NCBI RefSeq assembly: GCF_036867195.1
Contig: NZ_JBAJII010000001.1
Coordinates: 1,426,001 to 1,490,000 of the forward strand
Source of the DNA: Arthrobacter sp. Soc17.1.1.1
GTDB lineage: Bacteria > Actinomycetota > Actinomycetes > Actinomycetales > Micrococcaceae
Length of the DNA: 64,000 bases
Reading direction: 5' to 3'
The notes under the pieces are model-generated. The model did not search any database, was not told the DNA's origin, and saw nothing but the letters and a program-made list of their open reading frames with translations. The stretch's first letter is position 1, and the number at the start of each line of letters is the position of its first letter. Position numbers and translations under genes: made by a program. Positions 1 to 64,000 of the stretch are shown one piece after another.

Positions 1-2
1 CC

Positions 3-839
3 TTCGGTACCCGGGTCACCCTCGCGGTCCGCTCCGCGGGGATGCTGCGCGGCCTCGACGAGACCGTCTCCGACGCGTTCACCGAGCAGGCCGCACGCCG
101 GTGGGACCTCCGGCAGCACACCGAGGTTGTGCGGATCACCGCCAACGACGACGGCAGCGTCACCGCTCGACTGATCGGGCCCGCGGGGCCGGAGGACCTC
201 GAGGTCGACGCCGTGCTCGTCGCGATCGGGCGCACACCAACCACCGATACCCTCGGTGCGGCCGAGGCGGGCCTCGACCTGCACCACGACGGCCGCCTCG
301 TGGTCGACGAGTACCAGCGGGTGCTGCGCGGCGGCCGGCCCGTGACCGGCCTCTGGTCGCTCGGTGACGTGAGCAGCGACTACCAGCTGAAGCACGTGGC
401 GAACCACGAGGCGAAGGTCGTGGCCCACAACCTGCTGCATCCCGAGGCGCTCCGCGCCGCCGACCACCAGTTCGTGCCCGCCGCCGTGTTCTCCTCGCCG
501 CAGGTGGCCTCGGTCGGCATGACCGAGGAGCAGGCACTCGGCCACGCGGACGCCACCGGCACCCCGATCGTGACCGCGGTGCAGCACTACGGGTCGACGG
601 CGTACGGGTGGGCGATGGAGGACACGCAGGGGTTCGTCAAGCTCATCGCCGAGCAGCAGACCGGGCGCATCCTCGGCGCCCACATCCTCGGCCACGAGGC
701 GTCGATGATCATCCAGCCGGTCATCCAGGCCATGTCCTTCGGCCTCGACGCGCAGACGATGGCCCGCGGGCAGTACTGGATCCATCCGGCGCTCACCGAG
801 GTGCTGGAGAACGCGCTGCTCAGCCTGAAGACGGGCTAG
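3..839 (+). CDS. mtr: Mycothione reductase, 3' part (5' end outside window)
   Basis: NAD(P)H- and FAD-dependent reductase that returns mycothiol disulfide to mycothiol, the cytoplasmic thiol buffer of Actinobacteria. The frame is open from base 3, giving 278 residues of a family of about 460. Visible are the end of the NAD-binding domain (VAIGRTPTT), the FAD-contacting GDVSSDYQLKHVANHEA segment and the dimerisation domain, ending GQYWIHPALTEVLENALL. That last segment contains the His-Pro-x-x-x-Glu catalytic dyad of the glutathione-reductase fold. The redox CxxxxC lies upstream of the window. The WIHPALTEV-ENAL tail and LKHVANHEA distinguish it from lipoamide dehydrogenase. A hairpin terminator follows. 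Confidence 0.88.
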   Translation, partial: FGTRVTLAVRSAGMLRGLDETVSDAFTEQAARRWDLRQHTEVVRITANDDGSVTARLIGPAGPEDLEVDAVLVAIGRTPTTDTLGAAEAGLDLHHDGRLVVDEYQRVLRGGRPVTGLWSLGDVSSDYQLKHVANHEAKVVAHNLLHPEALRAADHQFVPAAVFSSPQVASVGMTEEQALGHADATGTPIVTAVQHYGSTAYGWAMEDTQGFVKLIAEQQTGRILGAHILGHEASMIIQPVIQAMSFGLDAQTMARGQYWIHPALTEVLENALLSLKTG

Positions 840-846
840 GGGCGAT

Positions 847-870
847 CCGGGGCGCCGACGGGCGCCCCGG
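847..870. terminator. Bidirectional hairpin between mtr and the acyl-CoA ligase
   Basis: A 10-bp perfect GC stem (847-856 with 861-870) and a gacg loop lie between two convergent genes. There is no clear T tail. Confidence 0.6.
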
Positions 871-880
871 CCCGGGGCGC

Positions 881-2689
881 CTAGACCTTGGCCGAGGAGT
901 AGATCGACTCCACGATCTCCGCGTAGTCCCTGAGGACCTGGGCGCGCTTGATCTTCAGCGACGGCGTGAGGTGGCCCGTGGTCTCGGTGAAGTCCGTGGG
1001 GACCACCCGGAAGACCTTGATGGCCTCCGCACGGGAGACGGTGGTGTTGGCCGTGTCGACGAGCTCCTGGATCTCGGCGAGCACCAGCGGGTGGTCCGCC
1101 GCCTCCGCCGTCGTGGTCCCCGCCGGCAGCTGGTGCCGTTCGAGCCACCCGGGCAGTGCCTCCTCGTCGAGGGTGATCAGCGCGGAGATGAAGGGCCGCT
1201 GGTCGCCGACGACGACACACTGCGAGACCAGCGCATTGGCACGGATGGCGTCCTCGAGCAGCGCGGGGATGACGTTCTTCCCGCTGGCCGTGACGATGAT
1301 CTCCTTCTTCCGGCCCGTGATGCGCAGGAAGCCGTCGTCGTCGAGCTCGCCGATGTCGCCGGTGCGGAACCAGCCGTCCACGAAGGCTTCCTCGGTGAGG
1401 TCGGGGCGGTTGAAGTAGCCCTTCATGACGCACACGCCCCGGGTGAGGATCTCGCCGTCGTCGGCGATCTTCACCGCATTGCCGGGCAGCGGAGCGCCCA
1501 CGGTGCCGATCTTGATCCGCTTCGGCGTGTTGACCGTGATGGGGGCCGTTGTCTCCGTCAGGCCGTAGCCCTCGAGCACCATGAGCCCGATGCCGTGGAA
1601 GAAGTGGCCGAGCCGGTCCCCGAGGGGCGCGCCGCCGGAGACGGCGTGCTGCACGCGGCCCCCCATCGCGGTGCGGATCTTGCCGTAGAGCAGCCGGTCG
1701 AACACGGCGTGCTTGACCTTGAGGCCGAGCGGGATCTTCCCGGCCTGCTCCGCCTTCGACCAGGCGATGGCGACGTCCGCGCCCGCGTGGAAGATCCTGC
1801 CCTTGCCGCCGTCCTCGGCCTTCAGCATCGAGTTGTTGTACACCTTCTCGAAGACGCGCGGGACGGCGAGGATGAAGGTCGGCTTGTAGCTCTGCAGGTC
1901 CGGCAGCAGGTTCTTCACGTCGGGGGTGTGGGCCACGGTGGCGCCGGCTGCGACGCACAGCACCGAGATGAAGCGGGCGAACACGTGGGCGAGGGGCAGG
2001 AACATGATGGTCTGCCCGCCCTCGCGGGCGACCTCCGGAAGGGCCGCGGCCGCGTTCTCGGACAGCTCGACGAAGTTGCCGTGCGTCAGCTCGCACCCCT
2101 TGGGCTTGCCCGTGGTGCCCGAGGTGTAGATGATCGTGGCGACGTCGTCGAGGCCCGCGTAGGCGCGACGGTCGGCGAGGGTCTGCTCGGCGGTGCCCGC
2201 ACCGGCCGTGCGGAGTGTGTCGAGTCCGTCGCCGTCGAACTGCCACACGTGGCGCAGGGACCCGATGCCCTCGAGCGCCACGGCCTCGCGCACCACGTTC
2301 TCGTGGCGGGCGGATTCGACGAACGCCCCGACAGCGCCCGAATCGCTGAGGATCCAGGCCACCTGGGCGGGGGAGGAGGTCTCGTACACCGGGACGGAGA
2401 CGGCGCCCGCGAACCAGATCGCGAAGTCCGCCAGGGACCACTCGTAGCGCGTGCGGGCCATGATGGCCACGCGGTCCCCGGGCTGGACGCCGGAGCTGAT
2501 CAGTCCCTTCGCGATGTCCTCGACCTGGCGCCGGAACTCGGTGGCGGAGATGTCCTCCCACTCGCCGGTCGCGCCCTTGACCGCGAACAGGGCGGGATTG
2601 GACGGCTTCGCCGCCTGCCGCACCACGAGGTCCGTCGTATTGGTCTGGCGGGGGACGTCCACGAGGACGGGAACGCTGATGTCGCGCAC
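881..2689 (-). CDS. Long-chain fatty-acid--CoA ligase (AMP-forming)
   Basis: Activates fatty acids to acyl-CoA through an acyl-adenylate. The 602-aa protein has the adenylate-forming superfamily motifs in order: YTSGTTGKPKG (about residue 186), GYGLTETTAP (about 373), the RTGDIGELDDDG segment (about 441) and GRKKEIIVTASGKNV with the C-terminal hinge. It resembles the FadD15/FAA1-like branch. I place the start at GTG 2689 because AAGGAG lies 5 nt upstream; the frame stays open 20 codons further without a ribosome site. It faces mtr and is divergent from the ROK kinase, so it appears to be a single gene. The exact fatty-acid substrate cannot be read from sequence. Confidence 0.88.
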   Translation of the reverse strand: MRDISVPVLVDVPRQTNTTDLVVRQAAKPSNPALFAVKGATGEWEDISATEFRRQVEDIAKGLISSGVQPGDRVAIMARTRYEWSLADFAIWFAGAVSVPVYETSSPAQVAWILSDSGAVGAFVESARHENVVREAVALEGIGSLRHVWQFDGDGLDTLRTAGAGTAEQTLADRRAYAGLDDVATIIYTSGTTGKPKGCELTHGNFVELSENAAAALPEVAREGGQTIMFLPLAHVFARFISVLCVAAGATVAHTPDVKNLLPDLQSYKPTFILAVPRVFEKVYNNSMLKAEDGGKGRIFHAGADVAIAWSKAEQAGKIPLGLKVKHAVFDRLLYGKIRTAMGGRVQHAVSGGAPLGDRLGHFFHGIGLMVLEGYGLTETTAPITVNTPKRIKIGTVGAPLPGNAVKIADDGEILTRGVCVMKGYFNRPDLTEEAFVDGWFRTGDIGELDDDGFLRITGRKKEIIVTASGKNVIPALLEDAIRANALVSQCVVVGDQRPFISALITLDEEALPGWLERHQLPAGTTTAEAADHPLVLAEIQELVDTANTTVSRAEAIKVFRVVPTDFTETTGHLTPSLKIKRAQVLRDYAEIVESIYSSAKV

Positions 2690-2826
2690 GATAGCTCCTT
2701 CGATATCACCTCGACCGTGAGGTCGTTTCAGCCTATAGGTTCGGTCCACCGAATGACTGTCCAGTACTGTACGAATCGGTAACGGTGGCGAGCGAGTGCG
2801 CCCCGACAGGACGGAGGAGGGACCGC

Positions 2827-3912
2827 ATGCCGATCATTCCCGACCCGGCCGGCCGACGCACCCGACGCCCGCGTACCGACACCTGGCACGCGGGTCGCGG
2901 TACGCCGCCGACCGGGCGCACGGCCCGCACCACCTTCGCCAACCCGGCGCGCCGCGGTCTCTCCGTGGGCGTGGACATCGGCGGTACGAAGGTCGCGGCG
3001 GGCGTGGTGGACGTCCACGGCAGGATCCTCGCCGAGGCGCGCAGGGCGACCCCCGGCCAGGACCCCCGCGCCGTGGAGGCGGTCATCACCGAGCTCGTCC
3101 GCGAGCTGTCGCGGGACTTCCGCATCCGGTCGGTGGGGATCGGGGCGGCGGGGTGGATGGACCTCACCAACAGCACGGTGCTCTTCAGCCCGCATCTCGC
3201 CTGGCGCAACGAGCCGCTGCGGACGAACCTCGAGAAGCTGCTGCGCCGGCGCGTGACGGTGGTGAACGACGCCGACGCCGCCGCCTGGGCGGAGTGGAAG
3301 TTCGGTGCGGGGCGCGGTGAGTCCCGCCTGGTCTGCATCACCCTGGGGACGGGCATCGGCGGCGCGATGATCATGGGCGGACGCGTGGAGCGCGGCCGGC
3401 ACGGCGTCGCGGGTGAGTTCGGGCACCAGATCATGGTGCCCCAGGGGCACCGGTGCGAGTGCGGGAACCGAGGCTGCTGGGAGCAGTACGCCTCCGGCAA
3501 CGCGCTCGGCCGCGAGGCCCGCGAGCTCGCCGCCGCCAATTCCCCCGTGGCCCGAGCCATCATCGACGCCGCGCCCGGCGACGGGGCCCCGATCACCGGC
3601 GCCCTCGTGACACGCCTCGCGATGGAGGGCGACCCGGCGTCCCGTGAGCTGGTCGACGACGTCGGGCAGTGGCTGGGACTGGGGCTGGCCAACCTGGCCG
3701 CGGCGCTCGATCCCGGGACGTTCGTCATCGGCGGGGGACTGAGCGCCGCCGGCGAACTCCTGCTCGAACCCGCCCGGCGGGCCTTCGGACGCAACCTGAC
3801 GGGGCGGGGCTTCCGGCCGGCCGCGCGCATCGAGCGGGCGGCCCTGGGCCCGGAGGCGGGACTCATCGGGGCCGCCGACCTGTCACGGTTGCTCTCGCGC
3901 AGCGGCACCTAG
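2827..3912 (+). CDS. glk: ROK-family glucokinase
   Basis: Probable ATP-dependent glucose kinase feeding glycolysis (361 aa). VGVDIGGTKVAAG (about residue 47) is the ATP-binding phosphate-1 motif. The ROK zinc motif CxCGxxGCxE is present as CECGNRGCWEQ (about 213), with the preceding histidine in GEFGHQ. About 45 residues precede the kinase fold and are Arg/Pro-rich. ATG 2827 is chosen because GGAGGAGG sits 6 nt upstream; GTG 2785 is an in-frame alternative without a ribosome site. ROK transcriptional regulators are excluded because there is no helix-turn-helix before the kinase fold. Confidence 0.82.
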   Translation: MPIIPDPAGRRTRRPRTDTWHAGRGTPPTGRTARTTFANPARRGLSVGVDIGGTKVAAGVVDVHGRILAEARRATPGQDPRAVEAVITELVRELSRDFRIRSVGIGAAGWMDLTNSTVLFSPHLAWRNEPLRTNLEKLLRRRVTVVNDADAAAWAEWKFGAGRGESRLVCITLGTGIGGAMIMGGRVERGRHGVAGEFGHQIMVPQGHRCECGNRGCWEQYASGNALGREARELAAANSPVARAIIDAAPGDGAPITGALVTRLAMEGDPASRELVDDVGQWLGLGLANLAAALDPGTFVIGGGLSAAGELLLEPARRAFGRNLTGRGFRPAARIERAALGPEAGLIGAADLSRLLSRSGT

Positions 3913-3934
3913 CCGCGGGGCCGCCGGGAGCGCG

Positions 3935-4471
3935 CTAGACCTCGGCGCCGTCGTCCCCGATGTCCCGGTGCTTGGGCAGCTTGGTGACGAGATACCCGGC
4001 GCCGGCGAGGAACAGGGCGAGGACCCCGAGCGTGACGGCCAGGGGGGCGTCGCGCCAGAACATGGCGAACAGCAGCAGCGTGATCGGCCCGCCCGCGGCG
4101 CCGACCCATGCCAGCACCGTCAGAGGATCGCCGGCACCGAGCGGCGGCGGTTCCTCCGGGACGAAGCCCTCGTCCTCCTCCGGTTCCTCCGGGGCGGCGT
4201 AGTCACGGGGCCCGGTGGCGCGGAACGGCTGGTCACGGAAGATCGCATCGGCGCGCTCCCGGTCCGTCAGGTCCTCGGTGCCGTGCGCCCCGGACACGTC
4301 CGGGCGGGGTTCCCGGCCCTCCGCCGGGAGTCCGACGGGCGCCGGCGGGATCCCCGTGTCGCCCCCGGGAGTCGAGGGGGAAGCGGTGGAGGTCCCCTCC
4401 AGGCGCGCGACGAGGTCCTGCCATACGGCGTCGTCGGTGGATTCGTTCGGTTCCTGACCTCGGGGGCCCAT
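3935..4471 (-). CDS. Small membrane protein, unknown function
   Basis: 178 aa. The first 110 residues are acidic, Pro-rich and probably disordered. Then come two hydrophobic segments (VLAWVGAAGGPITLLLFAMF and AVTLGVLALFLAGAGYLVT) and a short basic-acidic tail. It reads as a two-pass membrane protein with a long cytoplasmic N-terminus. It converges on the ROK kinase with only 22 nt between stops and is divergent from the acyltransferase. I do not recognise a named family and propose no function. Confidence 0.7.
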   Translation of the reverse strand: MGPRGQEPNESTDDAVWQDLVARLEGTSTASPSTPGGDTGIPPAPVGLPAEGREPRPDVSGAHGTEDLTDRERADAIFRDQPFRATGPRDYAAPEEPEEDEGFVPEEPPPLGAGDPLTVLAWVGAAGGPITLLLFAMFWRDAPLAVTLGVLALFLAGAGYLVTKLPKHRDIGDDGAEV

Positions 4472-4736
4472 ACTTTGCTACCTGCTGTCGCGTGCTGCGG
4501 TCCGGGTCCGAAGGTCCCCGCCCGGCGTCCTGGTCATCAGAGGGCGTGCTCGTTCAATCGTGGACACCGCGGGCCGCCACGTCAACCGGTCCGCAGCGTG
4601 TCGGTGTCCCCTCGGGTCGCCCCGCGCCGGCCGCCCAGGCACCGTCCGTGCCGCCGACACCCTTAGAGTAGGCTTCCACATGGAAAGCGGGCGGCATGCA
4701 CAGTGCCGTTCCGTCCCTGCAGGGAGGACGAGCGGC

Positions 4737-5615
4737 GTGTTCTATTGGGTGATGAAGCGGATCATCGTCGGTCCGATCCTCAACCTCCTGTTCCGGCCCT
4801 GGGTCAAGGGACTCGACAACATCCCGGCGACGGGTCCCGCGGTGCTCGTCAGCAACCACCTCTCCTTCTCCGACTCGATCTTCCTCCCCATCGTGGTGCC
4901 CCGGACCGTCGTGTTCCTCGCCAAGTCGGAGTACTTCACGGGCAAGGGCGTCAAGGGCAGGCTGACGGCCCTGTTCTTCCGGCTCTCCAACCAGCTGCCC
5001 ATGGACCGCTCGGGCGGCGCGGCGTCGTCGTCCTCCCTGACGGCGGGGATGGACATCCTGAACGAGGGCGGCGTGCTCGGGATCTACCCCGAGGGGACGC
5101 GCAGCCCTGACGGTCGCCTGTACCGCGGGAAGACGGGCGTCGCGAAGCTGGTGCTCGCCACGGGCGTCCCCGTGATCCCCGTCGCGATGATCGGGACGGA
5201 CAAGGTCCAGCCCATCGGGCGGCGCATCCCCAACATCCGCCGCGTGGGGATCATCATCGGCGAGCCGCTCGACTTCAGCCGCTACGAGGGGCTCGAGGAC
5301 GACCGCTTCGTGCAGCGCTCCGTGACGGACGAGATCATGTACGAGCTCATGCGCCTGTCGGGGCAGGAGTACGTCGACGCCTACGCGAGCACGGTCAAGG
5401 AGCGGCTCGCCGCGGAGAAGGCCGCCGGACGCAAGACGCCGAAGCCCGGAGCCGACACCCGCCGTGCCGCCGTGCGCATCTCCACCGAGACGGGCAGCCC
5501 GGCGCCGGGCTCCGTCACGGAGATCGGCCGAGCGCCCTCCGCCGACAGGGGCCCCGTCGCGGGGGACACGACGAGCGGCGCGAACGGCAGCACCGCCCAG
5601 CCCGACGCGGGCTGA
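4737..5615 (+). CDS. plsC: 1-acyl-sn-glycerol-3-phosphate acyltransferase (PlsC family)
   Basis: Transfers an acyl group in phospholipid synthesis at the inner membrane face (292 aa). The acyltransferase HX4D motif appears as NHLSFSD (about residue 40) and the glycerolphosphate-binding motif as YPEGTRSPDG (about 118). The last 70 residues are low-complexity and dispensable-looking. GTG 4737 is chosen because GGGAGGAC precedes it and the protein then begins MFYWVMKR, as actinobacterial relatives do. ATG 4680 is in frame and sits just after TAGAGT/TAGGCT -10-like hexamers, so a longer form cannot be ruled out. It corresponds to Rv2182c in the mycobacterial gene order. Confidence 0.85.
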   Translation: MFYWVMKRIIVGPILNLLFRPWVKGLDNIPATGPAVLVSNHLSFSDSIFLPIVVPRTVVFLAKSEYFTGKGVKGRLTALFFRLSNQLPMDRSGGAASSSSLTAGMDILNEGGVLGIYPEGTRSPDGRLYRGKTGVAKLVLATGVPVIPVAMIGTDKVQPIGRRIPNIRRVGIIIGEPLDFSRYEGLEDDRFVQRSVTDEIMYELMRLSGQEYVDAYASTVKERLAAEKAAGRKTPKPGADTRRAAVRISTETGSPAPGSVTEIGRAPSADRGPVAGDTTSGANGSTAQPDAG

Positions 5616-5699
5616 TCATCTCCGCCCGGTCGGCGGGCTGTATGACATCCGGGACGGTGGCGATGACGGACCGAATCGGGCCACCCCGTACCCAGCCCG

Positions 5700-5712
5700 T
5701 AGAATTCCCCTG
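5700..5712 (+). promoter_or_regulatory. -10 hexamer of a probable leaderless aroG transcript
   Basis: TAGAAT (5700-5705) then 6 nt then the GTG start, which places +1 at or next to the start codon. I see no good -35 hexamer. The same geometry recurs at nine or ten other genes in this window. Confidence 0.6.
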
Positions 5713-7091
5713 TGACTGATTCGCTAGCTCCCGCCCTCCCGCGCACCGCGGCTCCTGCCCCCTCCACCGCCGGCCTCGATGCCTGGCGCTCCATGGCGGC
5801 GGTCCAGCAGCCCTCGTGGCAGGACCCCGGAGTGTATTCGGCGTCGGTCAAGGAGCTCTCGACCCTTCCCCCGCTGGTCTTCGCCGGCGAGGTCGACGTG
5901 CTGCGTGAACGGCTCGCGGCCGCCGCGCAGGGCAAGGCCTTCCTCCTCCAGGGCGGCGACTGTGCAGAGACGTTCGACGGCGCGACCGCGGACAAGATCA
6001 GCGCCCGCGTCCGCACCATCCTGCAGATGGCCGTCGTCCTCACCTACGGCGCCTCGCTGCCCGTCATCAAGATGGGCCGGATGGCCGGCCAGTTCGCCAA
6101 GCCCCGGTCCTCCAACGACGAGACCCGCGACGGCGTGACCCTGCCCGCCTACCGCGGCGACATGGTCAACGGCTACGACTTCACCCCGGAGAGCCGCGGC
6201 CATGACGCCTCCCGCATGGTGAAGGCGTACCACACCTCCGCATCGACGCTGAACCTCATCCGTGCCTTCACCCAGGGCGGCTTCGCTGACCTGCGGCTGG
6301 TCCACCACTGGAACAAGGGCTTCATGGCCAACCCCGCGCACTCGCGGTACGAGTCGCTGGCCCGCGAGATCGACCGGGCCGTGCGGTTCATGGACGCCTG
6401 CGGCACGGACTTCGAGGCCCTCAAGCGCGTGGAGTTCTTCGCCAGCCACGAGGCACTGCTCCTCGACTACGAACGGGCACTGACGCGCATCGACTCGCGG
6501 ACGTCCCTGCCGTACGACACCTCGGCGCACTTCCTGTGGATCGGCGAGCGGACCCGCGACATCGACGGCGCGCACGTGGACTTCCTGTCCCGCGTCCGGA
6601 ACCCGATCGGCGTGAAGCTCGGCCCCTCGACGTCGGCCGACGACGCCCTGGCGCTCATCGACAAGCTCGATCCGACCCGCGAGCCGGGCAGGCTGACGTT
6701 CATCACCCGCATGGGTGCGAGGAACATCCGCGAGAAGCTGCCCTCCCTGGTGGAGCGCGTCACCGCATCCGGGGCGCAGGTCCTGTGGGTCACCGATCCC
6801 ATGCACGGCAACACGGTGACGTCCCCGAACGGGTACAAGACCCGCAACTTCGACGACGTCATCGACGAGGTGCGCGGCTTCTTCGAGGTGCACAACGCCC
6901 TCGGCACCTTCCCCGGCGGCCTGCACGTCGAGATGACCGGCGACGACGTCGCCGAGTGCCTGGGCGGCGCCGACCCGATCGACCAGGAGGCCTTCCTGGA
7001 ACGCTACGAGTCCGTGTGCGACCCGCGCCTGAACCACATGCAGTCGCTGGAGATGGCCTTCCTCGTCGCCGGAGCCCTCTCCAAGAGCTGA
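5712..7091 (+). CDS. aroG: 3-deoxy-7-phosphoheptulonate synthase, class II (first shikimate step)
   Basis: Condenses phosphoenolpyruvate with erythrose 4-phosphate. The 459-aa length and the motifs QGGDCAETF (about residue 81, with the metal-binding Cys), KMGRMAGQFAKPRS, ITRMGARNIREKLP, WVTDPMHGNT and GGLHVEMTGDDVAECLGG mark a class II (plant/mycobacterial) enzyme. The start is GTG 5712. No Shine-Dalgarno is present; TAGAAT at 5700-5705 ends 6 nt before GTG, so the mRNA is probably leaderless. It is convergent with the PASTA kinase across a 22-bp hairpin. Confidence 0.95.
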   Translation: MTDSLAPALPRTAAPAPSTAGLDAWRSMAAVQQPSWQDPGVYSASVKELSTLPPLVFAGEVDVLRERLAAAAQGKAFLLQGGDCAETFDGATADKISARVRTILQMAVVLTYGASLPVIKMGRMAGQFAKPRSSNDETRDGVTLPAYRGDMVNGYDFTPESRGHDASRMVKAYHTSASTLNLIRAFTQGGFADLRLVHHWNKGFMANPAHSRYESLAREIDRAVRFMDACGTDFEALKRVEFFASHEALLLDYERALTRIDSRTSLPYDTSAHFLWIGERTRDIDGAHVDFLSRVRNPIGVKLGPSTSADDALALIDKLDPTREPGRLTFITRMGARNIREKLPSLVERVTASGAQVLWVTDPMHGNTVTSPNGYKTRNFDDVIDEVRGFFEVHNALGTFPGGLHVEMTGDDVAECLGGADPIDQEAFLERYESVCDPRLNHMQSLEMAFLVAGALSKS

Positions 7092-7098
7092 CCGCCGG

Positions 7099-7145
7099 GA
7101 CGCAGGGAGGGAGGGTGGCCGCCGGCCACCCTCCCTCCCTGCGTC
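7099..7145. terminator. 22-bp perfect hairpin between aroG and the PASTA kinase
   Basis: The arms 7099-7120 and 7124-7145 are perfectly complementary with a 3-nt loop. The right arm overlaps the kinase stop codon. It serves two convergent genes as a bidirectional terminator. Confidence 0.8.
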
Positions 7146-9468
7146 AGGTGACGGTGATCCGGATCGTGGTCCCCTCGGGCTGCTCGCCCGTGGGGCTCTG
7201 ACCGGCCACGAGTCCGAGGACGGCGCTGCCGAAGGTGTAGTCGACCTGCACGGTGAAGCCCGCCTCCTCCAGGACGGCGACCGCGCGTTCCTCCGGCAGC
7301 GAGAACACGCTGGGGACCCTCACCATGCGCGGCCCCTGCGACAGCGTCAGCGTCACCGGGGTGCCCCGCTGCACGGCGACGCCGGAGGGGTCCTGACGCG
7401 CCACCGAACCGGCGGGTACGGTCGCGCTGAACACCCGGGCCTCCTCGATCTCCGCCTTGAGCCCTGCACGTTCCAGCGCCGCGACGGCCTCCTTCGCGGG
7501 TAGGCCGGAGACCTCGGGGACGGCGATGGGCGCCGGACCGAGCGACACGACGAGGTCCACGGCCGAGCCGAGGCGGCGTTCCGCGCCCTGGCCGGGGATC
7601 TGGCGGACCACCTCGCCCGCCGGGACCGATTCGCTGTACTCCTCGCCGAGGCCGCCGACGGCGAGCCCTGCTGAGCGCAGGTCCTCCGTCGCCTCCGCCT
7701 GCGTCCTGCCGACCACGTCGGGGACGGCGAACAGCTCCGGCCCCTTCGACACGACCAGCTCGACGCGTTCGAAGCGGCGGACCGGGGACGCGGCGGCGGG
7801 CTCGGTGGCGATCACCAGTCCCTCGAGCACCTGCTCGTCGAAGACCTCCTCGGTCGACAGGGAGGTGAGTCCCTCCCGTTCGAGGACGGCGCGGGCCTCC
7901 GCGAGCGGGGCGTTCGCCACGTCAGGGAGGGACACCGTGCCGGCCGGGCCCGCTCCGAAGAGCCAGCCCACGCCGGCCACGAGGCCGGCGAGGAGGACGA
8001 GGAGGACGGCGAGGATCCGCACGGACCGCCGCGCCGCTGTGCCATGGAGCGTCTTCTGGGGTCGCTGGGCCTGCCGCGCCTGCTGTCTCTTCGACGGCAG
8101 GCGGACCGTGCTTCCTCCCGGCCGTCCGGCCGGCAGCGCGTCGTCGACCTCGTGGAGCCGCCGGCCGTCCCGGTCGTGATGCCCCGCAGCGTCGTGGGTC
8201 ACGCCGCCGTGCACCTCGGCGCCGTCGGGGCGTTCCCCGCCGCGCGGGTCGCCGGCCGGAGCCGCGTCCGCCGGGAGGGGCGCGCTCCATGACGGCGGCT
8301 GCTGCGGCATGGCCCCGAGGACGCGTGTCGCGTTGCGGTCCCGGTCGACGACGCGCGTGGTGGCCTGCCCTGCGGGGGCGGGGAGTACCTCCGTCCCTCC
8401 CGGAACCGTCGTCGTGCCGTCGTACAGGCCGTCGTACTGGCCGTCGTACAGGCGGTCGGTGGCGCCGGCCCGGGCCCCGGTGAGTGCTTCGGTGAGTGCT
8501 TCGGGCGGTGCGGTTGCCGGCGCGTGCGCGAGGCGGGGGACGACGGCCGCGGTCAGCGTGTCCTGGTCCGGCACCGGGGCGGGCGGGTCGGCCGGTGCGA
8601 AGTCGAGCTCGTCGTCGCCGAGCGTGGCGAGGATGTGCCGCAGTTCGCCGAGGAGTGCGGAGCCGTCCACGGGCCGATCCTCGGGGTCCCTCGAGGTGCA
8701 CCACTGCACGAGCTCGTCGATGTCCACGGCCAGTCCGGGCAGGAGGACCGAGGGGGCCGGTACCTCGGACTGGGCGTGCTGGACGGCTACCTGGATGGGG
8801 GACTCCCCGGTGAAGGGCTGCCGACCCGTCAGGAGTTCGAAGAGCATGACGCCGGTCGAGTAGATGTCGCTCTGGGCCTCGGCGGGCCGCCCGAGGACCA
8901 GTTCGGGGGATAGGTAGGCGACGGTCCCGACGAGCGTCGCGGTGCCGGTGCTCGCCGACACGGCGCGAGCGAGGCCGAAATCGGCGATCTTCACGGTGCC
9001 GGCGTCCGACAGCAGCACGTTCTCGGGTTTCACGTCACGGTGGATCAGACCCGCCTCGTGTGCAGCGGCGAGCCCTTCCACGACGGCGTCCAGGAGGGTC
9101 AGCGCGTGGCGTGGGGTGAGCCGGCCGTGCTCACGCAGCAGGTCACGCAGCGTCCGGCCGCGGACGAACTCCATCACGAGATAGGCGACCGGCTGCCCGT
9201 CGATCTCGTCGACGCCCTGGTCCAGCACGCCGACCACGTGCGGGTTCGACAGGCGGGCGGCGGACTTGGCCTCCTGCTCGAAGCGGTCGATGAAGCCGGG
9301 TTCGTCGGCCAGGTGCGGGTACAGCACCTTGAGGGCCACCCGGCGGTCCAGGCGCCGGTCGGTGGCCAGGTAGACGGTGGACATGCCACCGCGCGCCACC
9401 CGGGAATCTACGACGTACCGTCCGTCGACGATGGCGCCCTCGAGCGGATCCTTCCGTAGCTGGTGCAC
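7144..9468 (-). CDS. Serine/threonine protein kinase with four PASTA domains
   Basis: Membrane receptor-type kinase of 774 aa. The N-terminal Hanks kinase has the glycine loop (ARGGMSTVY), VALKVL lysine, HRDVKPENVLL and DFGLARA. A long Pro/Ala linker with YDG repeats leads to one transmembrane helix (about 485-507). Four extracytoplasmic PASTA units of about 66 residues follow, ending at the C-terminus; PASTA domains bind muropeptides or lipid II in characterised relatives. The position between aroG and an Rv2175c homologue matches PknL of M. tuberculosis, although four PASTA units are more PknB-like. GTG 9468 lies 6 nt after TATCAT, suggesting a leaderless mRNA; longer N-terminal readings are Arg/Ser-rich and unlike the family. 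Confidence 0.92.
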   Translation of the reverse strand: MHQLRKDPLEGAIVDGRYVVDSRVARGGMSTVYLATDRRLDRRVALKVLYPHLADEPGFIDRFEQEAKSAARLSNPHVVGVLDQGVDEIDGQPVAYLVMEFVRGRTLRDLLREHGRLTPRHALTLLDAVVEGLAAAHEAGLIHRDVKPENVLLSDAGTVKIADFGLARAVSASTGTATLVGTVAYLSPELVLGRPAEAQSDIYSTGVMLFELLTGRQPFTGESPIQVAVQHAQSEVPAPSVLLPGLAVDIDELVQWCTSRDPEDRPVDGSALLGELRHILATLGDDELDFAPADPPAPVPDQDTLTAAVVPRLAHAPATAPPEALTEALTGARAGATDRLYDGQYDGLYDGTTTVPGGTEVLPAPAGQATTRVVDRDRNATRVLGAMPQQPPSWSAPLPADAAPAGDPRGGERPDGAEVHGGVTHDAAGHHDRDGRRLHEVDDALPAGRPGGSTVRLPSKRQQARQAQRPQKTLHGTAARRSVRILAVLLVLLAGLVAGVGWLFGAGPAGTVSLPDVANAPLAEARAVLEREGLTSLSTEEVFDEQVLEGLVIATEPAAASPVRRFERVELVVSKGPELFAVPDVVGRTQAEATEDLRSAGLAVGGLGEEYSESVPAGEVVRQIPGQGAERRLGSAVDLVVSLGPAPIAVPEVSGLPAKEAVAALERAGLKAEIEEARVFSATVPAGSVARQDPSGVAVQRGTPVTLTLSQGPRMVRVPSVFSLPEERAVAVLEEAGFTVQVDYTFGSAVLGLVAGQSPTGEQPEGTTIRITVT

Positions 9469-9480
9469 CCTCCGATGATA
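9468..9480 (-). promoter_or_regulatory. -10 hexamer of the PASTA kinase
   Basis: On the minus strand, TATCAT (9480-9475) is followed by 6 nt and GTG. The GGAGG in that spacer touches the start codon, too close for a usual Shine-Dalgarno. Confidence 0.5.
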
Positions 9481-9556
9481 GTGGGGTACGCCGGAAGGGG
9501 GCAGGACCACCACTCGGTCCCACCCCCTCGATCGATCCGGCACCGGCCGGAGCGGC

Positions 9557-11137
9557 CTACCGGAAGTTCTTCTGGTGTGCCTTGATCGATGCGACGTACT
9601 GCTTGGTGTCCTCGAACATGCCACGGTTCTGCACCGAGTACTGGCCCTGGTAGTAGGAGGCGATGGCGATGTCGAGCGAGGGACTGGTGCGTACGAGCGA
9701 GCGGATGATCGCCACGCCGGCGGTGGCGTTGTCGTAGGGATCCAGCAGGTTGAGCTTGCGGCCCACCAGGTCGCTCGCCCACTGCCCGGAGGAGGGGATG
9801 ACCTGCATGGTGCCGATCGCGTTCGCCGGGGACACCGCGCGCTGGTTGAAGCCGGACTCCTGGTACGCGAAGGCCAGCGCGAGGCTCGGATCGACGCCCA
9901 TGGAGCGGGCCGTGTCCGCGACGATCTGCTTCATCTCGGCCTGGGACGGAGCCGGCATCGAGTTGAGCAGGGCCTTGTTGGCGTTGGCGTCCGCCACCAC
10001 CTTGTCGGGGTACTGGTAGCCCAGGAAGGTCGAGGGCACGAGGTTGCCGGGAGCCGGGGCGGGGGCCGGAGCGGTACCGGCGCCGGGGAGCGTGAGCTTC
10101 TGCCCGGGGTAGATGACGGAGGTCATGGTCATCTTGTTGGCGGTGAGCAGGTTGCTCAGTGCGACGCCGTTGCGGGAGGCGATGGCGCCGAGGGTGTCGC
10201 CGGCCTTGACCGTGTACGAGCCGGCGGCCGGGGCAGGAGCGGGGGCCGGTGCAGGGGCGGGTGCCTGCGGCGTGGCCTGCGGGGTCACGCTCCCCGCCAG
10301 CTTCAGCGTCTGCCCGGGGTAGATGACCGACGTCATGCCGAGGTTGTTCGCCTTCAGCAGCGCGTCCAGTCCGATGCCGTTGCGCGAGGCGATGGCACCG
10401 AGGGTGTCACCCGACTTCACCGTGTAGCTGCCGCCTGCGGGAGCGGGGGCGGGGGCGGGGGCAGGAGCGGCGGCGGGCTTGCCCGGCGCCGGGGCGGGAG
10501 CGCCGCCGAGGGTGATCTTCTGGCCGGGGTAGATGATCGAGGTCATCGAGAGCTTGTTGGCCGTCAGCAGGTTCGGCAGGCTCACGCCGTGACGGGAGGC
10601 GATGGCTCCGAGGGTGTCACCGGGCTTGACCACATAGGTGGCCGCGGACGGCTGGGCGGCGGGGGCCGGAGCGGCAGGAGCCGGGGTGGCGGCCGGTGCC
10701 GCGCTGCCCTTCAGCTTGATCTTCTGTCCGGGGTAGATGATGGTGCGCGCGTCCAGCTTGTTCAGCTTCAGGACGGCGTCGGTCGCGAGGCCGAAGCGCT
10801 TGGCGACGGCTCCGATGGTGTCGCCGGGCTTGATCGTGTACTCGCTCGGCGTGGTCTCGGTGTGGACCGTGATCTTCTGCGCCGGGATCTGGGTCGCCAC
10901 GAGGGCGGCGGGGACGACTGCCCGGGCGGGGGCCTGCATGGCCGGTCCGGTGATGTGCCGGGCGGCGGGCGCCTGCGGGGCGGGAGCTGCCGACGCCGGA
11001 TTGGCGAGGGCAACGGAAGAGAGAATCACCGCGGGCAGCGCGGCGGTTGTCACGGCGACGTTCAGGCCGCGTCGGCTCGCGCCGGCAGCCTTCCTGCGGG
11101 TGCCGTTCAGCGGTGCGTTCGATCGCTGGGCAGTCAT
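9557..11137 (-). CDS. Secreted LysM protein with a transglycosylase-like domain
   Basis: 526 aa. The N-terminus (basic RRKAAGASRRG, then a hydrophobic stretch ending ANPASA) is a signal peptide. Four LysM peptidoglycan-binding repeats follow, each about 45 residues with the YxVKxGDTLGAIA...IYPGQKLxL pattern, separated by Ala/Pro linkers. The C-terminal 150 residues look like a lytic transglycosylase SLT domain: YQESGFNQRAVSPANAIGTMQVIP contains the catalytic-type Glu-Ser, and SYYQGQYSV follows. It probably cleaves or remodels cell-wall glycan. ATG 11137 has GAGGA upstream. The gene lies beside the PASTA kinase but has its own leader. Confidence 0.87.
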   Translation of the reverse strand: MTAQRSNAPLNGTRRKAAGASRRGLNVAVTTAALPAVILSSVALANPASAAPAPQAPAARHITGPAMQAPARAVVPAALVATQIPAQKITVHTETTPSEYTIKPGDTIGAVAKRFGLATDAVLKLNKLDARTIIYPGQKIKLKGSAAPAATPAPAAPAPAAQPSAATYVVKPGDTLGAIASRHGVSLPNLLTANKLSMTSIIYPGQKITLGGAPAPAPGKPAAAPAPAPAPAPAGGSYTVKSGDTLGAIASRNGIGLDALLKANNLGMTSVIYPGQTLKLAGSVTPQATPQAPAPAPAPAPAPAAGSYTVKAGDTLGAIASRNGVALSNLLTANKMTMTSVIYPGQKLTLPGAGTAPAPAPAPGNLVPSTFLGYQYPDKVVADANANKALLNSMPAPSQAEMKQIVADTARSMGVDPSLALAFAYQESGFNQRAVSPANAIGTMQVIPSSGQWASDLVGRKLNLLDPYDNATAGVAIIRSLVRTSPSLDIAIASYYQGQYSVQNRGMFEDTKQYVASIKAHQKNFR

Positions 11138-11545
11138 GTTTCGTTCCTCGTCTGTTGGCGGCTGAGTCCGCGCGGACGTACGTACCCGAGGTGATGCTTC
11201 CCGGCCGGGTACGTACACGTGCTGATGATGCTGTTGAGTCACGTGTTGATACTGTTACTTGTGTGACTCCTGTGAACTTACACGAAAACGCAGGTAGCAC
11301 AAGAGCTCCCCGAACGGCCTGAAGCGCAGCTTCGGCGTGTCGCGACCGGAGTCCGATCCCTGCGCTCGTCCTGCGTTCCTCCTTGGCTTGTCCTGCGCCG
11401 TTTCTGCGCCGGCCCTGCGCATGCTGCGGCCCCGTCCTGCAGAACTCCTGAGCCTGCGGCGGGCAGCCGTCCTTCGCGGAGCGGCCCGGGACGGCGTCGG
11501 GCCTCCCGGGTGGAGTTGGGTCCAGGACCATGGCACGCTTGGACG
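11138..11545. promoter_or_regulatory. 408-bp intergenic region with LysM-gene leader and two inverted repeats
   Basis: No gene is supported here. On the minus strand a possible promoter TTCACA-N16-CAGTAT lies near 11276-11249. An 11-bp perfect inverted repeat (11178-11188 with 11206-11216, containing GTACGTACCCG) lies in the probable 5' leader. A 7-bp inverted repeat GAGTCAC/GTGACTC overlaps the putative -10 region (about 11237-11270). The outer part drives the plus-strand Rv2175c-like gene. I do not see the conserved core of the cyclic-di-AMP riboswitch that precedes some actinobacterial cell-wall hydrolases. Confidence 0.45.
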
Positions 11546-11899
11546 GTGACTGAACTAGAACACCTCGTCCCGGCCTGGCTGAACCTGCCGGACGTCGCCG
11601 CAGCCCTCGATCTGCCCATCACCCGCGTGCACTCGCTCATCAGCGACAGGTCGCTGGTCAGCGTGCGCGTCGGTGAGCGCAAGATCCGCAGCGTCCCCGC
11701 CGACTTCCTCGTCGACGGCGCCGTCCTCGACAGCCTCAGGGGGACCGTGGTGGTGCTCGCCGACTCCGGGTACGGCGACGAGGACATCATCCGCTGGCTC
11801 TACACCGAGGACGAATCGCTGCCTGGCCGCCCGATCGACGCACTGCGCGAGGGACGCAAGACGGAGATCCGCCGTCGCGCCCAGGCAGCCGCCTGGTAG
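11546..11899 (+). CDS. Rv2175c-family DNA-binding protein
   Basis: 117 aa. The N-terminal half (LVPAWLNLPDVAAALDLPITRVHSLIS) is a winged-helix/MerR-like DNA-binding segment. The C-terminal half (VVVLADSGYGDEDIIRWLYTEDESLPGRPIDALREGRKTEIRRRAQA) matches the Rv2175c family. In M. tuberculosis this protein is phosphorylated by the neighbouring PknL, which lowers DNA binding. The same neighbourhood here suggests a kinase-substrate pair, which is inference. GTG 11546 is taken because CACGCT, a weak -10, ends 6 nt before it and the upstream extension is not conserved-looking. Confidence 0.85.
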   Translation: MTELEHLVPAWLNLPDVAAALDLPITRVHSLISDRSLVSVRVGERKIRSVPADFLVDGAVLDSLRGTVVVLADSGYGDEDIIRWLYTEDESLPGRPIDALREGRKTEIRRRAQAAAW

Positions 11900-11971
11900 G
11901 GGGACGGACCGGGATCACGCAGCGCGGTCGTCAGGCCACAGGACGAGGCTGATCCCTGCGGGCGGCGAGTA

Positions 11972-13096
11972 TCACGCCGAGCGCGTGACCGCTGCTTCCG
12001 CGAGCAGGCGGAGTGCGTACCGGGACGTCCCGTCGACGTCGAGCCGCTCGAGCGCCGCGAAGGCGGCGTCCGACTTCCCGGCGATGAGCTGCTCGGTGTG
12101 GGCCAGGGCCCCGCTGTCGACGATCATCCCCCGGAGCAGGCCGACGGCGTCCTCGTCCAGCGCGGTGTCGCCGAGCATCGCATTGATCCGCGCGCGATCC
12201 GCATCAGATGCCGAGCCGAGCGCCCGGGCGATGAGGAACGTGCGCTTGCCCTCGCGGAGGTCGTCGCCCGCGGGCTTGCCGGTGACCTCCGGATCGCCGA
12301 AGACCCCGAGGACGTCGTCGCGGAGCTGGAACGCCTCGCCCAGTGGCAGGGCGAACGCCGAGTAGGCCGAGAGCAGTGCGTCGCCCGCGCCCGCCAGGGC
12401 GCCGCCGAGCATGAGCGGGCGTTCCATCGAGTACTTCGCCGACTTGAAGCGGAGGATGTTGAGCGCGCGTTCCTCGGCGACCTCGGGCGTCTGGTCCGGG
12501 CCGACGGCCTCCTCGAGCAGGTCGAGGTACTGGCCGGCCATGACCTCGGTACGCATGCGGTTGAAGATGGTGCGTGCCGCGTCGCCGGTCGTGCCGGAGC
12601 AGGACGTCGTGAAGAGCTCCTCGCTGAAGGCGAGGCAGAGGTCCCCGGCCAGGATGGCGGCCGAGACACCGAATCGCTCGGGGTCGAGGTGCCAGCCCGC
12701 GTCCGCGTGGCGCATCGTGAACTGGCGGTGCACGCTGGGCCGGCCACGCCGGGTGTCCGACCGGTCGATGATGTCGTCATGGATCAGTGCGGCGGCCTGG
12801 AAGAACTCGAGCGCGGTCCCCGCGACGACCGGTGCCGACGCCGTCGGTGAGCCGCCGGCCGCGCGCCAGCCCCAGTAGCACAGGAGGGCGCGCATCCTCT
12901 TGCCCCCGCGCGTCAGGGCGGCGATGCTCGAGATGAGCGGCAGCGACTCCGCGGAGATGTCCGCGAGGACGACGCGCTGCTCATCGAGGAACGCCTCGAT
13001 GCTGAGGGTGAGCGAGGACCGGAACCGATCCTGCTCCTCCGGGATGGCGTCGGGAACGGGGCCGTCCTGATCGGGGGTGGCGGGTGCGGGCAGCAT
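11972..13096 (-). CDS. Polyprenyl diphosphate synthase (trans-isoprenyl synthase)
   Basis: Builds isoprenoid diphosphates from IPP and allylic primers (374 aa). The first aspartate-rich motif is HDDIIDRSDTRRGRPSVHR and the second is the weaker LRDDVLGVFGD. The GGKRMRALLCYWGWRAAGG region supplies the substrate-binding Lys and Arg. Chain length cannot be assigned from sequence; geranylgeranyl diphosphate is typical for the IdsA-like neighbour in mycobacteria. ATG 13096 is chosen for GGGAG upstream; ATG 13135 is an in-frame alternative. The product could feed menaquinone, carotenoid or undecaprenyl pathways. Confidence 0.85.
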   Translation of the reverse strand: MLPAPATPDQDGPVPDAIPEEQDRFRSSLTLSIEAFLDEQRVVLADISAESLPLISSIAALTRGGKRMRALLCYWGWRAAGGSPTASAPVVAGTALEFFQAAALIHDDIIDRSDTRRGRPSVHRQFTMRHADAGWHLDPERFGVSAAILAGDLCLAFSEELFTTSCSGTTGDAARTIFNRMRTEVMAGQYLDLLEEAVGPDQTPEVAEERALNILRFKSAKYSMERPLMLGGALAGAGDALLSAYSAFALPLGEAFQLRDDVLGVFGDPEVTGKPAGDDLREGKRTFLIARALGSASDADRARINAMLGDTALDEDAVGLLRGMIVDSGALAHTEQLIAGKSDAAFAALERLDVDGTSRYALRLLAEAAVTRSA

Positions 13097-13258
13097 GGAT
13101 CTCCCGGGCGGGTCGGCTGGACGTTGTGCTCCCACTCTATCCGTCGTCGCGCGCCCTCCTGCCGCTCCGACCGACCGCTCACGGCCCCGGGACCTGGAGC
13201 CACCGGTCCCCGCGTCCTCCGGACCAGGGACGTCGGTGGCACTGAGTACGATGTGTGC

Positions 13259-14587
13259 GTGTCATGGGATGAGGGGTCGAAGGCGGTCGACCATGCGGAG
13301 TGCCACATCCTGCACATCGACATGGACGCGTTCTTCGTCTCCGTCGAACTGCTCGACCACCCCCATCTGCGCGGCGTTCCCGTCGTCGTCGGATCGCCGT
13401 CGGGACGGTCCGTGGTCCTGTCCGCCTCCTACGAGGCGCGCCGTTACGGCGTGCGCTCTGCGATGCCGATGTCCGTCGCCATGCGGCAGTGTCCCACCGC
13501 CGTGATCCTGCCTCCCCACCACCAGCGGTACTCCGAGGTCTCGCGCGAGGTCATGAGGATCTTCCGGGCCGTCACGCCCGAGGTGGAGCAGCTGAGCGTG
13601 GACGAGGCCTTCCTCGACGTCGCCGGATCCATGCGCCGCCTCGGCGGTCCCCGCGAGATCGGGGAGCAGGTCCGCGCGGAGATCCAGGACACCCTCGGCA
13701 TCACCGCGAGCGTGGGCGCCGCAACCACCAAGTTCGTCGCGAAGATCGCCTCGACGCGGGCCAAACCCGACGGTCTCCTCCTCATCCCCGGGGATCAGAC
13801 GGTCGCCTACCTCCACACCCTGCCCGTGTCCGCACTGTGGGGGGTGGGCGCCAAGACGCAGGAGGTCCTCGCCCGGATCGGCATCCACACCGTCCAGGAC
13901 GTCGCGCAGACACCCGTGAGCACGCTCAGGCGCCTGCTCGGAGCCTCCGGTGAGCACGTGCACCACCTCGCATGGGGCCGCGACCCCCGGCGGGTCGTGG
14001 TGTCACGGCCGGAGAAGAGCATCGGTGCCGAGGAGACGTTCTCCAGCGACATCGATGATTCCGAGACCCTGAGGCGTGAACTGCTGAGGCTGGCCCACCG
14101 TACGGCGACCCGGCTGCGCGCCTCGGGCTACCGGGCCGGGGGAGTGGCCCTCAAGCTCCGCTACGCCGACTTCTCCACACTGACCCGCTCGAAGAAGCTC
14201 GACGAGCCGGTGGACAGCGCGAACGCGCTGTACGGTGCTGCGACGGCGCTCCTGGCTGCGCTGGGCGAACGGCCCATGGCGGTCCGCCTGATCGGCCTGC
14301 GCGCCGAGTCCCTCGAGACGGCGGGAGACGGGTCCACGCAGCTGACCATCGACCGGCGGGACGACAACTGGCGGATCGCCGAGCGGGCCCTCGACGACGT
14401 GAACCGGAAGTTCGGCGACGCCGGCGTGGTCCCCGCGGGGCTGCTCCGTCCGAAGGTACGGGACAGGGGCGGGGCCGGACGTGAGGATCCGGCGCAGGGC
14501 CCCGACCGTGGGGCCCGAGGACGCCCCGGCGGACCCTCCGGGACGCAGCCCGACCGGGGTGCCGTCCGCCCGCCCGACCGGCCCTGA
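13259..14587 (+). CDS. dinB: DNA polymerase IV (Y-family, translesion)
   Basis: Error-prone polymerase of 442 aa. Catalytic motifs are HIDMDAFFVSVE near the N-terminus and LSVDEAFLDVAGS (about residue 115). The steric-gate region SYEARRYGVRSAMP and the thumb/little-finger domain follow. The last 45 residues are a charged Gly/Arg/Pro tail with no obvious beta-clamp motif. GTG 13259 lies exactly 6 nt after TACGAT (13247-13252), suggesting a leaderless mRNA; GTG 13253 is two codons earlier. No LexA box is visible upstream. Confidence 0.92.
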   Translation: MSWDEGSKAVDHAECHILHIDMDAFFVSVELLDHPHLRGVPVVVGSPSGRSVVLSASYEARRYGVRSAMPMSVAMRQCPTAVILPPHHQRYSEVSREVMRIFRAVTPEVEQLSVDEAFLDVAGSMRRLGGPREIGEQVRAEIQDTLGITASVGAATTKFVAKIASTRAKPDGLLLIPGDQTVAYLHTLPVSALWGVGAKTQEVLARIGIHTVQDVAQTPVSTLRRLLGASGEHVHHLAWGRDPRRVVVSRPEKSIGAEETFSSDIDDSETLRRELLRLAHRTATRLRASGYRAGGVALKLRYADFSTLTRSKKLDEPVDSANALYGAATALLAALGERPMAVRLIGLRAESLETAGDGSTQLTIDRRDDNWRIAERALDDVNRKFGDAGVVPAGLLRPKVRDRGGAGREDPAQGPDRGARGRPGGPSGTQPDRGAVRPPDRP

Positions 14588-14820
14588 GCGCCGGCGATCG
14601 GGACGGTTATCATCCCGCGGACAGCCCGATCAACTCCGCATTGTGACTTTCCACCCACTGCGTAGCAAACTAGTCTTTAAACAGGCAGCCCGCCTGTCGT
14701 CCTGCACGTCATTCCGTCCTCCGGAGCCCGAGGTTCACGACCCCTCCGCCGGGAACCCGGTTCGCGTGCGGGTCGTTGGTCGGGTAAAGGAACGTTGGTA
14801 TCCACATCAAGGAGGCGGTC

Positions 14821-15198
14821 ATGGCACTCTCGGAACACGAGCAGAGGTTGCTTGATCAGCTCGAGCAGCAGTTACACGCCGACGATCCCAAGTTCGCCCA
14901 CTCGATGGCGTCGGACACACGCAAGTCGATGTCCACACGGCGACTGGTCATCGGTTCCCTCATCACCATCGCCGGCATCCTCGTCCTCCTCGCGGGCATC
15001 GTCTACCAGCTCACCATCGTCGGTGTCGCCGGATTCCTGATCATGGGCGCAGGGGTGTACTTCGCGACCACCAAGTCCCGCCAGGCGGATACCGGCCAGC
15101 CCCAGGGCAAGCCCGCCAAGACCCCGTCCCCGGGGAAGAGCGGCTTCATGTCGAGCCTCGAGGACAAGTGGGACGAGCGCAAGCGCGACCAGACCTAG
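14821..15198 (+). CDS. DUF3040 membrane protein
   Basis: 125 aa, beginning MALSEHEQRLLDQLEQQLHADDPKFA, the signature of the actinobacterial DUF3040 family. Two transmembrane helices (LVIGSLITIAGILVLLAGIV and ITIVGVAGFLIMGAGVYFA) are followed by a charged tail. Function is unknown. AAGGAGG lies 6 nt before the ATG. It sits between dinB and the division cluster and is followed by a strong terminator, so it is monocistronic. Confidence 0.85.
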   Translation: MALSEHEQRLLDQLEQQLHADDPKFAHSMASDTRKSMSTRRLVIGSLITIAGILVLLAGIVYQLTIVGVAGFLIMGAGVYFATTKSRQADTGQPQGKPAKTPSPGKSGFMSSLEDKWDERKRDQT

Positions 15199-15220
15199 AC
15201 GCCCGCACCCGAACAACTCC

Positions 15221-15250
15221 AGGAAGAACCCGCCACGGCGGGTTCTTCCT
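15221..15250 (+). terminator. Intrinsic terminator after the DUF3040 gene
   Basis: A 14-bp perfect stem (15221-15234 with 15237-15250) ends in CTCTTTAA, one of the few hairpins here with a T-rich tail. It isolates the dcw cluster from upstream transcription. Confidence 0.85.
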
Positions 15251-15405
15251 CTTTAACGCCACCGCATCCGACGGCGTCGCCCCCAGGCCCTCCACTTCGC
15301 TCCCCGCCACCCGATCGCCACGCGATCCCGCCAAGCCCGCGCGGCGACGCGGTCGACGACCGGGAGGGAGCGCCGCGCCGGGGGGCGCGCCGCGCCCCGG
15401 TTGCA

Positions 15406-15441
15406 TTGACCGGGGAGAGTTGTGGAGTAAAGTGGGGAATA
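15406..15441 (+). promoter_or_regulatory. mraZ promoter with MraZ-type operator repeats
   Basis: TTGACC (15406-15411), a 16-bp spacer and TAAAGT (15428-15433) form a sigma-70-like promoter. Two adjacent 10-bp repeats, GTGGAGTAAA (15422-15431) and GTGGGGAATA (15432-15441), overlap the -10. MraZ proteins bind short GTGG/TGGG-containing direct repeats at about one-turn spacing, so this is a candidate autoregulatory site. Confidence 0.6.
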
Positions 15442-15496
15442 TAAGAGCAAGGCAGCGAAACGCTGGGCTTGGCGGACTCAGAACAGGCGGTCAGGG

Positions 15497-15928
15497 ATGT
15501 TCCTCGGAACGCATACCCCCCGCCTCGACGAAAAAGGCAGGCTCATCCTCCCTGCGAAATTCCGCGAGGAACTGAGCGAGGGGCTGGTCCTCACGAGGGG
15601 CCAGGAACGCTGCATCTACGTCTTCAGCATGAGTGAGTTCGAAAGGGTTCACGAGCAGATGCGGGCGGCACCGATCTCGTCACGCCAGGCGAGGGACTAC
15701 AACCGCATCTTCCTGTCAGGGGCCTCGGACGAGGTCCCCGACAAGCAGGGCAGGATCACCATCCCGCCCGCCCTGAGGACCTACGCCGGCCTGGACCGGG
15801 AGCTCGCAGTGATCGGAGCGGGAAGCCGCGCCGAGATCTGGGCGGCCGACGCCTGGGAGTCCTACCTGACGGAGAAGGAGACCGCCTTCTCCGAGACGGA
15901 CGAGGACGCGTTCCCGGGCATCATCTGA
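15497..15928 (+). CDS. mraZ: Transcriptional regulator MraZ
   Basis: 143 aa with two SpoVT/AbrB-like swapped-hairpin repeats: [24 protein letters not shown] and the [21 protein letters not shown] copy. It is the first gene of the division and cell-wall cluster and in other bacteria represses that cluster through upstream repeats. Such repeats are visible at 15422-15441. The gene is followed by a 252-nt structured gap before rsmH. Confidence 0.95.
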
Positions 15929-16027
15929 GCCGGGCAGGCACCAGCACGACAAGCACCACAAGCACGACCACATAGCAGCACGCACGACGCGGGTGGGCGG
16001 CATCTCTTGGATGAGATCTCCAGCCGC

Positions 16028-16083
16028 CGGACACGGTCCGCCTCCTGGCTCCACTTCCCCGGAGCCAGGCGAGGACCGTCCGG
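16028..16083 (+). other. Structured leader between mraZ and rsmH
   Basis: A 9-bp stem (CCTGGCTCC 16044-16052 with 16061-16069) is nested inside a second 7-bp stem (ACGGTCC 16033-16039 with 16073-16079). No T tail follows. It could be a weak terminator, a processing site or a structured 5' leader. Confidence 0.45.
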
Positions 16084-16180
16084 CCGGATGGGGGTCTGAC
16101 TCAAGAGCATGACACCTCCGCCCGCCAGCCTGCAGAAACACCGAGACGATGAATGGCGAACTGCAGGAGGGAGAGGACGC

Positions 16181-17182
16181 ATGGGCGGAGACCGGCCCAC
16201 CGATGAGCGACATGTCCCCGTCCTCCGCGACCGCTGCGTCTCCCTGATCGCCCCCTCCGTGGCCGCTGCCGAGAGCGCGGGCCGCCGGCCCGTCGTCGTG
16301 GACGCGACGCTCGGCATGGGCGGGCACTCCGAGACCATGCTCCAGCGCTTCCCGACCGCCCACCTCGTCGGGATTGACCGCGACACCGAGGCGCTCGACC
16401 TCGCGGGGGAGCGCCTCGCCCCGTACGCGGACCGCACCGACCTCGTGCACGCCGTGTACGACGAGCTGCCGGAGGTGCTCCAGGACCTCGGCATCGACGG
16501 CGTCGACGGCGTGCTCTTCGACCTCGGTGTCTCCTCCCTCCAGCTCGACGAGCGCGACCGCGGCTTCGCCTACTCCTACGACGCGCCCCTCGACATGCGG
16601 ATGGACACCAGCAGGGGCGTCACCGCCGCCGAGGTGGTCAACACCTACGCGTCCGAGGACCTCCTGCGCATCATCCGCACCTGGGGCGAGGAGAAGTTCG
16701 CCGGGCGGATCGCCTCGGCCATCGTGCGGGCACGGGAGACCGAGCCCTTCCGGACCACCTCCCAGCTCGTCGAGGTCATCCGGAGCGTGGTCCCGGCCGG
16801 GGCTGCCCGCACCGGGGGACACCCCGCCAAGCGCACCTTCCAGGCCCTGCGCATCGAGGTCAACCAGGAACTCTCCGTCCTCGAGCGCGCGGTGCCCGCC
16901 GCCGTCGACTCCGTCGTCGTGGGCGGCCGGGTCGTCGCGATGTCCTACCACTCCCTCGAGGACCGCATCGTGAAGAGCGCCTTCACCGCGGGCACGAGGT
17001 CCTCCGCACCCGTCGGCTTCCCGGTCGAACTCGAGGAGCACAAGGCGTACCTCCGCTCGCTGACGCGCGGCACGGAAGCGCCGACGGCAGCGGAGATCGA
17101 AGAGAACCCCCGCGCGGCCTCCGCCAAGCTGCGCGCGGTCGAACGCATCAAGGCCGCACCCGTCGACAGGAAGACCAGATGA
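16181..17182 (+). CDS. rsmH: 16S rRNA (cytosine(1402)-N4)-methyltransferase
   Basis: SAM-dependent methylation of C1402 in the ribosomal decoding centre (333 aa). HVPVLRDRC, the SAM motif [36 protein letters not shown] and [12 protein letters not shown] are characteristic. ATG 16181 has GGAGGGAGAGG upstream; the frame stays open 24 codons further without a ribosome site. The TGA stop overlaps the next ATG (ATGA). Confidence 0.95.
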
Positions 17183-17919
17183 GCCAGGTATTGACTGCTG
17201 AGAAGCGACACCGCGCCACTGCCTACGCCGGGCACGGGGCCCTCGCCCTCGCCCCGGACCGCCTGCCGGAGAGGCTCACCGGAGGCAGTCCGGAGACCGT
17301 CGGCACCCGGCCGAAGCCGCGCACGCCGCTCTCGGTGGTCCCCGCGCGGCCCACGCGCCGGCGCGTGCCCTTCGCCGTCTTCAGCCTGCTCGTGCTCGGC
17401 GCCGCCCTGGCCGCCGTGCTCATGCTGAACATCTCGGTGTCCGGGACGCAGTACGAACTCGTGCAGCTCCGCAACCAGCAGGTGGCGCTGAGCCAGGAGA
17501 ACGACGCCCTGGTCCTCGAGATCGAGGGCAAGGAGGCCCCGCAGAACCTCGCCGCCGCCGCGACGAAACTCGACATGGTCTCCTCCCCGACGTTCGGGAC
17601 CATCGACCTGGAGTCGATGAAGGTCACGGGCACCCCGGAGCCCGCGAAGGAGGGTCCCAAGCCCGAGGTCCTCATCGCCGCCCCCAGCCTCGTCACCGGG
17701 CAGGCCGGACCCGTGGCGGTCGAGGCTCCCGCAGCGGACGCGGTCGAGGCGCCTGTTGAGGCGCCTGTTGAGGCACCTGTCGAGGTACCCGTCGAGGCGC
17801 CGGCGGACGAGCAGGTCGCGGCGGACGCAGCGCCCTCCGACGCCACGACGGCGGACGGACAGGAAAGCTCGGCCTCGGGCACCATCCCCGCCCCGGAGCA
17901 GCTCGGGTCCGCCCGCTAG
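17179..17919 (+). CDS. FtsL-like membrane division protein
   Basis: 246 aa, occupying the ftsL position between rsmH and pbpB. A basic N-terminus leads to one transmembrane helix ([19 protein letters not shown], about 68-86). A short coiled-coil-like segment ([26 protein letters not shown]) follows, as in septum-formation initiators. The remaining 120 residues are Ala/Pro/Glu-rich with [20 protein letters not shown] repeats. The mycobacterial counterpart is Rv2164c. It overlaps rsmH by 4 bp. Confidence 0.78.
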
Positions 17920-17984
17920 CGGAGCGACACGCCCGCGCCCGCCGCTTCCCGCACAGCACGCACCTGATCGACAAGGATTCCTCC

Positions 17985-19772
17985 GTGACCCCTGCACGCA
18001 CCGGCAGCCCCGACAGCCTCCGCCTGGCCCTGGGGTCCACGCGTCTGCGCGTGGGGCTGGCGTTCGTCCTCGTGCTGCTGATGGTCCTCGGCGTGCGCCT
18101 GTTCCAGCTCCAGGCACTCGACCTCAACGGCATGGCGCAGGCCGGGCTGTCCAAACGGCTCACCAGCACCGCGGTCCAGCCTGTCCGTGGCTCGATCGTC
18201 GACATGAACGGCAAGTACTTCGCGCGGAGCGTGGAGCGCTACGACATCGTGGTGGACCAGCGGCTGAGCGCCGTCGACGACTTCCGGCGCTACAACGAGG
18301 AACTCGAGGACTGGGAGATCATCCCCATGGACCAGGGACTCGCCGAACTCGCCGCCGTCCTCGGCACCGACGAGGAGACGCTCCGCGCAGCGGTCCTCGG
18401 TGAGAAGACCTTCAACTACGTCCAGAAATCCGTGACGCCGGACGTGAAGAACCGGGCGCTGGCCGTGAAGGTCCCCGGTGTGTACGCGGACGAGACGAGC
18501 GTGCGCACCTACCCGGCGGGACCCGTGGCCGGCTCGATCATCGGCTACGTGGGAACCGACGGCAACGCGCGGTCGGGCCTCGAGGTGTCGCTCGACGACC
18601 AGCTCACGGGCGAGGCGGGCAGCCGCACCTTCGAGATCGGCGGCGACGGCATCAGGATCCCCTACGCCACGAACGAGGACGTGCCGGCGGTGGACGGGCA
18701 GAGCGTCAAGCTGACCATCGACCAGGACCTGCAGTGGTTCGCGCAGCAGACCATCGCCTCCCAGGTGAAGGACTACAACGCCGAGTGGGGCAACATCGTG
18801 GTGGTCGAGGCGAAGACCGGTGCCATCCGGGCCATGGCGGAATCGACGACCCTCGACCCGAACGACCCCGAGGCGACTCCCGCGGACAAGCGCAGCCCGA
18901 ACTCCGTCAGCGCCTCCTTCGAGCCCGGATCGACGACGAAGGTCATCACGCTCGCGGCCGCACTGGAGCAGAAGCTCATCGAGCCCACCTCGAAGTTCGT
19001 CCTCGACAACCGGTACACGGTGGACGACCAGACGTTCAAGGACTCCTCGGAGCACGGCACCGAGCACCGGACGGCCGCAGGCATCCTCGCGAAGTCCATG
19101 AACACGGGTACGGTCCAGATCGGTGAGAAGCTCACGAAGCAGGAACGCTACGACTGGCTCAAGAAGTTCGGGATCGGCGAGCCGCTCGGCACGGGCCTCG
19201 GCGAGGAGAACCAGGGCCTGCTGACCACCCCCGACAAGTGGGACGAGCGCCAGCAGTACACGGTCCTCTTCGGGCAGGGCCTCACGCAGACCGCCCTGCA
19301 CACCGCGATGGTGTACCAGACCATCGCGAACGACGGCGTCCGCCTCAAGCCCCGCCTCATCGACGCCTACATCGATCCCGACGGCACCGAGCACAAGGTG
19401 CCCCAGGACGAGGGCACGGAGGTCGTCTCCGACGAGACCGCGGTGGAGATGCGCAAGATGCTCGAGACCGTCACCGAGGAGGGATCGGGCAAGTCGGGCG
19501 AACTCGAGCAGTACCGCGTCGGCTCGAAGACCGGTACCGCGGAGGCGCCCAGCGCCAGCGGCGGGTACGACGGCTACACTCTCTCCTACGCCGGGATCGC
19601 CCCGATCGAGGACCCGGAGTACGTCGTCGTCATCACCCTCCAGCGGCCCAAGGGCGACCTGTACTACCTGATCCCCGGCGAGTCCTTCCAGAAGGTCATG
19701 AAGCAGGTCCTCAACTCGAACAACGTCCCCGCCTCGACGAGCAAGCCGGACATCTACCCGGTCGAATACTGA
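17985..19772 (+). CDS. pbpB: Penicillin-binding protein 2 / FtsI (septal transpeptidase)
   Basis: Monofunctional class B PBP of 595 aa that cross-links septal peptidoglycan. One N-terminal transmembrane helix (LAFVLVLLMVLGVRLFQLQAL) is followed by the dimerisation domain (RGSIVDMNGKYFARSV). The transpeptidase carries all three motifs: STTK (EPGSTTKVI), SMN and KTGTAE. GTG 17985 has AAGGA upstream. It is part of the rsmH-ftsQ operon. Confidence 0.95.
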   Translation: MTPARTGSPDSLRLALGSTRLRVGLAFVLVLLMVLGVRLFQLQALDLNGMAQAGLSKRLTSTAVQPVRGSIVDMNGKYFARSVERYDIVVDQRLSAVDDFRRYNEELEDWEIIPMDQGLAELAAVLGTDEETLRAAVLGEKTFNYVQKSVTPDVKNRALAVKVPGVYADETSVRTYPAGPVAGSIIGYVGTDGNARSGLEVSLDDQLTGEAGSRTFEIGGDGIRIPYATNEDVPAVDGQSVKLTIDQDLQWFAQQTIASQVKDYNAEWGNIVVVEAKTGAIRAMAESTTLDPNDPEATPADKRSPNSVSASFEPGSTTKVITLAAALEQKLIEPTSKFVLDNRYTVDDQTFKDSSEHGTEHRTAAGILAKSMNTGTVQIGEKLTKQERYDWLKKFGIGEPLGTGLGEENQGLLTTPDKWDERQQYTVLFGQGLTQTALHTAMVYQTIANDGVRLKPRLIDAYIDPDGTEHKVPQDEGTEVVSDETAVEMRKMLETVTEEGSGKSGELEQYRVGSKTGTAEAPSASGGYDGYTLSYAGIAPIEDPEYVVVITLQRPKGDLYYLIPGESFQKVMKQVLNSNNVPASTSKPDIYPVEY

Positions 19773-19790
19773 CCCGGAGGCCAGAGCACC

Positions 19791-21500
19791 GTGCACCCGA
19801 CTACGCCGCAGGGGAGTCCCGCTTCCCTGATGCGCCCGCATGCCCCCCGACCCGTCGACCTGTCCGCGGCCCTCGCCGCCGTGGGCGTGCCGACCGGTCC
19901 GTCCATCCCCCCGGACCTCCCGACGGTTACGGGGATCACCCTCGACTCCCGCGCGGTGCTGCCCGGTGACGTCTACGCCGCTCTGCCCGGAGCGGCGCGG
20001 CACGGCGCGGAGTTCACCGCGCAGGCGGTCCGTGCCGGAGCCGTCGCCGTCCTCACCGACAGCGCGGGCGCTTCGATCCTGGCCGACCGCGCTGCAGCAG
20101 CGGGCGACGCGCTGCCGCCCGTCGTCGTCGTGCCGGACCCCCGGCGCGTGGTGGGTCCCCTCGCGCGGGTGGTGTTCGACAGCCGGCCGGACGGCGGGGC
20201 GGCACCGACCCTGTTCGGGATCACGGGGACGAACGGCAAGACGACGTCCACCTACTTCCTCAACGCCCTCCTCGAGGCGCTCGGCCGGTCCACGGGACTC
20301 ATCGGCACGATCGAGATCAGGGCCGGCCACGAGGCCATCCCCAGCGCGCTCACCACGCCGGAATCGCCGCAGGTGCACTCCCTCCTCGCGCTGATGCGCG
20401 AGCGCGGGCTCGACGCGGCGTCCATGGAGGTCTCCTCGCACGCCCTCGAGTTCGGACGCGTCGACGGCGTGCTCTTCGACGTCGCCGGGTTCACCAACCT
20501 GACCCAGGATCACCTCGACCTCCACGGCACCATGGAGGACTACTTCGCGGTCAAGGCGACGCTCTTCACGTCCGCGCGGTGCCGCCGCGCCGTCGTCCTC
20601 GTCGACGACACCTGGGGGCGCAGGCTCGCCGAGGCCGCGGACGTCCCCGTCGTCACCCTGCGCACCGTTCCCGGGACGGGCCCCGGGTCCGACAGCGCGT
20701 CCGACAGCGCGTCCGACAGCGCGTCCGACAGCGCGTCCGACAGCGCGTCCGGCAGCGCGTCCGACGCGGACTGGACCGTCACCGACGTCGAGCCCAGCGG
20801 GCTCGGGCACACGTTCGTCCTCCGCGGACGCACGGGGGAGCGGCTCACGGTCCGGAGCGGACTGCCGGGGACGTTCAACATCTCCAACGCCGCCCTCGCG
20901 GCCATCATGGTCCTCGCCTCGGGCGTGCCCGTGGCCGACCTCCAGCGCGCACTCGACGCCGCCAACCCGTTCACCACCGAGGTCCCCGGCCGCATGCAGC
21001 TCATCGGCGAGGAGCCGGCGGCGATCGTCGACTTCGCCCACAACCCCGACGCCCTCGAACGCACGCTGGCCTCCGTACGCCGGCCCGGTGGCCGGGTCAT
21101 CGCCGTGTTCGGCGCGACCGGCCAGCGCGACGAGTCCAAGCGCCCCGTGATGGGCGCGGTGGGCGCGCGCCTGTCCGACATCCTCATCGTGACCGACGAC
21201 GACCCCCACGACGAGGACGACGCCGTCATCCGCCGGGCCGTCCGCGCGGGCGCCGACGCCGCCGTCCGGGACGAGGGCCTCACCTGCGAGGTGCTGGAGG
21301 TCTTCCCGCGGGCGGACGCGATCGACCGCGCCGTGGCCCTGGCCCGTCCCTCCGACACCGTCGTCATCGCCGGCCGCGGGCACGAGGTCTGGCAGGAAGT
21401 GAAGGGCATCAACCTGTCCCTCGACGACCGCGTGGAACTGCGCTCCGCGTTGACAAGGCACGGATTCTCTGGGCTTTCACCGGCCGGGATAGAGTCCTGA
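19791..21500 (+). CDS. murE: UDP-MurNAc-tripeptide synthetase
   Basis: Adds the third stem-peptide residue to UDP-MurNAc-L-Ala-D-Glu (569 aa). The Mur ligase ATP loop is [14 protein letters not shown] (about residue 145). The substrate-selecting motif reads DDPH (in TDDDPHDEDD) rather than the DNPR of diaminopimelate-adding enzymes, consistent with L-lysine. The protein is longer than the usual 500 because of N-terminal residues and an (SDSA)n insert at about 300-323 encoded by a 12-bp tandem repeat. GTG 19791 follows CCGGAGG; ATG 19830 is an alternative. Confidence 0.93.
   Translation: MHPTTPQGSPASLMRPHAPRPVDLSAALAAVGVPTGPSIPPDLPTVTGITLDSRAVLPGDVYAALPGAARHGAEFTAQAVRAGAVAVLTDSAGASILADRAAAAGDALPPVVVVPDPRRVVGPLARVVFDSRPDGGAAPTLFGITGTNGKTTSTYFLNALLEALGRSTGLIGTIEIRAGHEAIPSALTTPESPQVHSLLALMRERGLDAASMEVSSHALEFGRVDGVLFDVAGFTNLTQDHLDLHGTMEDYFAVKATLFTSARCRRAVVLVDDTWGRRLAEAADVPVVTLRTVPGTGPGSDSASDSASDSASDSASDSASGSASDADWTVTDVEPSGLGHTFVLRGRTGERLTVRSGLPGTFNISNAALAAIMVLASGVPVADLQRALDAANPFTTEVPGRMQLIGEEPAAIVDFAHNPDALERTLASVRRPGGRVIAVFGATGQRDESKRPVMGAVGARLSDILIVTDDDPHDEDDAVIRRAVRAGADAAVRDEGLTCEVLEVFPRADAIDRAVALARPSDTVVIAGRGHEVWQEVKGINLSLDDRVELRSALTRHGFSGLSPAGIES
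20688..20768 (+). repeat. 12-bp tandem repeat inside murE
   Basis: Six in-frame copies of TCCGACAGCGCG (20688-20759, the sixth with one change) plus a partial copy encode Ser-Asp-Ser-Ala repeats. The unit is a multiple of three, so slippage would change length without breaking the frame. Confidence 0.9.
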
Positions 21501-21506
21501 ACCGAC

Positions 21507-23003
21507 ATGATTGAATTCAGCGCAGCCGAGATCGCGGCACTCACAGGCGGTGCCCTCGTCGGCACCGATGCCGGCCTCCCCGCCATCACCGTCACCTCCG
21601 CAGCCACCGACTCCCGCGAATGCGTCCCCGGGTCCCTCTTCGTCGCGAAGCCGGGCGAGGAGTCGGACGGGCACCTGTTCGTCGGCGGCGCCTTCGAACG
21701 CGGCGCGGTCCTCGCGCTGGCGGAACACGCGGTCACCCGACCGGACGGCACGCCGTTCCCGTCCGTCGTCGTGCCCGACGCCGTCCTCGCCATGGGGGCA
21801 CTGGCCGCCGAGACCGTCCGGCGGCTCCGCGCGCACGGCGAGGTGACCGTCATCGGCATCACCGGCTCCGCCGGCAAGACCACCACCAAGGACCTCCTGG
21901 CCGGCATCCTCGCCGCCGAGGCACCCACCGTGGCCCCGCGCGGCTCCTACAACGGCGAGGTCGGCGTACCCCTGACCGTCTTCGAGGCGGACTGGGACAC
22001 GCGGTACCTCGTCATCGAGATGGGCGCCACGAAGCCCGGCCACATCGCGTACCTCGCCTCGCTCGTCCAGCCGGACGTGGGCGTGGTCCTGGGGGTCGGC
22101 TCGGCGCACGCCGGCGAGTTCGGCGGCGTCGAGAACATCGCCCGGGCCAAGGGCGAGCTGTTCGAGGCCCTGCCCGCCGCCGGCACCGCGATCATCAACG
22201 CCGACGACGAACGCGTCCTCGCGATGCAGGCCCGCACCTCCGCGCGCACGGCGTTCTTCACGTCCTCCGACGACTTCACCGCCGACGGCTCGGACGTGGT
22301 GCGCGCCCGCAACAGCACGACGACGCCGGACGGCAGCCCGTCCTTCACCCTCGTCTTCCCGGACGGCAGCGAGCACGACGTCGTCTCCCCGCTGCTCGGC
22401 CTCCACCACACCACCAACCTGCTGGCCGCGGCGACCGCCGCCTACGCGGTGGGCTGTGCCCCGTCGGCCATCGTCGAGGGCCTGCGCACCCAGGCCGCCG
22501 CGAGCCGCTGGCGGATGGAGCGGACCGAACGCGCCGACGGCGTGACCGTCATCAACGACGCCTACAACGCCAATCCCGAGTCCATGCGCGCCGCGCTGCG
22601 GACCCTCGCCGAACTCGGACGCGCCGGCCACCGGCGTACCTGGGCCGTCCTCGGCGAGATGCTCGAGCTCGGCGACCGCTCGATCGAGGAGCACGACCTC
22701 CTCGGCCGCGTGGTCGTCCGGCTCAACATCTCCAAGCTCATCTGCGTGGGACCCAACACCCGGGCGCTGTTCAACGGCGCCGTGCTGGAGGGCTCGTGGG
22801 GGAGCGAGGCCGTGCACGTGGACGACGTCGAAGCCGCCGAGCGGATGCTCGCCGCGGAGCTCGCGCCCGGCGACATCGTGCTCTTCAAGTCCTCCAACGG
22901 CGCCGGGCTGCGTTTCCTCGGCGACCGTGTGGCACGCCACCCCTCTGCAGAATCTGAGGCGGTCAGCGATCCTGACGCCTCCGGAAAGGCCCCGCAGCCG
23001 TGA
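21507..23003 (+). CDS. murF: UDP-MurNAc-pentapeptide synthetase
   Basis: Adds D-Ala-D-Ala to complete the cytoplasmic stem peptide (498 aa). The ATP loop is [29 protein letters not shown] and [22 protein letters not shown] are MurF-typical. ATG 21507 is 6 nt after the murE stop. GTGA at its 3' end overlaps mraY. Confidence 0.95.
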
Positions 23004-24100
23004 TAGCACTCCTCATAGGCTCCGCGTCGGCGCTCGTCTTCGCCTTCGCCGGCACACCCCTGTTCATCCGGCTCCTGGTGAACAAGGGCTACGGCCAGTT
23101 CATCCGCGACGACGGCCCGACCGCCCACCACACCAAGCGCGGGACGCCGACCATGGGCGGGGCAGTGATCGTGGGATCGGTGCTGCTGGCCTACTTCATG
23201 ACACACCTCGTGATGATGATGGTGGGCTCCCCGGTGGGCGGCCCCAGCGCCTCGGGACTGCTGCTCCTCTTCCTGGCCGCCGGCATGGGGCTCGTGGGCT
23301 TCGCGGACGACTACATCAAGATCTCGAAGCAGCGCAGCCTCGGCCTGAGCGCGCCGGCGAAGATCGCCGGGCAGACCGCGGTCGGTGTGATCTTCGGTGT
23401 CCTGGCCCTCCGGTTCCCCAACGCGGAGGGGCGTACCCCGGCGTCGACGGCCATCTCCTTCATCCGTGACACGCCGATCGACCTCGCGTTCGCCGGGACG
23501 GTCCTCGGGGCCATCCTGTTCGTCATCTGGTCCAACCTCATCATCACCGGCGCCAGCAACGGCGTGAACCTGGCCGACGGCCTGGACGGCCTCGCCGCCG
23601 GCGCCTCCATCCTCGTGTTCGGCGCGTACATGCTGATCGGCATCTGGCAGAGCAACCAGAGCTGCGGCTCGCCCGGGGCGGGCGGCGTCTGCTACGAGGT
23701 CCGCGACCCCCTGGACCTCGCCCTGATCGCCGGCGCGATGAGCGGTGCCCTCGTGGGCTTCCTGTGGTGGAACACGTCACCCGCGAAGATCTTCATGGGC
23801 GACACCGGATCGCTGGCGATCGGCGGGGCCATCGCCGGGTTCGCCATCCTCTCCCGCACCGAACTGCTCCTCGTGATCCTCGCCGGCCTGTTCGTGATGA
23901 TCACGCTCTCCGTCATCATCCAGGTGGGCTACTTCAAGCTGTCGGGCGGCAAGCGCGTCTTCAAGATGGCGCCCCTGCAGCACCACTTCGAGCTCAAGGG
24001 CTGGCAGGAGGTCACGGTGGTGGTCCGCTTCTGGATCCTCGCCGGGCTCTTCGTCGCCGGGGCACTCGGGATCTTCTACGCGGAATGGGTCGTCGGATGA
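23000..24100 (+). CDS. mraY: Phospho-MurNAc-pentapeptide translocase
   Basis: Integral membrane enzyme of 366 aa that forms lipid I on undecaprenyl phosphate. About ten transmembrane helices are visible. Signature stretches are [45 protein letters not shown] with catalytic aspartates, and [13 protein letters not shown] near the C-terminus. It starts at GTG overlapping the murF stop by 4 bp and overlaps murD by 4 bp. Confidence 0.96.
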
Positions 24101-25665
24101 GCGCAGCGAACGGACACACCCCCCTTCGGGAGACGCCGCGCCTGAAGGGCCTGACCACCTGGGATGCCGACTGGGCCGGGCTACGGGTCGTCGTGGCCGG
24201 TATCGGTGCGTCGGGCTTCTCCGCCGCGGACACCCTCGTCGAACTCGGCGCGGTCGTCGTCGTCGTGGACGCGGGGGCCACCGAGGAGAACGAGGCGAAG
24301 GCGGACACGCTGCGCATCGTCGGTGCCCGCGACGTGCTGCTCGGGGCCGAGCACGCCGCCGCGCTCCCGCTCGTCGACGGCGACCTGCCCGACCTCGTGG
24401 TGACCTCCCCGGGCTGGCGCCCCACGCAGCCGCTGCTCGCCGATGCCGCGCGCGCCGGCGTCCCGATCTGGGGCGACGTCGAACTGGCCTGGCGCGTGCG
24501 CATCCGGGAAGGACGCCCCACGGCCGAGTGGCTCACCATCACCGGCACCAACGGCAAGACCACCACCGTCGGGCTCACCGAGTCCATGCTCCTCGCCGGG
24601 GGCAAGCGTGCGGTGGCGGCGGGCAACGTCGGCACGCCCATCCTCGACGTCATCCGCGACCCGCAGGGCTACGACTTCCTGGCGGTGGAACTCTCCAGCT
24701 TCCAGCTCCACTGGGCGCATTCCGTCTCACCGCTCGCGAGCGTCTGCCTCAACGTCGCCGAGGACCACGTGGACTGGCACGGCAGCTACGAGGCGTACCT
24801 CGCGGCGAAGGCCTCCGTGTACGAGCGGACGAGGATCGCCTGCGTCTACAACGTCGAGCAGCGCGAGACCGAGGCCATGGTCGAGGAGGCCGACGTCGTC
24901 GAGGGGTGCCGGGCCGTCGGTTTCACCACGGGCATGCCGTCCGTCAGCATGATGGGCGTCGTCGAGGACCTCCTCGTGGACCGCGCCTTCATCGAGCAGC
25001 GCAAGGACTCCGCGGCCGAGCTCGCGTCCATCAGCGAACTCGGCGAGGTCGTGCCCCGCCACCTCGTCGCCAACGCGCTGGCCGCTGCCGCCCTCGTGCG
25101 CGCTGCCGGCCTCCCGCCGGCCGCTGTCCGCGACGGCATCCGTGCGTTCCGGCCCGGCGACCACCGCATCCAGGTGGTCGCGAACGAGGACGGGGTGCTC
25201 TGGATCAACGACTCGAAGGCCACCAACCCGCACGCCGCCTCGGCGTCCCTCGCCTCCTTCTCCTCCGTCGTGTGGATCGCCGGCGGCCTGTCCAAGGGCG
25301 TGTCGTACGACGACCTCGTCCGGGACCACGCCCGCCGGCTCCGCGCCGTCGTGCTGCTCGGAGAGGACCCGGCGCCGCTCCAGGGCGCCCTCGCCCGCCA
25401 CGCCCCCGACGTCCCGGTCTCCCTGCACCCCGGCGCCCGGACCGGGGACGGGCACGACGGCGGGCCCGACCCGGCGACCGGCGACGCCCTGATGCAGTGG
25501 GCCGTCGACGAGGCAGCACGGCTCGCGCGGGACGGCGACACCGTCCTGATGGCGCCGGCCGCAGCATCGATGGACCAGTTCTCCTCCTACGCGCACCGCG
25601 GAGCCGCCTTCATGGCGGCGGTCGGCGCGCGCGGGGGCCAGGCGCCGACCGCGAAGGAGTCGTGA
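24097..25665 (+). CDS. murD: UDP-MurNAc-L-alanine:D-glutamate ligase
   Basis: Adds D-Glu in the cytoplasmic pathway (522 aa). The N-terminal nucleotide fold ([23 protein letters not shown]), ATP loop [14 protein letters not shown] and the [15 protein letters not shown] segment are diagnostic. It starts at ATG 24097, overlapping the mraY stop; the TGATG junction with ftsW shares one base. Confidence 0.95.
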
Positions 25666-27074
25666 TGAGCACGCCTACCCGTCCGGGCGGACGCAAACCC
25701 TCCGTACGGCCGGCGCGCACCACCGACCCCGGCCGACCCGCCGGCCCTCCCGCAGGGACCGGGCGCGGCCCCGCCACGACGAGTGCCGCGGCCAAGGCCC
25801 ACACCGTCAAGGCAGTCGGCACGACGGCGGCGCCCCGCACCGCCGAGCCGGAGGACCGGCCCTCGAAGGGCCTCCGCGCGCGGCTGCGGCGCGGCTGGGT
25901 GTTCCTGGAGGGCACGGACCGGACGCCCTCGGGCTCCAGCTACTACCTGATCCTCGGCGCTGCGCTGGCGCTCACGGCCATCGGCCTCATGATGGTGCTC
26001 TCCGCGTCCTCCGTGGAGGCCATCTCGGAGGGCAAGGACACGTTCGACCTCTTCCTCAAGCAGGCCGTGTGGGCCAGCGCCGGGCTCGTGCTCATGGTGA
26101 TCCTGTCCCGGCTCGGCCCCCGCGCGTACAAGGCACTCGCGTGGCCCAGTCTCGCGATCGCCGTGGTGCTGCTGATCCTCGTGCTCGTCATCGGCGTCGA
26201 GATCAACGGCAACAAGAACTGGATCCAGATCGGCAGCCAGACCTTCCAGCCGTCCGAGCCGACCAAACTCGCCCTGGCCCTCTGGTTCGCGGCCGTCCTC
26301 GAGCGCAAGAAGGCGCTCATCCGGGACTGGAAGCACGCCATGATCCCGGCCCTGCCGTTCGGGGGGCTGCCCATCGGCCTCGTGCTGATCGGCGGTGACC
26401 TCGGCACCGGGCTCGTGCTCATGATGATCGCCGGAGCGGCCCTGTTCTTCGCGGGAGCACCGATGAAGCTGTTCAGCCTCGCCGGACTCGCCGCCGTGGC
26501 CGGTTCCCTGGTGATGGTGGCGACGAGCTCCAACCGTGGCGGGCGCATCAGCGCGTGGCTGGGCCTGAACTGCGACGACGGTGCGGACCTCTGCCTGCAG
26601 TCGGACAACGGGCTGTTCGCCATGGCCTCCGGTGGCTGGTTCGGTGTGGGCATCGGCCAGAGCCGGCAGAAGTGGAACTGGATCCCCGAGGCCCACAACG
26701 ACTTCATCTTCGCCATCATCGGCGAGGAGTTCGGGCTCCTCGGCACCCTCGTGGTGATCCTGCTCTTCGGCATCCTCGCGGTGGCCACCATCCGTGTGGC
26801 CCTGCGCTACACCGATCCCTTCGTACGGATCCTCATGGGATCGATCCTCGTCTGGCTCATCGGGCAGGCCTTCGTGAACATCGGCATGGTCACGGGACTG
26901 CTTCCCGTCATCGGTGTGCCGCTGCCCTTCATCTCCTACGGAGGGTCCGCCCTCACCTTCACCCTCGCCGCCGTCGGCGTCCTGCTGTCCTTCGCGCGCA
27001 AGACGCCGCACGCGCCGGTCGCCGGGCCCCCGGCCACGTCCTCCACCCCGAGAAGAGATCCCGCACTTCCATGA
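25665..27074 (+). CDS. ftsW: SEDS glycosyltransferase FtsW
   Basis: Septal peptidoglycan polymerase working with PbpB (469 aa). About 85 basic, Pro-rich cytoplasmic residues precede ten transmembrane helices. SEDS marks include the conserved [10 protein letters not shown]...[10 protein letters not shown] region, [19 protein letters not shown] and the terminal [19 protein letters not shown] 25665 has AAGGAG upstream and overlaps the murD stop by one base. Confidence 0.94.
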
Positions 27075-28192
27075 CACACCCCTCACCTCCTGAACGCACC
27101 GTGTCGGTGGTCCTCGCGGGCGGCGGCACGGCCGGCCACATCAGCCCCCTGCTCGCGATCGCCGGGGCGATCGTCGACCGGCGGCCCGGCACCCGCATCA
27201 CCGCCGTCGGCACGGAGGCGGGCATGGAGACGCGCCTCGTCCCGGCTGCCGGTTTCGACCTGCGGACCATCGACCGCGTGCCCATGCCGCGCCGGCCCTC
27301 CATCGACCTCGTCAAGCTGCCCGTGCGCCTCGTCCGCGCGGTCCGGCAGGCACGCGCCATCGTGGCGGACGCGGCAGCCGACGTCGTCGTCGGCGTGGGC
27401 GGGTACGTCTCCACGCCCGTGTACCTCGCCGCCTGGACGCGGCGCGTCCCCGTGGTGATCCACGAGGCGAACGCGCGTCCCGGGATGGCCAACCGGCTCG
27501 GTGCCCGTATCGCCGCGCGCGTCGCGGTGGCCTTCGACGGCACCGGACTGGCGGACGCCGTGCTGGTGGGCATGCCCATGCGCCGCAGCATCGCGGACCT
27601 GGACCGCACGGCCGGCCGAGCCGACGCCCGGGTGTCCCTCGGACTGGACCCGGACCGTCCCACCCTGATCGTGACCGGTGGGTCCTCGGGAGCGGCGAGC
27701 CTGAACCGGGCCGTCGCCGCCGCCGTCCCCGACCTCGTCGCGGCCGGCGTGCAGATCCTGCACATCACGGGGCGGGGCAAGCAGGTGACGGGGCAGGACG
27801 GTGCGCCGCTCGCCGCGGCCGGCTACCACCAGGTCGAGTTCGTCGACGGCATGGAGCGTGTCTACGCGGCCGCCGACCTCCTGGTGGCGCGTGCCGGGGC
27901 TGCGACCGTGAGCGAACTCAGCGCCGTGGGTCTCCCCGCCGTGCTCGTGCCGCTGCCCCACGGCAACGGCGAGCAGCGGCTCAACGCGGCCGGACTCGTC
28001 GAGTCCGGCGGCGCCCTCCTCGTGGACGACGCCGGCTTCACCCCCGCGTGGGTCCGCTCTACCCTGCCGGCGCTCGTCACGGACCCCGCACGGCTCGCCG
28101 CGATGTCCGCGGCGTCCTACGCGCAGGGCGTCCGGGACGCGGACCGCCGGATGGCGGACCTGGTCCTCGACGCAGCACGGGACGCGCGATGA
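27071..28192 (+). CDS. murG: UDP-GlcNAc:lipid I N-acetylglucosaminyltransferase
   Basis: GT28 enzyme of 373 aa that makes lipid II at the inner membrane face. [15 protein letters not shown] near the N-terminus and the UDP-binding [26 protein letters not shown] region are characteristic, as is [15 protein letters not shown] overlaps the ftsW stop (ATGA), as does its own stop with murC. Confidence 0.95.
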
Positions 28193-29622
28193 ACGCCGGG
28201 CCCCAGGACACGGGAGGCGCGCGCCTGCGCGAACCCGTCCACTTCATCGGCCTCGGCGGCGCCGGCATGTCCGCCGTCGCACGCGTGCTCCTCGGCCAGG
28301 GCGTCCGCGTCTCCGGGTCCGACGCCGCGGACTCCCGAGGCCTCCGCGCCCTCGAAGCCCTCGGCGCGGAGGTCCACGTGGGCCACGCCGCCGCCGCCGT
28401 GCCCGACGACGGCACGGTGGTGATCTCCTCCGCGATCCGCGGGACGAACCCCGAACTGGCGGAGGCGCACCGGCGGGGTCTGCCGGTGCTGCACCGCTCG
28501 CAGGCCCTCGCCGCCGCCATGCACGGGCTGCAGGGCGTCGCCGTGGCCGGCACGCACGGCAAGACCACGACGACGGCGATGATCACCGTCCTCCTGCGCG
28601 AGGCCGGACTCGCGCCGTCCTTCGCGATCGGCGGTGACGTCGCCGCACTGGGCGTCAACGCCGCGTGGACCGGTGGCGACATCTTCGTGGCCGAGGCGGA
28701 CGAGTCCGACGGCTCCTTCCTCAACTACGCGCCCCGGATCGCGGTGGTCACCAACGTCGAGGCGGACCACCTCGACCACTACGGGACCGCCGAGGCAGTC
28801 CACGCCTCGTTCCGGCAGTTCGCGCAGCAGCTGCCCGAGGACGGTCTCCTCGTGGCCTGCGCCGACGACGCCGGCGCCGCCGCCCTCGCCGCCGACGTCC
28901 ACGAGCCGCGCCGGGTCCGCACCTACGGCTACGCCGCGACCGCGGACCTGCGCATCTCGGACACGCGGGCCGTCGGGAGCACCACCAACAGCCTCCTCTC
29001 GTTCGCGGTCGACGGGCTGGACGCCCAGCAGGAGCTGCAGCTCGGCGTGCCCGGCCGCCACAACATCCTCAACGCCGCCGCGGCCTTCGCCGTGGCCCTC
29101 GAACTCGGTGTGGACCCCGCCGTCGCGGCCTCCGCGCTGTCGCTGTTCTCGGGCGCGGCCCGCCGCTTCGAGGCCCGCGGCGAGGGCGACGGCGTCCGCG
29201 TGTTCGACGACTACGCCCACCACCCCACCGAGGTGCAGGCCGCGCTCACGGCCGCCCGGACCGTGGCGGGCGAGCACCGGGTGCATGCACTGTTCCAGCC
29301 GCACCTGTTCTCCCGCACCCGGGAGTTCGCCGCGGGTTTCGCGTCGGCGCTCTCGCTCGCGGACTCCGTGACGGTCCTGCCGGTCTACGCGGCGCGCGAG
29401 GACCCCGTCGCCGACGTCGGGGGCTGGACCATCACCGATCTGCTGCCCGGTGCCGCCTACATCGAGGATCCGCAGGAGGCCGTGCGCGCCGCCGCCGCGA
29501 ACGCGCAGGCCGGCGACATCATCCTCACCATCGGTGCCGGCGACGTCACGCAGTACGGCCTGCAGCTCGTCACCCTGCTCCGCGAGCGGGCAGACCGTGA
29601 CCGGTCGGGGGGCGCGGCATGA
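28189..29622 (+). CDS. murC: UDP-MurNAc--L-alanine ligase
   Basis: Adds the first amino acid to UDP-MurNAc (477 aa). [17 protein letters not shown] begins the Rossmann domain, [14 protein letters not shown] is the ATP loop, and [10 protein letters not shown] and [10 protein letters not shown] are family signatures. It starts at ATG 28189 in a 4-bp overlap with murG and overlaps ftsQ by 4 bp. Confidence 0.95.
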
Positions 29623-30536
29623 CGCCGCGGAAGCCGCCCGTCACCCGCGCGGCCGGTCCGCGTGCCGCGTCCGCGGAGGCCGGGAGGATGCCGTACGGTG
29701 CGACGCCCTCGAAGAACAGGACGGGACCGAGGAACACGACGCCGCCGAAGAACGGGACGGGGCCGGGCGCGACCGTCTCGCAGCTCGACCGCAGCGGCGG
29801 TGGAACGCCCGCGCCGGGCACGGTCATCGACTTCCCGACCCCGCGGAAGTCGCACCGGCTCCGGACCCTGCTGCTCACCATCTCGGCGCTGATGCTGGTG
29901 CTCGGCGGCGTGGTGGCTTATGCGGTGTTCTCGCCGGCCCTCGCGCTGCGGACCGTGGTGGTCGAGGGCAACGTGCTCGTCCCCACGCAGGAGGTGGACG
30001 CCGCACTGGCCCCGCTGACGGGCACGTCGCTCACGCGCATCTCCGCCGACCGGGTCCGCGGACTGCTCGCCGACAAGGCACCCATCGAGGACGTGCAGAT
30101 CGCCGCGGAGCCGCCCTCCACGCTGGTGGTCACGGTCCGGGAACGCGTGCCGGTCGCGGTGCTGCAGAGCGGGCGGGAGTTCGTGCTGATCGACGCCGAG
30201 GGCCGCCAGCTCGCGAGCGTCGCCCAGCGGGACCAGATCAAGCTGCCCCTGATCGACGGCGGGACCAACGCGGTGAACTCCGAGGTGTTCTCCTCCATCA
30301 CCACGGTGCTGGCCGAGCTGCCCGTGGGTGTGCTGTCCCGGCTCAACAACGCCTCCGCGGCGAGCGTGGACTCCATCCAGCTGTCGCTCTCGGGCGACCA
30401 GCGGATCTTCTGGGGGAGCTCCGAGCGCAGTGCCGAGAAGGCGCGGGTGCTCGAGGCGATGCTGGCCATGCCGGCGAGCGATCCGCCGGTCCGTGAGTTC
30501 GATGTCAGTACCCCCGACCGGCCGGTGACGCGATGA
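29619..30536 (+). CDS. ftsQ: Cell division protein FtsQ
   Basis: 305 aa bitopic division protein. About 85 cytoplasmic residues (Arg/Gly/Asn-rich) precede one transmembrane helix (LLLTISALMLVLGGVVAYAVF). Then come a POTRA domain (LRTVVVEGNVLVPTQEVDAALAPLTG...VTVRERVPVAVL) and the FtsQ/DivIB domain. In other bacteria it scaffolds FtsL/FtsB and PBP at the septum. It is the last gene in the tightly overlapping run; ftsZ is 286 bp away. Confidence 0.9.
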   Translation: MTPRKPPVTRAAGPRAASAEAGRMPYGATPSKNRTGPRNTTPPKNGTGPGATVSQLDRSGGGTPAPGTVIDFPTPRKSHRLRTLLLTISALMLVLGGVVAYAVFSPALALRTVVVEGNVLVPTQEVDAALAPLTGTSLTRISADRVRGLLADKAPIEDVQIAAEPPSTLVVTVRERVPVAVLQSGREFVLIDAEGRQLASVAQRDQIKLPLIDGGTNAVNSEVFSSITTVLAELPVGVLSRLNNASAASVDSIQLSLSGDQRIFWGSSERSAEKARVLEAMLAMPASDPPVREFDVSTPDRPVTR

Positions 30537-30822
30537 CGCGCGCCGGCAGGGGAGGGGCAGGTGCAGGTGCAGGTGCAGGCGGATCCCGCCTCGTCGGGGA
30601 GCCGATCAGAGGCCGGGCCCGGAGGCAACACGCGGCGACACGCCCGACACACTGGGTCCGGTCTTTGCAACGCGCAGCGTATGCACCTAGCGTCAAGGAT
30701 AGAAGTTACCTGACATAACGTTAACTCTCAACCTGAACGTTAACGTTTTCTCACGTGAAGGTTCGGCCGAAACCCTCGGCAGCCCCCGTACAGCACACAG
30801 ATTCGAACAAGGGACACAGGAC
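30537..30822 (+). promoter_or_regulatory. ftsQ-ftsZ intergenic region with ftsZ promoter and paired 9-bp repeats
   Basis: No gene is supported. A short GCAGGT tandem stretch (from about 30557) follows ftsQ. Candidate promoter elements are TTGCAA (30665-30670) with TAGCGT (30689-30694), spacer 18. Downstream, AACGTTAAC occurs twice at 30717-30725 and 30736-30744, 19 bp apart. This AT-rich block stands out sharply and may be an operator or a second promoter. Confidence 0.5.
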
Positions 30823-32016
30823 GTGGCAGCACCTCAGAATTACTTGGCCGTCATCAAGGTCGTCGGCATCGGCGGCGGCGGCGTGAACGCCGTCAACCGG
30901 ATGATCGAGGTCGGGCTCCGCGGCGTGGAGTTCATCGCCATCAACACGGACGCCCAGGCGCTGCTGATGAGTGACGCGGACGTCAAGCTCGACGTCGGGC
31001 GCGAACTCACCCGCGGCCTCGGCGCAGGAGCGGACCCGGAGGTGGGCCGGCGCGCCGCCGAGGACCACTCGGAGGAGATCGAGGAGGTCCTGCGGGGAGC
31101 GGACATGGTCTTCGTGACCGCCGGAGAAGGCGGCGGCACCGGGACCGGTGGCGCACCCGTGGTCGCGCGCATCGCGCGTTCGCTCGGCGCCCTGACCATC
31201 GGCGTCGTCACCCGCCCCTTCACGTTCGAGGGGCGCCGCCGGTCGAACCAGGCCGAGAGCGGCATCGACACCCTCCGCGAGGAGGTCGACACGCTCATCG
31301 TCATCCCGAACGACCGCCTGCTGTCCATCAGCGACCGGAACGTCTCCATGCTGGACGCGTTCCGCTCGGCCGACCAGGTGCTGCTCTCCGGTGTCCAGGG
31401 CATCACCGACCTCATCACCACGCCGGGTCTGATCAACCTCGACTTCGCCGACGTCAAGTCCGTGATGCAGGGCGCGGGTTCGGCGCTCATGGGCATCGGC
31501 TCCGCACGCGGCGAGGACCGTGCCGTCAAGGCAGCGGAACTGGCCATCGCGTCGCCGCTCCTCGAGGCCTCCATCGACGGCGCGCACGGCGTCCTGCTGT
31601 CGATCCAGGGTGGCTCCGACCTCGGCCTGTTCGAGATCAACGAGGCCGCCCGCCTGGTCCAGGAGGTCGCGCACCCCGAGGCGAACATCATCTTCGGTGC
31701 CGTGATCGACGACGCACTCGGCGACGAGGCCCGCGTGACGGTCATCGCCGCCGGCTTCGACCAGGTCGACGCCACCTCGCAGCCGGCCGCCGCAGCCGCC
31801 CCCGCGTCCCGGCCGGCCGTCGCGCCGAGCGTCGGCGGTGACCACCAGCGCGTCCCCGCCACGGCGGGCCTCGGCGCCTGGTCGCAGCAGCGCGCGCAGA
31901 ACGTCCAGGCCGTACCCGCCGACTCGGGCTTCGACGTCGACCTCCCGGCGATCGTGGAGCCCGACCTGTCCGCAGGCCGCTCCGACGACCTCGACGTACC
32001 CGACTTCCTGAAGTAG
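30823..32016 (+). CDS. ftsZ: Cell division GTPase FtsZ
   Basis: Tubulin homologue forming the Z ring (397 aa). [15 protein letters not shown] opens the GTPase domain, [13 protein letters not shown] is the tubulin signature, and the T7-loop region [11 protein letters not shown] is intact. A variable Ala/Pro linker (about 320-385) ends in [10 protein letters not shown], the conserved tail that binds SepF and FtsW in Actinobacteria. GTG 30823 follows CAGGA. Confidence 0.97.
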
Positions 32017-32019
32017 TCG

Positions 32020-32832
32020 GTGCACTCACCCGCGCAGCCCGGACTGGCCTCCCCGTTCCACTGGAGCGCCGAGGTCCGTCCGGGGCTCCGCGTCGCCTTC
32101 ACGAGCGCCGCGGCGGGTAACCTCGCACTCCACGTCGGCGACGACGCGGAGGGCGTGCGGGCGAACCGCCGAGCGCTCGAGGCCTCGATGGGCGTGGCCG
32201 GGGGATCCCTCCGTTTCATGAGCCAGACCCACTCCGACCGCGTCGCGGTGCTGGAGGACGGCCCCGCCCGCGGCGGTGCAGTCGGCGGGTCCGGTCGCGT
32301 CCACGGGGACGTCGACGCCGGCGTCGCCCCCTGGGTCCCCGACGCCGACGGCATGGTCTCCCGGACAGGTCTCCAGCCTCTCGCGGTCCTGGTGGCCGAC
32401 TGCGTGCCCGTCGTCCTCGCGGATGCCTCCATCGCCGAGGGCGGCACGGGCGCGACGGCCGTCGTGCATGCCGGCCGTGCCGGCGTCGGCAACGGGATCG
32501 TCGCGAACGCCGTGCGCTCACTCGTGCAGGCCGGCGCACGGGATCTCACAGCATGGATCGGTCCGTCGGTCTGCGGCTCCTGCTACGAGGTCCCCGAGGA
32601 CATGATGCGCGCCCTGGCCGGCGTCCTCCCCGAGGCCGCGGCGCGGACCCGTACGGGCACCCCGGCCCTCGACCTGCCGGCCGCGGTCCGCCGCCAGCTC
32701 GAGGACGCCGGGGTCGTCGTCGGACGGGTCACCGGGAACGGCCCCGCGTGCACGCTCGAGAACACCGCCCTGTTCTCCCATCGCCGCGAGCCGGGCACCG
32801 GCCGCATCGCCGGCCTGGTGTGGCGCACGTGA
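32020..32832 (+). CDS. pgeF: Purine nucleoside phosphorylase / peptidoglycan editing factor (YfiH/PgeF)
   Basis: 270 aa multicopper-oxidase-like (laccase domain) protein of the DUF152 family. SQTHSDRV, ADCVPVVLAD, VHAGRAGVGNGIV and GPSVCGSCYEVPEDM supply the His/Cys metal ligands. Relatives remove L-Ser misincorporated in muropeptides or phosphorolyse adenosine. The start is GTG 32020, 3 nt after the ftsZ stop, suggesting translational coupling; the next gene overlaps by one base. Confidence 0.87.
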   Translation: MHSPAQPGLASPFHWSAEVRPGLRVAFTSAAAGNLALHVGDDAEGVRANRRALEASMGVAGGSLRFMSQTHSDRVAVLEDGPARGGAVGGSGRVHGDVDAGVAPWVPDADGMVSRTGLQPLAVLVADCVPVVLADASIAEGGTGATAVVHAGRAGVGNGIVANAVRSLVQAGARDLTAWIGPSVCGSCYEVPEDMMRALAGVLPEAAARTRTGTPALDLPAAVRRQLEDAGVVVGRVTGNGPACTLENTALFSHRREPGTGRIAGLVWRT

Positions 32833-33689
32833 TGCACGACGACGGGACCGGACCGGCCGGAGGGACCGGGGGACCCGGACGCACCGCCCGTGCCCGCGAG
32901 CTCGAGGCGCGCCTCGAGGCCGTCCGCGCCCGCATCGCCGCGGCCTCCGCGGGCCGGAGCGAGCCGGACCTGATCGTGGTCACGAAGTACTTCCCGGCGT
33001 CCGACGTACGGATCCTCGCGGACCTCGGGGTGACCGACGTGGGGGAGAACCGCGACCAGGAGGCCGCGGCGAAGGCCGCGGAGCTCGGGGACCTCGCGCT
33101 GCGCTGGCACTTCATCGGGCAGGCGCAGACCAACAAGGCGAGATCGGTGGTCCGCTACGCGCACAGCATCCACTCGGTGGACCGCGCCGCGCTGGTCGGC
33201 GCCCTCGGGAAGGCGATGACCGCCGAGCAGGCCCGGCGGGATGCAGCAGGACTGCCGGGGCGCCCCGACCTCGACTGCTTCCTCCAGTTCGCACTCGACA
33301 CCGCCGACGAGACCGGAGGCGAGACCGGAGGCGAGCCCGGAGACCGGCCGGCGTCCGCCGTCGGGTCCACGGCAGGGGCCACCAGCGGAACCCGGCCGGC
33401 AGGCCGGGGCGGGGCACTCCCGGCTGAGGCAGGCGACCTGGCGCGCGCCGTCACGGCCACACCGGGACTCCGCCTCGCCGGCGTCATGGGCGTGGCTCCG
33501 CTCGGGGCGGACCCCGCGGCAGCGTTCGCCCTGCTCCTGCGGATCAGCGGAACGATCCGCTCCGTCGAGCCGTCCGCAGCGGCCGTCTCCGCCGGCATGA
33601 GCGGGGACCTCGAGGCGGCCGTCGCGGCGGGCGCGACACACCTGAGGATCGGCTCTGATGTGCTCGGTCCCCGTCCGGCCGTGGGGTAG
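32832..33689 (+). CDS. PLP homeostasis protein (YggS/PLPBP)
   Basis: Pyridoxal-phosphate-binding TIM-barrel protein of 285 aa. The Schiff-base lysine is in DLIVVTKYFP, and HFIGQAQTNKARSVV and LRIGSDVLGPRP are family signatures. It is longer than the usual 230 residues because of a Gly/Glu/Pro/Ser-rich insert (about residues 158-205) that begins with three 12-bp repeats. ATG 32832 shares one base with the pgeF stop. Relatives sit next to sepF across Gram-positive bacteria. Confidence 0.88.
   Translation: MHDDGTGPAGGTGGPGRTARARELEARLEAVRARIAAASAGRSEPDLIVVTKYFPASDVRILADLGVTDVGENRDQEAAAKAAELGDLALRWHFIGQAQTNKARSVVRYAHSIHSVDRAALVGALGKAMTAEQARRDAAGLPGRPDLDCFLQFALDTADETGGETGGEPGDRPASAVGSTAGATSGTRPAGRGGALPAEAGDLARAVTATPGLRLAGVMGVAPLGADPAAAFALLLRISGTIRSVEPSAAAVSAGMSGDLEAAVAAGATHLRIGSDVLGPRPAVG
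33309..33344 (+). repeat. Three 12-bp repeats in the YggS gene
   Basis: GAGACCGGAGGC twice, then GAGCCCGGAGAC, encode ETGG-ETGG-EPGD at the start of a low-complexity insert in an otherwise conserved barrel protein. Confidence 0.8.
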
Positions 33690-33788
33690 CGTCTGAAGCT
33701 AGAACGGCGGCACGCTGTGCCGCCGGGCGTGGCGCCCCCGGCACGCCGTCCGACCCCACCAATCCACTCATTCAGAACAGGAGTCACC

Positions 33789-34310
33789 ATGGCTGGCGCA
33801 CTGCGCAAGACGATGATCTACCTTGGGCTCGCCGATGGTGATGAGCACTACGAGCCCGAAACGAAGAGCGCGCACAGCAGGAACGAGGACTACTCAGTGG
33901 ATTACGACCGCGACGAACGCCACCTCGAGCCCGCCCCGGCGGCCACCCGGGTCGCTCCGGCCGAGGAGTACCGCGCACCCGTGACGCCCATCAAGCGGGC
34001 CCCGTCGTCGCGTGAGGACTCCGCGGCGCTGCGCCAGATCACCACCATCCACCCGCGCTCGTACAACGATGCCAAGCTCATCGGTGAGAGCTTCCGCGAC
34101 GGCATCCCGGTGATCATGAACGTCACGGACATGGGCGAATCCGACGCCAAGCGGCTCGTCGACTTCTCGGCGGGCCTCGTCTTCGGCCTGCACGGCAGCA
34201 TCGAACGGGTCACCAATAAGGTGTTCCTGCTGTCGCCGTCGTATATTGAAGTCCTCGGCGAGGACCTGAAGGCAAGCGAAGCACAGACCAGCTTCTTCAA
34301 CCAGAGCTGA
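33789..34310 (+). CDS. sepF: Cell division protein SepF
   Basis: 173 aa. The N-terminal amphipathic membrane-targeting segment is [14 protein letters not shown], followed by an acidic linker and the SepF core ([32 protein letters not shown]...[20 protein letters not shown]). In Actinobacteria it is the main membrane anchor of FtsZ. ATG 33789 has AGGAG upstream. A candidate own promoter region (TAGCGT and TAGAAC hexamers near 33687-33705) lies after the YggS gene. Confidence 0.94.
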
Positions 34311-34371
34311 CCGACGCGGCCACCACGGTCGCAGCGGACCCTCCGATGGCCCGAAGGACTGGAACGTCTCC

Positions 34372-34662
34372 GTGAGTTTGGTATTCGCCCTGATCTACCT
34401 GGTACTGATGCTGTTCCAGCTCGCCCTGATCCTGCGGATCATCTACGACGCCGTGCAGGGCTTCGCGCGTGACTGGCGTCCCCAGAAACTCGCCCTCGTG
34501 GTCGCCTCCGGCGTGTACTCCGCGACGGACCCGCCCATCAAGGCGCTCCGCCGGCTGATCCCCCCGCTCCGCCTGGGCGGGGTGCAGCTCGACCTCGCAT
34601 TCCTGGTGCTCTTCATCGTGGTGCTGATCCTGATGTCCGTGTCGGCAGGGCTCGCAACCTAG
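34372..34662 (+). CDS. YggT-family membrane protein
   Basis: 96 aa with two transmembrane segments (FALIYLVLMLFQLALILRIIYDAV and LDLAFLVLFIVVLILMSVSA) and the family's RRLIPPLRLGGVQLDL stretch. It is always found next to sepF and wag31 in Actinobacteria; the role is unknown but probably in envelope growth or division. Start GTG 34372. Confidence 0.88.
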   Translation: MSLVFALIYLVLMLFQLALILRIIYDAVQGFARDWRPQKLALVVASGVYSATDPPIKALRRLIPPLRLGGVQLDLAFLVLFIVVLILMSVSAGLAT

Positions 34663-34766
34663 CGTCCGAGTCCGTTTCGTGATGCAGTTCCAGAAGATAT
34701 ACGCTGATTCACAGATCGACGTGAGTCCCGTGTTCATGTCCGCAATTCGGTACCGCAGCCATGCCC

Positions 34767-34783
34767 GCCTCCCGGTGGGAGGC
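34767..34783 (+). other. Small hairpin in the wag31 leader
   Basis: GCCTCCC (34767-34773) and GGGAGGC (34777-34783) flank a 3-nt loop, 24 nt before the wag31 start. It could be a leader structure; no function is claimed. Confidence 0.4.
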
Positions 34784-34806
34784 TTCTATCAGTATGAGGT
34801 GACCAG

Positions 34807-35481
34807 ATGGCTTTGACGCCAGAAGACGTTGTCAACAAGAGGTTCCAGCCGACGAAGTTCCGCGAGGGCTACGACCAGGACGAGGTGGACGACTTCCTCG
34901 ACGAGATCGTCGTCGAACTCCGCCGCCTGCACTCGGAGAACGAGGACCTGCGCCGCCGGCTCTCCGGCGACGCGACCGACACGTCGTCCGACGCCACCTC
35001 CGAGACGTCACCGGACGCCTCGCAGGTCACCGTCCCCGCCCCGGTCTCCGCCAGCGCCCACACCGAGAAGGTCACGGGCGACACGTCCTCCGTGAAGGCA
35101 GCCGAGGCCGTCGCCGACGTCGAGGAGCCCACCCCGGCTCCCGCCGCCCCCGCCGCCGGTTCCTCCGCCGAGTCCGCGGCCGGCGTCCTCGCGATGGCCC
35201 AGCGCCTGCACGACGAGTACGTCAACGCCGGTGTCGAACAGCGCGACAAGATCATCGCCGAGGCGCAGATCGAGGCCAGCGGCCTCGTCAACGACGCCCA
35301 GGAGAAGAGCCGCAAGACCCTCGGCGACCTCGAGGAGCAGAAGACCGTGCTCGAGCGCAAGGTGGAGCAGCTGCGCGGCTTCGAGAGCGACTACCGTGCC
35401 CGCCTGAAGGCGTACATCGAGGGTCAGCTCCGCGACCTGGACGCCCGCGGCTCGCTCGCGACCGACGCCACGGCCTCCTAG
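34807..35481 (+). CDS. wag31: DivIVA / Wag31 polar growth protein
   Basis: Coiled-coil scaffold that binds curved membrane and directs polar or septal wall growth (224 aa). The N-terminal DivIVA domain (MALTPEDVVNKRFQPTKFREGYDQDEVDDFLDEIVVELRRL) is conserved. An Ala/Pro/Thr linker (about 60-120) separates it from the second coiled coil. The variable linker is the part phosphorylated in mycobacterial Wag31. It ends the division cluster, followed by a double hairpin. Confidence 0.95.
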   Translation: MALTPEDVVNKRFQPTKFREGYDQDEVDDFLDEIVVELRRLHSENEDLRRRLSGDATDTSSDATSETSPDASQVTVPAPVSASAHTEKVTGDTSSVKAAEAVADVEEPTPAPAAPAAGSSAESAAGVLAMAQRLHDEYVNAGVEQRDKIIAEAQIEASGLVNDAQEKSRKTLGDLEEQKTVLERKVEQLRGFESDYRARLKAYIEGQLRDLDARGSLATDATAS

Positions 35482-35489
35482 CAGGACGC

Positions 35490-35565
35490 CCGGCCCGACC
35501 GCGTGTCGGGCCGGCGGAAGGGCCGGTTGCCGGGGCGTGATCCCCGGCGGCCGGCCCTTCCGCCG
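35490..35565. terminator. Double hairpin after wag31
   Basis: A 10-bp stem (35490-35499 with 35505-35514) overlaps by 3 bases a 15-bp perfect stem (35512-35526 with 35551-35565). The larger stem encloses a further 7-bp stem (35529-35535 with 35542-35548). No T tail is seen. It terminates the division cluster before lspA. Confidence 0.7.
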
Positions 35566-35620
35566 TTCCAGCCACCGCGTACCGTGGTGGACACACCAGC
35601 GAGTAGACCTTGGACGCACC

Positions 35621-36235
35621 GTGAACGAGCACCAGCCACCCGATCCCGCCACCGCAGGGGACCCTGCCCACGCCCGGAGGATCCCCGTGCAGTACGGCGC
35701 GGTCATGCTGCTGTGCACCCTCGTCGCCTACATCCTCGACCAGCTCACCAAGTGGTGGGTCGTCGCGACGATGAGCGAGGGACAGATCACGCCGGTCCTG
35801 CCACCCCTGCTGCACTGGCGCTTCATCCGCAACCCCGGCGCCGCGTTCTCCATCGGCACCGACTACACGTGGGTGTTCACGATCGTGATGGTCGTGGTCG
35901 CCGTCGCCATCGTGCTCCAGGTCCGGAAAATCGCGTCGTGGGGCTGGGCCGTGGCCCTCGGCCTCGTCCTCGGCGGCGCCCTCGGCAACCTCACCGACCG
36001 GCTCTTCCGGGAACCGTCCTTCGGGCAGGGCCACGTGGTGGACTTCATCGCCCTGCCGAACTTCGCCATCTTCAACATCGCCGACTCCGCCGTCGTGAGC
36101 GGGGTGGTGCTCATCTGCATCCTGACCCTGCGCGGCATCGGCATGGACGGCACGCGTGGCACCGACGAGCCGGCCGACGCGCCGGGAGACGACGCACGTC
36201 CCACAGGTGGGGAGCGGGGCGACGATGACCGCTGA
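35621..36235 (+). CDS. lspA: Lipoprotein signal peptidase
   Basis: Aspartic protease of the membrane that removes prolipoprotein signal peptides (204 aa). Four transmembrane helices. ILDQLTKWW, the [10 protein letters not shown] segment, [11 protein letters not shown] and FNIADSAV carry the catalytic Asp pair (in TDRL and ADSAV). GTG 35621 sits after TAGACC and a roughly 12-nt leader; 20 hydrophilic residues precede helix one. The 3' end overlaps rluD by 11 bp. Confidence 0.92.
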
Positions 36236-37160
36236 GCACCAGCGGATCGCGATCCCCGACGCCGGGTCCGGGAGCCGCGTCGACGCCGCCCTCGCCCGGC
36301 TGCTCGACGTCTCCCGTTCGGCGGTGGCCCAGTGGTGCGCCGACGGGCGGGTGCTGCGCGACGGCGCGCCCCTCGCCAAGTCGGACCGCGTGCACGCCGG
36401 GGACGTCCTCGACGTCGACGTCCCGGACCCCGGGGACAAGCACCGCATCATCCCCGAGGCCGTCGACGGCATGGGGATCCTGCTCGACGACGAGGACTTC
36501 GTCGTCGTCGACAAGCCCGTGGGCGTCGCCGCCCACCCGTCGCCGGGCTGGGTCGGCCCGACCGTCGTCGGCGCCCTCGCGGCCGCCGGCTACCGTATCT
36601 CGACCTCCGGTGCGCCGGAGCGCGTGGGGATCGTCCACCGGCTCGACGTCGGGACGTCCGGGGCGATGGTGGTCGCCAAGACCGAACCCGCCTACACGGC
36701 CCTCAAGCGCGCCTTCAAGGAGCGCACGGTCGACAAGGTCTACCACGCGGTGGTGCAGGGGCTGCCCGAGCCGCTCAAGGGGACCATCGACGCACCCATC
36801 GGCCGCCATCCCCACCACGAGTGGCGCTTCGCGGTCATGGAGGGCGGCCGGGACTCCGTGACGCACTACGAGGTGCTCGAGGCCTTCGGCCGGGCGAGCC
36901 TCGTGGAGGTGCACCTCGAGACCGGCAGGACGCACCAGATCCGCGTGCACTTCTCCGCGCTCCGCCACCCCTGCGCCGGCGACCTCACCTACGGAGCCGA
37001 TCCCCGGCTCGCCGCGGAACTCGGCCTCACGCGGCAGTGGCTCCACGCCCACCGCCTGGGCTTCGCGCACCCGCGCACGAACGAGCCCGTCAGCGTCACG
37101 AGTCCCTACCCGGTGGACCTGGCGTACGCGGTCACGGCGCTCTCCCGGGGCCTCGTCTGA
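36225..37160 (+). CDS. RluD-type 23S rRNA pseudouridine synthase
   Basis: 311 aa. An N-terminal S4 RNA-binding domain ([27 protein letters not shown]) is followed by the RluA-family catalytic domain with [15 protein letters not shown], whose Asp is the nucleophile. ATG 36225 lies inside the lspA 3' end, so the two genes are translationally coupled, as in mycobacteria (Rv1539-Rv1540). The exact uridine targets cannot be read from sequence. Confidence 0.9.
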
Positions 37161-37296
37161 GCCGTCCGGCCGGCCTCGCCCGACACGCCGGGCACGCCGC
37201 ACCGGTGCGGTCCGACCCGCCCGAGGGGGTCCGCCCGACACGCCGGTCCGACCTCGGACGGGGGTCCCGGCGGCCGCCGGAGGGGCAGGGCAGCAC

Positions 37297-37309
37297 TAGA
37301 CTTGGCGGG
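37297..37309 (+). promoter_or_regulatory. -10 hexamer of a probable leaderless dnaE transcript
   Basis: TAGACT (37297-37302), 6 nt, then the GTG start. No Shine-Dalgarno is present. Confidence 0.6.
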
Positions 37310-40300
37310 TGGCTACTCCTGCATCGACAGACTCGTTCGTCCATCTCCACAACCACACCGAGTACTCGATGCTCGATGGCGCGGCCCGGCTGACGGACCT
37401 GTTCAGCCACACCGAGGAACTCGGGATGAACGCCCTGGCGACGACGGACCACGGCTTCGTGTTCGGTGCCTTCGACTTCTGGAGCAAGGCCAGGAGCGCC
37501 GGGATCAAGCCGATCATCGGCGTGGAGGCCTATCTCACCCCGGGCACCGCGCGCGGGGACCGCACGCGCGTGCAGTGGGGCGGCGGCGGGCGTGACGACG
37601 TCTCCGGTGCCGGCGCCTACACCCACATGACGCTGTGGTCGGAGACCACCGAGGGCATGCACAACCTCTTCCGGATGTCCTCGCTGGCCTCCCTCGAGGG
37701 CTACCTGTACAAGCCCCGCATGGACCGTGACCTCCTGCAGACTTACGGCAAGGGCCTGATCGCGACGACCGGCTGCCCATCCGGTGAGGTGCAGACGAAG
37801 CTCCGGCTCGGCCTCTACGACGAGGCGCGGCAGGCGGCGTCGGACTTCCGCGACATCTTCGGCGCGGAGAACTACTTCTGCGAGCTGATGGACCACGGCC
37901 TCGACATCGAGCGCAACGTCAAGGCCGACCTCATCCGGCTCGCGAAGGAGCTCGGCCTGCCGCTCGTGGCCACCAACGACCTGCACTACACGCACGCCGA
38001 GGACTCCAAGGCCCACGCGGCGCTGCTCTGCGTGCAGTCCGGCTCCACCCTGGCCGATCCGAAGCGGTTCAAGTTCGACGCCGACGAGTTCTACCTCAAG
38101 TCGCCCGCCGAGATGCGGGCCATCTTCCGCGACTACCCGGAGGCCTGCGACAACACGCTGCTCATCGCCGAGCGGTGCGACGTCGAGTTCAACACCAAGG
38201 CGAACTACATGCCGCGCTTCCCGGTCCCAGAGGGCGAGAACGAGCAGTCCTGGTTCGTGAAGGAGGTCGAGACGGGCCTGCAGTACCGGTACCCGGGCGG
38301 CGTGCCCGACGACGTGCGGAAGCAGGCGGAGTTTGAGGTCGGCGTCATCACGCAGATGGGCTTCCCCGGCTACTTCCTCGTCGTCGCCGACTTCATCAAC
38401 TGGGCCAAGAACAACGGCATCCGCGTCGGTCCCGGCCGCGGTTCCGGTGCCGGGTCGATGGTGGCGTACGCGATGCGCATCACCGACCTCGACCCACTCA
38501 AGCACGGGCTGATCTTCGAGCGCTTCCTCAACCCCGAGCGCGTGTCCATGCCCGACTTCGACGTCGATTTCGATGATCGCCGCCGCGCCGAGGTCATCCG
38601 CTACGTGACGGAGAAGTACGGCGACGAGCGCGTGGCCATGATCGTCACCTACGGCACCATCAAGGCCAAGCAGGCCCTCAAGGACTCCTCGCGCGTCATG
38701 GGCTACCCGTTCTCCACGGGGGAACGGCTCACAAAGGCCATGCCGCCGGACGTCATGGGCAAGGGCCTCGCCCTGGCGGACGTGCACAACAAGGACGCCA
38801 AGCGCTACTCGGAGGCCGAGGAGCTGCGCGAGCTCCTGAAGACCGATGCGGACTCCGAGAAGGTCTTCGAGACGGCCCTCGGCCTCGAGGGCCTGAAGCG
38901 CCAGTGGGGCGTGCACGCGGCGGGCGTCATCATGTCCTCGGACCCGCTGATCGACATCATCCCGATCATGCGCCGCGAGCAGGACGGCCAGATCATCACG
39001 CAGTTCGACTACCCCACCTGCGAGGGCCTCGGCCTGATCAAGATGGACTTCCTCGGCCTGCGGAACCTGACGATCATCACGGACGCCGTCGAGAACATCA
39101 AGGCCAACAAGGACACCGACCTCGTCCTCGAGACCCTCGAACTCGACGACAGGGAGTCCTACGAGCTGCTGGCGCGCGGCGACACCCTCGGCGTGTTCCA
39201 GCTCGACGGCGGGCCCATGCGATCACTGCTGAAGCTCATGCGACCCGACAACTTCGAGGACATCTCCGCCGTCCTCGCGCTGTACCGGCCGGGTCCCATG
39301 GGTGTGAACTCGCACACGAACTACGCCCTGCGCAAGAACGGCCTGCAGGACATCGAGCCGATCCACCCGGAGCTCGAGGGACCCCTCGAGGAGATCCTCG
39401 GCGGGACCTACGGGCTGATCGTCTACCAGGAGCAGGTGATGAGCGCCGCGCAGAAGCTGGCGAACTTCACGCTCGGCCAGGCGGACATGCTGCGCCGTGC
39501 GATGGGCAAGAAGAAGAAGTCGGAGCTGGACAAGCAGCAGGCGGACTTCTTCGCGGGCATGAAGGCCAACGGCTACTCCCAGGCCGCCATGGACAAGCTG
39601 TGGACCGTGCTGGAGTCCTTCTCGGACTACGCGTTCAACAAGGCCCACACCGCCGCCTACGGCCTCGTGTCCTACTGGACCGCGTACCTGAAGGCGCACT
39701 ACCCCGCCGAGTACATGGCGGCCCTGCTCACCAGCGTCGGCGACGACAAGGACAAGCTGGCCATCTACCTCAACGAGTGCCGCCGCATGGGCATCACGGT
39801 GCTCCCGCCGGACGTCAACGAGTCCAGCGTGAACTTCACCCCGGTCGGCAAGGACATCCGCTTCGGCATGGGCGCCATCCGCAACGTGGGCGCGAACGTC
39901 GTCGGGGCCATGGTGGGTGCGCGCGAGGAGAAGGGCGCGTTCACCTCGTTCAGCGACTTCCTGCAGAAGGTCCCCGCCGTCGTCTGCAACAAGCGGACCA
40001 TCGAATCGCTCATCAAAGCCGGCGCGTTCGACTCCCTCCGGCATCCGCGGCGGGCGCTGGCGATGATCCACGAGGAGGCCGTGGACTCCGTGATCGTGCT
40101 GAAGCGCAACGAGGCGGCGAACCAGTTCGACCTCTTCAGCGCGTTCGACGACGCGGGCGGCTCCGTGGGCGGCCTGTCCGTCGAGGTGCCGGACCTGCCC
40201 GAGTGGGACAAGAAGGACAAGCTGTCCTTCGAACGCGACATGCTCGGCCTCTACGTCTCGGACCACCCGCTGCAGGGGCTCGAGGGCATCCTCGGCCAGC

Positions 40301-40848
40301 ACGCCGACTCGTCCATCCCGTCAATTATCAGCGAGGAGGGTCCGGCGGACGGCGCGATCGTCACGATCGCCGGCATGATCACGTCCCTGCAGCGTCGGAT
40401 CGCGAAGAACAGCGGCAACGCCTACGCGCGGGCGGAGGTCGAGGACCTCTCAGGGTCCATGGAGGTCATGTTCTTCGGCCAGGTCTACGGGCCCATCTCC
40501 GCGGTGCTCGCGGAGGACCTGATCGTGGTGGTCCGCGGGCGCCTGCAGCGCAGGGACGACGGCGCCGTGATGCTCAACGCCCAGGAGCTGACGGTCCCCG
40601 ACCTCAGCGAGGGGCATTCGGGGCCCGTGGTCATCTCGATGCTGCAGCACAAGGCCACGGAGACGGCGGTCACGGCGCTCGGCGACGTCCTGCGGACCCA
40701 CCCCGGGACCAGCGAGGTGCTCATCCGGCTCAACGGCTCGCGCAAGGTCGAGGTGATGAAGCTCGGCGTCGACCTGCGGGTCAATCCGACGCCGGGGCTC
40801 TTCGGCGACCTGAAGGTGCTGCTCGGTCCTGCCTGCCTCGACGCCTGA
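37309..40848 (+). CDS. dnaE: DNA polymerase III alpha subunit
   Basis: Replicative polymerase of 1179 aa. The PHP domain starts FVHLHNHTEYSMLDGA, the proofreading-exonuclease fold of actinobacterial DnaE1. The palm has GPGRGSGAGSMVAYAMRI and the catalytic PDFDVDFDDRRR. The fingers and tandem HhH motif follow, then the OB fold (VTIAGMITSLQRRIAKNSGNAYARAEVEDLSG). It is the housekeeping DnaE1 type rather than the shorter mutagenic DnaE2. GTG 37309 is an apparent leaderless start. Confidence 0.97.
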   Translation: MATPASTDSFVHLHNHTEYSMLDGAARLTDLFSHTEELGMNALATTDHGFVFGAFDFWSKARSAGIKPIIGVEAYLTPGTARGDRTRVQWGGGGRDDVSGAGAYTHMTLWSETTEGMHNLFRMSSLASLEGYLYKPRMDRDLLQTYGKGLIATTGCPSGEVQTKLRLGLYDEARQAASDFRDIFGAENYFCELMDHGLDIERNVKADLIRLAKELGLPLVATNDLHYTHAEDSKAHAALLCVQSGSTLADPKRFKFDADEFYLKSPAEMRAIFRDYPEACDNTLLIAERCDVEFNTKANYMPRFPVPEGENEQSWFVKEVETGLQYRYPGGVPDDVRKQAEFEVGVITQMGFPGYFLVVADFINWAKNNGIRVGPGRGSGAGSMVAYAMRITDLDPLKHGLIFERFLNPERVSMPDFDVDFDDRRRAEVIRYVTEKYGDERVAMIVTYGTIKAKQALKDSSRVMGYPFSTGERLTKAMPPDVMGKGLALADVHNKDAKRYSEAEELRELLKTDADSEKVFETALGLEGLKRQWGVHAAGVIMSSDPLIDIIPIMRREQDGQIITQFDYPTCEGLGLIKMDFLGLRNLTIITDAVENIKANKDTDLVLETLELDDRESYELLARGDTLGVFQLDGGPMRSLLKLMRPDNFEDISAVLALYRPGPMGVNSHTNYALRKNGLQDIEPIHPELEGPLEEILGGTYGLIVYQEQVMSAAQKLANFTLGQADMLRRAMGKKKKSELDKQQADFFAGMKANGYSQAAMDKLWTVLESFSDYAFNKAHTAAYGLVSYWTAYLKAHYPAEYMAALLTSVGDDKDKLAIYLNECRRMGITVLPPDVNESSVNFTPVGKDIRFGMGAIRNVGANVVGAMVGAREEKGAFTSFSDFLQKVPAVVCNKRTIESLIKAGAFDSLRHPRRALAMIHEEAVDSVIVLKRNEAANQFDLFSAFDDAGGSVGGLSVEVPDLPEWDKKDKLSFERDMLGLYVSDHPLQGLEGILGQHADSSIPSIISEEGPADGAIVTIAGMITSLQRRIAKNSGNAYARAEVEDLSGSMEVMFFGQVYGPISAVLAEDLIVVVRGRLQRRDDGAVMLNAQELTVPDLSEGHSGPVVISMLQHKATETAVTALGDVLRTHPGTSEVLIRLNGSRKVEVMKLGVDLRVNPTPGLFGDLKVLLGPACLDA

Positions 40849-40860
40849 CGGGACCCGGCG

Positions 40861-40922
40861 CGGCCGGGTCGGATGACCCGGCCGGGCGCTGCGACGACGC
40901 GGCCGGGTCGATGACCCGGCCG
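40861..40922. terminator. Two tandem hairpins between dnaE and the flavin reductase
   Basis: Two nearly identical 10-bp stems, CGGCCGGGTC with GACCCGGCCG, lie at 40861-40884 and 40900-40922 with 4- and 3-nt loops. They separate convergent genes and look like a duplicated bidirectional terminator. Confidence 0.65.
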
Positions 40923-40941
40923 GGCGAGATGACGCAGCCGG

Positions 40942-41472
40942 TCAGATGACGTAGTCGGTGGCGGCCGGTGTCCCGTAGCTGCCGCCGTGATAGAGCAGGG
41001 GTGCGCCGTCGGGGCCGATGCTGCCCGCCACCACCTCGGCGACGACGACGGCGTTGTTCTCGAAGGACAGGCGCATGCTGATGCGGCCGACGAGCCAGCC
41101 GGCCACGTCCTTCAGGATCGGCACGCCCTCCGGGCCCGGCTCCCAGTGGTCGCCGGTGAACCGGTCCTTCGTCCGGGCGAACCGGTTGGCGAGCCCCTCG
41201 TTCTCGGTGCTGAGCATGTGGACGCCGACGTAGTTCGTGTTCGCGACCGCGGGCCACGAGGAGGACGTCCTCGCCATGTTGAAGGTGAAGCGCGGAGGGT
41301 CCGCGGACAGCGAGGCCACCGAGGTGGCGGTGAAGCCGAAGGGGACGCCGTCGTAGGTCACCGTGAGGATGGAGACGCCCGCCGCATGGCGCCGGAAGAC
41401 CTCCCGGAAGGACTCGCCGTGCAGCGGGGGAGGCGGGAGCGGGCCCGCCGGTGCGGTGCTGGGGTGGGTCAC
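40942..41472 (-). CDS. Flavin reductase-like FMN-binding protein
   Basis: 176 aa split-barrel flavoprotein of the flavin reductase/DIM6-NTAB family. FRRHAAGVSILTVTYDGVPFGFTATSVASLSADPPRFTFNM is the FMN-binding core. It probably supplies reduced flavin to a partner monooxygenase, but no such partner is adjacent. GTG 41472 follows GGAGG with 6-nt spacing. It is divergent from the membrane protein gene at 41642. Confidence 0.85.
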   Translation of the reverse strand: MTHPSTAPAGPLPPPPLHGESFREVFRRHAAGVSILTVTYDGVPFGFTATSVASLSADPPRFTFNMARTSSSWPAVANTNYVGVHMLSTENEGLANRFARTKDRFTGDHWEPGPEGVPILKDVAGWLVGRISMRLSFENNAVVVAEVVAGSIGPDGAPLLYHGGSYGTPAATDYVI

Positions 41473-41641
41473 GGGAATCCTCCAGGAGGTGTCGGCAGCA
41501 GCAGGATGAGCAGCAGGATGAGCAGCGGGGTCGGGATCGCGGGCGGGTGGGTGGAAGGAGCGGCGGCGGATGCCGCAGCCGCGGATCCTTCCACCCTAGG
41601 CGCGGTCCCCGGGCGCCGGAGGGTTTGTTAATGTAGAAGTC

Positions 41642-42169
41642 ATGCGCGCCAGCCAGAAGCCGGACACCGGATCGAGCAAGTATCCGCCGCCGGTCTACGC
41701 CGTCGCCGAGGACCGGCGGGCCGTGCCCCCGGCCGGCGTCCTCTGGTGGCTCGGCTCCACGATCCTGCTCGGCGCCTTCCTGGGCGCCGCCTGGTGGCTC
41801 CTCGCTCCGACCGGGCGCCTGTTCGGCGACCCGGTGGTCACCGCGGACTGGGTGCTCCGGGACCTCACCCTCGCCGGGCTGGAACTCGCCGCGGGGATCG
41901 CCGTCGGCACCGTCGTCGCGCTCCGGCTGACCCTTCCGGGCATGGTGCCGCGCATCGCGGCCGCCGTGGGCGGATCGATCCTCGGCTCCCTGCTGGCCCT
42001 CGGCGTCGGCGAGGGCCTCGCCTTCCTCTTCGGACCCCACGGACGCGACGGGGTGCCCGGCTCCTTTTTCATGCTGCAGTCCTACGGCGCCCTGGCGATC
42101 TGGCCCGGTGTCGCGGCGATCATCATCTTCGTCACGGCCCTCGTGGGGCTCGCCCGCCGCCGGACCTGA
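41642..42169 (+). CDS. Four-helix membrane protein, unknown function
   Basis: 175 aa. About 30 hydrophilic residues precede four predicted transmembrane segments (WWLGSTILLGAFLGAAWWLL, LAAGIAVGTVVAL, AAVGGSILGSLLALGVGEGLAF, and a C-terminal helix ending LVGLARRR). I do not recognise the family. TAATGT at 41629-41634 ends 7 nt before the ATG, so the mRNA may be leaderless. It lies 63 bp before hisD. Confidence 0.7.
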   Translation: MRASQKPDTGSSKYPPPVYAVAEDRRAVPPAGVLWWLGSTILLGAFLGAAWWLLAPTGRLFGDPVVTADWVLRDLTLAGLELAAGIAVGTVVALRLTLPGMVPRIAAAVGGSILGSLLALGVGEGLAFLFGPHGRDGVPGSFFMLQSYGALAIWPGVAAIIIFVTALVGLARRRT

Positions 42170-42220
42170 CCTCGCCGCCCGGGAATCCCCGTGCCCGCAC
42201 TGCGGCCGCGCGGCTCCCGG

Positions 42221-42233
42221 TAGACTTCCCGGG
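42221..42233 (+). promoter_or_regulatory. -10 hexamer of a probable leaderless hisD transcript
   Basis: TAGACT (42221-42226) followed by TCCCGG and GTG. It is the same hexamer and spacing as upstream of dnaE. Confidence 0.6.
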
Positions 42234-43597
42234 TGACTTCAGCGCCCGAGACCTCCTCCTTCGTCAGCTTCCGGACCATCGACCTGCGAGGCCGCGCGCT
42301 GTCCCCCCGTGAGCTGCGGGAGGCCATGCCGCGCGCCGAGGGCAGCGCGTCGTCCTCGGAGGCCGCCGTCCAGGCCATCATCGACGACGTCCGCACCCGC
42401 GGCTTCGGGGCGCTGAGGGACCTCGCCCGGCGGTTCGACGGCGTGGAGCAGGACCACCCACGCGTCCCTGCCGAGGTCATCGCTGCGGCCGTGGCGGGAC
42501 TCGACGGCGACGTGCGCGCCGCGCTCGAGGAGGCCATCCGGCGGGCCCGGATCTTCGCCCGTGCGCAGGTGCCCGCCGACGTGCAGGTGGACATCGCTGA
42601 CGGCGCCCGCCTCACCCACAAGTGGATCGCCGTGGACCGCGTCGGGCTCTACGTGCCCGGTGGGCTCGCCGTCTACCCGTCGTCCGTCGTGATGAACGTG
42701 GTCCCGGCGCAGGCCGCCGGTGTCCGCTCCATCGCCCTCGCGTCCCCGCCGCAGAAAGAGTTCGGCGGCTGGCCGCACCCCGTGATCCTCGCGGCGGCCT
42801 CCATGCTCGGCATCACCGAGGTGTACGCCATGGGCGGTGCCCAGGCCGTCGCGGCCCTCGCCCACGGCGTCCCCGACAGCGCGGGGCCCGGCACGGGGAT
42901 CGACCCTGTGACCGTCATCACCGGGCCGGGCAACGTCTTCGTGGCGACGGCCAAGCGCCTGGTCCGCGGTCAGGTGGGGATCGACTCCGAGGCCGGCACC
43001 ACCGAGATCGCCGTCCTGGCCGATGCGACCGCCGACGCCGACCTCGTGGCGGCCGACCTCGTGAGCCAGGCCGAGCACGACCCCCAGGCGGCCTCGGTGC
43101 TCGTGACCGACTCCGAGGACCTCGCCCGCGCCGTGGTCGCGGCGCTGCAGCCACGCGCCGCCGCCACCCGCCACGCCGACCGCGTGCGGACGGCGCTCTC
43201 CGGTCCGCAGTCCGGGGTGATCCTCGTCGAGGACATCGACCACGGCATCGCCGTGTGCGACGCCTACGCGGCGGAGCACCTGGAGATCCAGACGGCCGAC
43301 GCCGGCGCCGTGGCGGCGCGGATCCGCAACGCGGGTGCCATCTTCGTCGGTGCGTACAGCCCTGTGAGCCTCGGTGACTACTGCGCCGGATCCAACCACG
43401 TGCTGCCGACCGGCGGCACCGCGTCCTTCGCCTCCGGCCTCAACGTCACCACGTTCCTGCGCGCCGTGCAGCTCGTGGACTACGACCGCGCCGCGCTGGC
43501 GGACGTGTCCTCCTCGATCCTCGCCCTGTCCGCCGCCGAGGATCTCCCCGCCCACGGCGAGGCCGTCTCGGCCCGCTTCGGAGGTCAGACCGCCTGA
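42233..43597 (+). CDS. hisD: Histidinol dehydrogenase
   Basis: Zinc enzyme (454 aa) oxidising L-histidinol to histidine, the last step of the pathway. Motifs: [60 protein letters not shown] and EHLEIQT, with the catalytic and metal-binding His/Glu/Asp residues present. In many Actinobacteria hisD heads a his operon, but here nrdR follows, so the rest of the pathway is elsewhere. Confidence 0.95.
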
Positions 43598-43618
43598 CCG
43601 GCTCTTTCGGCCGCCGGA

Positions 43619-43672
43619 ACACAACATCTGGTAATTACAGTGTTGTTCTTTCACCACATCTAGTTCTAGACT
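43619..43672 (+). promoter_or_regulatory. nrdR promoter with two NrdR boxes
   Basis: Two related boxes, ACAACATCTGGT at 43621 and ACCACATCTAGT at 43653, start exactly 32 bp apart, the three-turn spacing usual for NrdR box pairs. Box 2 lies between a -35-like TTGTTC (43643-43648) and TAGACT (43667-43672), where binding would block transcription. Confidence 0.6.
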
Positions 43673-43706
43673 GGGCGTAACGGTTGCCGAGCAGGAAGGG
43701 GGGCGC

Positions 43707-44204
43707 ATGTACTGCCCGTACTGCCGCAACCCCGACTCCCGCGTGGTGGACAGCCGTCTCGGCGACGACGGGTCGGCGATCCGCAGACGCCGTCAGTGCC
43801 CCGAGTGCGGCCGCAGGTTCAGCACGGTGGAGACCACGAGCCTGAGCGTGATCAAGCGCTCGGGCGCGGGGGAGCCGTTCAGCCGCTCAAAGATCATCAA
43901 CGGCGTCCGGAAGGCCTGCCAGGGCCGTCCGGTCACCGAGGACGACCTCGCGCTGCTGGCCCAGGAGGTCGAGGAGAACGTCCGTGCCAGCGGTGTCGCC
44001 GAGATCGACGCCCACGAGGTGGGGCTCGCCATCCTCGGACCGCTGCGGAAGCTCGACCAGATCGCCTACCTGCGCTTCGCCAGCGTCTATCAGGGCTTCG
44101 AATCGCTCGAGGACTTCGAGGCGGCCATCGACACCCTGCGGGAGCAGGCCCAGGAGAACGAGCGCGTCCCGAGCGGAGCGCAACGGCCCCTGACGGCGCG
44201 GTAG
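43707..44204 (+). CDS. nrdR: Ribonucleotide reductase repressor NrdR
   Basis: 165 aa ATP/dATP-sensing repressor. The N-terminal zinc ribbon has CPYC and CPEC pairs ([17 protein letters not shown]...[16 protein letters not shown]), followed by the ATP-cone ([24 protein letters not shown]). ATG 43707 has AAGGGGGG upstream. No reductase gene is adjacent. NrdR-type boxes upstream suggest autoregulation. Confidence 0.96.
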
Positions 44205-44294
44205 CGCCCATGAGACCCCGGTGGTGGCTGCGGAGGGGAAGCCGACGCCACCACCGGTTCCACGTCCGCCCCTGACGGCAGGACGGCAGCAGAC

Positions 44295-44337
44295 GCAGGA
44301 AGCCCGGTACGGAGTGGCTCCGTACCGGGCTTCCTGC
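44295..44337. terminator. 20-bp perfect hairpin between nrdR and ppgK
   Basis: The arms 44295-44314 and 44318-44337 are perfectly complementary with a TGG loop, between convergent genes. It is one of the longest stems in the window. Confidence 0.8.
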
Positions 44338-44426
44338 TGTGCGGGATCGATCCCTGGCTGGGCGCTCCTGCCCGGGTCCCCGTCGTCGGGTCCTGTGTTC
44401 AGGTACCCGTCGTCAGGTCCCCGTGC

Positions 44427-45239
44427 TCAGGCCTTGGACGTGAAGAGCAGCGCCGCCTGCAGCGCCCCGCCGACGATCCCCGCGTGGTTCCGGAGCTCCG
44501 CCGGGATGATCGGGGTGCGCAGCTCGAGCAAGGGCAGGTACTCGCTGCTGCGCTTCGAGATGCCGCCGCCCACGATGAACAGCTCGGGGGAGAAGAGGAA
44601 CTCCACGTGCGAGAAGTAGCGCTGCAGGCGCACGGCGTACTCGTCCCAGCCGATGCCGTCGCGTTCGCGCGCCACGGCCGACGCCTTCGTCTCGGCGTCG
44701 TGCCCGTCGATCTCCAGGTGGCCGAGCTCCGCGTTCGGGACCAGCCTGCCGTCGAAGATGAACGCGGAGCCGATGCCCGTCCCGAGGGTGATGACCAGCA
44801 CCGTGCCCATCTTGCCCTTGCCCGCGCCGTAGCGGACCTCGGCGAGCCCGGCGGCGTCGGCGTCGTTGATCACGTGCACGTCGCGGCCGAGGACCTTCGT
44901 GAACAGGGCGTCGACGTCGGTGTCCACCCAGCTCTTGTCCACGTTCGCCGCCGACCGCGCGACACCGTGCTGGATGATGGCCGGGAACGTGACACCGACG
45001 GGGACGTCGGCGGCCGGTCCGCCCGGTCGGGAGGACAGCTCGGCCACGATCTGCGCGACGACGTCGGCGACCGCCTCCGGTGTGGCCGGCTGGGGTGTGG
45101 GGATGCGGTACCGCTCACCGACGATGACACCCTTCTCGAGGTCGACGATGCCGCCCTTGATGCCGGTGCCACCGATGTCGACACCGATGACTGTTGCGGG
45201 GAGCTTCTTCGATTTCTTCTTGTCGGTGTCCTTGGCCAT
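44427..45239 (-). CDS. ppgK: Polyphosphate glucokinase
   Basis: Phosphorylates glucose using inorganic polyphosphate and often ATP (270 aa). It is a ROK-type kinase: GVDIGGTGIKGGIVD is the phosphate loop, VINDADAAGLAEVRYGAG and LVITLGTGIGSAFIFDG are typical of PPGK, and ELGHLEIDG lacks the CxCGxxGC zinc motif of the other ROK kinase in this window. ATG 45239 has GGAG upstream. It is downstream of map on the same strand with a 145-bp gap. Confidence 0.92.
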   Translation of the reverse strand: MAKDTDKKKSKKLPATVIGVDIGGTGIKGGIVDLEKGVIVGERYRIPTPQPATPEAVADVVAQIVAELSSRPGGPAADVPVGVTFPAIIQHGVARSAANVDKSWVDTDVDALFTKVLGRDVHVINDADAAGLAEVRYGAGKGKMGTVLVITLGTGIGSAFIFDGRLVPNAELGHLEIDGHDAETKASAVARERDGIGWDEYAVRLQRYFSHVEFLFSPELFIVGGGISKRSSEYLPLLELRTPIIPAELRNHAGIVGGALQAALLFTSKA

Positions 45240-45384
45240 GATTCTCCGTCGAAGTGGGGCCGGCGCGAGCCGGAAGGGGGCAGGGTTCGGGTGGCGTGCG
45301 GGCGGTACGGGCACTGCGGGCAGTCATCGGTCGGTCATCGGGCAGGCGGGCAGTCGTCGGGCGGGGTCCGCGGGCGGAGCTGCG

Positions 45385-46263
45385 CTAGGGCAGGGTCAGG
45401 ATCTCCGCACCGCGGTCGGTGACAACGAGTGTGTGCTCGAACTGCGCTGTCCTCTTCCGGTCCTTCGTGACGACGGTCCAGTCGTCCGCCCACATGGTCC
45501 AGTCGATGGTGCCGAGCGTCAGCATCGGTTCGATGGTGAAGACCATGCCCGGTTCGATGACGCGGTTGTAGGCGGGGGCGGCGTCGTAGTGCGGGATGAT
45601 CAGGCCCGTGTGGAACGCTTCTCCGACGCCGTGCCCGGTGAAGTCACGGACAACACCATAACCGAAGCGCTTCGCGTAGGACTCGATGGTGCGCCCGATG
45701 ACGTTGATCTCCCGGCCGGGCGCCACCGCGCGGATGGCCCGGTTCAGCGACTCCCGGGTGCGCTCGACGAGGAGGCGGGACTCCTCGTCGACGTCGCCGA
45801 TGCAGAACGTGTAGTTCGTGTCGCCGTGCACCCCGTCCTTGTAGGCGGTGATGTCGATGTTCAGGATGTCCCCGTCCTGGACCACCGTGGTGTCCGGGAT
45901 GCCGTGGCAGATGACCTCGTTGAGGGACGAGCACAGCGACTTGGGGAAGCCGCGGTAGCCCAGCGTCGACGGGTACGCGCCGTGGTCGAGCAGGAACTCG
46001 TGGCCGATCCGGTCGAGCTCGTCGGTGGTGACCCCGGGCGTCGCATGGCGGCCCACCTCCACGATGGCCTGCGCGGCGATCCGGCCGGCCGCCCGGATCT
46101 TCTCGATGGTCTCGGGCGTCTTCACCTCCGATCCGGTGAACGGCGCCGGGGCCTTGCGGCCCACGTACTCGGGCCGGGCGATGCCCGGGGGAACAGGGCG
46201 GCGGGGCGAGACCGTGCCGGGTGTCAGCGTCCCGACGGGGGCCGTGGCGGAGGACTGGGGCAT
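45385..46263 (-). CDS. map: Type I methionine aminopeptidase
   Basis: Removes initiator Met from nascent proteins (292 aa). Metal ligands are conserved: [24 protein letters not shown] supplies the two Asp, GHGVGEAFH the His, TIEPML and [10 protein letters not shown] the two Glu. The roughly 40-residue Pro-rich N-terminal extension ([17 protein letters not shown]) matches the extended actinobacterial form (MapB/Rv2861c type). ATG 46263 lies 7 nt after TAGGAT on the minus strand, though AAGGG is also close, so leaderless use is uncertain. Confidence 0.95.
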
Positions 46264-46358
46264 ACCCTTGATCCTATAGCGGGCCCGGGGGGACGGAGAC
46301 GAGGTGTCGTCCTGATCCCCGGCTGACAGGCCGCGCATCCCTGATCTAGGAGGTCGCC

Positions 46359-46520
46359 ATGACGGAGTACTGGTACAACGTGCGGACGCACGAGGTCGAG
46401 GAGGACCGCCAGTCCGACTGGTCGCAGCTGATCGGGCCCTACGCCACCCGCGAGGAGGCGGAGAAGGCACTCGAGAAGGTCCAGCAGCGCAACGACGCCT
46501 GGGACAAGGAGGACGACTAG
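46359..46520 (+). CDS. 53-aa SPOR-like conserved small protein
   Basis: Short acidic protein [20 protein letters not shown] followed by [20 protein letters not shown] and a charged end. The tyrosine/tryptophan-rich start and the [13 protein letters not shown] stretch resemble a single SPOR-type unit found as small proteins in Actinobacteria. AGGAGGT lies 4 nt upstream, a strong ribosome site that supports expression. It is convergent with panB (18 nt between stops) and divergent from map. Confidence 0.75.
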
Positions 46521-46538
46521 CCCCGGCGGACGGACACC

Positions 46539-47420
46539 CTAGAAGGTGTGTTCGGGCCCTGGGAAGGTGCCTGCGCGGACATCGTCCGCATAGGCACGGG
46601 CCGCGTCGGCGAGGACGGACCGGACGTCGGCGTACTGCTTGACGAACCGCGCCTGCCGTCCGCCGCGAAGGCCCGCCATGTCCTGCCAGACGAGGACCTG
46701 CCCCGTGGTGGCCGGACCGGCACCGATGCCGATGGTCGGCACCGGGACGGCGGCGTCGACCGCGGCGGCCGTCGCGGCGGGGACCATCTCCATGAGCACG
46801 GAGAACGCACCGGCGTCCGCGAGGGCCACGGCGTCGTCGACGATCCGCTGCGACGCGTCCCCGCGGCCCTGCACCCGGTACCCGCCGAGCGCGTGCTCGC
46901 TCTGCGGGGTGAACCCGATGTGCGCCATGACGGGGATCCCGGCGCGGACGAGGGCGCGCACGGTGTCCGCGTAGTCGGCCCCGCCCTCCATCTTCACCGC
47001 ATGCACGAGGCCCTCCTTGAGGAGCCTCACCGACGATTCCACGGCCTGCTGCGGTGACACCTCGTAGCTTCCGAAGGGCAGGTCGGCGACGACGAGCGCC
47101 CGCTTCGCGGCCCGGCTCACCGCACGGCTGAAGAGGATCATCTCGTCGAGCGTGATGGGCAGGGTGGTGGCGTGCCCGAGGACGTTGTTCGCCGCCGAGT
47201 CGCCGACGAGGAGCACCTCGATGCCGGCCTCGTCGAACACCTGCGCCGCGTACTGGTCGTACGCGGTCAGCATCGCGAAGCGCGTGCCCTGCTCCTTGGC
47301 CTGCTGCAGGTGGTGGACGCGGATGCGGGTGATCGGTCTCGCGTCGGCCGGCGCGTCCGTGGGAGCCGGTGCGGCGCCCGCCCCCTCGCCGTAGGGTGCT
47401 GGCTGTTCGGCGGAAGTCAT
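46539..47420 (-). CDS. panB: 3-methyl-2-oxobutanoate hydroxymethyltransferase
   Basis: First committed step of pantothenate synthesis, making ketopantoate with methylene-tetrahydrofolate (293 aa). [49 protein letters not shown] and [18 protein letters not shown] (substrate and Mg sites) are clear. The normally invariant region ...[14 protein letters not shown] is intact. ATG 47420 lies 6 nt after TAGTCT on the minus strand with no Shine-Dalgarno: probably leaderless. Confidence 0.95.
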
Positions 47421-47737
47421 GCAACGAGACTATCGGACGGCGTCGGCGGCCTGCCGCGTCGCACGGCACCCCGCACGGCACCCCGCACCGGCACCTCGCA
47501 CCGGCGCCCCTGCTGACGGCGCACATCACGGCGCACATCACGGCGCACGGCACGGCACGCCGGACCAGGAGTGCAGGCGCACCGATCTTCTCCCGCGGGT
47601 CAGTAGAGTGATCACGGCAGGCGTCCGCATCCGGGCGCCCCGTGCCGCGGAAGCGGCGGCACCGGACGCGCACGACGTCGGGCGCGGCCCACCGCCTGAC
47701 CGGGCGGCCGGGCGACGAGGAACGGGAAGAGGTGGTC
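47421..47737. promoter_or_regulatory. 317-bp panB/glnA2 divergent region with short tandem repeats
   Basis: The panB -10 TAGTCT occupies 47432-47427. A GC-rich run of 12-bp repeats follows: GCACGGCACCCC at 47461 and 47473, degenerate copies after, then CGGCGCACATCA at 47517 and 47529 with a variant at 47541. TAGAGT (47604-47609) may be the glnA2 -10. I see no GlnR-type box here. Confidence 0.5.
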
Positions 47738-49078
47738 ATGGACCGGCAGCAGGAGTTCGTACTGCGCACCATCGAGGAGCGGGACGTCCGCTACGTGCGG
47801 CTGTGGTTCACCGACGTCGTCGGCTCCCTGAAATCCGTGGCACTCGCTCCGGCCGAGGTGGAAGGCGCGTTCGCCGAAGGGCTCGGCTTCGACGGGTCCT
47901 CCATCGAGGGGCTCGCCCGCGTGTACGAGTCGGACATGCTGGCCCAGCCGGATCCGTCGACGTTCCAGATCCTCCCGTGGCGCGGGGAGAAGGAACAGAC
48001 CTCGCGCATGTTCTGCGACATCCTGACGCCCGACGGCCGGCCCTCCACCGCCGATCCGCGCGGCGTCCTCAAGAAGACCCTGGCGAAGGCCGCCGACATG
48101 GGCTTCACCTGCTACACGCATCCCGAGATCGAGTTCTACCTCCTCAAGTCCGCCGACCTGGGCGCGGACGGCCAGCCCGTGCCCGTCGACCACGCCGGCT
48201 ACTTCGACCACGTCCCCGGCGGCGTGGCCCAGGACTTCCGCAGGACCGCCGTGGCGATGCTGGAGTCCGTGGGCATCTCCGTGGAGTTCAGCCACCACGA
48301 GGCCGGGCCCGGGCAGAACGAGATCGACCTCCGCTACGCGGACGCGCTGCAGACGGCGGACAACATCATGACGTTCCGCACCATCATCAAGGAGGTCGCC
48401 CTGACCTCCGGCAGCTACGCGACCTTCATGCCCAAGCCGTTCTCCGAGCACCCAGGCTCCGGCATGCACACCCACTTCTCCCTCTTCGAAGGGGACACGA
48501 ACGCGTTCTTCGAGGCCGGGGCCGAGTTCCAGCTGTCGAAGACCGCGCGCCAGTTCATCGCCGGCATCCTGCGTCACGCGCCCGAGTTCACGGCCGTCAC
48601 GAACCAGTTCGTCAACTCGTTCAAGCGCCTCTGGGGCGGCGGCGAGGCGCCCAGCTACCTCTCCTGGGGCCACAACAACCGCTCCGCCCTGGTGCGCGTG
48701 CCGCTCTACAAGCCCAACAAGGGACAGTCCGCACGCATCGAGTACCGCGGCATCGACTCCGCGAGCAACCCCTACCTCGCCTACTCCGTGCTCCTCGGCG
48801 CCGGCCTCAAGGGGATCGAGGAGGGCTACGAGCTCCCGCCGGCCGCGGAGGACGACGTGTGGAGCCTGACGGCCGCCGAACGCCGCGCCATGGGCCACGA
48901 CCCCCTGCCCGCGAGCCTGCACGACGCCATCCGGGTGATGGAGGAATCGGAGCTCGTGGCGGACATCCTCGGGGAGCAGGTCTTCGAGAACTTCCTGCGC
49001 AACAAGCGTGCCGAGTGGCACGACTACCGGATCCAGGTGACACCGTACGAACTGCGCAGGAACCTGAACATCCTGTAG
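47738..49078 (+). CDS. glnA2: Glutamine synthetase, GlnA2 type
   Basis: 446 aa, the exact length of mycobacterial GlnA2 (Rv2222c), which lies beside glnE there too. Beta-grasp domain ([22 protein letters not shown]), [33 protein letters not shown] and [21 protein letters not shown] are present. The adenylylation-loop NLY-LPxEE of GlnA1 is replaced by [14 protein letters not shown], so control by GlnE is unlikely. ATG 47738 follows GGAAGAGG. Confidence 0.9.
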
Positions 49079-49115
49079 TGCCTGCCAGAGCCGGGGACGA
49101 CGGGGCCGACATGGC

Positions 49116-49128
49116 TAGGGTTGGGGGA
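49116..49128 (+). promoter_or_regulatory. -10 hexamer of glnE
   Basis: TAGGGT (49116-49121) ends 6 nt before ATG 49128. The spacer is TGGGGG, so a weak ribosome site cannot be fully excluded. Confidence 0.5.
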
Positions 49129-52100
49129 TGAGCCTCAACCGCAAGCTGATCAGTTACGGCTTCACGGACCTCGAGAAGAGCCGGCGGTTCCTGGACGCGC
49201 CCGAACTGCAGGGGCTGAACGACGACGACCTCTTCGCCGGTCTCGCGGCGGCCGCCGACCCCGGTCTGGCGCTGCAGTCCTTCGTGCGCCTCCTGGCCGG
49301 CAGCCGGAAGGCCGTGCTGGCCGTGTTCTCGGACGAGGGTCGGCGGGCGTCGCTGTTCCGGCTCCTCGGGGCGTCGGAGGCGCTCGGCGAGTTCCTCATG
49401 CGCCGCCCCGAGCACCTCGACGTGGTGCGGCCGGGTCCCGCGACGCCGGCCGTCGTCGCACCGGAGTACCTCAGGTCCGAGCTGCTGCTCTCGGTCGACG
49501 CCGACCCGTCGGAGGACAACCCCGTGGCCGGCGTCACCGGCCCCGACGCCTACCGCAGGCTCCGCGTGGCCTACCGGCGTCACCTGACGGATCTGGCGGT
49601 CCGCGACCTCGGCCACTGCGCGCCGGTGGACTACCTGCCCGTCGTCGCCCGCGAGCTGGCCGACCTCGCCACCGCCGCGCTCGAGGCCTCCCTCGCCGTC
49701 GCCCGCGCCGAGCTGGGGCAGGTGCACGGGCCCGACGTCGTCGCGCGCGTCCGGCTGGCCGTCATCGCCATGGGCAAGTGTGGCGCGCGCGAGCTCAACT
49801 ACATCTCCGACGTCGACGTGGTCTACGTGGTGGAGGGGGAGGACCTCGACGACACGAGCGTCACGAGGATCGGGACGGGCCTGGCCTCCGGCATGGCCCG
49901 CGGTGTGTACTCCACCGGAGCGGAGCCTGCCCTCTGGGAGGTCGACGCGAACCTCCGCCCCGAGGGCAAGGACGGCCAGCTCGTCCGCACGCTGCAGTCC
50001 CACATCTCCTACTACGAGCGCTGGGCGAAGACGTGGGAGTTCCAGGCGCTGCTGAAGGCCCGCGCCGCCGCCGGCGACCCCGGACTCGGCCGCCGGTACG
50101 AGGAGGCCATCGCCCCGTTCGTGTGGGCGTCGTCGCAGCGCGAGGGCTTCGTGGAGGCCGTCCGGGCGATGCGGCGCCGCGTCACCGACAACATCCCGCG
50201 CGAGGAGGAGGCCCGGCAGCTCAAGCTCGGACCGGGCGGACTGCGCGACGTCGAGTTCACCGTCCAGCTGCTGCAGCTCGTGCACGGCCGGCTGGACGAG
50301 TCGCTGCGCATCCGGGACACCGTCACGGCGATCGGCGCGCTCAGCTCCGCAGGGTACATCGGCCGCTCCGACGCCCTCGACCTCGACGACGCGTACCGCT
50401 ACCTGCGGGTCCTCGAGCACCGCATCCAGCTCGTGCAGATGCGCCGCACACACCTGATGCCGGAGGACGAGAGCGCCCTGCGGGCCCTCGCCCGATCGTC
50501 CCAGGGGTGCATGGTCACGGTACGGCCGAGCCCGCAGAGCCTCAACGACACGTGGCAGCGCACCCGGAAGCTCGTCCGGCGGCTCCACGAGTCCATCTTC
50601 TACCGGCCCCTGCTCAACAACGCCGCGACGCTGCGGCCCGAGGACGTCCAGCTCACGGCCGAGGCCGCGCAGGCCCGCCTCGCCGCCCTCGGCTATCTCG
50701 ACCCGCGCGGCGCCATGCGGCACATCGAGGCCCTCACCGGGGGGCTGCGGCGGCGCGCGATGCTGCAGCGGCAGCTCCTGCCCATCCTGCTGGCATGGTT
50801 CGCCGACGGCGTCGATCCGGATGCAGGTCTCCTGGGGTTCCGCCGGCTCAGCGAGTCGCTGGGGGAGAGCCACTGGTACCTGGGGATGCTCCGCGATTCG
50901 AACGCGGCCGCCGAGCGCCTCTGCGCCGTCCTGTCGAGCAGCCGGTTCATCACCGACCTGCTGGAGGTGTCGCCCGAATCGACGCAGTGGCTCGGCTCCG
51001 ACGCGGCACTGGTGCCCGGCACGTTCGACGCGCAGTGGCAGGAGATCCAGTCGAAGATGTCCCGGCACCCCGAGCCGGGGGAGGCCATCCGGCTGATCCG
51101 GCTCATCCGCCGTCGGGAGCTGCTGCGCATCGCCATCGCCGACAGCTCCCACCTGCTGTCCCAGGCCCAGGTGGGCAAGGCCCTCGCCGATGCCGACCGC
51201 GCCGCGATCCTCGGGGCCCTGCACGTCGCCGAGAACCAGGTGCTCGGGCAGGAGGAGCAGCTGACGCACGTCGTCGTCATGGCGATGGGGCGCCAGGGCG
51301 GGCGCGAGATCACCTACGGCTCGGATGCCGACGTCATCTACGTCCACCGCCCGTTCCCGGGCGCGGACGAGGCGGCGGCGCAGAAGCAGGCGGAGGCGAT
51401 CGTGGCACGCCTGGCCGCGCTGCTCACGCAGCCATGCAAACCGCCCGTGCTCGCGGAACGCGTCCTCGAGATCGACGCGGCGCTGCGGCCCGAGGGCAAG
51501 CAGGGGGCGATGGTGCGGTCCATCGACTCCTTCCGGGAGTACTACCGGCGCTGGTCGCTCGTGTGGGAGGCGCAGGCGCTGTTGCGGGCTCGTCCGCTCG
51601 CGGGCGACGACGGGCTGGCCGCCGAGTTCCTCGAGGTGATCGACCCCGTGCGGTACCCGGAGGAGCTCGGCGAGACGGATGTCCGGGAGATCCGCCGCAT
51701 CAAGGCCCGCGTGGAGTCCGAGCGGCTCCCGCGCGGCGCGGACCCGTCCCGGCACCTGAAGCTCGGCCGGGGCGCCCTGAGCGACGTCGAGTGGCTCGTG
51801 CAACTGCTGCAGCTGCAGCATGCCCGGGCGATCCCGGGCCTGCGCGTGCAGTCCACCCTCGCCGCCCTGGACGTCATCGCCGCGGAGGGACTGCTCCCGG
51901 TGGACGACGTCGCCCTGCTCCGCGAGAGCTGGAATCTGGCCACGCGCATCCGGGCGGCGAACGTCATCTGGAGCGGCCGCGGCTCCGACCTCCTGCCGTC
52001 GTCGCGGCGGGACCTCGAGGCGGTGGCACGGTGGTGCGGGTACGGGCCGGACAGCGGCTCGGCCCTCGAGGAGGACTACCTCCGCATGACCCGGCGCAGC

Positions 52101-52136
52101 AGGGGCGTCTTCGAGCGGCACTTCTACGGGTACTAA
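49128..52136 (+). CDS. glnE: Glutamine synthetase adenylyltransferase (bifunctional)
   Basis: 1002 aa enzyme that adenylylates and de-adenylylates glutamine synthetase type I according to nitrogen status. Two nucleotidyltransferase halves are present: the N-terminal with MGKCGARELNYISDVDVVYV (degenerate GSD) and the C-terminal with MGRQGGREITYGSDADVIYV (about residue 730). Each is followed by a helical GlnD-type domain. It sits between glnA2 and, across an inserted element, its likely target glnA. Confidence 0.95.
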   Translation: MSLNRKLISYGFTDLEKSRRFLDAPELQGLNDDDLFAGLAAAADPGLALQSFVRLLAGSRKAVLAVFSDEGRRASLFRLLGASEALGEFLMRRPEHLDVVRPGPATPAVVAPEYLRSELLLSVDADPSEDNPVAGVTGPDAYRRLRVAYRRHLTDLAVRDLGHCAPVDYLPVVARELADLATAALEASLAVARAELGQVHGPDVVARVRLAVIAMGKCGARELNYISDVDVVYVVEGEDLDDTSVTRIGTGLASGMARGVYSTGAEPALWEVDANLRPEGKDGQLVRTLQSHISYYERWAKTWEFQALLKARAAAGDPGLGRRYEEAIAPFVWASSQREGFVEAVRAMRRRVTDNIPREEEARQLKLGPGGLRDVEFTVQLLQLVHGRLDESLRIRDTVTAIGALSSAGYIGRSDALDLDDAYRYLRVLEHRIQLVQMRRTHLMPEDESALRALARSSQGCMVTVRPSPQSLNDTWQRTRKLVRRLHESIFYRPLLNNAATLRPEDVQLTAEAAQARLAALGYLDPRGAMRHIEALTGGLRRRAMLQRQLLPILLAWFADGVDPDAGLLGFRRLSESLGESHWYLGMLRDSNAAAERLCAVLSSSRFITDLLEVSPESTQWLGSDAALVPGTFDAQWQEIQSKMSRHPEPGEAIRLIRLIRRRELLRIAIADSSHLLSQAQVGKALADADRAAILGALHVAENQVLGQEEQLTHVVVMAMGRQGGREITYGSDADVIYVHRPFPGADEAAAQKQAEAIVARLAALLTQPCKPPVLAERVLEIDAALRPEGKQGAMVRSIDSFREYYRRWSLVWEAQALLRARPLAGDDGLAAEFLEVIDPVRYPEELGETDVREIRRIKARVESERLPRGADPSRHLKLGRGALSDVEWLVQLLQLQHARAIPGLRVQSTLAALDVIAAEGLLPVDDVALLRESWNLATRIRAANVIWSGRGSDLLPSSRRDLEAVARWCGYGPDSGSALEEDYLRMTRRSRGVFERHFYGY

Positions 52137-52277
52137 CAAGTCCCCACGCCAACTGTACGTCCGCGGGCCGACCTCCTGCCGCAACACCGGCAGGACACGA
52201 GCGGCACGGGCAGGACACGGGCGACACGGGCCGGACACGAGCGACACAGGCAGGACACTAGCGACACGGGCCGGATA

Positions 52278-52319
52278 CGACGACGGCGGCCGTCCCGGGT
52301 GGGAGGGCCGCCGTCGTCG
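52278..52319. terminator. Hairpin terminator at the glnE/ancestral glnA junction
   Basis: A 14-bp perfect stem (52278-52291 with 52306-52319) lies just before the left copy of the att repeat. Before insertion it would have lain about 20 bp past the glnA stop, serving both convergent genes. Confidence 0.75.
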
Positions 52320-52340
52320 GTGGTGCGGTGCCGGATGTGG

Positions 52341-52365
52341 CTAGACGCCGTAGTAGAGCTCGAAC
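52341..52365. repeat. attL-like copy: duplicated glnA 3' end
   Basis: 25 bp that match 56884-56908 with one mismatch (position 16). Read on the minus strand it still encodes FELYYGV-stop; the mismatch is synonymous (CTC for CTG). No glnA reading frame leads into it. Confidence 0.85.
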
Positions 52366-52392
52366 ACTCGAGAGATGACGGAGGGGTATTGG

Positions 52393-53622
52393 CTACTCCT
52401 GTTTGCCGTCGCGGTGCCACATCGGGGCAGCTTCCTGAGTGACGATCTCGAACGCGGGTTCAGAGAAATTGCAGTCACGAACAATACAATGCGTGAAATC
52501 CTCGTCAGTAGGCCATCGTTTCAAAGCTGTGCTGATCTGGCATTCGATGAACTTTATCTTCAAGAATCCGCTGTACGGTGGCAGTTTTTTGGGGAACTTG
52601 AGAAACTCACACCCGAGGAACTCGAGATTCACCTTGCTGGAACTGGTGACAATTAGTGATGTTCCTAAGAATGCGCAGTTCTTAAATAGAAGCCGAGTAT
52701 CAATGCTCATATTGAGAAGGTTAATTTCGCCGTCTTCGAACCTACAATTAACAAACGATACCGAGCGAAATCGCGAGTGGGCCAAGTTCAAGAAACCACT
52801 CGACGAGATAGTGCAATCGGTGATGTAGAAGTCATATCCGTCAGCGAAGGACCTGTATAGATTCAGATCTGCATCGAGAAGGAGGCTGTCCAACGTGCGG
52901 CCGTTGAGATTTGCTTCACTAAGATCGATCGTCATTTCGGTCCACCGAGTCTCATCGATGAGCCCGTACGCAAGGCGAGCTGTAGCTACCTGCCAAACGG
53001 CTTGGCGCAAAGAGTGGCTTGAGTCCTCGCCGTCACTGCGCAACGCTACCTCTTCACTCAACATTCGGAAGTATGCAGCGAGCACTTCGACGCAAGTTTG
53101 ACGATCCGTTTCGGATCTCTCGCGGCCCCAGTCATCACTTAAGGTTGCCAAAGCGTAAATACCGGCTAGGCGTACAGCAATTGCGCTTGACCCGAGTTGT
53201 TCGGCAGCTGCGGTGTACCGCGACCGGAGTTCGGCAACTCTAGTGTCTCGGTGACGCAGGAGTTCCAATTGATGCTGTTGGTTGCCCAATTGGAGGGCCT
53301 CTGCGGAGGTCACTTGAGCCGCAGCTGCAGTCCGTTGTGCTTCGGAACTAATGCGTTGAGTAACTTCCATGGTGCGTTGTCTGCGGTAGGAAAGCAGAAG
53401 TGTTACTCCAACGCCTAAAGCGGCCGCCGCCGTGACCGCGTTCCTGATGATGCCAAATTGCTCATCTTGGGACAGTGGCGTCGGCGCTGTCCATGGCGTG
53501 GCGTTTCCTGTGGAATATGCAGCGAAGACGTAGATGAGCAGCCCGATGAGGACGAGGGTGCCAAAGAAGCCGATCACCAACAGCAGCCAAAGTTTGGCGG
53601 GTTCCTTCTCATCAAGCTTCAC
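52393..53622 (-). CDS. Membrane-anchored pentapeptide-repeat-like protein
   Basis: 409 aa. Two N-terminal transmembrane helices (LWLLLVIGFFGTLVLIGLLIYVF and AVTAAAALGVGVTLLLSY) lead to a helical stretch. Next comes the ERSETDRQTCVEVLAAYFRM segment that commonly precedes pentapeptide repeats in actinobacterial proteins. The C-terminal half has A(D/N)LxF-like residues that are irregular: LSEANLNGRTLDSLLLDADLN, then FVNCRFEDGEINLLN. Function unknown; membrane-associated sensing or defence is only a guess. GTG 53622 lies 7 nt after TAGAGT (minus strand), a possible leaderless start. Confidence 0.72.
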   Translation of the reverse strand: MKLDEKEPAKLWLLLVIGFFGTLVLIGLLIYVFAAYSTGNATPWTAPTPLSQDEQFGIIRNAVTAAAALGVGVTLLLSYRRQRTMEVTQRISSEAQRTAAAAQVTSAEALQLGNQQHQLELLRHRDTRVAELRSRYTAAAEQLGSSAIAVRLAGIYALATLSDDWGRERSETDRQTCVEVLAAYFRMLSEEVALRSDGEDSSHSLRQAVWQVATARLAYGLIDETRWTEMTIDLSEANLNGRTLDSLLLDADLNLYRSFADGYDFYITDCTISSSGFLNLAHSRFRSVSFVNCRFEDGEINLLNMSIDTRLLFKNCAFLGTSLIVTSSSKVNLEFLGCEFLKFPKKLPPYSGFLKIKFIECQISTALKRWPTDEDFTHCIVRDCNFSEPAFEIVTQEAAPMWHRDGKQE

Positions 53623-53893
53623 AGGGGTAACTCTATCGAGGCACTGGAAGCACCAAAGACGCCACCTGTGGGGGGCGGAGGCCTTCTTGAACTAGATACA
53701 CTCATGCGCTGTGCAACCAGCACACCCCATGATGGGCGTCGAATAGCGCTTTTCACGCAAAGTCGCCGGAATCGTTGAACATTCTGCTCAAGCGAGTCCG
53801 TCTAGAGTGCTTCTTCCGTCGGTTTCGCTCCCGGTCTACGGGGTAGGCCCAAAGCTCGGCGTCTTCTGGTGGTGCGTTGGTTCGGAGGTTTCA
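53623..53893. other. Non-coding gap inside the element
   Basis: No convincing gene. It holds the -10 of the pentapeptide gene on the minus strand and a TAGAGT hexamer near 53802 that could have driven the integrase. Short open frames here lack ribosome sites and coding character. Confidence 0.4.
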
Positions 53894-54985
53894 TTGGCAT
53901 TCCCAGCAGCCGTCTGGATCAAGAAGAGGGCTGATGGGCGCTGGCGGGTCCGGTACCGAGATGCTGCTGGTGAAGAACACGCGCGGCACTTTCCTCGGAA
54001 AGTAGACGGGCAGCGGTGGCTCGATGAGGTTACGACGTCTGTCGTGACAGGCATGTACGTTGACCCGAAGACCGCCAAGACGACGGTGGCAACTGGTGCG
54101 TGACTTGGCTGCGCGGGTACGAGAACAAGCGTCCATCGACGGTGAAGCAGGCGCGGTCTCACCTCAAGCACATCACCGCGGCGTTCGGCAGCAAGGCCTT
54201 CGGCGATCTGCGCCCCTCAGAGATGCGCGCTTGAATAGCGAGACTGAAGGCCGAGTGGTATGCGGATTCGACGGTCTACGCGGCACATGCACGGCTGTCA
54301 CACATCTTCGCGGACGCCGTCCACGACGGGTTGGTGCCGAAGATCCAGTTAGCCGGCGCACGTATCCTAGCGCTGGCAAGCAGCGGGCCTACGTGGCAAC
54401 CACCGATCAGGTGTGGGCACTCCACGACGCAATGCCGGAAAGCTTGCGGCCAGCGATTCTCTTGGCGGCTTTCGCGGGCCTACGCGTGGCAGAGGTAGCA
54501 GCGCTGCGCGTGGTTGTCGTCGACTTCATGCGCGGCATCATCACGCCTCGGATTTAATACCAGGCGGAACCGCTGAAGACAGAGATGTCGCGAACGCCAA
54601 TTTCGATCCCGCGAGAACCCCCTTCAGCTCAATCACGATCCGACCAAGTGGTAGTGGACACTATCGTCACGGGGGGGTGGGGACGCTCCGTCGCTCCGTA
54701 CACGATTGAAACGAATCTCGGGCGGGTCGCGTCGAGATTGAAGGGCTGCCCGAGGGGTTCCGGTTTTACGACCTGCGCCACTACTTCGCATCGCTGCTCA
54801 TCGCCTCCGGCCTCGACGTGAAGGTGGTTCAGACACGGCTCCGTCACTCGTCGGCCAAGACAACTTTAAACACATACAGGCACATCTGGCCTGACAAGGA
54901 CGATTCGTCGAGACACGCCGTCGCAAGCGCCTTAAGAGGCGACTTGAAAGCGTTCGAGCAGGACAGCGCTGTCAGTTCAAGTGCA
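53894..54985 (+). pseudogene. Tyrosine-family site-specific integrase, broken
   Basis: TTG 53894 with GGAGG upstream begins the usual AP2-like DNA-binding start (WIKKRADGRWRVRYRDAAGEEHARHF...VDGQRWLDEVTTSVVTGMYVDP). After TTVA the frame shifts; the core-binding domain continues as YENKRPSTVKQARSHLKHIT, ending at an internal TGA where relatives have Trp (EMRA-stop-IARLK). A further shift opens YVATTDQVWALHDAMPESLRP...AGLRVAEVAALRV, ending in TAA. The catalytic C-terminus FRFYDLRHYFASLLIASGLDV and RHSSAKTTLNTYRHIWPD, with the nucleophile Tyr, survives in another segment. At least two frameshifts and two stops make it non-functional. That open frame runs on to 55234 over the DUF3037 gene. Confidence 0.85.
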
Positions 54986-55879
54986 TCAAGCGACGAGGCT
55001 CCGTGCCTCAAGCGCGAACCGGTGAATGTCCGCGGACGTGAAGTCCTGCACGCCAAGCTCGCGCCAAGACTCGCGTGCGATGTCAAGCTGCATCTTTTGA
55101 TCGTTTGTCTGAGGTTCGTCGTGAACTACTCGGATGGGAACATTTTGATCAATACGGAGGAAGCGCCCCGATTTGCCCATCTCAAGCTGACCCCCTCTTC
55201 CTCTCAGCCGATTAACGACATGGCTCCAAGCTGACACTTCTTGATTGACGTTTTCTAAGTCCTTGCGGGTGAAGGAAACGACCTGAGTCATTTGACGCAC
55301 GCGATCTTCACCTAGCGCTAAATCAAAGCGCTTCACTTGCATGCCAATCTGAATTCGCGGGTTCCGCTGCACAATGTCACGATCGAGTTCAGGGATCTGA
55401 GCAAACTCATCACCGATTCGCTTAAGAAGTCGTGTCCGTGCCTGTGTTCGCGTCGTCGTCGGGTTCTCACGAACGAGCAATCGATAAAGCCGGTCAGCAG
55501 CGGACGCGGCATCCAAAGTATGTACTGGTCGAGCCTCCGAGATCTGCACGCTGTTGTTGAGGCGGGCCGCCATATGGGCAACAATCCCTGAATTCATGGA
55601 CATCTCAGTGAAGGACCTAGATCTACTGCGTTCTAGCAAGGGCGAGATTCGATTCAGGTCGCCCTCACCATTGGCATGGCTAACGGCAAGCCGCAGCTCT
55701 TCCAACCAGTGCCGTGCTTGACGTGCATCTCCGCCGAGCCGGCTCGCCCTGGTAAATGAGTCGACGGTGCGAAGGGCCCAGTCTTTTCCGTCCATCCCGA
55801 CGAGTACGCCTATGTTCACAAACTCACCGCGAACAGCGTTGGGGACATAGCGGATAAGCCAGTACTGGTAGCCGGTCAC
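54986..55879 (-). CDS. DUF3037 protein
   Basis: 297 aa. The N-terminal YQYWLIRYVPNAVRGEFVNIGVLVG is the DUF3037 signature; the rest is helical and unassigned. Biochemical role unknown. It starts at GTG 55879 with AAGGGGAC upstream, 24 bp after the HipA-like gene, so the two are probably one transcript. DUF3037 genes are commonly found next to HipA-like kinases, which supports a functional pair. Confidence 0.78.
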   Translation of the reverse strand: MTGYQYWLIRYVPNAVRGEFVNIGVLVGMDGKDWALRTVDSFTRASRLGGDARQARHWLEELRLAVSHANGEGDLNRISPLLERSRSRSFTEMSMNSGIVAHMAARLNNSVQISEARPVHTLDAASAADRLYRLLVRENPTTTRTQARTRLLKRIGDEFAQIPELDRDIVQRNPRIQIGMQVKRFDLALGEDRVRQMTQVVSFTRKDLENVNQEVSAWSHVVNRLRGRGGQLEMGKSGRFLRIDQNVPIRVVHDEPQTNDQKMQLDIARESWRELGVQDFTSADIHRFALEARSLVA

Positions 55880-55903
55880 TATCTTGTCCCCTTCCGTGCG
55901 TCG

Positions 55904-56674
55904 CTAAACATTGAACGCATGTCTCATTAGCCTGTCGAAGAGAGCAGGCCGCCGAGCATCGAGCCATTCCACGATGTGGCCTAAGTCTTCCTCCGAGACA
56001 CCCCATTCTATGGGTACGCTGGCCACCGCCGCGGCGATGTCGTCTACTCGAAGATCGCGGATTCGACTCGCGACCTCGACGAAGGCGGGAGCTGACATGC
56101 CGCGTACTGGTCCAGTCCACGAGTTGGCAAGACCTACCTGGCGCTGCAGATCGCTTGGTGTCCACAGCCCGCCGCCTCCTAGCCAGTAGCCGTGGTCAAA
56201 GGACCAGACCTCGTGGTCTGCTCCAAGGTCGTAGAGCCACTGCTCGTCTTCGCCTGCGCACCACTCCCAGAGCGCAATGAAGCGGGGTTGTCGCTCGGCG
56301 TTGTGGTCACGTTTGACGTACTCGAGGACGTCGCGCTCAAGGGGGTGGGATTCCAGGTGAAGACTCGCGTGAGCAACTCCAGGCCGTACCCGTAGGCCTT
56401 CACCGTAGGGCCAGCCGTCCATGGTCTGCGGTATATCCACTAGAGTCACGGGGCGCACGGGCGCCCCGATCAGGAAGCCGATGTGTGCGACAACCTGCTC
56501 CGCGATAAGCGAGGTGAGTCCATGAGGGTTGCCCAGCGGCTTGACCCAATAGGTGTTGTCATCCTCGGCCAAAGCTAGGAACGGCCGGCTTCCTGCATCA
56601 GAAGTCTGAATTGGCGCGACCAAAGTTGTAGTTGCGCGGCCGCGAGTATGCGAACCGAGTAACTGCGCGCTCAA
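55904..56674 (-). CDS. HipA-like kinase-fold protein
   Basis: 256 aa. The segment TYWVKPLGNPHGLTSLIAEQVVAHIGFLIGAPV matches the nucleotide-binding lobe of stand-alone HipA-family kinases (Lys in VKP). FIALWEWCAGEDEQWLYDLGADHEVWSFDHGYWLGG matches their catalytic region, with an Asp-His-Gly metal site. The usual N-x-D-R...N catalytic loop is altered (GEDEQ...YDLG), so activity is uncertain. TTG 56674 with GGGGG upstream is the likely start. No HipB antitoxin is adjacent; the DUF3037 gene follows. Confidence 0.7.
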   Translation of the reverse strand: MSAQLLGSHTRGRATTTLVAPIQTSDAGSRPFLALAEDDNTYWVKPLGNPHGLTSLIAEQVVAHIGFLIGAPVRPVTLVDIPQTMDGWPYGEGLRVRPGVAHASLHLESHPLERDVLEYVKRDHNAERQPRFIALWEWCAGEDEQWLYDLGADHEVWSFDHGYWLGGGGLWTPSDLQRQVGLANSWTGPVRGMSAPAFVEVASRIRDLRVDDIAAAVASVPIEWGVSEEDLGHIVEWLDARRPALFDRLMRHAFNV

Positions 56675-56782
56675 CTTACCCCCATGCGATTGTGCGGATT
56701 CAGTACGTGCCTCCGCGAGACCTGAAGACGGCTGTCTGTTGAAGAAGTGTAGCGGTTCACAAGCCCCCTAACTGATGGAACT

Positions 56783-56818
56783 GAGAAGGCCCCTTCCACA
56801 GCCGGAAGGGGCCTTCTC
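56783..56818. terminator. Element-borne hairpin downstream of glnA
   Basis: A 15-bp perfect stem (56783-56797 with 56804-56818) and a 6-nt loop lie inside the element, about 66 bp past the glnA stop. It probably replaces the original terminator at 52278-52319. Confidence 0.75.
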
Positions 56819-56883
56819 GCTCAGTAAACAAGTGATCCCGCGGACTGTCTGCGGACTAAGCCCGCTATTAGCCCGTGATCTAG

Positions 56884-56908
56884 CTAGACGCCGTAGTACA
56901 GCTCGAAC
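56884..56908. repeat. attR-like copy: functional glnA 3' end
   Basis: 25 bp covering the last seven codons and stop of glnA, repeated at 52341-52365. Integration left an intact glnA. Confidence 0.85.
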
Positions 56909-58308
56909 TCGTACGGGTTCGGGCGCAGCGAGAGCGGCTTGATCTCCATCTCGCGCTTGTACTCGATCCACGTGTCGATCAGGTCCTGGGTGAACACGTC
57001 ACCGGCCTGCAGGAACTCGTTGTCCGCCTCGAGGGCCTGGAGCGCCTCCTCGAGGGAGCCCGGAGCCTTCTGGATGTCCTTGGCCTCCTCGGCGGGCAGC
57101 TCGTAGAGGTCCTTGTCGATGGGCTCGGCGGGCTCGATGCGGTTGCGGATGCCGTCGAGGCCCGCCATGAGCTGCGCGGCGAACGCGAGGTACGGGTTCG
57201 ACGACGGGTCCGGTGCGCGGAACTCGATGCGCTTGGCCTTCGGGTTCGAGCCCGTGATGGGGATGCGGATGCCGGCGGAGCGGTTGCCCTGCGAGTACAC
57301 CATGTTGACCGGCGCCTCGAAGCCCTTGACCAGGCGGCGGTAGGAGTTCACGGTCGGGTTGGTGAAGGCGAGGACCGCCGAGGCGTGCTTGAGCAGGCCG
57401 CCGATGTACCAGCGGGCGGTGTCCGACAGTCCCGCGTAGCCGCGCTCGTCGTAGAACAGCGGCTGACCGCCGGCCCACAGCGACTGGTGGCAGTGCATGC
57501 CGGACCCGTTCTCACCGAACACGGGCTTCGGCATGAAGGTGGCCGTCTTGCCCCAGGCGTCGGAGACGTTCTTCACGATGTACTTGAACTTCTGCAGGTC
57601 GTCCGCGGCGTGCGTCATCGTCGTGAACTTGTAGTTGATCTCGGCCTGGCCGGCGCCGCCGACCTCGTGGTGCGACCGCTCGACCTCGAGGCCGGCCTTG
57701 TCCAGCTCCACGCAGATGGCGTCGCGGAGGTCGGCCTGCTTGTCCACGGGGGAGACCGGGAAGTAGCCGCCCTTGAAGGGCGTCTTGTTGCCCAGGTTGC
57801 CGCCCACTTCCTCGCGGCCACTGTTCCAGGGGGCCTCGATGGAGTCGACCTTGTAGAAGCTGCCCTGCGGGGAGGACTCGTACTGCACGTTGTCGAAGAT
57901 GAAGAACTCGGCCTCGGGCGCGAAGAACGCGGTGTCGGCGATGCCGGTCGAGGACAGGTAGGCCTCGGCCCGTTCGGCGACGCTGCGGGGGTCGCGGTGG
58001 TAGGGGTCGCCCGTGCGCGGGTTGACGATCGAGAAGTTCAGCGCGAGGGTCTTCTCGGTACGGAACGGGTCGATGAACGCCGTCGTCACGTCCGGGATGA
58101 GCTGCATGTCGGATTCCGCGATGCCCTGGAAGCCTCGGATCGAGGACCCGTCGAAGAGCTGGCCGTGCACGAAGAAGTCCGCGTCGACCGACTTCGCAGG
58201 GACGTTGAAGTGCTGCTGCACCCCCGGAAGATCGGTGAACCGGACATCGACGAACCGGATGTCTTCGTCGGCAATGAATGTGAGGACCTCGTCCGCATTC
58301 TTGAACAT
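56884..58308 (-). CDS. glnA: Glutamine synthetase, type I (adenylylatable)
   Basis: Main ammonium-assimilating enzyme of 474 aa. Markers: [70 protein letters not shown], and the adenylylation loop with Tyr in [11 protein letters not shown]. GlnE at 49128 is the expected modifying enzyme. ATG 58308 has GGAG about 11 nt upstream. Its last codons form the attachment site of the neighbouring element. A GlnR-type operator lies at 58438-58475. Confidence 0.96.
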
Positions 58309-58437
58309 CGAATCATGCTCCTATCGCATGGCTGGTGAAAGACCCGGCGCCAGCGCGTATCCCTGCTCCGCACGGTGGTCTCGAGCTCTGACAGGTGGAA
58401 CGCTGCCGCCGACTCGTCCCCACTGTAGGAGCGGGCA

Positions 58438-58475
58438 GTTTCTCGCTGGTGTCGCCTTTGTTTCGGGGACGTTAC
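58438..58475 (-). promoter_or_regulatory. GlnR operator upstream of glnA
   Basis: On the minus strand: GTAAC-N6-GAAAC-N6-GACAC-N6-GAAAC, from 58475 to 58438. This matches the two-site actinobacterial GlnR consensus gTnAC-n6-GaAAc repeated once, with one deviation (GACAC). A TACAGT hexamer (58427-58422) follows 10 nt later as the likely -10. Nitrogen-limited activation of glnA is expected. Confidence 0.7.
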
Positions 58476-58548
58476 GTGAGAAGGACTGCTCTCTCCACCC
58501 TAGCGCGTCCCGGCGGGCGGAGGCATAATGCGCGCCCGTCCCTGCCGG

Positions 58549-58561
58549 TACGCTGGAGGGG
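58549..58561 (+). promoter_or_regulatory. -10 hexamer of the RDD gene
   Basis: TACGCT (58549-58554) then 6 nt (GGAGGG) then GTG. The GGAGGG directly touches the start codon, which is too close for standard ribosome binding. Confidence 0.5.
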
Positions 58562-58998
58562 TGGTGAACAGGAATGACGTGGGCTCGTGGATGGAAGGCC
58601 CGCCGCCGTCGGGCGGCCAGGACTGGCCCGGCCAGCGGCTCGGTCGGCCCGCCGCGGGGCCGGGATCCCTGGCGAGGTTCGGGCCCCGGGCGGGCGCGCT
58701 CCTCATCGACTGGCTCATCTGCTCCCTGATCTCCGCTGCCTTCTTCGGCTACGACGGCTTCGCGACCCTGTCGATCTTCCTCGTGGAACAGGTGTTGTTC
58801 GTGGGGTTCTTCGGGTACAGCATCGGGCACCGGTTCCTGCGGATGCAGGTGCAGACGCTCGACGGCCGGCCGGCCGGGTTCCTCACGGCCCTCATCCGCA
58901 GCGTCCTCCTGTGCCTCGTCATCCCCCCGCTCGTCATCGACGCCGATCAGCGCGGCCTCCACGACCGGGCGCGCGGCACGGGCCTCTTCCGCATCTAG
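58561..58998 (+). CDS. RDD-family membrane protein
   Basis: 145 aa with the RDD domain: LARFGPRAGALLIDWLICSLISAAFF (Arg and Asp of the family name), a second helix (FLVEQVLFVGFFGYSIGHRFLRMQV) and a third (LIRSVLLCLVIPPLVIDADQRGLHDRARGTGLF). Function is unknown; some RDD proteins are ion antiporters. It is divergent from glnA and convergent with the DUF4191 gene, as in mycobacteria (Rv2219A). GTG 58561 or GTG 58564 may start it. Confidence 0.85.
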   Translation: MVNRNDVGSWMEGPPPSGGQDWPGQRLGRPAAGPGSLARFGPRAGALLIDWLICSLISAAFFGYDGFATLSIFLVEQVLFVGFFGYSIGHRFLRMQVQTLDGRPAGFLTALIRSVLLCLVIPPLVIDADQRGLHDRARGTGLFRI

Positions 58999-59019
58999 GC
59001 GCACGCACCCGGACACGGA

Positions 59020-59050
59020 ACGAGCCCCTCCCGACATGGGAGGGGCTCGT
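59020..59050. terminator. Hairpin between the RDD and DUF4191 genes
   Basis: A 13-bp perfect stem (59020-59032 with 59038-59050) and GACAT loop lie between convergent genes. Confidence 0.78.
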
Positions 59051-59116
59051 CGTACGTCCGGGCGGGAGAGGGCCATCCGAGATGGTGCAGGCGGATGGCG
59101 GCTCGGCTCCGCGGGC

Positions 59117-59866
59117 TCAGCGTCCGCGCATGGCCTTACGGTCCGGGCGGGCCTTGAAGGGATCGACGCCCTTCGGGATCGGGAGCTTGGTGCCGAGCGC
59201 GCTCAGACGCTTGTCGACGGCCTGGACCTCCTGCTTCGTCAGCGTCTTCTTGAGCTTCTGCACGGCCTTCGGCACCTTGGCGAGCGGGACCTGGCGGTCG
59301 TCACGGCCCGTCTCGATGACGTGGACGGGGACGTTCGGGATGATGCGCGCCATCTTGCGCCTCTCCCCGTCGATCAGCTGCTTCACGCGCGACGACGGTC
59401 CCTCGGAGACGAGGATGACGCCGGGCCGACCGATGACCCTGAACAGCGCGTCCTGCGTGCGCGGGTTCACGGCCACGGGCTGCTCCTGCAGGATCCAGCC
59501 GCGGCGCAGCACGCTGAGCGCAGCGCCGGCGGCGCCCGGCTTACCCTCGATCTGGGAGAACGCAGCGCGTTCCGCCCTCCGGGACAGGATGAAGATCGCC
59601 GCGAGGAACGCGAGCGGGATCGCGATGATCATCAGGGTGATGACGTTGTCGATCAGCAGACCGATCAGCAGGCCCAGGGCGATGATGCCGATGAACGCCA
59701 GCAGCATGAACCAGACGGCGCTCGGATCGTTGCGCCGGGTCATCTGGAAGACCTCGGCGATCTGCTTCATCCGGCCGGGCTTCTTCGGCCCCTTCCCTGC
59801 TTTCGGCTTGCGCGAGAAAAGCCGGCGTCTGGGCGGGGGACCTGAAGGATCGATCGTGTGCGACAT
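59117..59866 (-). CDS. DUF4191 membrane protein
   Basis: 249 aa, conserved beside lipA in Actinobacteria (Rv2219 position). Basic N-terminus, two transmembrane helices (VWFMLLAFIGIIALGLLIGLLI and ITLMIIAIPLAFLAAIFIL), then a cytoplasmic domain with GWILQEQPVAVNPRTQDALFRVIGRPGVILVSEGP. Function unknown. It starts at ATG 59866, 9 nt after TAGAAT (minus strand), so its leader is very short or absent. Confidence 0.85.
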   Translation of the reverse strand: MSHTIDPSGPPPRRRLFSRKPKAGKGPKKPGRMKQIAEVFQMTRRNDPSAVWFMLLAFIGIIALGLLIGLLIDNVITLMIIAIPLAFLAAIFILSRRAERAAFSQIEGKPGAAGAALSVLRRGWILQEQPVAVNPRTQDALFRVIGRPGVILVSEGPSSRVKQLIDGERRKMARIIPNVPVHVIETGRDDRQVPLAKVPKAVQKLKKTLTKQEVQAVDKRLSALGTKLPIPKGVDPFKARPDRKAMRGR

Positions 59867-59960
59867 AGTGCTTCGATTCTACGGGATAGCTGAAGCACGC
59901 CCTCCGGTCCGGACGGACGACGGCGCGCCCTGCCGTCGTCCGCCTGCCACCTGCCCTGGC

Positions 59961-60962
59961 TCAGCCCGCGAGGAGGGAGGATGCCTCCTGGGAGGCCGAT
60001 CCGGAGTCGTCGAGGTGCGCGAGCTCCGACGGGAGCTCGAGGCCCTTCTTCCGCATGGCGCGGGCCCAGAGGCGGCCGGCACGGTAGGAGGAGCGCACGA
60101 GGGGGCCGCTCATGACGCCGAGGAAGCCGATCTCCTCCGCCTCCTCGCTGAGCTCGACGAACTCGCCGGGCTTCACCCAGCGGTCCACGGGGAGGTGGCG
60201 CTCGCTCGGCCGGAGGTACTGCGTGATCGTGATGAGGTCGCACCCTGCCGCGTACAGGTCCCGCAGGGCCTCCGAGATCTCCTCGCGCGTCTCGCCCATC
60301 CCGAGGATCAGGTTGGACTTCGTGACCATCCCGAGGTCGCGGCCCTGCGTGATCACGTCGAGCGAGCGGTCGTAGCGGAACGCGGGGCGGATGCGCTTGA
60401 AGATGCGCGGCACCGTCTCGACGTTGTGCGCGAAGACCTCCGGGGCGGCGTCGCAGATCGCCGCGATGTGCTCCGGGCGCCCGGAGAAGTCGGGGATGAG
60501 GATCTCCACGCCGGTGCCCGGGTTCATGCTGTGGATCTGGCGGATGGTCTCCGCGTACAGCCAGACGCCCTCGTCGGGGAGATCGTCCCGGGCGACACCG
60601 GTGACGGTCGCGTAGCGCAGGTTCATGGACCGGACGGACTGGGCCACCTTGAAGGGCTCGCTCCTGTCCAGCGGCTGCGGCTTGCCGGTGTCGATCTGGC
60701 AGAAGTCGCAGCGCCTCGTGCACTCGGAGCCGCCGATGAGGAAGGTCGCTTCGCGGTCCTCCCAGCACTCGAAGATGTTGGGGCAGCCCGCTTCCTCGCA
60801 GACGGTGTGCAGCCCCTCCTTCTTGACGAGGTTCTTCATGGCCACGAACTCGGGGCCGATGTTGACCTTCGCCTTGATCCAGTCCGGCTTGCGCTCCACC
60901 GGTGTCTCGGCATTGCGCGCCTCGATGCGCAGCAGGCGGCGACCCTCGGGTGCAAGGCTCAC
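59961..60962 (-). CDS. lipA: Lipoyl synthase
   Basis: Radical-SAM enzyme of 333 aa inserting two sulfurs into octanoyl-protein. The auxiliary cluster cysteines are in [14 protein letters not shown] and the radical-SAM CxxxCxxC in [15 protein letters not shown] 60962 overlaps the lipB stop (GTGA), with AAGGAG 8 nt upstream inside lipB: a coupled lipB-lipA operon. Confidence 0.96.
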
Positions 60963-61693
60963 AGTAAGGCTCCTTCTGACGGGGTGTGCTGGGCCGGGCC
61001 GGTCTGGCCGGCGTCGGTACCTGCCCGGGGCGCGTCGGTCCCGACGCCGCCCACGAGCACTGCCTCATTCTCGCGCAGTCCCGCCTCGATCAGCGACACG
61101 AGCTCATCCGGCGTCACCGTCCGTCCGCACTCGGCGGAGATGGAGGTCACGCCGGCGTCGCTGATGCCGCACGGCACGATCTGCCGGAACGGGGCCAGGT
61201 CGTTGCTGCAGTTGACCGCGAAACCATGCATCGTGACGCGGTCCTTCACCCGGATGCCGATCGCCGCGATCTTCCGGGCGGGCCGGACGCCGTCCGCGGC
61301 GAGCCATACGCCGGACCGGCCGTCGATCCGGATGCCGTCGATGTCGAAGCGGCGCAGCGCGACGATGATGATCTCCTCGAGGGTGTGGACGTACTCGGCG
61401 ACGCGCGCAGGATCGCGGAGGGCGAGGATCGGATAGCCCACCAGCTGTCCCGGCCCGTGCCAGGTCAGCTTCCCTCCGCGGTCCACGGGCACGACGGGGG
61501 TCCCGTCGAAGGGCCGTTCGTGGTCCTCGGTGCGTTTGCCCGCCGTGTAGACGGCGGTGTGTTCGAGGAGGAGCACGGTGCTGGGCGCGGAACCGAGGAC
61601 CACCTGCTCGTGCAGGGACTTCTGCATCTCCCAGCCCTGCGTGTACTCGACGAAGTCCGGAGCGAGGCCGACGCGCGACAGCACAAGAGTCAT
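60959..61693 (-). CDS. lipB: Octanoyl-[acyl-carrier protein]:protein N-octanoyltransferase
   Basis: Moves octanoate from ACP to lipoyl domains (244 aa). [19 protein letters not shown], the catalytic Lys in [11 protein letters not shown] and the catalytic Cys in [13 protein letters not shown] are present. The last 30 residues are a low-complexity tail. ATG 61693 lies 6 nt after TAGGCT (61705-61700); that hexamer's TAG is also the stop codon of the upstream gene. Confidence 0.95.
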
Positions 61694-61705
61694 GGGGCAA
61701 GCCTA
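61693..61705 (-). promoter_or_regulatory. -10 hexamer of lipB overlapping an upstream stop codon
   Basis: TAGGCT on the minus strand ends 6 nt before the lipB ATG, with no Shine-Dalgarno. The same TAG ends the DUF6504-like gene. Confidence 0.55.
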
Positions 61706-62134
61706 GTCCTGTCCGCCGACACCTCCTGCCGGGACGGCGCCTGCACATCCTGCGACGACTCCCGGGGAGTTCCTGTCCGCGGCGTCGGGGGCCGGCAGAT
61801 CGAAGGTCGCGCCGAGTCTCACCAGCCGCCAGCCGCTCCCGGCCCTGCGCACCTCGAAGTGCAGGATGGGCGAGACGGGGTTGGACTGGGCCTGGAATCT
61901 CCAGAAATCGGCTCTGAGCCCGCGGCTCGGCGGGTGGTCCTCGGGGTGGCGGGGTTCGACGGGAAGGGCGCGCCAGGTGGACCAGTGCAGGCTCTCCCCG
62001 ACGACCCGCCAGAGCGATCCCCGCCAGCGCAGGGCGAGGGGCTGCGGCCCGCTCGTGGCGGCGCCGAACGTCACGGTGACCGGTTCGTCCAGCGGCCGCC
62101 AGCCGCCGGCCGTGCTCGATGGATCGATGGTCAT
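61703..62134 (-). CDS. DUF6504-like protein, LexA-box associated
   Basis: 143 aa soluble protein. PVTVTFGAATSGPQPLALRWRGSLWRVVGESLHWSTW and LRADFWRFQAQSNPVSPILHFEVRRAGSGWRLVRLGATFD resemble the DUF6504 family (RWRGR-YRV...W and E-WRVEA patterns). DUF6504 genes often neighbour the DnaE2/ImuB mutasome. The last 30 residues are unconserved-looking. A near-perfect SOS box precedes a TAAGAT -10, giving a roughly 27-nt leader. The family call is moderate; a DNA-damage role is inferred from the box. Confidence 0.6.
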   Translation of the reverse strand: MTIDPSSTAGGWRPLDEPVTVTFGAATSGPQPLALRWRGSLWRVVGESLHWSTWRALPVEPRHPEDHPPSRGLRADFWRFQAQSNPVSPILHFEVRRAGSGWRLVRLGATFDLPAPDAADRNSPGVVAGCAGAVPAGGVGGQD

Positions 62135-62161
62135 GGCACACCTGTTCCGGGGGGATCTGGG

Positions 62162-62167
62162 ATCTTA
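62162..62167 (-). promoter_or_regulatory. -10 of the DUF6504-like gene
   Basis: TAAGAT on the minus strand, in an AT-rich patch unusual for this chromosome, immediately downstream of the LexA-type box. Confidence 0.5.
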
Positions 62168-62171
62168 AAAT

Positions 62172-62187
62172 TAGAACACCTGTTCGA
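62172..62187. promoter_or_regulatory. LexA (SOS) box
   Basis: TAGAACACCTGTTCGA (62172-62187) differs at one position from the actinobacterial LexA consensus TCGAAC-N4-GTTCGA. It lies 4 bp upstream of the minus-strand -10 and about 85 bp before the divergent kinase-like gene. Confidence 0.7.
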
Positions 62188-62271
62188 GTAGCGCAAGCAG
62201 ATCTCCGTCGACCACCGATCGGGGGTGTGGATAACGGCGGAGCCGCCATCCGCGTGACCTAGAACTGATGC

Positions 62272-64000
62272 ATGAGTGAGGTTCCGCGATCAGGCCATGC
62301 CGGGGAGCGGGCCATGCCCGCGGTCGCAGGAGGGTCCGCGCCCGGGCCCGCGCCGCTGCCCGAGGATCCTGCGGAGGCCGCGGACCGGCCTTCCGTCGCG
62401 GGGCTGCGCGTCGGGAGGCTCCTGGGGCGCGGTGGCTCCTCCACCGTCTGGCTCGTGACCGACGACGCCGGTCGGCCTTTCGCGCTGAAGGTGGCGAGGG
62501 CACGGCGGCCCGCGGACGATGTGGGCCCCGGACCGGTGCCGGACGGGCGGCGGCACGGACGGCGGGCCGCCGCTCCCGGCGGCCCTGCATCGCCACCGGG
62601 CGGCCCTGCAGCGGTACCCGGGGTGCCGGAGTCCCGTCCCGTTCCCGCACGTCCCGGTGAGGGCCGGTCCGCGGCGGAGGCGCCGCAGCGAGCGGTGACG
62701 TCGAGTGGCGGTGCGGGAGGCGTGGAGCAGGAGCTCCGCCTCCTGCGGCGGTTCGCGCACGAGCACCTGCTCCGGGTGCACCGGATCGTCGACACGGACC
62801 GCGGGCCGGGGCTGCTGATGGATCTCGCCAAGGGAGGGTCCCTGCTGGGCCTCGTGACGAGCCGCGGTCCGCTGCCCATCCGGGAGATCGTGACGGCGCT
62901 CGTGCCCGTGGCCCAGGTGCTCGACTCCCTGCACGGCGCGGGTGCGCTGCACGGCGACGTGACGCCCGCCAACATCCTCTTCACCGAGGAGGGGAAGCCG
63001 CTGCTCGGCGACCTGGGGACCGGGAGGGTCCTCGGATCGGCGTCGGGTGCCGTCGCGGGTACACCGGGTTTCCTCGATCCGGTAGGGCGGCGCTCCTTCG
63101 ACCCGGGAGCGGACGTGTTCGCCCTGGCCGCCGTGGCCTGGTTCGCGCTGACCGGGCGTGTCCCCGGTCCTACGGAGACGAGGCCGCCGCTCGCGGTCAT
63201 CGTGCCGGAGGTGCCACCCCACCTCGTGCAGCTCATCGAGGACGGGCTCGACGCCGACCGGGACCGTCGGCCGACCGCCGACCAGTTCGCGCGCACGCTG
63301 CTGGCGAGCGCCGTGCCCGCGCCGGTGGATCTGGTGTCCGCGGTCCACGCCACTGTCCTGCCCGAGCTGCTCACGCGCCGTGCCGACCTCCCGGGTGCAA
63401 GCGCTTCGCGGTGGTACCGGGTGACCCGCCGGGTGGCCTTCCCGGAGACGCGACCCGCCGGTGTCCCGTCCCCTGTGCGGCCCGGCAGGTCCCCGGGCCG
63501 CGAGGTCCCGCCCGGTCCGCAGCCGGGTAAGCAGTCGGGTCCCCGCTCCGGCCGCCGCACTGCCCGTCGCGGTGGACGGGCGCGGAGGGCGGTTCTGGAC
63601 GGACGGCGGACGCGCGGCGTGCTCGCGGTGATCGCCGGGCTGGTGGCCGTCGTGCTCCTCGTCGCGGGGATCGTGCTCACCCTCGACGCGACGGGTGCGT
63701 CGCGGGCGCTGTCCGGCAGTTCCGTGCCCGCGCGGCAGGGCGACGGCAGGGGAGCGGAGGAGCCGATGCCGGGCGGGGTGCCGGACCCGGTGCCGGACAG
63801 GGCACCCGGTGCGGGTGTCCCGCCGGTCGATGGCCCGCCCGTTGATGTCCCGCCGGTTGAGACGCCGCCCGTTATCGTCCCGCCCGTTGAAACGCCGTCG
63901 GTTGATGTCCCGCCGGTTGAAACGCCGCCGGTTGATGCCCTGCCGACCGAGGATTGGGTGGCCGACCCTGTGACTGCACTGGGCGGACTCGCCGCTCGCC
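62272..64000 (+). CDS. Atypical protein kinase-like membrane protein, 3' end outside window
   Basis: Open from ATG 62272 to the window edge (576 residues seen). It is kinase-like: glycine loop GRLLGRGGSSTVW (about 46-58), FALKVAR lysine, a Pro/Gly/Arg-rich insert of about 60 residues, then LHGDVTPANILF as catalytic loop (HGD for HRD) and LLGDLGTGRVLG (DLG for DFG). Catalytic Asp and Asn are kept, so activity is possible. One transmembrane helix (GVLAVIAGLVAVVLLVAGIVLTL, about 450) leads to an extracytoplasmic PPVD/PPVE repeat region. TAGAAC ends 6 nt before the ATG. What lies after the repeats is unseen. Confidence 0.72.
   Translation, partial: MSEVPRSGHAGERAMPAVAGGSAPGPAPLPEDPAEAADRPSVAGLRVGRLLGRGGSSTVWLVTDDAGRPFALKVARARRPADDVGPGPVPDGRRHGRRAAAPGGPASPPGGPAAVPGVPESRPVPARPGEGRSAAEAPQRAVTSSGGAGGVEQELRLLRRFAHEHLLRVHRIVDTDRGPGLLMDLAKGGSLLGLVTSRGPLPIREIVTALVPVAQVLDSLHGAGALHGDVTPANILFTEEGKPLLGDLGTGRVLGSASGAVAGTPGFLDPVGRRSFDPGADVFALAAVAWFALTGRVPGPTETRPPLAVIVPEVPPHLVQLIEDGLDADRDRRPTADQFARTLLASAVPAPVDLVSAVHATVLPELLTRRADLPGASASRWYRVTRRVAFPETRPAGVPSPVRPGRSPGREVPPGPQPGKQSGPRSGRRTARRGGRARRAVLDGRRTRGVLAVIAGLVAVVLLVAGIVLTLDATGASRALSGSSVPARQGDGRGAEEPMPGGVPDPVPDRAPGAGVPPVDGPPVDVPPVETPPVIVPPVETPSVDVPPVETPPVDALPTEDWVADPVTALGGLAAR
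63820..63950 (+). repeat. Pro-Val repeat region in the kinase-like gene
   Basis: Degenerate 12- to 15-bp repeats of CCGCCCGTTGAT/CCGCCGGTTGAA encode PPVDVPPVETPPVI-type units just outside the transmembrane helix, probably an extended wall-spanning linker. Confidence 0.75.

Follow-up and report, generated by a model that had tools for sequence, protein, structure and literature searches.

A probable decayed integrative element at the 3′ end of glnA in Arthrobacter and an actinobacterial tyrosine integrase group that appears to share its attachment site

The 4.5-kb segment of lower GC content that follows glnA in an Arthrobacter genome (positions 52341-56908 of the window, by which we mean the entire 64-kb stretch of DNA analyzed) is very probably a decayed integrative element inserted at the 3′ end of that gene, belonging to a group of tyrosine integrases that use the glnA end as their attachment site. 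The comparisons that point to this reading are a group of integrases convergent with glnA, copies of the glnA end on both sides of many such elements, empty sites with a single copy in relatives, and paired arm repeats on two sides of the core. From these sequence comparisons, we infer that glnA elements can both integrate and excise.

The segment is bounded by two 25-bp core copies that differ at a single base (24/25 identical). With up to 3 mismatches allowed, the window holds exactly 2 matches to the 25-bp glnA end, while none occurred in 100 dinucleotide-preserving shuffles of the window. The one mismatch is synonymous, so that the C-terminal residues of glutamine synthetase, encoded on the minus strand, are the same in either copy. 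An earlier note, made from the window alone, had described 25-bp repeats with one synonymous mismatch around a segment of lower GC content, and both parts of that description stand: in 500-base windows, GC content is ~48 to 63% in the segment, compared with 70 to 77% over glnE and 62 to 69% over glnA. A search of the segment against its own 4.23-Mb assembly returned one match. Insertion at a tRNA gene was rejected, since no tRNA was found within the window. The synonymous difference was also considered as a marker of the crossover point and set aside as uninformative, since relatives use either codon. Coordinates of all features are collected in Table 1, in which the neighboring gene bears the name that we take to be its own, glnE.

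Table 1. Features of the glnA-glnE region, in window coordinates
Feature	Position	Strand	Basis
glnE-like gene, 1002 aa; native neighbor convergent with glnA, used as marker	49128..52136	+	Open frame
Inverted repeat in the native flank; probably the original terminator of glnA, present after glnA in empty relatives too	52278..52319	.	Repeat search, flank comparison
Left 25-bp core copy (attL); native end of glnA in displaced position, the adjoining 250 bp of the element holding no arm pair	52341..52365	-	Repeat search, flank comparison
Membrane protein (predicted), 409 aa, with repeats of pentapeptide-like type; cargo, its end lying 27 bp from left core	52393..53622	-	Open frame, weak Pfam pentapeptide-type matches
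Broken tyrosine integrase, convergent with glnA	53918..54934	+	Pieces in three frames, in-frame stops
DUF3037 protein, 297 aa; cargo	54986..55879	-	Pfam; PADLOC candidate PDC-M66B match
HipA_2 protein, 256 aa; cargo	55904..56674	-	Pfam; full length compared with an 80% identical 256-aa homologue
Perfect 15-bp inverted repeat downstream of glnA, within the element; possible replacement terminator, no T-run	56783..56818	.	Repeat search
Second arm-type repeat AGTCCGC, GTCCGC at +38 after glnA stop	56840..56846	-	Arm search
First arm-type repeat AGTCCGC, GTCCGC at +27 after glnA stop	56851..56857	-	Arm search
Right 25-bp core copy; present glnA 3′ end, followed by the element's arm (attR)	56884..56908	-	Repeat search, flank comparison
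glnA, glutamine synthetase, 474 aa; target gene	56884..58308	-	Open frame; homologues in 37 of 38 genus genomes

The DNA flanking the two copies indicates which of them is native. Over 75 bases, the DNA outside the left copy can be aligned to the post-glnA sequence of the ten nearest relatives (61/68 with a score of 41 in the case of L005, against a maximum of 18 in 200 shuffles), whereas the bases beyond the right copy score only -5 to 1 against the post-glnA DNA of these ten. Among six more distant relatives, the left flank was clearly above shuffles in two, barely so in one, and not in three. The left flank is thus native downstream sequence, and the left copy is the native end of glnA, displaced. 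The earlier note had taken the right copy to be the true end of the gene; it is the present end, but the native downstream DNA borders the left one. Scanning the region for terminators picked up neither of the two inverted repeats listed in Table 1 and yielded no more calls than shuffles did.

The integrase in the window is broken, as the earlier note had it: against the open integrase of a genus relative (G027), whose product belongs to the Phage_integrase family (PF00589), it aligns only in pieces, in three frames and with in-frame stops. The three cargo frames, encoding the DUF3037, HipA_2, and membrane proteins, are open, unlike the integrase. The DUF3037 protein matched the PADLOC candidate system PDC-M66B (E value of 4e-12), and the HipA_2 and membrane proteins had no PADLOC match up to an E value of 0.1. 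Homologues of the membrane protein are of similar length (at best 45% identity over 93%), with C-termini that vary. Pfam scans of the three cargo proteins (pentapeptide-like, DUF3037, and HipA_2) recognized no virion gene, no capsid, terminase, excisionase, or replication gene, and no conjugal transfer gene. The segment had no DNA match in the phage collection.

At the same site, G027 carries a complete-looking 38.4-kb prophage flanked by core copies identical at 25/25 positions. Its integrase is open over 375 codons and shares 75% DNA identity over 1,014 nt with the broken integrase of the window. Ten of its proteins were scanned, and their matches were to the large subunit of terminase, portal, the head protease and major head protein, a head-tail adaptor, tape measure, endolysin, a DnaB-like helicase, integrase, and, for one protein, a family of unknown function. 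A Schlafen/AlbA_2 protein lies between integrase and glnA. The DNA that the prophage has in common with the window element is limited to the integrase, the right arm, and the core. Searches with the G027 integrase matched 1,279 phage and 363 plasmid records, all less than 60% identical; given these values and the lack of a DNA match for the segment, we rejected a similarity of the window element to isolated phages.

The association of this integrase with glnA extends well beyond the genus. A search of named genomes with an alignment of 29 relatives yielded 213 matching stretches. In 71 of the best 80 of these 213, the integrase is followed within 10 kb by the 3′ end of a convergent glnA, at a distance of no more than 605 bp in 64 loci and of 1.2 to 8.1 kb in 7. 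Two of the other nine (L083 and L106) were placed at glnA by pattern search and coordinates, and the last four of the 80 (L094, L096, L125, and L130) were assigned neither to glnA nor to another gene. In the sequence covered, glnA is not a neighbor of 5 of the 80 clade members, and 3 of the five lie beside other genes: one (L132) has instead a cytochrome c assembly gene whose end is repeated at 23/25 positions, and two adjoin genes for a membrane transporter (L128) and an enoyl-CoA hydratase (L108), with no clear repeat at either. Among 248 genomes drawn separately from the order, 10 have the integrase at an E value of ≤1e-70, and in 9 of these it adjoins glnA; the tenth (L190) has no glnA adjoining in its DNA covered. 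In a tree of 94 integrases, midpoint-rooted for drawing only, all 73 glnA rows fall in one group (support 99/99) of 81 rows, along with 5 others, 2 unplaced rows, and 1 viral contig. We rejected the notion that glnA users form one strict clade; the tree requires 6 label changes, compared with a shuffled mean of 17.6. The earlier note had anticipated that relatives with an unbroken integrase would define the system, and this is supported: elements with an open integrase beside glnA are represented by the G027 prophage and, in other actinobacteria, by the 71 of the best 80 of 213 and the 9 of 10 in the separate draw.

The attachment site was compared across 30 elements with paired copies (28 loci, the window, and G027). 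The shared core is no longer than ~25 bp, and the two copies are identical in 14 of the 30 pairs; in the other pairs, differences cluster around the stop codon and at position 3. The two copies carry different stop codons in 10 of 30 pairs, with TAG in 19 of the 30 glnA-side copies and 10 of the 30 far copies, and encoded residues differ in 7 of 30 pairs, the window not being among them. These differences in stop codon and residues fit a glnA whose final codons come from the element. Beyond the glnA stop, two GTCCGC motifs 11 bp apart are present in 24 of the 30 elements, at +27 and +38 in 15 of these. The first 75 bases of the right arms hold 53 GTCCGC sites (shuffled mean of 2.1, maximum of 8). 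A similarly spaced pair lies ~110 to 124 bp before the far core in 22 of the 30, and this left-arm region holds 55 sites (shuffled mean of 1.5, maximum of 7). Within 75 bases of the far core there is no enrichment (1 site, shuffled mean of 1.3), the left pair lying farther out. Altogether, the usual attachment site consists of a 25-bp core and GTCCGC arm repeats paired at a distance of 11 bp. In four elements without the left pair (L095, L114, L121, and L124), the two arms seem, by eye, to share a different repeated motif. In the window, the pair on the glnA side is present and a far pair is absent within 250 bp; since its integrase is broken as well, the window element is a remnant that should not excise on its own. 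The exact arm pattern was found in 5 of 295 family genomes and 5 of 394 class genomes, which are lower bounds that miss arm variants, and we rejected the exact pattern as a measure of prevalence, since variants escape it.

Empty sites were sought in the genus set of 38 genomes, 37 of which have glnA. The gap between glnA and glnE is 71 to 135 bp in 16 of these 37, 209 to 393 bp in 6, 651 to 1,049 bp in 3, and at least 2.4 kb in 10, the window included; 2 are cut by contig ends. In 11 genomes searched of the 22 with gaps of ≤393 bp, the best second copy of the glnA end matched at 13 to 15 of 25 positions, which is background. Short-gap relatives thus exist as the earlier note had proposed, with gaps of at least 71 bp rather than the 20 to 60 bp it had expected, and cargo-free relatives with both copies, which would have spoken against its reading, were not seen among the 11 searched. 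The same search covered each of the 13 genomes whose gap exceeds 600 bp: the window (24/25), G027 (25/25, 38.4 kb away), and G008 (21/25, 3.7 kb away) have a second copy, and the remaining ten reach 15 or 16 of 25 at best. Since only 3 of these 13 have one, other DNA also enters the gap. Acyltransferase-like genes, named by eye, occupy the gap in several relatives and were rejected as copies of the element, having no second copy of the glnA end. In G009, a 65-residue piece of integrase, 77% identical, directly follows glnA.

Traces of past occupancy may persist in the genus as well. A GTCCGC motif with a decayed partner follows glnA at +27 in G003, G006, and G026 and at +37 in G023, whereas the motif occurs within 130 bases after glnA in none of the 20 genus genomes with gaps of ≤250 bp. 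These four arms score 12 to 19 against the right arm of the window and -2 to 3 against its native flank, which is consistent with their being scars of lost elements. Two of the genomes with acyltransferase-like genes in the gap, G003 and G006, are among those that keep degenerate arm repeats.

Element size could be taken from paired copies in 56 cases (28 loci, 25 further elements with their own glnA end in each pair, 2 others, and G027); in the set of 25, single pairs may be due to chance, since a reversed control pattern matched once in 6 of the 40 genomes behind it. Sizes span ~3 to 46 kb, with 29 elements below 11 kb, 17 at 11 to 19 kb, 6 at 23 to 32 kb, and 4 at 38 to 46 kb, a count that favors small elements, as the loci extend no more than 10 kb upstream. 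A search for the capsid family PF05065 in 50 genomes with sized elements gave a match in 21 (E value of ≤0.001); by coordinates, the match lies inside the glnA element in 10, namely, nine elements of ~8 to 10 kb (L068, L069, L075, L078, L086, L088, L114, L116, and L133) and one of 38 kb (L071), so that most sized elements in this search have no PF05065 capsid. Direct scans of chosen proteins identified a capsid in L088, L078, and L114, a small terminase in L088, L117, L063, and L078, a scaffold and an excisionase in L088, replication genes in L088 and L117, and a tape measure in L087; in one batch, 6 of 10 proteins had no phage-family match. Some glnA elements of 8 to 10 kb, with their capsid or small terminase genes, thus look satellite-like.

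These contents bear on what the window element once was. We give about even chances to its being what is left of a small element, satellite-like or cargo, in the 5- to 16-kb range. That origin agrees with the 46 of 56 sized relatives below 20 kb and the nine of 8 to 10 kb with a capsid gene; the size count, however, is the one that favors small elements, and no capsid, terminase, excisionase, or replication gene was recognized among the window's cargo. Somewhat less probable, in our view, is that a full prophage like that of G027 lost its structural genes by deletion. By integrase and site, that prophage is the nearest complete relative in the genus, and both it and the window element carry cargo between integrase and glnA, but no phage structural gene is left in the window and the shared DNA is as limited as described above. 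A third account, in which duplication or illegitimate recombination produced the two copies with no integrase involved, would suit the broken integrase and missing left arm pair, yet it is highly improbable given that the 25-bp boundary, the integrase position, and the arm spacing recur in elements of many genera.

In the preferred reading, insertion by an integrase at the end of glnA, the enzyme would bind the arm repeats and the core and join the element's attP to attB. The core copy bordered by the arm would then close glnA, with a stop codon that often comes from the element itself, and the original gene end and its terminator would be pushed to the far side of the element. Decay in the window would subsequently have broken the integrase at several places and removed the far arm pair, leaving three cargo genes open. 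Points that count against this reading are the broken integrase and missing far pair of the window itself, the 10 of 13 wide-gap genus genomes that have no second copy, and the 5 of 80 clade members beside no glnA in the sequence covered. On balance, we lean slightly toward a broader picture, in which the glnA end serves throughout the Actinomycetota as a lasting docking niche: prophages and satellite-like elements, served by one integrase group and a shared arm code, would compete for a single attB, turn over repeatedly, and leave fossil arms and cargo, some of it possibly defensive, between glnA and glnE. The findings point to a protein-gene attachment site within a core nitrogen gene of many actinobacteria, and, since prophages and satellite-like elements share it, competition between them becomes testable. 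The repeats after glnA offer a mark by which past occupants may be recognized, and the integrases of glnA elements, with their attP sites, are natural candidates that could be tested as integration tools.

Temperate phages and islands with lambda-type tyrosine integrases can insert at the 3′ ends of genes. The glnA elements resemble them in their tyrosine integrase, a core repeat that restores the gene end, and, as a rule, paired arms on two sides (the window has its pair on the glnA side alone), with the G027 prophage as an example, and differ in their target, the glnA 3′ end, and in an integrase less than 60% identical to those in the phage and plasmid collections. To the earlier note, glnA was not known as such a site; for actinobacteria, none was found among the matches listed in the open-access literature, although such sites may be recorded in databases of islands and their target genes, such as TIGER/Islander (PMC12424338). 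Papers on Macrococcus (PMC12016501) and Staphylococcus aureus (PMC9570271) report prophages that lie next to glnA or downstream of it. These likewise sit beside glnA, but their hosts are Bacillota and the likeness lies in the place of insertion. Two further papers mention glnA in other contexts (PMC10872708 and PMC4036114). Candidate phage-inducible chromosomal islands (PICIs) of Mycobacterium are small elements with an integrase and a major capsid gene, some with replication, terminase, and scaffold genes; the examples with a tyrosine integrase shown for them sit at tRNA genes, and neither glnA nor glutamine appears in the main text (PMC10654092). Several glnA elements similarly combine an integrase with capsid, terminase, replication, or scaffold genes, whereas the window element has no capsid gene and most sized ones lack PF05065. 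The AICEs of Actinobacteria, described as residing mostly in tRNA genes (PMC3218068), are likewise actinobacterial, integrase-borne, and located at gene 3′ ends, but no transfer gene was recognized among the cargo proteins of the window element. Altogether, the mechanism and anatomy of the glnA elements are of a known kind, and their target gene and the breadth of its use appear to be new.

The tyrosine integrases found mostly convergent with the glnA 3' end include a member, at locus L132, that lies where a cytochrome c assembly gene ends and has a repeat there; on sequence grounds, its target has switched to that gene end. In eight other loci, the integrase frame ends at the glnA stop codon (L055, L056, L058, L062, and L081) or 59 bases beyond it, inside glnA (L069, L075, and L107), and integration may therefore alter the last integrase codons. 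In Nocardia australiensis, integrase rows in the tree are identical for L125, L126, and L129 (n = 3), and both att copies of L126 share 20 further downstream bases, a pattern suggesting that a single element is present there in tandem.

Seven genus relatives (L032 to L036, L038, and L039) carry 2.4 to 8.8 kb of other DNA in the glnA-glnE gap, including acyltransferase-like genes (named by eye); a search of this gap DNA for a second glnA-end copy found none. In the window, head-to-tail 20-bp repeats lie in the stretch that separates the glnE stop from the probable, displaced glnA terminator.

The Schlafen/AlbA_2 protein of the prophage in genus relative G027 matches the window's DUF3037-HipA_2 pair in position.

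Coordinates of features in the window and relatives
Feature	Locus	Positions	Remark
20-bp repeats	window	52181-52280	
Repeat	L132	1696-1720 and 11115-11139	23/25 match, end of cytochrome c assembly gene
Schlafen/AlbA_2 protein, G027 prophage	L040	894-2642	between integrase and glnA
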